This document shows, one piece after another, positions 1 through 35,874 of a stretch of DNA of 35,874 nucleotides (within the stretch, counting starts at the first letter, position 1; every line of letters starts with the position of its first letter). A program made the translations under genes and the position numbers. Below the pieces are notes generated by a model. The model made no database searches. It was not told the origin of the DNA and saw only the letters and a list, made by a program, of their open reading frames with translations. Origin of the DNA: a bacterium (lineage in GTDB: Bacteria; UBP14; UBA6098); assembly GCA_023145965.1 (NCBI GenBank), contig JAGLDC010000009.1:1-35874 (forward strand), given 5' to 3'.

Positions 1-789
1 AATGTCGGTATCGGAACGACAAGCCCCGAACATAAACTTCATGTTACAGGAACCGAAAGCGGTAGTGCCAGCGCCGGTCATGCCGTTGGCTACTTTAAAA
101 ATCTTTATGATGGCACTGCATCAAACCCTGCGGCTGTCTATGGTGAATGCGCCAACACGGACAACTATGGCATTGGTGGATACTTCAAGGGCGGTTGGCA
201 AGGCGTTGCAGGTGCAGTGTACGCGACTAGTGACCGTGACTATTATGGCGTGACGGGCTATGTTGACGGCGGAAGCGGAACAAACTATGGTGTATTGGGT
301 CACGCATACGGTGGAACCACGAACTACGGCGTTTATGGTTACGCAAACGGAGGCACGGACTACGGCGTATATTGTAATGGTGACGGAGCTTACACAGGTT
401 CCTGGACCGATGTTTCGGATAGAAAGTTCAAGAAAAACATCAGACCGATGGAGGGCATCCTCGAAAAGGTTCTTCTGCTCCAACCGAAAACCTTCGAGAT
501 GAGAACTCAGGGATACGATTTCATGGGGTTCAGTGATGGTGCCGAGTACGGTCTAATTGCCCAGGAGTTGGAGGAGGTTTTCCCCGAATTGGTTAAGCAC
601 GGCGTTCACCCCGGTGATGAGAAAAATCATGCGCCTGTCGAGTATAAAGGTATTGATTATATCCCCTTGACCGCCATTCTCATAGAGGCCATGCAGGAAC
701 AGCAGGCGCAAATCGAGCAACTTCGAGCCGAGAAGGATGCCGAGATTGCAGAACTACGCGCGCGTATCGAAGCGCTGGAATCGAAATAA
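1..789 (+). CDS. S74 intramolecular-chaperone surface/tail-fibre-like protein, 3' part
   Basis: The reading frame is open at the left edge, so the start lies outside the window; 262 residues are visible. It opens with NVGIGTTSPEHKLHV, a motif common in the shafts of long surface or tail-fibre proteins. It then has about five Tyr-Gly-Val/Gly-rich repeats (NYGVYGYANGGT type, residues about 50-130). The peptidase S74 chaperone domain follows: SDRKFKKNI begins at residue 139, with Ser139 and Lys144 at the Ser-Lys dyad spacing known for self-cleaving members such as MYRF. GLIAQELEEVFPELV is also typical. Residues about 230-262 form a coiled coil. Known members trimerise, and the C-terminal part is cut off after folding. 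No phage genes are visible nearby, so a host surface protein is as likely as a prophage fibre. Confidence 0.85.
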   Translation, partial: NVGIGTTSPEHKLHVTGTESGSASAGHAVGYFKNLYDGTASNPAAVYGECANTDNYGIGGYFKGGWQGVAGAVYATSDRDYYGVTGYVDGGSGTNYGVLGHAYGGTTNYGVYGYANGGTDYGVYCNGDGAYTGSWTDVSDRKFKKNIRPMEGILEKVLLLQPKTFEMRTQGYDFMGFSDGAEYGLIAQELEEVFPELVKHGVHPGDEKNHAPVEYKGIDYIPLTAILIEAMQEQQAQIEQLRAEKDAEIAELRARIEALESK

Positions 790-812
790 GAACTGAACAT
801 ATCGGGGATAAG

Positions 813-846
813 AGAAAAGGGGCGGCTCAGGTCGCTCTTTTTTTTG
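813..846 (+). terminator. Rho-independent terminator after the S74 gene
   Basis: A GC-rich stem (AAGGGGCGGC pairing with GTCGCTCTT, including G:U pairs, around a four-base TCAG loop) is followed by eight T residues. It starts about 25 bases after the S74 stop codon. A very similar hairpin occurs at 8547-8573. Confidence 0.75.
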
Positions 847-884
847 GTGATTTTATCTTTTTTCATATTAAATTTCCTAAAATA

Positions 885-918
885 AAAAACTCTCCAGGGA
901 TTGGCACGGAGAGTTTTT
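885..918. terminator. Bidirectional terminator between the S74 gene and pstS
   Basis: AAAAACTCTCC and GGAGAGTTTTT form an inverted repeat with A/T runs on both sides, so it can end transcription in both directions. It lies 19 bases past the pstS stop and closes the convergent Pho block. Confidence 0.85.
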
Positions 919-937
919 ATTACGAGATATTACTTCG

Positions 938-1747
938 TTATTTAATCGAAATAAAGCCCATCTCAGTGACTATTTCCTGTCCCTTCGACGACAAAACGAA
1001 ATCGATATATTGCTTGGCAATGCCTTTGGCCTCGCCGTTGGTGAACATGTGAAGCGAACGGACGATAGGATATGTCCCGCTTTTCGCACTGGCCGCTGTC
1101 GCGTCTATGCCGTTGACCTGAATGGCTTTGACCTTATTGTTGAGATAGCCCAAGCCGATATAGCCTATCGAGAACGGCGTAGTCGATATTGTTGTGCTAA
1201 CCGCTTGATTCGAGGCCAGCTTGAGGGCATCGTCGCGGACAGAGCCGCCCTCGAGCACCTTTTCCTTGAACACCTCGAAAGTGCCGGAGGAAACATCGCG
1301 CGAGACGACGATTATATTCTTGTTAGGGCCGCCGAGTGCCTTCCAGTTTGAGATTTTGCCGGTATAAATATCGCGGAGTCGCTCGATAGTGATCCCTTTG
1401 ATTGTAAGATTGGGGTGAATCACTATGGCGATCCCGTCCCATGCGACAATATGATCTGTCGGATTGACGCCCTTGCCCTTGGCGGTGGTGATCTCTTTGG
1501 TTTTGATGTCGCGGGATGAATTCGCGATGTCGCATGTGCCATCGATAATAGCGGCTATGCCGACGCCGGAACCACCGCCACGCACTGTCACATCGATCTT
1601 GGGATTGATGTCCATAAAGGCCTCGGCGCAGGCTTGCGCTATTGGCAGGACGGTTGTCGATCCGGTCAAGACGATTTGGTCGCCACTGGCGAAAACGAAA
1701 CCGGCTGTTAAAATCAGTATTACTGCGACTTTGAATAATTTCATCAT
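938..1747 (-). CDS. pstS: Phosphate ABC transporter substrate-binding protein PstS
   Basis: This periplasmic protein captures inorganic phosphate and delivers it to PstCA. The 269 residues begin with a signal peptide (MMKLFKVAVILILTAGFVFA). The PstS signature follows: LTGSTTVLPIAQA near the N-terminus, then RGGGSGVG, SSRDIK and SRDVSSGTFEVF, which supply phosphate-binding Ser, Thr, Asp and Arg residues in the family. GGAG lies just upstream of two adjacent ATG codons, and either could be the start. It is the last gene of the block, 24 bases after the porin gene; in most pst operons pstS comes first. It may be expressed by readthrough from the porin gene. Confidence 0.95.
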   Translation of the reverse strand: MMKLFKVAVILILTAGFVFASGDQIVLTGSTTVLPIAQACAEAFMDINPKIDVTVRGGGSGVGIAAIIDGTCDIANSSRDIKTKEITTAKGKGVNPTDHIVAWDGIAIVIHPNLTIKGITIERLRDIYTGKISNWKALGGPNKNIIVVSRDVSSGTFEVFKEKVLEGGSVRDDALKLASNQAVSTTISTTPFSIGYIGLGYLNNKVKAIQVNGIDATAASAKSGTYPIVRSLHMFTNGEAKGIAKQYIDFVLSSKGQEIVTEMGFISIK

Positions 1748-1771
1748 TTTTTCTCCTTTATAAGCTATTTC

Positions 1772-2776
1772 CTAAAACGGGTTGCTTTTAAATTCCCACC
1801 TGAGCTGGACACAGATATTATCCGTAGGCTCGGAGTCCGCCAACTCCGGTGTGGTTCTCTGCCAGTTGACCTGAAGTTGGGTGCTCTGGTCGTTCTTGGT
1901 CAAGAAGTAGTTTACGCCGAATGCCATAAGGCTATAACCGTCGTCGTCGGTATCAGTGTTCGGGTCCCACATGTCGTAGCGTCCGAGAAGCTGAAACCGC
2001 CCGCCGAGCGATACGACCGGCATAATCATGATGCCTGAGCTTTGTGTCTCGTCCTTCTTGCGCATAAGATATTCGCCCCACAACTCGACCGGGCCGTAAG
2101 CCCCGCGAAGGACACCGGTGATCTTCATATCGCTTTTATTTTCCGTGCCGCCGAGTGTATCTGTGGCGACCTCGAACTGGGAATAGTGAACCGAACCGGC
2201 CAAGGTAATGCCGGTAATGGGGATAAAGCGCACATTCGCGACAAAAGCGGGGTTGATGTCGATATTGTTGAGGTATTTCTTGTATCCCTCGCCGTTGTAG
2301 ATGCCGATCTGATACTCGCCGAAACCGGCGGGAATAAAGCCGGCAAGCGCGACTCCGGCGTCTGCGGAAGCGGTGACACCGTTAAGGTCCTCGGGGGCTT
2401 TTTCTATCGAGAGATAACTCCAATCGTAGATAGTCCCAAAATAGTTTTTAATGACACCGACTTGAAGGCTCGCATCCTTGAATACTCCCGAATATTCGAG
2501 GTAGGCACCCTTTATTTTAAGCCCGGCACCGTTGGCATCGGCGGATTTATCGCTCGAATAAATATCGATGTTGAATTTCCCCGAGATCGCCGATGTAAAT
2601 TGATGGCCAAATGCAAAATAACCGCGCGCGACCTCGAATCCCATCGCCTCGGTTTCGCTGTCGTATCTCTCCAAGTTCATGCGAAACCAGGTTTTTCCCT
2701 CGATTTGGCTTTGCCCTGGCTCATTCGCGGAAAACGCTACCACCGCAACCAGCATTAACATTAGAAGCCTTTTCAT
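1772..2776 (-). CDS. Phosphate-selective porin-like outer-membrane protein
   Basis: This is a predicted outer-membrane beta-barrel of 334 residues. The start is set at MKRLLMLMLVAVV, because GGAGG lies eight bases before this ATG and it begins a clean signal peptide; an upstream in-frame extension lacks both. The mature protein has alternating hydrophobic/aromatic strands such as GGRFQLLGRYDMWDPN and SLMAFGVNYFL, and ends in phenylalanine, as expected for BAM-assembled barrels. The pattern resembles the OprO/OprP phosphate porin family. Its position between phoR and pstS supports a role in phosphate entry. A 97-base gap from phoR contains a TATACT sequence and could hold its own promoter. The exact substrate is inferred from context. 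Confidence 0.8.
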   Translation of the reverse strand: MKRLLMLMLVAVVAFSANEPGQSQIEGKTWFRMNLERYDSETEAMGFEVARGYFAFGHQFTSAISGKFNIDIYSSDKSADANGAGLKIKGAYLEYSGVFKDASLQVGVIKNYFGTIYDWSYLSIEKAPEDLNGVTASADAGVALAGFIPAGFGEYQIGIYNGEGYKKYLNNIDINPAFVANVRFIPITGITLAGSVHYSQFEVATDTLGGTENKSDMKITGVLRGAYGPVELWGEYLMRKKDETQSSGIMIMPVVSLGGRFQLLGRYDMWDPNTDTDDDGYSLMAFGVNYFLTKNDQSTQLQVNWQRTTPELADSEPTDNICVQLRWEFKSNPF

Positions 2777-2873
2777 TCGTCCTCCTCTTGTTTTATATTC
2801 TTTTAGCTTCTTCAAACGCGCAAAGTATATTTGCGGAGTGTTAAAGCATTATTGAGGAAAAATGAAGATAGGA

Positions 2874-4592
2874 TTAAGAAATTGGTTTTATTGGGAAGAC
2901 CATCTCGAACCTGCATCCCTCGGTTTTCAGGGTATCGACGCGGACGACTCCGTCGTGCAGATTGACGATATTTTTCACAATCGATAGCCCGAGGCCGGTG
3001 CCTCCGAGTTTGTGAGAGTGCGCTTTATCGACAGTGTAAAAACGCTCGAAAACCTTGTCGGTTTCGGCGAAGGGAATGCCTATGCCTGTGTCCTCGACTG
3101 CAACGGCAACGCCTTCGCCCACGCGATAGCATTCTATTTTAACCTCGCCGCCTTCTTTGTTGTATTTGACGGCGTTATCTATAAGGTTGCTGATAGCTAT
3201 CTCGATCAGACTCGGGTCGCCTTGTATTTCAGGGATGTCTTCGGCAAAGTCTATCGAGATGGTCACTTTCGCTTTTTGAGCTATCTTAGAAAACATGGGC
3301 ACAATAATATCTATCATATCTGGAAGATAGATAAATGTTGTCAACGGCACAGCGGAGCTTTCGACTTTAGTTAAAGTGAGAAGGTCCTCGACTATAGCTA
3401 TCATTCGGTTTGTATGTCTTTCGGTTATATCGATATATTTCTTCTGCTCATCGTCGAGGGATTCGCTTTTGAGGGTTTCAGTATAGCCTTTTATTAAAGT
3501 AAGTGGGGTTTTAAGTTCATGCGAAACATTGGCTACAAAATCGGCTTTTATTTTGCGTATCCTGAATTGCTCGGTTATATCTCTAACGACTATAATTAGC
3601 GAATCGCCGCGCAAGGAGGGGAAAGCGGCGGCCTCGACGCGGGTGTCGTCGAGATCGAATTCTACCGGTTTCCCGGATTGCTTTTCTATGAGGCCGATTA
3701 TCTCCGGGGTTCTTATCGTCGAGAGAGCGTCGTTACCGATGATGTTTTCGCACTTGATTTTTAATACTCTCTCAGCGGAATTATTCATTGCCGTGATATT
3801 CCCATTTTTAATTAGGATAATGCCGTCACGAAGGCTGTCCAGAATAAGGGACATCTCGTCTTCCTGGGCCTTTAACGTCGCGAAGGAACTCTCGATCTCG
3901 CCTGCCATCTGGTTGACAGCCTTTTCGAGCTGGTTGAACTCGCTATTTCCGCTTTCCTCAAGGCGCACCGAAAAATCGCCTTTAGATATCTGCTTTGCCG
4001 TTTTCGATATTTCCGAAATCTTCTTAACTATTGCCGATTTCGAGAGAACAGTGATGATAACGCCGACGATGATCAGCCCGAACATTAGCGGGATGACCTC
4101 GCGCACATGTTTGTTTTTGAAGTCGAGAACCGAACTGACGGGCTTGCTTGCCCTTATAACAAGAGAATCACTCACTCTCAATGCAGAATAGACGAGGTGT
4201 TCTTTGAGTGTTGCGCTGAAGCGGATAGTAGAGCCTTCGCCTTCGGAGAAAGCGGTTATAATCTCCGGGCGACCCGCGTGGTTATCCATCATAGCGGGAT
4301 TTTCATCTGTATCGACCATTACCCTTCCAGTTTTGTCGATAAATGTAAATCTTATTTTTGGGTCGAAGTGGTAGTGTGTTAAAATCGAATCGACGACTTC
4401 TATGGAAATGGAATCCGGCAACAACTCCGAGAGAAGGCGCGCTTCGCGGAAAAGGGTTTGTTGCGTTTCCTTGGAGAAAAGCTTGAATGCACTGTCAATT
4501 GAAATGAATACGGAAATAGTTACCGCCAGCACCATGACGAATATCACCAAACCGAAATATCGATTTATGATGCTTTTCTTTAAGTCTAACAT
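2874..4592 (-). CDS. phoR: Phosphate-regulon sensor histidine kinase PhoR
   Basis: This inner-membrane sensor kinase phosphorylates PhoB when phosphate is scarce. Counting from MLDLKKSII, it has a TM segment at about 12-33, a periplasmic or extracellular domain at about 35-160, a second TM at about 165-185, HAMP at about 186-240, a PAS domain at about 248-345, HisKA with FVANVSHELKTP (His358), and a HATPase domain with NLIDNAVKYN, DTGIGIP and GGTGLGLSIV. The chosen ATG lies five bases after the phoB stop and has AGGTG before it; an ATG seven codons upstream (4613) is an alternative that overlaps phoB. Its large sensory domain is unlike the short one of E. coli PhoR and more like the Bacillus PhoR type. 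Confidence 0.92.
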   Translation of the reverse strand: MLDLKKSIINRYFGLVIFVMVLAVTISVFISIDSAFKLFSKETQQTLFREARLLSELLPDSISIEVVDSILTHYHFDPKIRFTFIDKTGRVMVDTDENPAMMDNHAGRPEIITAFSEGEGSTIRFSATLKEHLVYSALRVSDSLVIRASKPVSSVLDFKNKHVREVIPLMFGLIIVGVIITVLSKSAIVKKISEISKTAKQISKGDFSVRLEESGNSEFNQLEKAVNQMAGEIESSFATLKAQEDEMSLILDSLRDGIILIKNGNITAMNNSAERVLKIKCENIIGNDALSTIRTPEIIGLIEKQSGKPVEFDLDDTRVEAAAFPSLRGDSLIIVVRDITEQFRIRKIKADFVANVSHELKTPLTLIKGYTETLKSESLDDEQKKYIDITERHTNRMIAIVEDLLTLTKVESSAVPLTTFIYLPDMIDIIVPMFSKIAQKAKVTISIDFAEDIPEIQGDPSLIEIAISNLIDNAVKYNKEGGEVKIECYRVGEGVAVAVEDTGIGIPFAETDKVFERFYTVDKAHSHKLGGTGLGLSIVKNIVNLHDGVVRVDTLKTEGCRFEMVFPIKPIS

Positions 4593-4597
4593 ATCAC

Positions 4598-5284
4598 CTA
4601 ATCTTCTTCGCATTTCCGAAGTCTATAGCCTATCGACCTAATGGTCTCTATAACATCACCTGCGGCCTGAAGCTTCCTCCGAAGGTTGAGTATATGGACA
4701 TCGATAGTTCTATCTATAACGAACTGGCGGTCTTCGCCGAGATAGTCGAGAATGCGTGCGCGGGTTAGCACCCTGCCTTTGTTTTTCACGAGTATTTCGA
4801 GGATTTTAAACTCCGTTGCGGTCAGATTGACAGGCACTCCATCGACCTTCAGCTCGAACTTATCGGGCGAGAGCTCGATTGAGCCGGATCTAAAAGTTTT
4901 CGTTTCTTCGCCGGGGTTTATCCTCCGAAGAACGCTTTTCACTCTCGCTATAAGCTCACGTATGGAAAAAGGCTTTGAAACATAGTCGTCGGCGCCGAGT
5001 TCGAGACCGAGGACGATATCGGCTTCGCTGCCTTTTGCTGTCACCATTATAATCGGCAGAGCTTTGGTATCGGAGTTCGAGCGGAGAATCTTACAGATCT
5101 CGAGGCCGTCGAGTCCGGGGATCATTAAATCCAGTAGAAGTAAATCGAATTTGTCTTTAGAAACAATATCGAGAAAATCGACTCCGCTAGAGAAAGCCTC
5201 CACCTGCCAACCCTCACGCGTGAGGTGCAGATTTAGAAGTTTTCGAACATCGTTTTCGTCTTCGACTACGGCTATTTTTTTCAT
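4598..5284 (-). CDS. phoB: Phosphate-regulon response regulator PhoB (OmpR family)
   Basis: This DNA-binding response regulator activates the phosphate-starvation genes. From MKKIAVVEDEND it has 228 residues. The receiver domain (1-120) has acidic residues Glu8/Asp9, the phospho-acceptor Asp52 in LLLLDLMIPG, Thr82 and Lys104 (VSKPF). The winged-helix output domain (about 130-225) has LTATEFKILEIL and RTIDVHILNLRRKL. The start is placed one base after the phoU stop, because the longer frame adds only 11 non-conserved residues. It is followed directly by phoR, forming the usual pair. The likely target is the tandem repeat upstream of pstC. Confidence 0.93.
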   Translation of the reverse strand: MKKIAVVEDENDVRKLLNLHLTREGWQVEAFSSGVDFLDIVSKDKFDLLLLDLMIPGLDGLEICKILRSNSDTKALPIIMVTAKGSEADIVLGLELGADDYVSKPFSIRELIARVKSVLRRINPGEETKTFRSGSIELSPDKFELKVDGVPVNLTATEFKILEILVKNKGRVLTRARILDYLGEDRQFVIDRTIDVHILNLRRKLQAAGDVIETIRSIGYRLRKCEED

Positions 5285-5285
5285 C

Positions 5286-5945
5286 TTAAAGCCCTTCGTT
5301 CTCGTGATGACGAACATCGTCGCCTGTCATACAATATATAAATTCTTCCGCCAAATTGGTAGCCTCATCGCCGATTCTCTCGAGGTTTTTAGAGACATAA
5401 ATAAGCCTCATGCTTCGCTCGATAGTCGAGGTGTCAGAGGCCATATAAGTCAGAAGCTCGCGTGTTATCTGGTCGTTCAGGTCGTCGACGAGGTCGTCCT
5501 GAAGAAGAACCTTGTGGGCTAAGTCCGGGTTATTCTCGGTGAAAGCATTCAACGAATTGGCTATCATCGAGCAAACGATATTCGCCATGCGCGGAATATC
5601 AATAAGCGGTTTTACAGGCGGTCTGCTTATCAAATATAGCGCATTCTGCGTTATGTTGACCGCCTGATCGCCGATACGCTCGAGGTCCTTGTTGGCCTTT
5701 ATTAACGATATCACCCTTCTCATGTTGCCGGCTTTCGGCGCAAAAAGAGCGATAATCTCGACCGCCTTCGCCTCGATCTCGATTTCTGCATGATTGCATT
5801 TAGGCTCGTCTATATCGAGCACCTCGCGCGCAAGTGCGGCGTCCCTATCGACCAAAACACGGATCGATTTCTTCACCATTTCCTCGACACGCCCGGCCTG
5901 TTTTGTGAATTCGCGTTGAAGTTCTAAAAGCGTTTGTTCTATCAT
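5286..5945 (-). CDS. phoU: Phosphate signalling protein PhoU
   Basis: PhoU is a cytoplasmic helical protein that links PstSCAB to PhoR and dampens the Pho response when phosphate is plentiful. The 219 residues contain two copies of the three-helix PhoU repeat. Each has a metal-site-like segment: ERIGDQAVNIT in the first half and ERIGDEATNLAEEF in the second. The start at MIEQTLLELQREF is preceded by GGTGG at proper spacing and matches the family N-terminus. A longer frame reaching 5981 would overlap pstB. It lies between pstB and phoB, as in many pst operons. Confidence 0.94.
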   Translation of the reverse strand: MIEQTLLELQREFTKQAGRVEEMVKKSIRVLVDRDAALAREVLDIDEPKCNHAEIEIEAKAVEIIALFAPKAGNMRRVISLIKANKDLERIGDQAVNITQNALYLISRPPVKPLIDIPRMANIVCSMIANSLNAFTENNPDLAHKVLLQDDLVDDLNDQITRELLTYMASDTSTIERSMRLIYVSKNLERIGDEATNLAEEFIYCMTGDDVRHHENEGL

Positions 5946-5962
5946 ATTACCACCTACCCAAA

Positions 5963-6715
5963 TTAGCCGTTCAAATAGCACTCGGTCAACTCGTTCTTCG
6001 GTTTTGTAAAAATATCTTTAGTCAAGCCGAAATCGATCATCTCGCCGAGCATCATAAAACCGGAATACTCCGCCACTCGCGCCGCCTGCGCGACATTGTG
6101 CGTGACGATTATCACGGTTAGTTTCCCTACAAACTCCTGAAGGAGATTTTCGATCTTATCCGCCGAAATGGGATCGAGAGCCGATGTCGGTTCGTCGAGA
6201 AGGAGAACCTCCGGCTGCGCTGCAAGCGCACGCGCTATGCAAAGCCTTTGCTGCTGGCCGCCGGAGAGGTCCATCGCGTTTTTGTTCAGTCTCTCGGAGA
6301 CCTCATCGAAAAGGTCGACATCCCTAAGCGCTTGCTCGACCCTGTCCGATAGCTCTTTGCCTTTGGCCAATTTGTGGATTCTTATGCCGAACGAAACATT
6401 CTCGAAAACCGTCATCGGAAAAGGATTAGGCTTTTGGAAGACCATTCCTATTCGCCTACGAAGACGGTAAATGTCCGTCGATTGGTCGTAGATATTCTCA
6501 CCGTCGAACAGGATATGCCCGTTTGTTTTCACCCCCGCGATCAGATCGTTCATGCGGTTGATCGATCTAAGAAGCGTCGATTTTCCGCAACCGGAAGGTC
6601 CCATTATCGCGGTGATTGTGTTTTCCGGGAAGTGCAGGCTGACATTTTTAACGGCCGGCACACCGGAATACGCGAGGTTAAATTTGTCGATTTCTATTAA
6701 ACCGCCGGTTGTCAC
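5963..6715 (-). CDS. pstB: Phosphate ABC transporter ATPase PstB
   Basis: PstB is the cytoplasmic ATPase that powers phosphate import through PstCA. Its 250 residues show Walker A GPSGCGKST (39-47), a Q-loop (VFQKPNPFP), signature LSGGQQQR (150-157), Walker B LLLDEPTSALD (from 171) and the switch histidine in IIVTHN. The Q-loop KPNPFP and length are characteristic of PstB rather than other importers. The start overlaps the pstA stop by four bases (ATGA), indicating translational coupling. Confidence 0.97.
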   Translation of the reverse strand: MTTGGLIEIDKFNLAYSGVPAVKNVSLHFPENTITAIMGPSGCGKSTLLRSINRMNDLIAGVKTNGHILFDGENIYDQSTDIYRLRRRIGMVFQKPNPFPMTVFENVSFGIRIHKLAKGKELSDRVEQALRDVDLFDEVSERLNKNAMDLSGGQQQRLCIARALAAQPEVLLLDEPTSALDPISADKIENLLQEFVGKLTVIIVTHNVAQAARVAEYSGFMMLGEMIDFGLTKDIFTKPKNELTECYLNG

Positions 6716-7581
6716 CAGGCTCTCCTTTTTCTAATTTTATATCTCCAGTAAATCCCAAAGCTGCTCAAAAGCAGAACAATTAGCATTAACAACAACGCCG
6801 ACCCGAAGGCGATAGGCAGTTGCTTTTGGGGATTTATCCCTTCGGTTACAAGTCCGTAGATGTGATATGGAAGCGCCATTACTTCGTCGAAGGGCGATTT
6901 CGGAAGACGCCTCGTGTAAAATGTCGCGGCGGTGAACATGATCGGCGCGGTCTCACCGATAGCGCGCCCCATCGCGAGGATTGCGCCGGTGATTATCCCG
7001 CCTATAGCATTTGGGAGCACGATTTTCCATGTGGTCTTCCAACGCGTTGCACCCAATGACAACGCGGCCTCGCGAAACGAAATTGGCACCGTTTTAAGCG
7101 ATTCCTCCGAAACGGAGATGATTATCGGAAGGGACATCACGCCGAGTGTCAACGCGCCGGAAAGCACCGAAACGCCGAAATTGAGCACTTTGCAGAAAAA
7201 CGCGAACCCGAAAAGCCCGAAGACTATCGAGGGCATACCTGCAAGCGTATTTACTCCGATTCTTATCAACGAAACAAAGTGCCCCGGGCGCGAGAACTCG
7301 GTGAGATAAACCGCAGTCAAAACGCCGATCGGAAGTGCGGAAAGCATTGCCCCCGACCCGAGAAGTAGTGTCCCGATTATCGCCGGAAACACGCCGCCTT
7401 CGGTCATACCCTTTCGTGGAGGCTGTGAAATGAACTCCCACGAAAGCGCCGGCAGTCCTCGCTTGAGCAAGAAAAATAGCAGAGCGGCGAGCGCAAGGAC
7501 AATCACCAGCGCGGCTATTCTGAATAGCGCGAAGCCCTCTTTCTGGATTCTGAGTCTATCTATCGGTCGAAGATTTAGCAT
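6712..7581 (-). CDS. pstA: Phosphate ABC transporter permease PstA
   Basis: PstA is one of the two inner-membrane permease subunits for phosphate. The 289 residues hold about six transmembrane segments. The permease EAA-type loop is REAALSLGATRWKTTWKIVLPNAIGGIITG, and AIGETAPIMF follows, as is typical of PstA. The family-typical segment GMTEGGVFPAIIGTLLL lies before the core domain. The start overlaps the end of pstC by 26 bases and has no clear Shine-Dalgarno sequence, so translation is probably coupled to pstC. Confidence 0.95.
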   Translation of the reverse strand: MLNLRPIDRLRIQKEGFALFRIAALVIVLALAALLFFLLKRGLPALSWEFISQPPRKGMTEGGVFPAIIGTLLLGSGAMLSALPIGVLTAVYLTEFSRPGHFVSLIRIGVNTLAGMPSIVFGLFGFAFFCKVLNFGVSVLSGALTLGVMSLPIIISVSEESLKTVPISFREAALSLGATRWKTTWKIVLPNAIGGIITGAILAMGRAIGETAPIMFTAATFYTRRLPKSPFDEVMALPYHIYGLVTEGINPQKQLPIAFGSALLLMLIVLLLSSFGIYWRYKIRKRRAW

Positions 7582-8404
7582 ATTTGTTCGCTATGATGTT
7601 GATAATTAATGTAATGGCAAAAAGAACCACGCCTATCGCGAAAAGCGAATGGTAGTGGATACTTCCCACCGGAGTCTCGCCCATCTCCGCGGCGATTGTT
7701 AAAGTTATCGGCCTGACCGGTTTTAGCGGTGAGGCGGTCAACTGCGCGGCGCCGCCGGCGACCATGAGGACAGTCATTGTCTCGCCGATAGCCCTCCCGA
7801 GGCCGAGTAGGATACTCGCGATTATCCCACTTTTCGCTGCAGGCAAAACCACGCGCATCAAAGTCTCCCATCTCGTCGCGCCGAGCGCGTGTGAAGCCTC
7901 AATCAAAGCCCTCGGCACCGCGGAAAGTGCATCCTCAGAGACGCTCACGACTGTCGGGATCACCATAAGCCCCAGCGCCGTACCCGCGACCAGCGCGCAT
8001 TGCCCCACCGGCAGGCTTAGCGCTTTCTGCGCGAACGGCGCGAGGATCACAAGTCCGAAAAGGCCATAGACCACCGATGGCACGCTTCCAAAAAGCTCGA
8101 TAATCGGCTTCATTATTTCGCGGACGCGCGCCGATGCCACGCCGTTGAAATAAAGCGCGGTAGAAATCCCGAGTGGCAGGGCGAAAAGCATCGCAATGAA
8201 TGTTACCATGAGCGAGCCCCATAGCAGAGGCAAAAGCCCGAACATCGGCGTTTCGGCCACGGGGCGCCAATAGCGGCCGGTAAGAAAATCGAATAGCGAA
8301 TACTGCGTGAAAAACGGGAATGCCCCATAGAAAAGCAGAGCCGTGATTGCCACGAGCAGAAGTAGCGAAAAGGTCGCGATTATTCCAAGTGTCCATTTAG
8401 CCAT
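7556..8404 (-). CDS. pstC: Phosphate ABC transporter permease PstC
   Basis: PstC pairs with PstA to form the phosphate channel. The 282 residues have six predicted transmembrane helices, and SVPSVVYGLFGLVIL is a strongly conserved PstC/PstA segment. The EAA-type loop is EASHALGATRWETLMRVVLPAAKSGI, followed by AIGETMTVLMVAGG. It is the first gene of the block. No Shine-Dalgarno is seen before the ATG, and the likely -10 box is only about 15 bases upstream, so its message may have a very short leader. Confidence 0.95.
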   Translation of the reverse strand: MAKWTLGIIATFSLLLLVAITALLFYGAFPFFTQYSLFDFLTGRYWRPVAETPMFGLLPLLWGSLMVTFIAMLFALPLGISTALYFNGVASARVREIMKPIIELFGSVPSVVYGLFGLVILAPFAQKALSLPVGQCALVAGTALGLMVIPTVVSVSEDALSAVPRALIEASHALGATRWETLMRVVLPAAKSGIIASILLGLGRAIGETMTVLMVAGGAAQLTASPLKPVRPITLTIAAEMGETPVGSIHYHSLFAIGVVLFAITLIINIIANKYAKSSTDR

Positions 8405-8418
8405 AAAGCATCGCGTGT

Positions 8419-8475
8419 ATAATATTCTTAATTCTTCAGTGAATATTAAATCGCGGTTAAGAATCGGTTAAGATT
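8419..8475 (-). promoter_or_regulatory. Pho-box-like tandem repeat and promoter of the pst-pho block
   Basis: Two adjacent 11-bp direct repeats, CGGTTAAGAAT and CGGTTAAGATT (plus-strand view, 8454-8464 and 8465-8475), differ at one base. A third TTAA occurs at the same 11-bp phase (8446). Read toward pstC this gives TTAAC repeated every 11 bp, the same period as known PhoB/PhoP boxes. A TATTAT at 8424-8419 lies about 21 bp past the last repeat and could be the -10 element. The repeats are directly visible; the regulator is inferred from the phoB gene in this block. Confidence 0.65.
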
Positions 8476-8491
8476 AATAATGTGCGGATAT

Positions 8492-8536
8492 TTGCCACGG
8501 TCTTCGGTCTCACGGACTGGCAGCCTCGCAATGACG
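8492..8536. repeat. REP-like imperfect palindrome
   Basis: TTGCCACGG at the left and CTCGCAATGACGG at the right bracket a partly self-complementary core that includes GGTCTTCGGTC and GGACTGGC. The pattern resembles short dispersed palindromic elements in many environmental genomes. No second full copy lies in this window, so this call rests on resemblance. Confidence 0.4.
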
Positions 8537-8546
8537 GCGTTAAAGA

Positions 8547-8573
8547 AAAGGGCGGCAGCGGTCGCCTTTTTTT
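8547..8573 (+). terminator. Terminator-like hairpin without an upstream gene
   Basis: GGCG and CGCC enclose GCAGCGGT, flanked by AAAG and seven T residues. It is nearly the same as the hairpin after the S74 gene (813-846). No plus-strand gene ends here, so it may be the leftover terminator of a lost gene or an insulator between divergent units. Confidence 0.55.
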
Positions 8574-8630
8574 ATTTGCATCGAGTGAGTCGGTCGATTA
8601 AATTAAAAAGAAACCAAGATGGAGGGAATT

Positions 8631-9386
8631 ATGAGAAGCACAATTATTGTTGTAATCTTATTCGCGGCAATTTCCGCCGCCCTCGCGCAAACTTATGTCT
8701 CCGGCGCGGTTTCCGGTGTCTGGGATTCGACCGGATCGCCGTATCTCGGAACCGACTCGGTCTGCGTGCCTAACGGAGATAGCCTGCGCATCGGCCCCGG
8801 CGTGGAAGTCATATTCCAGGGGCACTATAAATTCTGCGTCGATAGCAACGCGGTTTTGAAGGTGATAGGGACGGCGACGGACTCGATTATATTTACGGCG
8901 GAAGATACTCTTATTTTTTATTATATTCCCTATTATACAGACTTAGTGGATAGTATAACCGGCGGACACCACGGTATAAGACTTTTTCATGCCGCTGGCG
9001 TGTGCAGTCTTTGTTTCTGCGTAATAGAAAACGGATACGACGACGTTAACGATGACATATATTCAAGGATAAAAATTTTCGTTGTGGGTGCAGACACTTT
9101 TTACGCACCTACTGTTGATATCGAGGGAAACCCTCGGTCAAACGGAAGCGGTTTTGATATCGGCGCATACGAGTATTTATTTGAATTTGACGATTCCACG
9201 CTTTATCTACAATCGGGGTGGAATCTAATCGGAACATGTGGGCATCCAATTTTTTCCACAGATATTGGCCATTATTACGGATTTGATTCCGCAACCGGTG
9301 TTTATTACGAAACCAACCGTCTTTATCCGGGAAACGGATATTGGGTGTTATCGAAATTGGACACGACATTGGTTTTAGGGCCGTGA
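8631..9386 (+). CDS. Small secreted beta-helix-type protein, possibly internally deleted
   Basis: This is a predicted exported protein of 251 residues. The start has GGAGGG five bases upstream and begins a clear signal peptide (MRSTIIVVILFAAISAALA, then QTYVSG). Residues about 20-90 (SVCVPNGDSLRIGPGVEVIF) look like the N-terminal cap of right-handed beta-helix proteins. Residues about 160-185 (DIEGNPR, FDIGAYEY) look like the end of such a helix. The many helix coils normally between them are almost absent. The last part, SGWNLIGTCGHP to NGYWVLSKLDTT, resembles a C-terminal beta module seen in related secreted proteins. This suggests collapse of a longer gene. The function is unknown. Confidence 0.7.
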   Translation: MRSTIIVVILFAAISAALAQTYVSGAVSGVWDSTGSPYLGTDSVCVPNGDSLRIGPGVEVIFQGHYKFCVDSNAVLKVIGTATDSIIFTAEDTLIFYYIPYYTDLVDSITGGHHGIRLFHAAGVCSLCFCVIENGYDDVNDDIYSRIKIFVVGADTFYAPTVDIEGNPRSNGSGFDIGAYEYLFEFDDSTLYLQSGWNLIGTCGHPIFSTDIGHYYGFDSATGVYYETNRLYPGNGYWVLSKLDTTLVLGP

Positions 9387-9438
9387 GACAAATAAACACC
9401 GGAGGTTTTATGAGCAGCAAATACAAGAGTTACGAAGA

Positions 9439-9549
9439 GGAACGCACGGCGAAGAAGGTTCCGGCGTCTATCTCATCCGCGCGAGCTTCGACTTCGCGCA
9501 GCGACCGGAAGGGCAAACCGCAGTGAAAAGAATAATATTCCTGAAATAG
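9439..9549 (+). pseudogene. Remnant of a C-terminal sorting tail from a secreted protein
   Basis: In frame 1 this stretch reads GSGVYLIRAS, then FDFAQRPEG, then QTAVKRIIFLK and a stop. SGVYLIRA followed by VKRIIFLK is the typical end of FlgD-Ig/type 9-like C-terminal domains in secreted proteins of FCB-related bacteria. No start or upstream domain is in this frame. A different frame with GGAGG and ATG at 9410 would give a 38-residue Ser/Lys-rich peptide, which I regard as chance. It lies 55 bases after the secreted-protein stop, so it may be the severed end of that gene or of a neighbour. Confidence 0.6.
9486..9511. repeat. Palindromic element inside the sorting-tail remnant
   Basis: The 26 bases have outer arms CTTC and GAAG and inner arms TCGC and GCGA around a GCA loop. 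They encode FDFAQRPEG between two conserved halves of the tail, where most such tails have a short variable turn. It looks like a small palindromic element that entered a coding sequence in frame. Confidence 0.45.
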
Positions 9550-9560
9550 TATAATCTTGT

Positions 9561-9610
9561 GGGGGAGAGTTTCTGCTACTCCAGCCTTTAACTTAGAAAC
9601 CCCCGTTTTC
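9561..9610 (+). terminator. Possible terminator after the sorting-tail remnant
   Basis: GGGGG at 9561 pairs with CCCCC at 9600, and TTTCT at 9570 with AGAAA at 9595, around a 20-base loop; GTTTTC follows. The T-run is short and the stem is bulged, so this is a weak call. Confidence 0.35.
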
Positions 9611-9667
9611 GGCGCGGCCTCTCGTTAATGGGATTTCATGCTGTTCGATTTATAGAACGAATTATCG

Positions 9668-12415
9668 TTAAAAATCCCAGCCGAAGAAAATGTCATAATA
9701 GGGTTTTTCCAAGCCCTCGTGGAAATCGGTGCGCCATGCGACATCGAAGCGAAGACAGGTGATGTTGCCTAGGTTCATTTTAAGGCCGATTCCAGTGCTA
9801 CCGAGGGGTTCAAGCCATTCATTCTCCCATGTCTGGCCGAGATCTAAGAATATTGCGCCGTTGATACCACGAAGATTGATATCTAAGAATGGGAAGCGCA
9901 TGCGGAACTGCTCGATAAGCGGAAAACGAAGTTCGGTGCTTGCAAAAACGAGATTACGGCCATAAAAACTGTAGAATGGGTATCCGCGGAAATCCCAGGT
10001 GCCACCCATCCAGAATCTTTGCGGTTCGGGACCACCGGAGGTTCGTCCTACAAGGCGCGTTGCAAGCGCTGAGCGCTTTGTAAGGCGTAGGTAATACCGA
10101 AGATCGGCGCTGGCAAGGTGGCTGGATATCTCACCGTTATTTAGGCGCAGAGTTGCACCGACTGTAGTGTTCCCTCGAAATCCCTCTAATGGGCCTGTGA
10201 TGCCCCAGTGGGCGTTGTCGCGGATAAGCGAAAGATTCAAGGTCGAGTAAGCGCCTTCTCGATCGGGTTCAACTTCGAAGAAATGGGTTTTCTTTGAGTA
10301 TTCAAGGTATGCTGTGGCATCGGCGCGCATAAAACGGTTGAAGGGATAGGAGATGCTTCCAAGGATTCCAGTGTTTTCTTCAGAAAAACTCCAGTCGTAG
10401 ATGTTGAATCCTTCATTATAATAGTGATAAGCTCCGAAGCCCAATATCGGACGGTCGGATTCGTCGTAGAAAATCGTAACAATATTGAGGTTTTCCAATA
10501 AATCCTTTAAAGAATGCCCTTGATCGTAAACCATGAAATATAACTGCTTGTCCCCAAGCATATCAGAGAACATTCCCTCGATTCCGCCACCGGACTCCAT
10601 CGATGTGCTTGTCGAGATTGTTCCCTGAGCTATGTCGAATGAAAATTTAGTGTCGTAGCCGATTTTATCGCGTGCGGTTGTTTTGGCTAGTTGGCGTGGT
10701 TTCCATTGCTTGGTCCATGGTTTCCATTCAACTTCGATAGTCTCGAATATGCTATCGAATGGAATGGCCATGATCTGGTATGTATTCTTAGAATAAACTG
10801 TCGTGAGAATGCTATCTTTATGGTATTCGGTCGGTTCAAAAAAGCCTGTAAGGATATTCGTTCTTCGGGAGACCGTCAATGAATCTGGAACAAAGTGCCA
10901 GATGTTTTGAATTCCTTTGTTGTGGCTGGAGGACATCAGGATAGATCCATCTGACATTGGCGAGGGCTGATAGTTATTGCCGCCTAGGCCAGAAAGGAAT
11001 TCAATCTTTCCACCACAAGAAGGTATTTTGCAGATGGATTTTTCTCCTATAGTATTTCGGTCGCTGTCGAAAATAATATACTCATTCCAGAAGACAGGGT
11101 TGAAGTCACCATAAATATCTTCAGTTAACCGAATTAGCGAATCTTCTTCTACGAAGAATAAATAAATATCAGTGAATCCTTTCATATTTGTGCCAGAAAA
11201 AGTAACTCTATGTGCGCTAGAGTCCAACTGTGGGCTATTTATACCGGGGATAGAGTCGAATTTTTTACGAAAAAGAATTTCGCTGTTTTTTAACTCGATG
11301 AAGGTTAGGACATCGCCACCCTGAGCCTTGGCGCTCATCGCAAGAACGCCGTTTTGCGAAACCGAAAATGAGTTATCGAATAAGTGCATATCCTCGATTT
11401 TCTCATTGAAACCACCGCGAATAACTAATTCCGATTTTTCGCCGCGTTTACAGTAAATCGCGGGATAGTTCATTCGAGTGGACTGCATAAGAATGCAAGG
11501 GATTGAATCCTCGAGCGATTGCACTGCCAATGGAGAAAGGTTTATTCCCTCGTGCTTGCGGGTAATGGGTTTTCCGATCCTATGAGGGAGGTCACCCTCT
11601 ATTGTCATTGGCCAATACTTGTCATGAATGGCGTCCATCCATTGCTGGCCTGCTTTTTCAAGCGATATTCCAAAATGTGCTTCGAAAAGCTCGTCGAAAT
11701 ACTTGAAATCGTGTATGTCATCTATAACGAGGGGAATGCGTGCTGAACCATACTCCTTTCCAAGCCAGTTGAGAAAGCTCTGTGCTTCTTTATACATCAA
11801 AAAAGAACCGGAGATAGAGTATATGTTTTCGAGAGAGACAAGGCTTTCCTCTAAAGCACCAGAGCGAATAACCATATCCATCTCAGGAGAAGTCCCCTCT
11901 GAAAGGAACTCGGCAAGGCCTTCCTCGAACCACAGCGGAAGGAAGTTTAAAAAGAAAAGCTCGTGGGCATCGTGAACAAAGGTATTTTTATGCAAGATAA
12001 AGGCATGAACCAGCTCGTGCTTGAGTGTATGTCGAAAATCGTTGTAGTCCCCATTGAAAGGTAGAACAACTCTACCTTTATAGTATTCCGTGAATCCACC
12101 GACTCCTTCTGGGAGAATCCAGGAAATCGTGTTTGTCTCTTGAAATAGGTTGGGTGTTGGATAGATAATAACTGGCACTCTAGAGCGAGGCACAAAACGG
12201 AAATTCCCAACATGATCTTCCCAAAATTCCTCTACATCATAAGCTGTAATGCGAGCAAGTTCTTCCTCAGCACCGAAAAAATAAATATCGAAATGCTCGG
12301 TGCGAAGGCGTTGCCAATCGTAATCTCTATATTGAATCTTGTTTTTGCCAAAATAATACTGCCCCAAAGTGGAGGCTGCGAGAATAATAAGAACTATGAA
12401 GATAGGCCGTTTCAT
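9668..12415 (-). CDS. Metallopeptidase, beta-propeller and outer-membrane barrel fusion protein
   Basis: This is a predicted surface-exposed or outer-membrane protein of 915 residues. The ATG at MKRPIFIVLI is chosen because it begins a signal peptide (to about residue 18); the upstream extension begins with TTG. Residues about 35-260 form a peptidase-MA-like gluzincin domain with zinc motif HELVH (133-137) and a downstream WFEEGLAEF that supplies the third ligand (probably Glu165). Residues about 290-570 have TolB/WD-like propeller repeats (for example PQLDSSAHRVTFSGTNMKG). Residues about 640-915 resemble the BamA/surface-antigen barrel: GRTSGGPEPQRFWMGGTWDF, RGYPFYSFYGR, and a C-terminal Phe. 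The substrate is unknown. No Shine-Dalgarno is evident, and 212 bases separate it from hslU, so it may have its own promoter. Confidence 0.8.
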   Translation of the reverse strand: MKRPIFIVLIILAASTLGQYYFGKNKIQYRDYDWQRLRTEHFDIYFFGAEEELARITAYDVEEFWEDHVGNFRFVPRSRVPVIIYPTPNLFQETNTISWILPEGVGGFTEYYKGRVVLPFNGDYNDFRHTLKHELVHAFILHKNTFVHDAHELFFLNFLPLWFEEGLAEFLSEGTSPEMDMVIRSGALEESLVSLENIYSISGSFLMYKEAQSFLNWLGKEYGSARIPLVIDDIHDFKYFDELFEAHFGISLEKAGQQWMDAIHDKYWPMTIEGDLPHRIGKPITRKHEGINLSPLAVQSLEDSIPCILMQSTRMNYPAIYCKRGEKSELVIRGGFNEKIEDMHLFDNSFSVSQNGVLAMSAKAQGGDVLTFIELKNSEILFRKKFDSIPGINSPQLDSSAHRVTFSGTNMKGFTDIYLFFVEEDSLIRLTEDIYGDFNPVFWNEYIIFDSDRNTIGEKSICKIPSCGGKIEFLSGLGGNNYQPSPMSDGSILMSSSHNKGIQNIWHFVPDSLTVSRRTNILTGFFEPTEYHKDSILTTVYSKNTYQIMAIPFDSIFETIEVEWKPWTKQWKPRQLAKTTARDKIGYDTKFSFDIAQGTISTSTSMESGGGIEGMFSDMLGDKQLYFMVYDQGHSLKDLLENLNIVTIFYDESDRPILGFGAYHYYNEGFNIYDWSFSEENTGILGSISYPFNRFMRADATAYLEYSKKTHFFEVEPDREGAYSTLNLSLIRDNAHWGITGPLEGFRGNTTVGATLRLNNGEISSHLASADLRYYLRLTKRSALATRLVGRTSGGPEPQRFWMGGTWDFRGYPFYSFYGRNLVFASTELRFPLIEQFRMRFPFLDINLRGINGAIFLDLGQTWENEWLEPLGSTGIGLKMNLGNITCLRFDVAWRTDFHEGLEKPYYDIFFGWDF

Positions 12416-12627
12416 ATTGAACACAAAATACAAAAATCGTCGGCGATGTCAAGGCGCAGTGATCACACATTACTGAATAGATATTTTATTTAAACCATGG
12501 ATACCAGGCTCGTAGTTTAGCCGAAGAATTCGATGCTTGTCAGTCACATTTAAAACTGAAGACGGTCTAAAATCCGGAAATCACAAAGAGTTATATTCCA
12601 AATCCGAACACGAATCTATATGCTAAC

Positions 12628-13992
12628 CTATAAAATATATTTTGCCAGATCGTCATCCTCGGCAATGTTTTTAAGAGTAGCGCGGACATTGACAAGCTTT
12701 ATTTTCACTTTGGAACCACCGTAATCACGCCCGAAGAACATGATGTCTTCGAGAAGGGTGGTCATTACAGTGTGAAGGCGCCTTGCTCCGATATTTTCTG
12801 TCCGCGAATTAACATCGTCGGCAATGCGGGCTATCTCCTTTATTGCGCCATCTGTGAAGGTAAGTTCGACACCATCTGGAGCCATAAGGGCCTTGTATTG
12901 TTTGATGAGCGAATTCTCCGGTTCTATAAGTATGCGCACGAAATCTTCGCCAGTAAGGGAATCCAGCTCGACGCGTATTGGAAGGCGTCCCTGCATTTCA
13001 GGGATGAGGTCGCTAGGACTGGATTCATGGAACGCGCCGGCAGCAATGAAGAGAATGTGGTCTGTTTTAACCATGCCGTATTTTGTCTGGACATTGCAAC
13101 CTTCGATAACAGGTAAAAGGTCGCGCTGGACTCCCTCACGAGATATGTCTGGGCCACTACCACCGGAGCTTCTAATGGCAATTTTATCTATCTCATCGAT
13201 GAAGACAATGCCCATCTCCTCTACATGTGAGACTGCAGTATTTATTACTTTGTCATGATCTATTAAATTATTTATTTCTTTGTCAAGTAACAGTTTACGC
13301 GCATTATCGACAGTAACTTTTTTGTTTTTAGTTTTCTTGGGCATTATACCATCGAACATCTCGGAGAAATTGACCCCCATTTCCTCCATGCCCATGGGCG
13401 AGAATATCTCGATTGTTGGCATGGATGTGTCCGGGACTTCTATATCAATGAGGCGGTTTTCTAGTAAACCGTTTTCGAGTTGATCCTTAAGTTTGTTACG
13501 AATTCGCTCTGTGCGTTCTTCCTCAGTTTTAACATCGACTTCGCCTCTTTTTTTCGGTCGTTTTGGAGTGATAATATCCAGTATTCGTTCTTCGACTAAC
13601 TCCTTTGCGTGATCGATAACCTCATCCTCGAATTTGACGCGGATTTGCGATATGGCGATATCCACAAGCTCACGAATCATAGACTCGACATCGCGACCGA
13701 CATAGCCTACTTCGGTGAATTTGCTTGCTTCGACCTTTATGAACGGCGCGCCAGCAAGAGCGGCGAGTCTTCGCGATATCTCTGTTTTACCTACACCGGT
13801 GGGGCCAATCATGAGTATATTTGCTGGGATTATCTCATTGCGGAGAGGGCCTTCGACCATCTGTCTGCGCCAACGATTGCGAAGCGCTATGGCAACGCTT
13901 TTTTTAGCGGCATCTTGCCCGATAATAAAGCGGTCTAGTTCAGCGACGATTTCTTTGGGAGTGAATAGTGTTTTCAATTTATTCCGATCCAT
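12628..13992 (-). CDS. hslU: ATP-dependent protease ATPase subunit HslU
   Basis: HslU is the AAA+ unfoldase that feeds proteins into HslV. Its 454 residues start TPKEIVAELDRFIIGQ as in the family. Walker A is GPTGVGKT (63-70) and Walker B is GIVFIDEIDKIA. The intermediate domain lies between, with a Lys/Glu-rich variable part, and a sensor-2 region (ENIGARRLHTVMTTLLEDI) lies near the end. The C-terminus DDLAKYIL is the tail that docks into HslV. It starts six bases after hslV, so the genes are co-transcribed. Confidence 0.97.
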   Translation of the reverse strand: MDRNKLKTLFTPKEIVAELDRFIIGQDAAKKSVAIALRNRWRRQMVEGPLRNEIIPANILMIGPTGVGKTEISRRLAALAGAPFIKVEASKFTEVGYVGRDVESMIRELVDIAISQIRVKFEDEVIDHAKELVEERILDIITPKRPKKRGEVDVKTEEERTERIRNKLKDQLENGLLENRLIDIEVPDTSMPTIEIFSPMGMEEMGVNFSEMFDGIMPKKTKNKKVTVDNARKLLLDKEINNLIDHDKVINTAVSHVEEMGIVFIDEIDKIAIRSSGGSGPDISREGVQRDLLPVIEGCNVQTKYGMVKTDHILFIAAGAFHESSPSDLIPEMQGRLPIRVELDSLTGEDFVRILIEPENSLIKQYKALMAPDGVELTFTDGAIKEIARIADDVNSRTENIGARRLHTVMTTLLEDIMFFGRDYGGSKVKIKLVNVRATLKNIAEDDDLAKYIL

Positions 13993-13998
13993 TATTTT

Positions 13999-14544
13999 TT
14001 ACAGTGTTAATATTGTAATGTTGCTGTTGGTGTAAATGCAAATGCCCGAGGCAATCTCCAGGCTTTTTTTGACTACCTCTTCTGGATTTTTTAGCGAATT
14101 ATGGCCTGTTGTAAGGGCTCGAGCTACAGCGAGGGCATAGCCGCCACCTGAACCGATTGCGCATATGCCATCATCGGGTTCGATAACATCTCCGTTGCCA
14201 GATAGAACATAGTTGGCGGTTTTTGAAACAACCACAAGCATAGCTTCGAGCCTCCTAAGATAGCGATCCATGCGCCAATCTTTGGCCAATTCGACAACGG
14301 AGCGCGGAACGTTGCCTGAATATTCAGAGAGCTTTTCCTCGAAACGATCGAGAAGCGTGAGGCCATCGGCTGCCGCGCCCGCGAAGCCCACGAGCACATC
14401 ATAATTATCGATTTTGCGAACCTTCTTGGCGCCACCTTTGAATATTTCCTCGCCAAGTGTAACCTGACCATCGCCGCCGATTGCTATTTTATCGCCGATA
14501 CAAAGCCCTATTATCGTTGTTCCATGGAACGATTCTTTCTTCAT
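13999..14544 (-). CDS. hslV: ATP-dependent protease proteolytic subunit HslV
   Basis: HslV is the proteasome-like peptidase ring of the HslUV complex. The 181-residue precursor has an eight-residue propeptide (MKKESFHG) ending before the nucleophile Thr9. Counting that Thr as 1, Asp17 (GGDGQ) and Lys33 (AKKVRKI) are both present, as are GFAGAAADG and the GSGGGYA segment. It should therefore be active. It starts one base after the upstream paralog's stop codon and is followed by hslU, so all three are probably translated in a coupled way. Confidence 0.96.
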
Positions 14545-14545
14545 G

Positions 14546-15088
14546 TTATACCCTTTGTTTCTCGAGTTTGACTATTGTCGCGTCGGAATTGACCAATACA
14601 CACACACCCGAGGCAACGTTAAAGGCTTTCTTAACCATTTCGAAGGCGCTTTCTTGAACAACTGGTTGAGCCAGAATGGCGCGAATAGCCGCGAGAGCAT
14701 ATTCCTCACCGGGACCGAGGGCCACAAGACCTGCTTTTTGGACTTCTGCCTTGCCGGGAACGGCAACAAAAGACCTTTCGCCATCAAGAAAAGCTAAGAA
14801 TGCATTTACGTCTTTATTAGTTTTCCACAAATCGGCAATCTTGCCAGCTGTGTCTTCGATGTTTGCACCACTTTCTATGGCCGATTTAGCTATATCGAAG
14901 CCCTCGATGTGATTTGTTGGGCCAGTGAATCCTATAAGAATATTGCCAACCTGTTCGATCCGGCTGATCTGGTTGCCATCGGCCTTGGCCTCGTTGAAAT
15001 CTGTGCCGATAGCCGCATCGCCATCCCAACTTATGCCTATTAGAGTTGTTCCTGTTTTTTTCCCCTCTTTATTTTTTGTCCAAAACAT
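14546..15088 (-). CDS. Divergent HslV-like paralog, probably catalytically altered
   Basis: This 180-residue protein has the HslV fold pattern along its whole length. It has a propeptide-like [13 protein letters not shown], then TTLIGIS with the nucleophile position Thr14, then TDFNE with the Asp17 equivalent (Asp30). It also has [24 protein letters not shown] and [15 protein letters not shown]. By hand alignment, the segment between Asp17 and GFTG is five residues shorter than in hslV. The catalytic Lys33 falls on Gln40, and the active-site Ser of GSGG is Pro in GPGEE. The start has GGAGGG before ATG; a longer TTG start is less likely. It lies directly upstream of hslV. It may form mixed rings or a regulatory ring, but this is inference. 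Confidence 0.8.
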
Positions 15089-15264
15089 ATTTCCCTCCGT
15101 TCTAAAATTCAATTATTAAGCTAATCGATTAACAAGCAGATTTCAAGCCTAATCTACATATAGGAACAACGCCTAATTTTGCATGGGATTTTTCGGCATA
15201 CTGAAAGTAGATTTTATTGTGAGATATATTTTTTCTCATTAGTTCATCAATAGAAAATCCAATT

Positions 15265-16431
15265 CTAAAAGTATTTTTCCATTTGGTCGAAGCCCTTGTT
15301 GATCATCTCTTCAGAAACACAGAATGAAAGACGCAGATGCCCTTCTCCTGTGGGGCCGAAGGCGATTCCGGGAGTGGTGGAGACTCTTGCTTCACGAAGA
15401 AGACGCAAGCAGAAATCAGTGGAATCGGCTGCCCCCTTTGGATCTAGAATGCGCGGAAACATTAAATAGGAACCTTGAGGTTTAAAGTAATCGAAGATCG
15501 AATCGAGTGCGTCCAATCTCTGGCACATAAGATCGCGTGTTTTTAGGTAATGCTCACGGAAATCATCCACGCAATTCTGAGAGCAGCTCAGAGCAGCAAT
15601 TGCGGCATATTGAGAAACCACCGGTGCGCAAATTGTTATAGGTATGTGAGCCTTCCGAATCTGAGCTACCAGTTCGGCCTCGGCGTGCAAATATCCTAGT
15701 CTCCAGCCGGTCATAGCATAGGTTTTAGTAAAGGTAAAGCAGCTAACCACATTTTTTTTCATCTCAGGAATAGATCCAATCGAGAAGTGTTTGGCCTCGT
15801 CGTAAATGAAATACTCGTAGGCCTCGTCAGTGATCACCAGAAGGTTGTGTTTTAGGGCAATTTTAGCCAGTCGTCGGAGGCTTTCCTCGGAATAAACCGC
15901 TCCCGTGGGATTGGAAGGCGAACAGTAGATAATTGCTTTGGTTTTAGGCGTGATAGCCCTTTCGATAGATTCTATATCCAAAGAAAAACCTTTTTCCTCT
16001 GGGCTTGGAACGAAAACCGGTTTGGCGGATGCAAGCTGAACCAGGCGAGCATGAGTGGAGTAAGTGGGGGAGGGGAGAATTACCTCGTCACCTGGGTTTA
16101 GAAGGGCGATACAGGTTGCAGCTAGACCCTCGATGGCACCGGTAGTCACTATAATTTCGGAGATATCTGCGGCTATGCTATTGTCGCGACTCAGCTTCCG
16201 AACAATTTCTTCCCTGAGTTCGGGAAGCCCTTGATCGGTGGAGTATCCACCGACCAATCCTTCATTGATGGCTTTCACAGCGGCGCGTTTAATATGTTCA
16301 GGTGTTCCAGAAGTCGGTTTGGCCCAAGATAGAAAAGCCACATCCTTCAATTCCTTGGAAAGTCGTGTCATTTCGTGAATAGCCGATTTAGTCATTTTTG
16401 CTACTTTTTCGGAAACTCTCCAGTCTTTCAT
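15265..16431 (-). CDS. Class I PLP-dependent aminotransferase
   Basis: This cytoplasmic fold-type I aminotransferase has 388 residues from MKDWRVSEKV; the start is set by GGAG seven bases upstream. Visible family residues are Asn174 (SPSNPTG), Asp202 and Tyr205 (TDEAYEYF), the Schiff-base Lys236 (FTFTKTYAMTGWRLGY), Arg244 and a C-terminal substrate Arg in GHLRLSFC. It resembles aspartate or aromatic aminotransferases of subgroup I-gamma, but the substrate cannot be fixed from sequence. It is a single gene, separated from the hslV paralog by about 175 bases. Confidence 0.88.
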   Translation of the reverse strand: MKDWRVSEKVAKMTKSAIHEMTRLSKELKDVAFLSWAKPTSGTPEHIKRAAVKAINEGLVGGYSTDQGLPELREEIVRKLSRDNSIAADISEIIVTTGAIEGLAATCIALLNPGDEVILPSPTYSTHARLVQLASAKPVFVPSPEEKGFSLDIESIERAITPKTKAIIYCSPSNPTGAVYSEESLRRLAKIALKHNLLVITDEAYEYFIYDEAKHFSIGSIPEMKKNVVSCFTFTKTYAMTGWRLGYLHAEAELVAQIRKAHIPITICAPVVSQYAAIAALSCSQNCVDDFREHYLKTRDLMCQRLDALDSIFDYFKPQGSYLMFPRILDPKGAADSTDFCLRLLREARVSTTPGIAFGPTGEGHLRLSFCVSEEMINKGFDQMEKYF

Positions 16432-16443
16432 ATCGATCTCCAA

Positions 16444-16738
16444 TTTTTGTATTTACCGCTTGTTATTGCTGTAATTAAATAAACTAATGTAATAAGAGAA
16501 TACGGCAAGCCAATTTTCGTGTTATCCAAAATATTTATAGTTGTTATTTTGTATAATGGCAATTCGATGAAATTGCAAGGAGAAATGGCTACTTGGGAAA
16601 TCCGACAGATTGCTTCGTTTCTAGTTCTTAATGATTTGTATGTAGAAAATGTGAGAATATAAATCTAATATCGATAAAGATTCATTATTCACAATATCGG
16701 AGTAGAAGATAGTTTAGAATAAATATTTAAAAAACCCC
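16444..16738. other. AT-rich spacer without a clear gene
   Basis: This is the bulk of the roughly 420-base gap between the aminotransferase and tRNA-Ala; the last part carries the tRNA promoter. It holds an isolated TATAAT at 16552-16557 without a good -35, and a 25-codon frame starting near 16584 after AGGAGA with tight spacing. I do not accept either as a feature. The upstream region of the aminotransferase should lie here. Confidence 0.5.
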
Positions 16739-16767
16739 TTGACATGTTTCGCGCGGAGATATATTAT
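16739..16767 (+). promoter_or_regulatory. Sigma-70-type promoter for tRNA-Ala and fabG
   Basis: TTGACA (16739-16744) and TATTAT (16762-16767) are separated by exactly 17 bases, close to the housekeeping consensus. Transcription would start near 16774, about 90 bases before the tRNA. Confidence 0.8.
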
Positions 16768-16863
16768 ATGCAAGTTCTTGGCCAGCGTCGATACGCCCGG
16801 TCTCGTTTATTGACAACATCACCGCTATTTTCCAATAGCTGGAGTTATAAAAGGATGAAAATC

Positions 16864-16936
16864 GGGGCCGTAGCTCAATTGGGAGAGCGCCAGAATCGCA
16901 CTCTGGAGGCCGTGGGTTCGATTCCCATCGGCTCCA
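16864..16936 (+). tRNA. tRNA-Ala (anticodon CGC)
   Basis: All arms of the cloverleaf can be drawn. The acceptor stem GGGGCCG/CGGCTCC contains the G3-U70 pair that marks alanine tRNAs. The anticodon stem CCAGA/TCTGG encloses CGC, and the T loop is TTCGATT. The discriminator is A, and CCA is not encoded. fabG begins 12 bases later. Confidence 0.95.
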
Positions 16937-16948
16937 TTTGAAAATTAT

Positions 16949-17680
16949 ATGGTTTTAAAAGGCAAAACAGCGATTATTACCGGTGCTGCACATGGCATTG
17001 GAAAAGCTATCGCGAGGAGATACGCTTCCGAGGGAGCTAATCTTGTTCTTGCGGATTTGGATGCACCTGCGATTAAGGTTATCGCAAATGAATTATCCGC
17101 CCTTGCCTTGGTGGCCGATGTGTCTTCCGATGATGGTGCTAATGAGATTGTTAGTAAGGCCGTAGAAAAATTTGGTTCTTTGGAAATTCTTGTAAATAAT
17201 GCCGGAATAACACGCGACGCACTGGTTCTCAGGATGAAGACTGAAAGCTTTGATGAGGTCCTGAAGGTTAACTTGAGAGGGCCTTTCCTGATGAGCCGTG
17301 CAGCAGCTAAGTTTATGATCAAAGCTCGTTATGGTAAGATTATTAATATGTCGAGTGTTGTGGGTATAATGGGCAATGCTGGACAAGCTAATTATTCTGC
17401 TTCGAAGGCGGGTCTTATCGCACTCACAAAGACGCTCGCTAAAGAGCTTGGTGGACGAGGGGTAAGGGTTAACGCTATAGCCCCCGGCTTTATAAAGACA
17501 GAGATGACCGAGAAGCTTCCGGTATCTGCTGTCGAGGGTTTTTTGAATAAGGTTTTATTGAGCGGCGAACCGGGGACTCCTGGTGATGTCGCAGAAACAG
17601 CTCTTTTCTTAGCTTCTTCAATATCCGATTATATTACCGGAGCGGTTATTCCGGTTGATGGCGGAATGTTGATAGCTTAG
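16949..17680 (+). CDS. fabG: 3-oxoacyl-ACP reductase FabG
   Basis: FabG reduces 3-oxoacyl-ACP to 3-hydroxyacyl-ACP with NADPH in fatty-acid elongation. It has 243 residues, the usual length. The nucleotide motif is TGAAHGIG (11-18), the structural motif NNAG is at 83-86, and the catalytic set is Asn108, Ser136, Tyr149 and Lys153. The ending DYITGAVIPVDGGMLIA is typical of FabG. It starts 12 bases after tRNA-Ala with no Shine-Dalgarno sequence, so it is probably co-transcribed with the tRNA and translated from a very short leader after tRNA processing. A related SDR with another substrate cannot be excluded. Confidence 0.9.
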   Translation: MVLKGKTAIITGAAHGIGKAIARRYASEGANLVLADLDAPAIKVIANELSALALVADVSSDDGANEIVSKAVEKFGSLEILVNNAGITRDALVLRMKTESFDEVLKVNLRGPFLMSRAAAKFMIKARYGKIINMSSVVGIMGNAGQANYSASKAGLIALTKTLAKELGGRGVRVNAIAPGFIKTEMTEKLPVSAVEGFLNKVLLSGEPGTPGDVAETALFLASSISDYITGAVIPVDGGMLIA

Positions 17681-17715
17681 ACAAATTAATACTTTGCAGT
17701 TCATAACTGCTTTAG

Positions 17716-17744
17716 CGACACTCGTCCCCGGGCCGAATGTCGCA
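17716..17744 (+). other. Stem-loop in the fabG-rpsQ spacer
   Basis: GCGACA and TGTCGC pair, with an inner TCG/CGA pairing around TCCCCGGGC. The inner CCCGGGC can instead pair with GCCTCGGG at about 17754-17761, so two exclusive folds are possible. It may be an mRNA 3' structure or a leader element; no function is shown. Confidence 0.4.
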
Positions 17745-17785
17745 TACAGAAAGCCTCGGGATGCACTATTTATAATACAGTGTCT

Positions 17786-17807
17786 CCCGCGTTATGCGGG
17801 TTTTTTT
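17786..17807 (+). terminator. Terminator between fabG and the ribosomal operon
   Basis: CCCGC, loop GTTAT, GCGGG, then seven T residues. It separates fabG from rpsQ. TATAGT at 17823-17828 could be the -10 of the ribosomal operon, although no clear -35 is seen. Confidence 0.85.
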
Positions 17808-17863
17808 ATTAGCTTCTGATAGTATAGTATAGAAACCGCCTGTTTAGATAACTGGAGGATAGA

Positions 17864-18127
17864 ATGAGAAAGAGGACAAGGGTTCGCGAAGGATATGTGA
17901 CCTCGGACCGTATGGAAAAAACGGTTAAAGTAGAGGTTATAAACCTTGTGCGCCATCCGCTTTTTGGTAAAGTAACAAGGCGTCGTTCAACGCTTAAAGC
18001 GCATGATGATTCTAACTCTTGTAGAATCGGCGACCTTGTTCGTGTTATAGAGTCGAGACCCATATCAAAAACTGTAAGGTGGCGCATCTCGGCTATCTTA
18101 GAACGAGCAGTTACGGCGGAGGGATAA
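17864..18127 (+). CDS. rpsQ: 30S ribosomal protein S17
   Basis: S17 is a primary 16S rRNA-binding protein of the small subunit. The 87 residues have the family pattern: [37 protein letters not shown], and [19 protein letters not shown]. It has GGAGG before the ATG and is the first gene of the spc-type operon here. The usual upstream gene rpmC (L29) is absent; a terminator and fabG lie there instead, so the S10 operon must be elsewhere. Confidence 0.97.
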
Positions 18128-18128
18128 A

Positions 18129-18497
18129 ATGGTTCAGCGAAATTCAGTTTTAAATGTAGCCGATAACTCTGGCGCAAAAAGGGTTATGGTTATCGGTATG
18201 GTTCACGGTTCGAAACTTAAGACCGCGACAATCGGTGATATGGTTACCATTACAGTTAAGGAGGCTCTTCCTGGAGCCGCTGTGAAGAAGGGCGAAGTTG
18301 CTAAGGCCGTAGTTGTCAGGACGAAGAAAGCAGTGCGTCGTCGCGACGGCAGCTATATTCGTTTTGATGATAACGCAGCGGTTTTGGTTAACGATCAAGG
18401 CGAACCTCGCGGAACGAGAGTTTTCGGTCCGGTAGCAAGGGAGCTTAGAGAGCTTAATTATATGAAAATAGTATCTCTTGCACCCGAAGTAATATAA
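18129..18497 (+). CDS. rplN: 50S ribosomal protein L14
   Basis: L14 sits at the subunit interface. The 122 residues match the family end to end, with [15 protein letters not shown] near the start, [26 protein letters not shown] in the middle and [14 protein letters not shown] near the end. It starts one base after the rpsQ stop, indicating co-translation. Confidence 0.98.
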
Positions 18498-18509
18498 GCG
18501 GAGCAGATT

Positions 18510-18848
18510 ATGAGAAAAAACCAACTGCCACCAATTAGAATTAAGAAAAACGATATAGTTAAGGTCATTGCGGGTAATTCCCGTGGTAAAAAGGGCAAAG
18601 TGCTTAAGGTTTATCCACGCACGCGCAGGCTTGTTATTGAAGGTGTGAATTTTATTTTAAGGCACACCAAAGCGACGTCACAGACCAATCAGGGCGGGAT
18701 ACAAGAGCGTGAAGCCCCTATTAGTGTTTCCAATGTTATGCTTATCTGCCCTAAATGTGGCGGAATGACGCGCATTGGAACACATTTTACCGACGACGGC
18801 AGCAAGGCAAGATTTTGCCGTAAATGCCGCGAGATGATCGACGCGTAG
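18510..18848 (+). CDS. rplX: 50S ribosomal protein L24, zinc-ribbon form
   Basis: L24 initiates large-subunit assembly. It has 112 residues. The N-terminal KOW motif is IKKNDIVKVIAGNSRGKKGKVL, followed by VEGVNFILRHTKAT. The C-terminus has a four-cysteine ribbon, CPKCGG and CRKC, a form kept in only some bacteria and likely to bind zinc. It lies in the standard spc order. Confidence 0.97.
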   Translation: MRKNQLPPIRIKKNDIVKVIAGNSRGKKGKVLKVYPRTRRLVIEGVNFILRHTKATSQTNQGGIQEREAPISVSNVMLICPKCGGMTRIGTHFTDDGSKARFCRKCREMIDA

Positions 18849-18857
18849 GAGTGCGAA

Positions 18858-19403
18858 ATGGCATCCAGATACAGAGAATTATATAAGCAAGAAGTTGTTT
18901 CCAAGTTAGCGGAGGGTTTCCATTACGCTAATATTAACGAGGTTCCTAAACTTAGGAAGATCGTTGTTAATATGGGCGTCGGGACAGCATCGCGTAATGC
19001 GAAGCTTCTCGATGGAGCAATTAAGGAGCTCGCGATCATAACAGGTCAAAAACCCAAAATTTGCAAAGCCAAGAAGAGTGTTTCAAATTTTGCGCTTCGC
19101 AAAGGGATGGCTATCGGTGCTGCCTCGACATTGAGGGGCGATAGGATGTTCGACTTTCTTGATAGACTTATTAATATTTCGATACCTAGAATCCGCGATT
19201 TTAGAGGTATGAATCCTAATGCCTTTGATGGCAGAGGGAATTATACTTTCGGTATCGAAGAGCAGATTATTTTCCCTGAGATAAATTATGATTCAATCGA
19301 TCAAATTCGGGGAATGAATATAACGATCGTTACAACAGCAAAAACGGATGAGGAAGCCTTAGGCCTTTTAAAGGCCTTTGGATTCCCATTTAAGTCAAAA
19401 TAA
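18858..19403 (+). CDS. rplE: 50S ribosomal protein L5
   Basis: L5 binds 5S rRNA and contacts the small subunit and P-site tRNA. The 181 residues show KIVVNMGVG, the [23 protein letters not shown] region (5S rRNA contact), and [22 protein letters not shown], all hallmarks of L5. It starts nine bases after rplX, with GGAG before the ATG. Confidence 0.98.
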
Positions 19404-19426
19404 CCGTTATTTTAAGAGGTGATTTC

Positions 19427-19612
19427 ATGGCGAGAAAGAGCCTTATCGCCAAAGCGAACAGGAAACCGAAATTTAGCGCGAGGGCGGTAAACCGTTGTCA
19501 GCGTTGTGGTAGGCCGAGAGGCTATTTAAGAGATTTCGGACTATGTAGAATATGTTTTAGGGAACTTGCCCTGAAGGGTGATATCCCTGGGGTAACGAAG
19601 GCTAGTTGGTAG
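19427..19612 (+). CDS. rpsN: 30S ribosomal protein S14, zinc-binding type Z
   Basis: S14 is needed for small-subunit head assembly. At 61 residues this is the short, zinc-binding type: [20 protein letters not shown] gives the CXXC-X12-CXXC site, and the protein ends with the common KASW. AGAGGTG precedes the ATG. It lies between rplE and rpsH, the standard position. Confidence 0.98.
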
Positions 19613-19631
19613 AAAAGGGAGGAATGCAATT

Positions 19632-20027
19632 ATGATGACAGATCCCATTTCCGATATGTTGACACGTGTTCGGAACGGCATTACCGCCGGCAAAAAGACC
19701 GTGAATATGCCTTCGAGTAAAATGAGACATAACATAGCCAGAATTCTAACAGAAGAAAAATTCATTCGCGGATATAAGATTCTTCCTACGGATGGTCCTA
19801 GTCCCGAATTAAGGGTTTATCTTCGCTACAATGAAGGCGTGCCGGTCGTTAGAGGCATAAAGCGTGTCAGTAAACCTGGCAGGAGGGTTTATGCCCGTCT
19901 CGACAAACTTCCGCGTGTAAGAAACGGTCTTGGTGTGGCTATACTTTCAACCTCAAAGGGTGTCCTCACCGACAGACAGGCTAGAATGCTTGGAGTGGGT
20001 GGCGAGGTGCTCTGTTATATATGGTAA
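19632..20027 (+). CDS. rpsH: 30S ribosomal protein S8
   Basis: S8 binds the central domain of 16S rRNA; in E. coli it also represses its own operon. The 131 residues have DPISDMLTRVRNG at the start and the rRNA-binding end STSKGVLTDRQARMLGVGGEVLCYIW. GGGAGG lies nine bases before the first of two ATGs (19632 and 19635), so the first is chosen. Confidence 0.98.
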   Translation: MMTDPISDMLTRVRNGITAGKKTVNMPSSKMRHNIARILTEEKFIRGYKILPTDGPSPELRVYLRYNEGVPVVRGIKRVSKPGRRVYARLDKLPRVRNGLGVAILSTSKGVLTDRQARMLGVGGEVLCYIW

Positions 20028-20037
20028 GGGGTTTATT

Positions 20038-20619
20038 ATGAGCCGTATAGGAAAGAAACCGATAAAATTCCCTTCTTCAGTGAAGGTCGAGATCAATGGC
20101 AAACATGTCAAAGTTAATGGCCCTAAGGGTGTTCTCGAACAGGATATTTCGGAAAGATTGGACATTGAGTTGTTTGATAGCGAGATCATCGTTACAAGAA
20201 GAGATGAGACAATTCCATCGAGACAACAGCACGGTCTTGCGCGATCGCTTATAGACAACATGATCGTGGGTGTGAGTGAGGGATTCGTGAAGAAGCTCGA
20301 GGTGATAGGAGTTGGCTATAAGGTGGAGCAGCGAAATAAAGGAATTCTGCTCTCATTAGGCCACAGTCACCAGATATATTTTGAGCCGCCCGAGGGTGTG
20401 ATTATTGAAGCAGAAACACCTAAGCGTAAAGTAAGCGCGGTGGGAACTCCGAGCCAGCTTCTTACTGGCTATATTAAAGTTTCTGGGTTTGATAAGCAGT
20501 TAGTAGGTCAAGTAGCGGCTAAGTTACGCAGTTTCAGAAAGCCCGATGTTTACAAGAGTAAAGGTATCCGTTACGAGAACGAAAGGATTCAAATTAAGGC
20601 CGGAAAAGCCGCAGGATAA
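20038..20619 (+). CDS. rplF: 50S ribosomal protein L6
   Basis: L6 lies near the factor-binding site of the large subunit. From MSRIGKKPI it has 193 residues with the two-fold repeat of the family and the end motif GQVAAKLRSFRKPDVYKSKGIRY. The frame is open 36 codons upstream, but that part lies inside rpsH, so the ATG preceded by AAGGGG is used. It is about 15 residues longer than typical L6, mainly at the basic C-terminus. Confidence 0.97.
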   Translation: MSRIGKKPIKFPSSVKVEINGKHVKVNGPKGVLEQDISERLDIELFDSEIIVTRRDETIPSRQQHGLARSLIDNMIVGVSEGFVKKLEVIGVGYKVEQRNKGILLSLGHSHQIYFEPPEGVIIEAETPKRKVSAVGTPSQLLTGYIKVSGFDKQLVGQVAAKLRSFRKPDVYKSKGIRYENERIQIKAGKAAG

Positions 20620-20634
20620 TTATTTGAGGTTATT

Positions 20635-20994
20635 ATGAGAAACAAAGCAGTTAGAAATGCGAAGAGGATCGCGCATATCCGCAAAAAGATCCATGGTATA
20701 TCTGAGAAACCAAGGATGGTTGTTAGTAGAAGCGATAGGCATATTTATGCTCAACTCATCGATGATGATAAAGGCTTTACCATTGTGGCTACCTCGACGC
20801 TTGATCCGGTTTTGAAGGAACAACTTAAGGACAAAAACAAGACTCAAGCTGCGAATTTGGTAGGAGTTAGAATAGCTGAGTTGGGTATAGAAAAGGGCGT
20901 ATCGAAGATAGTATTTGATCGCCACGGATTGCTTTATCATGGCAGGGTTAAAGCCCTTGCCGAGGGTGCCCGTAAAGGCGGATTGGACTTCTAA
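20635..20994 (+). CDS. rplR: 50S ribosomal protein L18
   Basis: L18 binds 5S rRNA together with L5. The 119 residues begin with basic sequence and show PRMVVSRSDRHIYAQLIDDDKG, then VGVRIAELGIEKGVSKIVFDRHGLLYHGRVKALAEGARKGGLDF, which matches the family closely. It follows rplF in the standard order. Confidence 0.97.
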   Translation: MRNKAVRNAKRIAHIRKKIHGISEKPRMVVSRSDRHIYAQLIDDDKGFTIVATSTLDPVLKEQLKDKNKTQAANLVGVRIAELGIEKGVSKIVFDRHGLLYHGRVKALAEGARKGGLDF

Positions 20995-21012
20995 TTCATT
21001 ACAGGAGCGAAA

Positions 21013-21543
21013 ATGTCATATAGAGATCGAAGTAAATCAAGAGGTTCGAATAAGCCTATCGAGGATATCTTTGAAGAGAGGGTTATTTCAATTAACCGCG
21101 TCTCTAAGGTAGTCAAAGGCGGCAAGAACATAAGTTTTAATGCTCTTGTTGCAGTTGGGGATAAAGCGGGAAGTGTCGGTATAGGTTTAGGCAAGGCTAA
21201 CGAGGTTGCAAATGCGATTCGCAAAGGAACGGAAGTTGCTCGCAAAGAGATGGTGCAAATTCCTCTCGTGCGTGGAAGGACACTTTGCCATGAGATCGTT
21301 GGTAGGTTTGGTGCAGCTAGAGTCATTTTGAAGCCGGCTTCCCCGGGAACCGGGGTTATAGCTGGTGGAGCGGTTCGAGCAATTCTCGAGGTTTTAGGTG
21401 TTCAGGATGTTTTGACTAAATCGTTGGGGTCAAAAAACTCGATCAATGTAGCTAAAGCGACTCTTGCAGGATTATTGGAACAGGAAAGTCTCCAAATGGT
21501 TGCTAAGAGGCGCTCAATCGATCCCGAAAAAATAAAGAGATAA
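21013..21543 (+). CDS. rpsE: 30S ribosomal protein S5
   Basis: S5 takes part in mRNA entry and decoding accuracy. The 176 residues hold the dsRNA-binding-like N-terminal domain ([33 protein letters not shown]) and the C-terminal domain with [29 protein letters not shown]. Its start is preceded by AGGAG. Confidence 0.98.
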
Positions 21544-21558
21544 AATAGCGAGGCTGAT

Positions 21559-21750
21559 ATGGAGCGAATTAGAATAACCCTTATTAAAAGCCCGATTGGC
21601 TATAAAAAAGACCAAAAAGATACTGTTCGTGGTTTGGGCTTAAAAAGGATGCATCAGACTGTCGAACATTTCGCCAATGGCCCTATACTTGGTATGGTGA
21701 ATAAGGTTAGGCATCTTGTTAAGGTCGAAAAGATCGGAGACCAGTCATGA
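21559..21750 (+). CDS. rpmD: 50S ribosomal protein L30
   Basis: L30 is a small protein of the large subunit. The 63 residues show RITLIKSPIGYKKDQKDTVRGLGLKRM, the family core. It overlaps the start of rplO by four bases (ATGA), so the two are probably translationally coupled. Confidence 0.96.
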   Translation: MERIRITLIKSPIGYKKDQKDTVRGLGLKRMHQTVEHFANGPILGMVNKVRHLVKVEKIGDQS

Positions 21751-22184
21751 GATTAGGCGAATTGAGCCCCGCGAAGGGTGCGAAGAAGAATCGTAAAAGG
21801 GTTGGTAGAGGCGAGTCTTCTGGCTGGGGAAAGACCTCTGGAAGAGGGTATAATGGCCAACTTTCCAGAAGTGGTGCAAAGCATAGATTTTGGTTTGAGG
21901 GTGGTCAGATGCCGCTTGTTAGGCGTATTCCCAAAAAGGGATTCACACCACCTCACAGGATTATTTTCCAAATAGTTAATGTTCGCGATCTAAATCGCTT
22001 CGAGGAGGGCCAAGAGGTTGATAGCGATCTTCTTAGAAGTAATGGACTTATTTCCGGTAAGAAACCAGTCAAGCTCCTTGGTGATGGTGAGCTTAGGATG
22101 TCGCTTAATATAACTGTCGATGCGGCAACTCCTTCCGCTATCGAAAAGGTTGAAAAATTAGGCGGGAAGGTTAATACCAGATGA
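21747..22184 (+). CDS. rplO: 50S ribosomal protein L15
   Basis: L15 organises 23S rRNA late in assembly. The 145 residues have the flexible basic N-terminus KKNRKRVGRGESSGWGKTSGRG, then FEGGQMPLVRRIPKKGF, and the C-terminal fold with LGDGEL. It overlaps rpmD by four bases at its start and secY by four bases at its end. Confidence 0.98.
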   Translation: MRLGELSPAKGAKKNRKRVGRGESSGWGKTSGRGYNGQLSRSGAKHRFWFEGGQMPLVRRIPKKGFTPPHRIIFQIVNVRDLNRFEEGQEVDSDLLRSNGLISGKKPVKLLGDGELRMSLNITVDAATPSAIEKVEKLGGKVNTR

Positions 22185-23521
22185 GAAGACTTCTCGATTC
22201 AATATCGAATATTTTCAAAATCCCCGATTTGAGGAAGAAGGTTTTCTTCACTCTTGGTATGCTTATTCTTTATAGACTCGGTGGACATATTCCGTTACCT
22301 GGAATCAATCTTCCAGGTTTACAAAGGGCTTTTGGAAGCAGTGAGATGGGTGGTCTTTTCGGTCTTTATGATATGTTTGTTGGAGGTGCCTTTAAGCGCG
22401 CGACTATATTCGCAACAGGCATCATGCCCTATATTACTGCATCGATTATCTTACAACTTCTTGGTGCAGTTATTCCTTATTTCCAAAAACTTCAAAAGGA
22501 AGGCGAAGAGGGTAGGCGTAAGATAACGCAATATACTCGTTATGGAACTCTTTTTATCGGGGCGGCTCAGTCTTTTGGTATGATAACATATCTTTCGAGC
22601 ATGGCTGCCAATTCAGAATTTACTGTTATTGCACCAGCCTTTATTGGCTGGAAATTCACGCTTATGGGTGTTCTTAGCCTAACTACTGGTGCTGCAGTAA
22701 TAATGTGGATGGGTGAGTTGATGACCGAAAAGGGTATCGGTAATGGTATGAGTATCTTGATTTTAGTTGGTATCGTTTCGAGATTGCCGCTATATATCGC
22801 ACAGGAGGGTATGCTTCTGTGGGAGGGTGGAAGGTCGATTTTTGCAGAGGTATTCATTATTCTCGGTCTAATGCTATTCATTGCTGCAGCAATCTTGCTA
22901 TCACAAGGAACGAGACAGATACCCGTGCAGTATGCAAGGAAGGTTGTTGGAAGGAAGGTTTATGGCGGGAGCTCGACACATCTTCCATTAAGAATTAATG
23001 CAGCCGGTGTAATTCCGATTATCTTTGCCAGTTCGGTTATGTTTATTCCAACGGTTATTATTGGTTTCCTTCCGGAGGGCGGAATTAGGAATGTTCTTAA
23101 TACGGCTTTCCAGGGCGGATCTTTTTTCTATAATATTATTTATGCCATTATTATTGTTTTCTTCTCTTACTTTTATACGGCAGTTATATTCAATCCAATC
23201 GATGTCGCCGATAATATGAAAAAATATGGTGGCTTCATTCCTGGAAGAAGACCGGGCAAACAGACTTCTGAGTATATCGATAAAGTTCTTACAAGAGTTA
23301 CGCTGCCCGGTTCAATTGGATTAGCTCTTATTGCTATTATTCCGGTGTGGTTCCTTCAGGGACTTACTGGCGGCTCAGGAATGGCTTATGCTCTTGGCGG
23401 GACGACATTGCTCATTTTAGTTGGAGTTATCATTGATACTCTTCAACAAGTAGAAAGCCATCTTTTAATGAGGCATTATGATGGTTTCATGAAGAAGGGC
23501 AAGATTAGGGCCAGAAGATAG
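22181..23521 (+). CDS. secY: Preprotein translocase channel subunit SecY
   Basis: SecY is the inner-membrane channel of the Sec secretion pathway. It has 446 residues and ten predicted transmembrane helices. Clear marks are YRLGGHIPLPGIN (plug region nearby), GIMPYITASIILQLL, the cytoplasmic loop with QGTRQIPVQYARKVVG, INAAGVIPIIFASS, and YNPIDVAD-like FNPIDVADNMKKYGGFIPGRRPGKQT. It overlaps rplO by four bases. Secreted and barrel proteins in this window depend on it. Confidence 0.98.
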   Translation: MRRLLDSISNIFKIPDLRKKVFFTLGMLILYRLGGHIPLPGINLPGLQRAFGSSEMGGLFGLYDMFVGGAFKRATIFATGIMPYITASIILQLLGAVIPYFQKLQKEGEEGRRKITQYTRYGTLFIGAAQSFGMITYLSSMAANSEFTVIAPAFIGWKFTLMGVLSLTTGAAVIMWMGELMTEKGIGNGMSILILVGIVSRLPLYIAQEGMLLWEGGRSIFAEVFIILGLMLFIAAAILLSQGTRQIPVQYARKVVGRKVYGGSSTHLPLRINAAGVIPIIFASSVMFIPTVIIGFLPEGGIRNVLNTAFQGGSFFYNIIYAIIIVFFSYFYTAVIFNPIDVADNMKKYGGFIPGRRPGKQTSEYIDKVLTRVTLPGSIGLALIAIIPVWFLQGLTGGSGMAYALGGTTLLILVGVIIDTLQQVESHLLMRHYDGFMKKGKIRARR

Positions 23522-23523
23522 TT

Positions 23524-24204
23524 TTGCCGCTCTTTGAAAAAATATATCGAATATTGTTCCTGGGGCCTCCGGGATCCGGAAAAGGAACCTATGCGAGTCG
23601 CTTGGCACAACGCTATGGAGTTCCGCATATTTCCACTGGTGAGATGCTTCGTAAGGTTGTGGATGAGGGAACGCCCTGCGGGGGAGAAATAGAATCTTAT
23701 CTCGACAAAGGAGAGCTTATACCTGATTCTATTATGGCGGAACTTTGCAAGCAGCGCCTTTCAATGGATGACACCAAGCGGGGATTTATACTCGATGGAT
23801 TTCCAAGAACGCTTGTTCAGGCGAAAATGTTAGATGAGATATTCAAAGATGTAGGTATCGGTTATGATTTAATTTTCGGTCTTTGGACACCATATAATAA
23901 GATAGTTCAGAGGGCGTTAAATAGAGCGAATTGTGAGAGTTGCGGAGTAATTTATAATTTAAAGAACAATCCGCCAAAAGTTGAGGGGACCTGCGATAAT
24001 TGCGGAGGTAGGTTAGTAAGGCGCGACGACGATACAGCAGAGACTCTTTGGCATCGTTTAAAGGTTTACGATGAGAAGACTAAACCAATGATCGAATATT
24101 ACTCGGATAAAGATTACTTCTACGAAGTATATTCGGGTGGACCAGTTAAAGAGGGTCTCGACGAGATAATAGATATAATTGACAGTAAGGAGCGGAAAAC
24201 TTGA
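23524..24204 (+). CDS. adk: Adenylate kinase with zinc-binding lid
   Basis: This enzyme interconverts ATP, ADP and AMP. It has 226 residues from a TTG start two bases after secY. The P-loop GPPGSGKGT is at 14-22. AMP-binding segments are HISTGEMLR and GFILDGFPRTLVQA. The lid has two CXXC pairs (CESC and CDNC), the zinc form found in many Gram-positive and deep lineages. The start is uncertain: the family usually begins closer to the P-loop, and a second in-frame TTG lies at 23554. Confidence 0.95.
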   Translation: MPLFEKIYRILFLGPPGSGKGTYASRLAQRYGVPHISTGEMLRKVVDEGTPCGGEIESYLDKGELIPDSIMAELCKQRLSMDDTKRGFILDGFPRTLVQAKMLDEIFKDVGIGYDLIFGLWTPYNKIVQRALNRANCESCGVIYNLKNNPPKVEGTCDNCGGRLVRRDDDTAETLWHRLKVYDEKTKPMIEYYSDKDYFYEVYSGGPVKEGLDEIIDIIDSKERKT

Positions 24205-24995
24205 TTGAAACCAAGTCGGCAAAAGAGATTGAACTAATGCGCCGTTCAGGGATGGTAGTTGCTGAGACGATATATGCTCTTTGTAAAAATTCAAGAATTG
24301 GAATTACGACAGAAGAATTAAATCAGGTTGCTGGGGATACTATTGCTTCTTATGGCGCGAAGAGCGCATTTTTAGGGTATAGAACAGCAGGTGTGAAGAA
24401 GGGATTTCCGGGTATCGTTTGTATATCGGTAAACGAAGAGGTTGTCCATGGCATACCGGGAAAACGCGTTATTGAAGACGGAGATTTAATTAGTTTCGAT
24501 GTCGGGGTCGAGTTGGATGGTTTTATGGGTGATGCTGCAGGTTCGATCATTGTTGGAACGCCGAAGCGTGAAGCCAAAAGATTACTCGAGGTCACATTGC
24601 AGTCGCTTCATAACGGTATCGAAAGGGCTGTTGTCGGCAATAGGATTAAAGATATAGGACGAGCAGTTCAATTAACAGCGGAATCAGCAGGTTTTGGGGT
24701 CGTTCGGGATTTAGTTGGCCATGGAATCGGAAGAAAGCTTCATGAGGATCCACAAGTCCCAAACTATGTTTACAGAGGTTTTTCTCCGAAGATAATATCT
24801 GGGATGGCCATAGCGATCGAACCCATGATATCAGCGGGAGACTGGGATGTTAGAGAACTTAATGACGATTGGACGATAGTTACTGCGGATGGATCGCTTT
24901 CAGCTCATTTTGAACATACTATCGCTATAACAGATAATGGACCTACGATATTAACTTTAAGAGAAAACGGAAATGAAGGCTTTGACCTTAACTAA
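24201..24995 (+). CDS. map: Methionine aminopeptidase, type I
   Basis: Map removes N-terminal methionine from new proteins. The 264 residues include the metal ligands in FDVGVELDGFMGDAA, HGIGRKLHEDPQVPNY, EPMISAGD and the final glutamate in FEHTIAIT. The start is TTG at 24201, overlapping the adk stop (TTGA) and preceded by AAGGAG. The spc order adk-map-infA is common outside the proteobacteria. Confidence 0.97.
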   Translation: MIETKSAKEIELMRRSGMVVAETIYALCKNSRIGITTEELNQVAGDTIASYGAKSAFLGYRTAGVKKGFPGIVCISVNEEVVHGIPGKRVIEDGDLISFDVGVELDGFMGDAAGSIIVGTPKREAKRLLEVTLQSLHNGIERAVVGNRIKDIGRAVQLTAESAGFGVVRDLVGHGIGRKLHEDPQVPNYVYRGFSPKIISGMAIAIEPMISAGDWDVRELNDDWTIVTADGSLSAHFEHTIAITDNGPTILTLRENGNEGFDLN

Positions 24996-25012
24996 AGTTT
25001 TGAGTGGTATAG

Positions 25013-25231
25013 ATGGCTAAAGATACAAGTTTACAAATTGAAGGAGTCGTTTTAGAGGCATTGCCTAATACCACATTTTTGGTGGAATTAGAAAACGGCC
25101 ATAAGATTTTGGCATATTTATCCGGCAAGATGAGGAAGTTTTATATTAGGATATTGCCGGGAGATAGAGTGACCATTGAATTGTCACCATATGATATTGA
25201 AAAAGGGCGGATCGTTTATCGATATAAATAA
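25013..25231 (+). CDS. infA: Translation initiation factor IF-1
   Basis: IF-1 blocks the A site during initiation. The 72 residues form the usual OB fold: [59 protein letters not shown]. It lies between map and rpmJ, as in many bacteria. No strong Shine-Dalgarno is seen before its ATG. Confidence 0.97.
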
Positions 25232-25256
25232 CGGTTTTGTCCTAGGAGGTAATATA

Positions 25257-25370
25257 ATGAAAGTTAGAGCATCAGTTAAAAAAATTTGTGATAAATGCAG
25301 AATCGTCCGGAGAAAAGGGCGTGTTCGCGTAATTTGCAAGAACCCCAGGCATAAACAACGCCAGGGATAG
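25257..25370 (+). CDS. rpmJ: 50S ribosomal protein L36, zinc form
   Basis: L36 is the smallest large-subunit protein. From MKVRASVKK it has 37 residues with a zinc site of Cys11, Cys14, Cys27 and His32. The ATG is preceded by AGGAGG at good spacing; a longer frame begins inside infA and is not used. Confidence 0.96.
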
Positions 25371-25379
25371 GAGAGATAT

Positions 25380-25766
25380 ATGGCAAGAATATCGGGAATA
25401 GACCTGCCAAAGAATAAGCGCATCGATGTAGCTCTTACCTACATATTCGGTATCGGACAAACTTCGAGCAAAAAGATACTTGAGGTTACACAAATCGATT
25501 CCGCGACAAGAGTTCACGAACTCACTGAGGCAGACGTTTCGCGCCTTAGACAGGAAATAGATGCGAATTATCAGGTCGAAGGTAACCTAAGAGCCAAACG
25601 AGCAGGAGATATCAAAAGACTTATAGAGATCGGTTCTTATAGAGGTCTTAGACATAAAGTAGGTTTACCTGTCAGAGGTCAGAGAACACGGACTAATGCC
25701 CGTTCGAGGAAAGGCGCAAAACGCACAGTCGGATTGGGTAGGAAGAAGCTTGGCAAGAAGGGTTAA
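25380..25766 (+). CDS. rpsM: 30S ribosomal protein S13
   Basis: S13 lies in the head of the small subunit and contacts L5 and P-site tRNA. The 128 residues contain [21 protein letters not shown], the [25 protein letters not shown] motif and a basic tail. It starts nine bases after rpmJ and opens the alpha-operon part of the cluster. Confidence 0.98.
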
Positions 25767-25791
25767 TTCCCAATTATTTAGGAGGAAATAA

Positions 25792-26184
25792 GTGGCGAAA
25801 ACAAAAAAGCGTCAGCCGCGCAAGGTAAAGAAGGTCGTTGGTGAGAACGGTGTTGTTCATGTAACCGCGACTTTTAATAATACAATCATTACTTTCACTG
25901 ATAAGAACGGCAACACCATTACATGGAGTTCCGGTGGTTGTATTGGTTTTACTGGGAGTAAAAAGTCTACGCCTTATGCGGCTCAGTTAGCCGCTAAAGA
26001 GGCTGCTGAAAAGGCCATGGAAATGGGTCTTCGCAACGTCGAAGCCTGGACTCAAGGTCCAGGAAGTGGTAAAGAGGCAGCTGTCAGGGCTATAGGGGCT
26101 ACCGGTTTAAGAGTAACGCGTGTTAAGGACATTTCGCCAGTGCCTTTTGGCGGATGTCGTGGTAAAAAGCGCCGTCGTGTATAG
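25792..26184 (+). CDS. rpsK: 30S ribosomal protein S11
   Basis: S11 forms part of the mRNA exit site. The 130 residues start with GTG, preceded by AGGAGG. Family marks are ATFNNTIITFTDKNGNTITWSSGG and GPGSGKEAAVRAIGATGL. The end PFGGCRGKKRRRV differs from the usual HNGCRPPKRRRV, a mild variation. Confidence 0.97.
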   Translation: MAKTKKRQPRKVKKVVGENGVVHVTATFNNTIITFTDKNGNTITWSSGGCIGFTGSKKSTPYAAQLAAKEAAEKAMEMGLRNVEAWTQGPGSGKEAAVRAIGATGLRVTRVKDISPVPFGGCRGKKRRRV

Positions 26185-26196
26185 GAGGCTTTTATA

Positions 26197-26829
26197 ATGG
26201 CAAGATATATTGGACCATCGTGCAGACAATGTCGAAGAGAAGGACAGAAGTTATTTCTAAAGGGTGAGCGTTGTAATTCCGACACTTGTGCAATTACAAG
26301 ACGCGGAACTAATCCTCCGGGAAGCTATAAGCAGGGTCGTAGGATGAGAAAACCTTCTGATTATGCTATTCGACTTCGCGAGAAACAAAAGGCTAGAAGA
26401 ATTTATGGTATTCTCGAAAAGCAATTCAGACGCTATTTCGAGCGCGCTACGAGAATGAAGGGTGTTACTGGAACGAACCTTCTTCAGCTTCTCGAGCTTC
26501 GTCTCGATAATCTAGTGTATCGTCTAGGATTTGCACCTTCGAGAAAAGCTGCAAGACAGCTTGTGCTTCACAGGCATTTAATTGTCGACGGGAGTTTAGT
26601 AAATATTCCATCTTATGAGGTTCACCCCGGGCAGATCATCGGTGTTAGAGAATGCAGTAAGGATCTCGAGATAATCCATGATTCGTTGAGGAATATCGGC
26701 GAGAATGTACTTCCGTGGCTTCAACTCGAGAAACCGAAATTGATTGGCAAACTCTTATCTCTTCCAACTCGCGAGGAGATTCCTGTGGAAACACAAGAAC
26801 AGCTTATTGTCGAATACTATTCGAGATAA
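26197..26829 (+). CDS. rpsD: 30S ribosomal protein S4, zinc-binding form
   Basis: S4 is a primary 16S rRNA binder that nucleates small-subunit assembly. The 210 residues begin with a four-cysteine site (CRQC and, 17 residues on, CNSDTC), the zinc form. The S4 RNA-binding domain is [34 protein letters not shown]. The end [18 protein letters not shown] is typical. Confidence 0.98.
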
Positions 26830-26848
26830 TTAACAGGAGGACCCCGAA

Positions 26849-27832
26849 ATGAAGTGGAAAAGCATGCAAATGCCCAAAGATGTTGTCCTCGAACCATCCA
26901 CCGCTACTCAGACTTTTGGTAGGTTTTTCTTTGAACCGCTTGAAAAGGGTTATGGAGTAACGATAGGAAATGCACTACGTCGAGTGGTTATACATTCGAT
27001 GCAAGGTGCTGCTATTACATCGGTTAAGATAGACGGAGTTCAGCATGAATTCTCTTCTATAGCCGGTGTTTTAGAGGATATGACTGAGATAATTATTAAT
27101 ATCAAAGGGATTCGCTTTAAAGTTAACAGTGATTATCCCAAATCCCTTCGTATCGACTTGGAAAAAGAGGGTGATATCACAGCTAAAGATATAATAAGCG
27201 ATTCTGATATAGAGGTTCTCAATAAAAATCACCATATCGCTACATTGACTGAAAAAACGAAATTCGTAGCTGATCTTGAAATGGGTGTAGGAAAAGGTTT
27301 TAGAACGGCGGAGGAAAATAAAAACGATTCCGTTCCGGTTGGGACTATCTTTATTGACAGCATTTTTACACCTGTTCTCAAGGTGGAATATTATGTCGAG
27401 CCTGCGCGTGTAGGTCAAAAAACAGATTACGATAGACTCATATTCGAGCTTACAACCGATGGTTCAATATGGCCTGAAGAAGCACTTGCTATGAGTGCGA
27501 AGCTTCTCATAGATCATTTCGACCTATTCCTCTCTCCAGATACCGATCTAGACAGGATAGAGGAAGAAGAAATAGATGAAGAAATGATGAAGATACGAGA
27601 ATTGCTCAAGATGCCCGTTGATGAGTTGGAGCTTTCGGTCCGCTCATCAAATTGTCTTCGAGCAGCGAAAATTAAGAGCCTTGAAGAATTAGTGCAAAAA
27701 TCTGAGTCTGAGATGTTACAATACCGTAATTTTGGACGTAAATCTCTCGCCGAAATAAATGAAGTTCTTGCTAAGCTTGGGCTTTCTTTCGGAATGGATG
27801 TCAGTAAATATTTGGATAAAAAGGAAGGTTAG
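26849..27832 (+). CDS. rpoA: RNA polymerase alpha subunit
   Basis: Alpha dimerises to start assembly of RNA polymerase and contacts upstream promoter DNA and activators. The 327 residues have the N-terminal assembly domain (FEPLEKGYGVTIGNALRRVVIHSMQGAAITSVKIDGVQHEFS) and the C-terminal domain from about 255 (ELSVRSSNCLRAAKIKSLEELV, FGRKSLAEI), joined by an acidic linker. GGAGG lies before the ATG. It sits between rpsD and rplQ, the usual place. Confidence 0.98.
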   Translation: MKWKSMQMPKDVVLEPSTATQTFGRFFFEPLEKGYGVTIGNALRRVVIHSMQGAAITSVKIDGVQHEFSSIAGVLEDMTEIIINIKGIRFKVNSDYPKSLRIDLEKEGDITAKDIISDSDIEVLNKNHHIATLTEKTKFVADLEMGVGKGFRTAEENKNDSVPVGTIFIDSIFTPVLKVEYYVEPARVGQKTDYDRLIFELTTDGSIWPEEALAMSAKLLIDHFDLFLSPDTDLDRIEEEEIDEEMMKIRELLKMPVDELELSVRSSNCLRAAKIKSLEELVQKSESEMLQYRNFGRKSLAEINEVLAKLGLSFGMDVSKYLDKKEG

Positions 27833-27834
27833 CC

Positions 27835-28470
27835 ATGAGGCATAACGTAAAAGGAAGAAAACTTAATCGAAACTCTTCTCATCGAAATGCAATGATGAGA
27901 AACATGGCTACAAACCTATTACGGCATGGAAGCATAAGAACTACTCTTGCGAAAGCAAAAGAAACTAGGCCATATGTCGAGAAGCTAATTACTCGGGCGC
28001 TCGGAGGTAAACTTGCAGATAAAAGAGCTATTATCGAGATATTAAACGATAGGCAAGTAGCACACCATCTAATTAACGATATTGCACCGAATTTTAAAGA
28101 CAGAAATGGTGGATATCTTAGAATTGTGAAAATCGGACCGCGTCAAGGTGATGGTGCTGAAATGGCTTTACTGGAGCTAGTTGGTGAAGAGGAAGAGAAG
28201 CGCAAGAAGAGATCAAGCGCTAAAAAAGACAAAAAACAAGCTGTAAAAACAGAAAGTAAAGCCCCTGAAGGTGATAAAGATAAGGGAGAAATTCCCGATC
28301 ACGAGGAAAAATCCCATGCCCGCGACGAGCAAGTGAAAGAACACCTCGTTTCCGGTTCAAAAGCGGAAGGCACAATTAAATCGAGTAAGCCGGCAAAACC
28401 TAAGCAGGCTGTTGTTGATAGAAGTCAGTCGCAGCACAAAACACCGCCACCTTCTGGTCAGGAGCGTTAG
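27835..28470 (+). CDS. rplQ: 50S ribosomal protein L17 with long charged C-terminal extension
   Basis: L17 lies near the peptide exit tunnel. Residues 1-117 are a normal L17: MRHNVKGRKLNRNSSHRNAM, NLLRHGSIRTTLAKAKETRP, and GGYLRIVKIGPRQGDGAEMA. About 94 further residues follow, low-complexity and rich in Lys, Glu, Ser and Pro (KKRSSAKKDKKQ, ending with KTPPPSGQER). Typical L17 ends soon after the core. The tail is probably disordered and surface-exposed. It starts two bases after rpoA. Confidence 0.95.
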   Translation: MRHNVKGRKLNRNSSHRNAMMRNMATNLLRHGSIRTTLAKAKETRPYVEKLITRALGGKLADKRAIIEILNDRQVAHHLINDIAPNFKDRNGGYLRIVKIGPRQGDGAEMALLELVGEEEEKRKKRSSAKKDKKQAVKTESKAPEGDKDKGEIPDHEEKSHARDEQVKEHLVSGSKAEGTIKSSKPAKPKQAVVDRSQSQHKTPPPSGQER

Positions 28471-28471
28471 T

Positions 28472-28963
28472 TTGGCTCAAATCGGCCAAGGCAGAATGGG
28501 GACATTATTAATACTAGTAATGTCCCTTCTTGTTTTGATGACCGTACTTGCATACTACTATTACATGTTGAATACAAAGAGGATGAAAGCAAGTGATAGT
28601 GAAGCTATATATGCCCCTGGAGAAAAACCTAATATTCCATCTACAGCTATAGATCGCGAAAATACACGCACTGCGGGGAAGAAAAGATCATCCAATAATT
28701 CAGAATCTTTATTACCTGCCATAATAAGAATTAGAAAATCGTTAGCCAAATTTAACCCGGGCGGTTACGAAACGCACAAATTTAAAAATGTATTTGATCG
28801 ACTTGAAAAAGCAGCTATTTATAACGAAGTCAATGATGAAGAGCTTGGAGTATTTTCAGTTAGTCTAAAAATATCGTTAGATGACGGCACCATAAATGCA
28901 TCTGAGATGGATAATTTACTTGAAATATTGGAATCTGCGATAATAGATTCGGAAGGGGATTGA
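28472..28963 (+). CDS. Small single-pass membrane protein of unknown function
   Basis: I do not recognise this 163-residue protein. A TTG start at 28472 is chosen because AGGAG lies seven bases upstream and it follows rplQ by one base; an ATG eight codons later is the alternative. Residues about 10-31 form one transmembrane helix (GTLLILVMSLLVLMTVLAYYYY). A Ser/Asn-rich linker follows, then a charged helical domain (IIRIRKSLAKFNPGGYE, FDRLEKAAIYNEVNDEELG, ISLDDGTINASEMDNLLEIL). Its stop overlaps the next gene's ATG. It may be a membrane-anchored helper of the envelope genes that follow. Confidence 0.7.
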   Translation: MAQIGQGRMGTLLILVMSLLVLMTVLAYYYYMLNTKRMKASDSEAIYAPGEKPNIPSTAIDRENTRTAGKKRSSNNSESLLPAIIRIRKSLAKFNPGGYETHKFKNVFDRLEKAAIYNEVNDEELGVFSVSLKISLDDGTINASEMDNLLEILESAIIDSEGD

Positions 28964-29925
28964 TGGATAAAATTGATATTGGTGTGATTGGAACGGGCCA
29001 TCTTGGAAGGTTTCACACGAAGATACTCTCTGGTTTACCTTCAGCGAATTTGGTTGGGATATACGATATTGACAGAAACCGCGCAAGATCTGTTGCCGAA
29101 GAGTTTTCTACGAATGAAATATTTGACTTAGATGAACTATTCGCTAAATGTTCTGCTGTTGTAATAGCATCGACGACATCGACACACAAAGACTTAGCCG
29201 TTAAAGCAGTAAAAGGGGATTGTCATGTATTGGTTGAAAAACCTATAGCCGACACCTCTATTGATGGCCGGATTATGGTTGATACAGCCGAAAAAGCTGG
29301 TAAAACCTTGATGGTTGGACATGTCGAACACTTCAATCCTGCATTTGAGGCTGCGCGAATGTTAATCGATAATCCTATGTTTGTAGAGTCGCACAGATTG
29401 ACTATTTTCCGCGGACGAGGTGCTGATGTGTCTGTTGTTCACGACCTTTTAATACACGATCTCGAGCTTCTTTTGGCAGTCCTCGATCTTGAACCGACTA
29501 AACTTTCAGCTTCAGGAAGCTCTATTCTCACCAAATCTCCAGACATTGCTAATGTTAGACTGGAATTCCCAAATGGTTGTGTAGCTAATCTCACGGCAAG
29601 CAGGATTTCACTTAAAAATATGCGTAAGATGAGGTTTTTTCAGAAGGGCGCATACATTGGTGTGGATTTTGGTGGGAAGGTTGAAGTTGCAACGCTTAAC
29701 AACGAAGGACCTCAACCCTCGAAGAATGCTGAAAGATTCGATTTACCCGGTGGGGAGACTATTTTGCGTTGGAATGCCGAGGTTAAAGTTGGCAACGCCC
29801 TTCAGATTGAATTGGATCATTTTATCGAGTGTATTAAAAATAATAAAGAGCCGCTTGTTTCCGGCAGAAGAGGCCTTCAGAGCCTCGAGTTGGCGGATAG
29901 GATAATAGCAGAAATCGAGAGTTAA
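28963..29925 (+). CDS. Gfo/Idh/MocA oxidoreductase, GnnA-like
   Basis: This NAD(P)-dependent sugar oxidoreductase has 320 residues. The Rossmann motif is GVIGTGHLGRFH (7-18), followed by the family lysine in HVLVEKPIAD, and GHVEHFNPAF and VVHDLLIHDLELLLAVLD in the C-terminal domain. The start overlaps the previous stop by one base (TGATG) and GGAAGGGG precedes it. It lies directly before lpxB. In Acidithiobacillus and Leptospira a protein of this family, GnnA, oxidises UDP-GlcNAc for amide-linked lipid A. The partner aminotransferase GnnB is not in the window, so that role is likely but not proven. Confidence 0.82.
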   Translation: MDKIDIGVIGTGHLGRFHTKILSGLPSANLVGIYDIDRNRARSVAEEFSTNEIFDLDELFAKCSAVVIASTTSTHKDLAVKAVKGDCHVLVEKPIADTSIDGRIMVDTAEKAGKTLMVGHVEHFNPAFEAARMLIDNPMFVESHRLTIFRGRGADVSVVHDLLIHDLELLLAVLDLEPTKLSASGSSILTKSPDIANVRLEFPNGCVANLTASRISLKNMRKMRFFQKGAYIGVDFGGKVEVATLNNEGPQPSKNAERFDLPGGETILRWNAEVKVGNALQIELDHFIECIKNNKEPLVSGRRGLQSLELADRIIAEIES

Positions 29926-31053
29926 TTGGCGGAGAATATCCTAATAGTCGCTGGCGAACCCTCGGGGGATAACATCGCAGGCCCGCTTGTCGAGTGTGTC
30001 AAAGAAATCAAGCCGAGAATAGAATTTTGGGGCTTCGGTGGGAAGGCCATGGCATTGAGGGGAGTGGAAATCCTTTGCGACGTCAGCGAGCTCGCATTTA
30101 TGGGATTTGCAGAAGTCATAAGACATTTACCTTCATCTTATAGAAGACTTAATGAGCTTCAGAGGGAAGCTATCGAGCGTAAGCCAAAAGGGGCTATACT
30201 GATAGATTACCCCGGATTCAATTTGAAATTAGCGGAAAAGCTAGCTAAACAAGGAATACCGGTTGTTTTTTTCGTTTCCCCCCAAATCTGGGCTTGGAAA
30301 TATAACAGAATTCATAAGATCAAGAAATATGTTTCCAAAATGATAACAATATTGCCCTTCGAAGCGGAAATATATAGAAAAGAAGGGATTCCGGTAAATT
30401 ATGTCGGCCATCCATTTGTTGATATGATAAAACCGACAGTGAAATCAATCGAATTTAAACAACGCTACGGAATCGACGGTAAACTCCTCCTTCTTCTACC
30501 CGGAAGCAGAGCTCAGGAGGTATCTAGATTGATAGGGCCTATGTTGGGCGCTTATCAAATACTTTCTCGGGAGAATACAAGTTTAAAAGCTATTGTTGCT
30601 CGTTCGTCAAATGTTGATATAAAGCTTTACGATTCTGCTATTGCTCGCGAAGGAGTTACTGTAGCTACAGATATTGCAATGGATGCTATGTTTTCCGCTG
30701 ATTCGGCAATTTCGTGCTCTGGAAGTGCCACACTTCAATGTATGTGCGCGAAACTTCCCCATGTAATTACTTACAAGACCAATTATTTATCCGCAAGTAT
30801 CTATAGAAGTGTTGTTAAAACTGATTATATTGGTTTAACAAACCTTGTGGCTGGTTATTCGGTTGTTCCGGAAGTTTTGCTTGGAGATACAACCCCAGCA
30901 AATCTCGCTGCAGCTGTGAGACCATGGATATTCGATGGTGAAGCAAATAGTTCGAAAAGACAGGAACTCGAGTCTATTAGAGCAAAACTAGGTGAAACTG
31001 GCGTTTTTTCTCGTGCGGCCAAGGAAATTGTTTCAACTCTTTTCTCCGAATAA
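29926..31053 (+). CDS. lpxB: Lipid-A-disaccharide synthase LpxB
   Basis: LpxB joins two acylated glucosamine units to make the lipid A disaccharide at the inner membrane. The 375 residues show GEPSGDN near the start, FWGFGGKAM, IDYPGFNLKLA, FVSPQIWAWKYNRI, ILPFEAEIY, NYVGHPFVD and LLPGSRAQEV, all LpxB hallmarks. The start is TTG, immediately after the stop of the previous gene. It shows that the organism makes LPS-type lipid A. Confidence 0.96.
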   Translation: MAENILIVAGEPSGDNIAGPLVECVKEIKPRIEFWGFGGKAMALRGVEILCDVSELAFMGFAEVIRHLPSSYRRLNELQREAIERKPKGAILIDYPGFNLKLAEKLAKQGIPVVFFVSPQIWAWKYNRIHKIKKYVSKMITILPFEAEIYRKEGIPVNYVGHPFVDMIKPTVKSIEFKQRYGIDGKLLLLLPGSRAQEVSRLIGPMLGAYQILSRENTSLKAIVARSSNVDIKLYDSAIAREGVTVATDIAMDAMFSADSAISCSGSATLQCMCAKLPHVITYKTNYLSASIYRSVVKTDYIGLTNLVAGYSVVPEVLLGDTTPANLAAAVRPWIFDGEANSSKRQELESIRAKLGETGVFSRAAKEIVSTLFSE

Positions 31054-31156
31054 TAATTCTCTTGATTTTTTCCTAAAAACAGTATATATAATTCTTGGCA
31101 GTATAAAATCTATCGCTAAAAATGGTTTAGGTGTTTTGTTTTTGTGTTAGTGGGAG

Positions 31157-33328
31157 GTGCCTATTCAAAAAAAGAGGTTAATACTTCTTTTATATTTTGC
31201 TTTGCTAATTCTGGGCTATTTTTACCCTTCAGAATTGTGGCCTTTCTCCAACCTATTTTTTATTCCTTTAACCGCTCAAATAGTAATTTGGATATTGCTC
31301 ATATCTATCTATCTATTATCTGCTGAAGAGTTTTTCATTAAGTGCTTTAATTTGTTTGCGTCTAGGTTATTCCAGCATACGGGGAAGATAAAAGTTATAA
31401 TGATTATCTTTACTGGTATTGCAGTAACTTATATTTTTAGAAGCTCGAATTTTATTTGGGGAGATTCGCACATGATGGCGGCTTGTATTTCTAGATTCCC
31501 CGGAACAGAGGCTATTCTATGGCATCACTATGGTACAGCGGGATTATATAGGGTGTTATATTTGGCTGCAAATTGGCTATTCAAACCATGTGGTTTAGGA
31601 CAAACCGAAATTTTCCATATTTGTTTAAATTTAATCCATAGTGCGTGTGGAGGTTTTTTTGCTTTAATAGCTTTTAAACTTTCAATTTTAAAGGGCAATG
31701 AACCGTTTCAAAAGGCAATTATTTTCATTACGATATTGTCTTCTGGTGTTTTTCTAACATTTACCCATCAGGAGTTTTATGCTCCATCGTTAGTTTTTGC
31801 TATTTGGGCATTTTATTTAATTCTTAAAAACGAGAGTAACGGAAAAAGTCGTATATATATAATTCCGCTTATTTTTGCTATCATTCTCAATCCTTTATAT
31901 ATCTACATTGCCTTTGGAGCATTGCTTACGGAACTGCCAAAAAAGAAAAGGAACCTTATAATAGAAATAAGTGCTTTATGTTTTGTGGTATATCTTATAC
32001 TCGGTATAATTTTTAAACTCCCGTTAGAAAAAAATATAATTGTATTTAGTGATCCTAAGCTGTTTTGCTCTTTGCATCACTTATTGCTTTTCATTAATCT
32101 CGTTTTGTTTTCCTCTCTTGCTGTTCCTGCTTTTATTTTTCGAAGAGGTAAAACATATAAGAAAGGAATACTGTTTTTCACTAGTATTATCGCATTAATA
32201 CTAGTGATTATGTTGAAAATGGATTATGGCGCTATGGACTGGGACCTTGCTACTACGATATTGCTTCCTTTGATGCTTATGAGTGCTCTGCATATTTGCA
32301 CCCTTGACCGGAAAATATCTTTGCCTATAGCGCTAATATGTCTAATTATATCTTGTACATGGTTTTATCTAAATGTTTCTATAGAACGAGGTATGAATAA
32401 AGGTGAATCCATGATCCTTGTCCAAAAAACTGAATATTTCTGCAGAAAACCACCCGAAGAGAGGCTTATACAGATTTATCATCGCAATATATTTCGTCAG
32501 AAACGCCTCGATAGAATAGAGAAATGGTGCGAAATATGCCGCGCGAAATACCCATACAGAACAATGCCCTATGTATATTCAATCTTCGTTGCTCTAGAAA
32601 AGGATATGCCAAAAAGAGCTGCTTATACAGCCTTAAAGGCTTTCGAGAAAACCAATATCGAACGCAAGATGCTTCCTGCTGTAATTAATATAATAGCTGA
32701 ATCAGATAGTGCCGAATTGGAGAGTATAATTTTGCGAATGGAACGAGGCGGTGAAAAGTTAGAGTTGATGCAATCTTTTCCGGTCAATAGAAAACTCGAA
32801 AACGAAATCGAGCGACTGGCTATCGAATGCGAATGCTCCGACACATTGTGGAATAAATCGTTAATTGAGGTTCTGCATATCTCGGGTTATGTTGCATATT
32901 TGGCTTCGAGTGGAGACCTGGAGGGCGCTTTAGCTTTTTATAAGGGTGGAAGAAAATTATATCCCTTTTCGCCAGCTATTCCCAACAACTGGGGGATAAT
33001 TTTGAACTATCTACGCAACACAGACGAAGCTCGTAAATGCTTCGGTATTGCCCTTTCTCTGGGTAGCTCAAAGGGCAATTATTACAACAATATGGCTTCG
33101 AGTTATTACAACGAGGGCAAATACATCGAAGCGATGAAGTATATTGAAAAAGCTATCGAAATTGAACCTGGAAGGGCAATTTTCAATATTAATTGCACTG
33201 CCATTCTGTTCAAGCTTGGACGAAAGGGGGAGGGTATCTCCAAGCTCAAAGCTTATGTAGAAAACGCCGATAATGAGAGCGCCGAGCTCACTCGCGCATT
33301 CATGCACGAGATGGGATTTATCAACTAA
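31157..33328 (+). CDS. Multi-pass membrane protein with C-terminal TPRs, possibly GT-C-like
   Basis: This 723-residue protein has about 10-12 transmembrane helices in residues 1-410. Its first large loop, NFIWGDSHMM, carries an acidic motif placed like those of GT-C glycosyltransferases. A soluble region of about 300 residues follows. It ends with TPR-like repeats (AIPNNWGIILNYLRNTDEARKCF, NYYNNMASSYYNEGKYIEAMKYIEKAIEIEPG). The GTG start at 31157 is the only one near; it is not well supported by a Shine-Dalgarno sequence. It stands 103 bases after lpxB and is more AT-rich than its neighbours. Membrane glycosyl transfer is a guess; no catalytic site is proven. Confidence 0.6.
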   Translation: MPIQKKRLILLLYFALLILGYFYPSELWPFSNLFFIPLTAQIVIWILLISIYLLSAEEFFIKCFNLFASRLFQHTGKIKVIMIIFTGIAVTYIFRSSNFIWGDSHMMAACISRFPGTEAILWHHYGTAGLYRVLYLAANWLFKPCGLGQTEIFHICLNLIHSACGGFFALIAFKLSILKGNEPFQKAIIFITILSSGVFLTFTHQEFYAPSLVFAIWAFYLILKNESNGKSRIYIIPLIFAIILNPLYIYIAFGALLTELPKKKRNLIIEISALCFVVYLILGIIFKLPLEKNIIVFSDPKLFCSLHHLLLFINLVLFSSLAVPAFIFRRGKTYKKGILFFTSIIALILVIMLKMDYGAMDWDLATTILLPLMLMSALHICTLDRKISLPIALICLIISCTWFYLNVSIERGMNKGESMILVQKTEYFCRKPPEERLIQIYHRNIFRQKRLDRIEKWCEICRAKYPYRTMPYVYSIFVALEKDMPKRAAYTALKAFEKTNIERKMLPAVINIIAESDSAELESIILRMERGGEKLELMQSFPVNRKLENEIERLAIECECSDTLWNKSLIEVLHISGYVAYLASSGDLEGALAFYKGGRKLYPFSPAIPNNWGIILNYLRNTDEARKCFGIALSLGSSKGNYYNNMASSYYNEGKYIEAMKYIEKAIEIEPGRAIFNINCTAILFKLGRKGEGISKLKAYVENADNESAELTRAFMHEMGFIN

Positions 33329-33342
33329 CCTAGTCTATCGCT

Positions 33343-35118
33343 TTAGCTCAATTCTTTCAATTTATTTAATAATCCTCTAGTATGATCGATTGCGGCCTGC
33401 ATAACCTTGCGGTCAGTTGGGTCGATACCGACGGATTCGAGCGCCTGTTTTGGATACTTGTTTCCGCCAAAGCTGAGTAGTTTCTTGAATTTTGGAATGA
33501 AGGATTTACCCTCTTCTTTGAACTTAGAATAGCATGCGAGGCTAACCATATGAGATAGGCAATAGTTATAACAATAGAAAGGTTTGAAGAAGATATGTCC
33601 TATACGCGCCCAGTCGAATTGATGTTCTGGAAGAATTTCTATGGAATCACCGCCAAGAATGCGATACCATTCAAGCCATTTTTCGTTCACCCATTCGTGG
33701 TCAAAAGAACCATTGACGAGTTGATTATGTATGTCTTCCTCAAGCCGGCTTATGGTTGTTTGCCTGAAGAGAAGATTCAGTGAATCCTCTATCTGTTTAG
33801 TGAGGAGAGCTTTTTTAAGCTTGTCGTTGCTTTCGTTTTCTAGAAGGTAATCGAGAAGCATAAGTTCGTTGAAGGTCGAGGCGATCTCTGCGAGCACCAT
33901 GGGTGGATCGGACCCGAGAAGGCGCTGAGCGCGATTGGTAAGGACGCTATGAATTCCATGACCAAGCTCGTGAGCCAGTGTAAACCAGCTATCAGGGGTT
34001 CCTGTGAAGGATTGCAGAACATAAGGATGGAAGCCCCATATTCCCCAGCAAAAAGCGCCACCTCGTTTGCCTTTACGGATAGCTACATCGACATACTCGC
34101 CTTCGATGAAATGCCGGACGATCGATTCAAATTCGCTATCGACGCGAGACATTGCATCGTATATCATTTCGACTGTGTTTTCATAACTTTTTGTTACTTC
34201 CACAGGTTCGTAAGGGGCGTATAAGTCGCAGATCCTAATTTTGGTTCCGAGAGCTTTACTCTTATAACGATAATAGTCCTGGAAAAGATCGAAACCGTCT
34301 CGAGTAACATCAATAACGGTGCGATAAACCGACTCAGAAACCTCGTCTCCGAGAAGTTGTTTAGATAGCGTGGATTTGAATTTGCGCCTGGTAGAGTCCA
34401 ATTTGTGGTGAAGAGCAATTTTTTGTAAAACTGTGCCATAAAGTAGGTTATGTTCTTTGTATACGTCCCGGACATGGATATAAGCTGCGTGTCGGGTATC
34501 TGCATCAGGGTGAAAGAGAAGTGCAGATATCGCTGGCTCTGTATCTGCGGTTTTACCATCGGGAGTAGTAACAGGTTCGAATTCTTGTGAACCAAGATGC
34601 TGTTCCCTAAGCTGAATAAACGCGGAAACTCCTGTTAATCTTGTCTCGTTAAGAATTTGTTCAACCTCTTCAGAGAGTGTATGTTCCTTGAAATCCAGGA
34701 GTTTTTCGAAATAGTGTTTATATGGAGCAAGTTGCTCATTGCTGAGTATGGTTTCGATAGTTTTTTCTGGGAGTTTTTGTAGCTCAATATCAAAGAACAC
34801 CAAATTATTAGACGCGGTGCTTATTATCTCCTGGACGCGATGTTGCCATGAGACTGCATCCTTATCCCGAGTATTGGCGTTGAAGCAAAGCGCAGGATAG
34901 CTATATAAGCGTTGTTCAATTTTGGCTAAAACCTCATATTCTTCGATGCAACTTTTAAGCTTGGAAGTGCTCCCCGATATTGCGGCGAGTTTGCCTCTGT
35001 ATTTATCCCTGAAAGCTTCGCACTTAGCGATTATACTTCCCAGATCATTTTTAAATTCAAGTGAATCGAAGGATTTATAAAGGTCCTTTAAATCCCATTC
35101 TTTACTTAGCTTTTCCAT
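33343..35118 (-). CDS. pepF: Oligoendopeptidase F, M3 family
   Basis: PepF is a cytoplasmic zinc peptidase that degrades peptides, typically of about 7-17 residues. It has 591 residues. The zinc site is HELGH (383-387) in SWFTLAHELGHGIHSVL, with Glu411 (AEIASTFNE) as third ligand. Upstream are the helical regions of the family, and VAIRKGKRGGAFCWGI matches the usual GKRXGAY segment. AAGGAA precedes the ATG. It converges with the TPR gene, leaving 14 bases between stops. Confidence 0.95.
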   Translation of the reverse strand: MEKLSKEWDLKDLYKSFDSLEFKNDLGSIIAKCEAFRDKYRGKLAAISGSTSKLKSCIEEYEVLAKIEQRLYSYPALCFNANTRDKDAVSWQHRVQEIISTASNNLVFFDIELQKLPEKTIETILSNEQLAPYKHYFEKLLDFKEHTLSEEVEQILNETRLTGVSAFIQLREQHLGSQEFEPVTTPDGKTADTEPAISALLFHPDADTRHAAYIHVRDVYKEHNLLYGTVLQKIALHHKLDSTRRKFKSTLSKQLLGDEVSESVYRTVIDVTRDGFDLFQDYYRYKSKALGTKIRICDLYAPYEPVEVTKSYENTVEMIYDAMSRVDSEFESIVRHFIEGEYVDVAIRKGKRGGAFCWGIWGFHPYVLQSFTGTPDSWFTLAHELGHGIHSVLTNRAQRLLGSDPPMVLAEIASTFNELMLLDYLLENESNDKLKKALLTKQIEDSLNLLFRQTTISRLEEDIHNQLVNGSFDHEWVNEKWLEWYRILGGDSIEILPEHQFDWARIGHIFFKPFYCYNYCLSHMVSLACYSKFKEEGKSFIPKFKKLLSFGGNKYPKQALESVGIDPTDRKVMQAAIDHTRGLLNKLKELS

Positions 35119-35182
35119 AATTTCCTTTCGGCAAACGCGATTTAAAGGCAGAAACAGACCCTATGAATAAATATATGAATTA

Positions 35183-35196
35183 TGACCGAGTGGTCA
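35183..35196. promoter_or_regulatory. Palindrome resembling a TetR-family operator
   Basis: TGACC-GAGT-GGTCA is a perfect 5-bp inverted repeat about 65 bases upstream of pepF, between pepF and tRNA-Thr. Many TetR/AcrR regulators bind palindromes of this type. No regulator gene is visible, and short palindromes occur by chance. Confidence 0.35.
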
Positions 35197-35211
35197 ATAT
35201 TAATTTAAAAA

Positions 35212-35284
35212 AGCCAGCAAACGGATTCGAACCGTTGACCTGCTCATTACGAATGAGCTGCTCTACCAACTGAGCTATGCTGGC
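35212..35284 (-). tRNA. tRNA-Thr (anticodon CGT)
   Basis: On the minus strand the acceptor stem GCCAGCA/TGCTGGC, D-arm AGCTCAGTTGGTAGAGC, anticodon stem GCTCA/TGAGC with loop TTCGTAA, and T-arm with GGTTCGAATCC form a full cloverleaf. The anticodon CGT reads ACG (Thr). The discriminator is T, CCA is not encoded, and a T-run follows. Confidence 0.95.
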
Positions 35285-35285
35285 A

Positions 35286-35593
35286 AAAATAACAATAAGC
35301 AAAAGCCAAAGGTAAAAGTATTACATAAAAGGGAACCTCTACGCTTTGACTACCACCCAATAAGCTTGAGACAAAATAACAAAGAACGGCAAAAAGTCAA
35401 CTTCAAATTTATAGACGAAAAATAAGCGCGATCAATTATTTAGATTGAAAATTGAAACGAAAGCGAGGTCGAGATGCTTATTAAATCTAATTTACAAGAA
35501 ATCAAGATTTGACTTATTCGGAAAATTTTTGATCGAGCTTGCATTTATTTAAACTCCATCTGCCAAGTATAAATTGAAGCTATCATTTTTTGC
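35286..35593. other. AT-rich spacer with no visible gene
   Basis: I see no plausible coding region, RNA gene or strong hairpin here. The part next to tRNA-Thr should contain its promoter, read leftward, but I find no clear -35/-10 pair. Confidence 0.5.
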
Positions 35594-35761
35594 GAGTGGT
35601 GCGCCGCAAATTCTGGGTGTTGAATCGCATCTTTTGGGTGTTGAGTGGTATCGATTGGGATCGGGAAGGCTTGACACTCGATCAATTTAATAGAACACTC
35701 GATCAAAACGGCTCGACACCGCCTCATTTCGCTAGACCACTCAATCTAAATTGTTAAACAG
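35594..35761. repeat. Degenerate 21-bp tandem repeat
   Basis: About eight units of 21 bp can be tiled. GGGTGTTGA recurs at 35615 and 35636. ACACTCGATCAA recurs at 35674 and 35695, with degraded copies at 35716 and 35737, always at exactly 21-bp spacing. On the minus strand the period gives a heptapeptide pattern (LIECS, LIECQ, then TQHPKD, IQHPEF), but no ribosome-binding site precedes the 60-codon frame at 35545-35727. Confidence 0.65.
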
Positions 35762-35817
35762 CAACGGCTTAAGGGTTAATGTTGTTGATTTCTCTATTAT
35801 ATTTCAAAATCCGTAGA

Positions 35818-35836
35818 GGAGGGTTCGCGACCCTCC
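35818..35836. repeat. Perfect REP-like hairpin
   Basis: GGAGGGT and ACCCTCC pair perfectly over 7 bp around TCGCG. There is no T-run, so it is not a normal terminator. It resembles dispersed palindromic repeats known from many environmental genomes. Confidence 0.5.
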
Positions 35837-35874
35837 CGTTTCCATATCACGATTATCGTAATTTGACGACGGGC

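Follow-up and report, generated by a model that had tools for sequence, protein, structure and literature searches.

A bacterium of the UBP14 lineage (UBA6098) carries, directly ahead of an ordinary hslV-hslU pair, a second gene whose product resembles HslV, which textbooks present as the homo-oligomeric relative of the proteasome. Is this product a further peptidase, a decaying copy, or a subunit that has taken on another role with or beside HslUV? The question was addressed for the whole stretch of DNA analysed, referred to as the window (35,874 nucleotides, contig JAGLDC010000009.1 of assembly GCA_023145965.1), and for the related genomes in which the gene could be followed.

The locus and its second HslV-like protein

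The paralog, given the working name HslV-p, is the upstream-most of three genes on the minus strand and is followed by hslV and hslU (Table 1). The open reading frames are separated by one base (HslV-p to hslV) and six bases (hslV to hslU), in agreement with the tight packing described in the original prediction. Across orthologs the protein starts with the preserved segment MFW/MLW-[ST]-KNKEGKK. A scan for promoters and terminators gave nothing above chance worth using.

HslV-p matches the proteasome family PF00227 with 24.3 bits, above the cut-off of 22.4, and the HslV equivalog TIGR03692 with 52.9 bits, below the cut-off of 157.75; the neighbouring hslV reaches 234 bits. The scores bear out the proposal of a second, divergent HslV-like subunit beside a normal HslUV pair. 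The predicted fold has a pLDDT of 93.1, in a model that leans on 49 HslV sequences and that replaced a poor earlier one built from four sequences (pLDDT 60). The closest PDB folds retrieved for the model by Foldseek are all HslV (TM 0.71-0.83), and the predicted similarity to the betaproteobacterial proteasome homologue, BPH, is lower (TM 0.60-0.67).

Closely downstream of hslU, a 921-residue protein (9668-12433, minus strand) combines a Peptidase_MA-like domain with the HExxH motif HELVH, weak similarity to a TolB-like propeller and a C-terminal Omp85-type barrel. Upstream of HslV-p lies a class I/II aminotransferase gene (15265-16443, minus strand), absent from the flanks in the other genomes; its best NCBIfam match, GntC, is far under the cut-off (311.6 vs 415 bits).

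Table 1. Features of the HslV-p, hslV and hslU genes in the window.
Feature	Position	Strand	Basis
HslV-p gene, ATG at 15088, 180 aa + stop	14546..15088	-	open reading frame, GGAGGG, PF00227 match, three orthologs
Ribosome-binding site GGAGGG, precedes ATG of HslV-p	15093..15098	-	sequence
13-residue N-terminal extension of HslV-p, predicted short hairpin; G invariant in 4/4 orthologs	15050..15088	-	
Thr1 codon of HslV-p, nucleophile position retained	15047..15049	-	alignment
Asp17-equivalent codon of HslV-p, retained	14999..15001	-	alignment
HslV-p strand with both candidate Lys33 positions; no Lys in any ortholog	14960..14971	-	
Candidate Lys33 position, MAFFT register (Gln)	14969-14971	-	
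Candidate Lys33 position, tight-hairpin register (Arg)	14960-14962	-	
HslV-p helices H1/H2 (~49-93, HslV numbering), near-invariant in HslV, variable in HslV-p	14822..14905	-	
Gly-Pro-Gly of HslV-p, replacing Gly-Ser124-Gly	14708..14716	-	alignment
HslV-p helices H3/H4, better conserved than those of HslV	14603..14707	-	
Canonical hslV (181 aa); Thr1 preceded by prosequence MKKESFHG	13999..14544	-	TIGR03692, 234 bits
Canonical hslU, 454 aa, C-terminus ...AKYIL	12628..13992	-	TIGR00390, 603 bits

Active site and location of constraint

The active site was compared in a MAFFT alignment of the four known HslV-p orthologs with 49 HslVs. Thr1, Thr2, Asp17, Gly45, Gly48, Gly123 and Gly125 are kept in all four paralogs, which confirms that the Gly-Thr-Thr and Asp17 are retained. 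Ser124 is replaced by Pro in every ortholog and a net five residues are absent between Asp17 and GFTG, both as originally described; the normal hslV keeps all of these residues. The HslV-invariant positions 18, 19, 35, 83 and 89 are lost in HslV-p as well. It should be noted separately that the canonical HslV of the second genus (genome G003, locus L036) carries Ser in place of Gly ahead of Thr1 (HS-TT).

The position of the catalytic lysine depends on the register chosen. Every one of the 49 HslVs has Lys33, and its MAFFT column holds Q, S, E and E in the four paralogs, with Gln in that of the source genome. In the model of HslV-p, a strand at 40-47 is followed by a two-residue turn and a strand at 50-57; were this hairpin two residues shorter than that of HslV, position 33 would hold R, M, V and I in the four paralogs. 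The claim that Lys33 has become Gln holds in the MAFFT register and does not describe a conserved feature; no lysine aligns there in HslV-p in either plausible register. Because Lys33 and Ser124 are both gone, normal Thr1 catalysis by HslV-p should not be possible. Peptidase activity is accordingly inferred to be lost, and the notion of a non-proteolytic, divergent HslV subunit next to HslUV is probably correct.

Invariant columns were counted for HslV-p and for hslV in the same four genomes. At positions 49-93 (H1/H2), 40 of the 45 columns are invariant in hslV and three of 45 in HslV-p; at positions 123-165 the paralog is the more constrained, with 30 of 43 invariant columns vs 22 of 43 in hslV. 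The N-terminal extension shows an identity of 0.82 among the paralogs, compared to 0.44 for the hslV prosequences. Conservation in HslV-p is found in the 13-residue extension, the active-site loop and H3/H4. Column by column, conservation shows no correlation between the paralog and the hslV of the family (rho 0.003), in contrast to a value of 0.33 between two HslV groups. In the HslV of the source family, H3 is not conserved to a corresponding extra degree (0.45 identity).

In the usual proteasome architecture, H1/H2 face the ATPase or the alpha ring, and the rings touch each other through H3/H4. The HslV-conserved residues 35, 83 and 89 and helices H1/H2, which would lie on the HslU-facing side, are unconserved in the paralog. 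The near-complete loss of constraint in H1/H2, combined with that at these three positions, argues that HslV-p would not dock HslU in the manner of HslV. In HslV, the entrance to the pore carries basic residues at 86, 89 and 90 that are important for proteolysis (PMC5777263); position 89 is among those unconserved in HslV-p. The unusually conserved H3/H4 of HslV-p could reflect a contact with HslV or with itself.

Distribution, selection and descent

Orthologs of HslV-p were found in four of the five source-family genomes examined, namely all three of the genus and one of a second genus, with identities of about 60-63% within the genus and 49% to the second genus. The fifth genome, 80% complete, lacks the paralog and also lacks hslV and hslU. 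In a search of a 366-genome sample the four family members scored above 310 bits and all others at or below 82 bits. The paralog was not found in 87 genomes (a few also in the 366-genome sample) from three further phyla; in all, none of the roughly 450 genomes sampled carries it apart from the four family members. A contig scan, with peptide patterns that favour close relatives, matched one relative; a viral origin was considered and rejected, as no viral contig matched. The assertion that most bacteria have one hslV agrees with the sample, as two copies occur in just five of the 217 genomes with a match, four of them from the source family. In the remaining one (G352, loci L107 and L110) both HslVs are ordinary, with 58% and 52% identity to the source HslV; as this genome is 82% complete with 4% contamination, it is possibly a mixed bin.

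The paralog is maintained under strong purifying selection. Between the same-genus orthologs dN is about 0.28-0.31 and dS is saturated or near saturation; since dN is far below the saturated dS, HslV-p is not decaying. Neither of the two outcomes that the original prediction named as refuting it, a lysine at position 33 or an unconserved copy in relatives, was thus observed. The idea of a duplicate on its way to a pseudogene without function can draw on its faster evolution (within-genus identity about 0.61 vs 0.84 for hslV). Intact frames in four species, the invariant blocks and the low dN oppose it, and this reading is rejected as having next to no chance of being right.

In the tree, the paralogs form one clade (100/100) that groups with the HslV of the source family (93/100); the latter value is under the strict threshold of the program and the branch is long. 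The loop between H3 and H4 has one residue more than that of the sister families, a feature common to the family HslV and the paralog only. Two sister families have the order gmk-topA-xerC-hslV(-hslU). In the second genus (G003, locus L075, 867-6040), topA-xerC is followed by a gene for a 239-residue predicted outer-membrane protein and then by the paralog, which thus occupies the place of hslV in the sister families. Taken together, the tree, the length of the loop and the synteny indicate that hslV was duplicated in tandem in the source family, with moderate support for placing the event at the topA-xerC-hslV-hslU locus of the family ancestor. The simplest history starts with this duplication at the former place of hslV, after which one copy diverged rapidly.

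In the source genus topA-xerC is intact and the trio is not there. The paralog, hslV and hslU stand together in all three same-genus genomes, each time with different flanks (an aminotransferase gene, recG, or an ABC-transporter gene with hflX), so the three genes have been relocated together within the genus. The frames of paralog and hslV overlap in one of these genomes and are separated by 1 and 7 bases in the other two; on account of this spacing, hslV and hslU are probably translated together with HslV-p in this genus. Conversely, in the second genus the paralog is unlinked to hslV, which lies between comM-like and argF-like genes and is itself unlinked to hslU.

Possible roles and comparison with known systems

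From the four orthologs known, the best explanation is that HslV-p is a family-specific, proteolytically disabled HslV descendant, kept by selection, that assembles with active HslV and tunes HslUV. This explanation is tentative, somewhat short of an even chance. It builds on the conservation of the gene, its lost residues, its descent and its linkage. HslV-p would work with, or beside, HslUV, most likely within one particle; an arrangement in mixed or asymmetric rings is plausible but unproven. As the paralog should be unable to run normal Thr1 catalysis, its N-terminal extension would probably be retained and would sit within the chamber, at the paralog's own inactive site or above it. HslV-p would then assemble with active HslV in one of two ways, as a separate ring on top of an HslV ring or side by side with HslV in the same ring, and this co-assembly is the least certain step. 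As the HslU-facing side of HslV-p is no longer constrained, the resulting core would offer fewer HslU docking sites, together with fewer active sites, and could thereby set directionality, product size or activity of HslUV. A first heteromeric HslV core, in which active HslV and its inactive sister together build a dodecamer and HslU docks on the active part only, is possible though less likely than not. Against the disabled-subunit explanation, the family HslV shows no matching conservation in H3, as a shared ring-ring contact might require, the retained Gly-Thr-Thr is unexpected in an inactive enzyme, and in the second genus the paralog is unlinked to hslV, although hslV and hslU are themselves unlinked there.

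The main rival is an independent homo-oligomeric particle resembling BPH: the duplicate would have left HslU and formed its own ring or double ring, either non-proteolytic (binding, chaperone, storage) or ATP-independent. The unconstrained HslU-side helices and positions 35, 83 and 89 fit such a particle, and BPH itself offers a precedent as an HslV descendant that lost its HslU contacts (PMC5777263). The rival stays strong because the pronounced H3/H4 conservation has no counterpart in HslV and because linkage to hslV is lost in the second genus. Still, the paralog lacks the Lys33 and active-site Ser of BPH, and one genus keeps the gene packed closely with hslV and hslU, in part with overlapping frames, despite repeated rearrangement of the flanks; on balance an independent particle appears rather unlikely. 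Some N-terminal nucleophile hydrolases of other families function without lysine, and HslV-p might be an active, rewired threonine hydrolase whose exposed Thr1 uses its own amino group, K22 or a residue of the neighbour, perhaps on non-protein substrates. K22 is the sole lysine conserved across the paralogs within residues 1-50 and could lie near Thr1, which leaves such a rewired site some room. The invariance of Gly-Thr-Thr, Asp17, Gly45 and Gly48 in all four orthologs and a Pro at 124 that is fixed rather than drifting are in line with this reading. It is nevertheless improbable, as the Lys33 that is universal among the 49 HslVs is kept even in BPH and Anbu (PMC5777263, PMC6376114), and in HslV-p Ser124 is lost too and the residue at position 33 drifts. 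Less probable again is an assembly factor or inhibitor that binds the HslV ring transiently, with the extension as pseudo-substrate, and is missing from the mature protease. The high conservation of the extension relative to HslV prosequences and the place of the gene ahead of hslV in a shared translational unit would suit this role, but the full HslV-like fold that is predicted suggests a subunit rather than an adaptor.

Compared to HslV (ClpQ, TIGR03692), HslV-p directly descends from the HslV of the source family and shares the predicted fold, the Gly-Thr-Thr start, Asp17 and the glycine positions. It differs in the absence of Lys33 and Ser124, in being five residues shorter before GFTG, in the loss of HslU-side positions and in its conserved 13-residue extension. 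A single HslV in each species is what has been stated (PMC4106860), and no second, paralogous or inactive HslV was found in the literature searched, which included few subscription papers; the novelty of a paralogous inactive HslV is likely but not certain. BPH has a complete Thr/Ser1-Asp17-Lys33-Ser active site and no propeptide (PMC5777263). A tetradecameric double ring is a further mark of BPH. Like the paralog, whose residues on the putative HslU side vary, it is an HslV descendant, and its HslU contacts are not conserved; the two differ in that BPH kept all active-site residues and HslV-p lost some of them and conserved an extension; membership of HslV-p in BPH was rejected on the incomplete site. 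The nearest functional analogy is ClpR of cyanobacteria and plastids, which lacks the catalytic triad and is the inactive counterpart of the active peptidase paralog in an AAA+ protease (PMC7966870). ClpR has an unrelated serine-protease fold, and its incorporation into the core is shown, whereas that of HslV-p is a proposal.

HslV-p combines the loss of catalytic residues with conservation of the gene, as expected of an inactive partner. The eukaryotic 20S proteasome has inactive beta subunits, proteolytically inactive paralogs that stand beside active ones. HslV-p belongs to the same superfamily and is likewise an inactive-looking neighbour of an active paralog; ring sharing is shown for the beta subunits and proposed for HslV-p, which has an independent origin. 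It has the look of a first "pseudo-subunit" in HslV and may be compared to the human proteasome's inactive subunits. A conserved, inactive second HslV would represent an independent start of the path to such subunits, in a system of just two peptidase genes that could be dissected in the laboratory, and a heteromeric HslV core, if true, would be an independent bacterial repeat of the proteasome's gain of inactive subunits.
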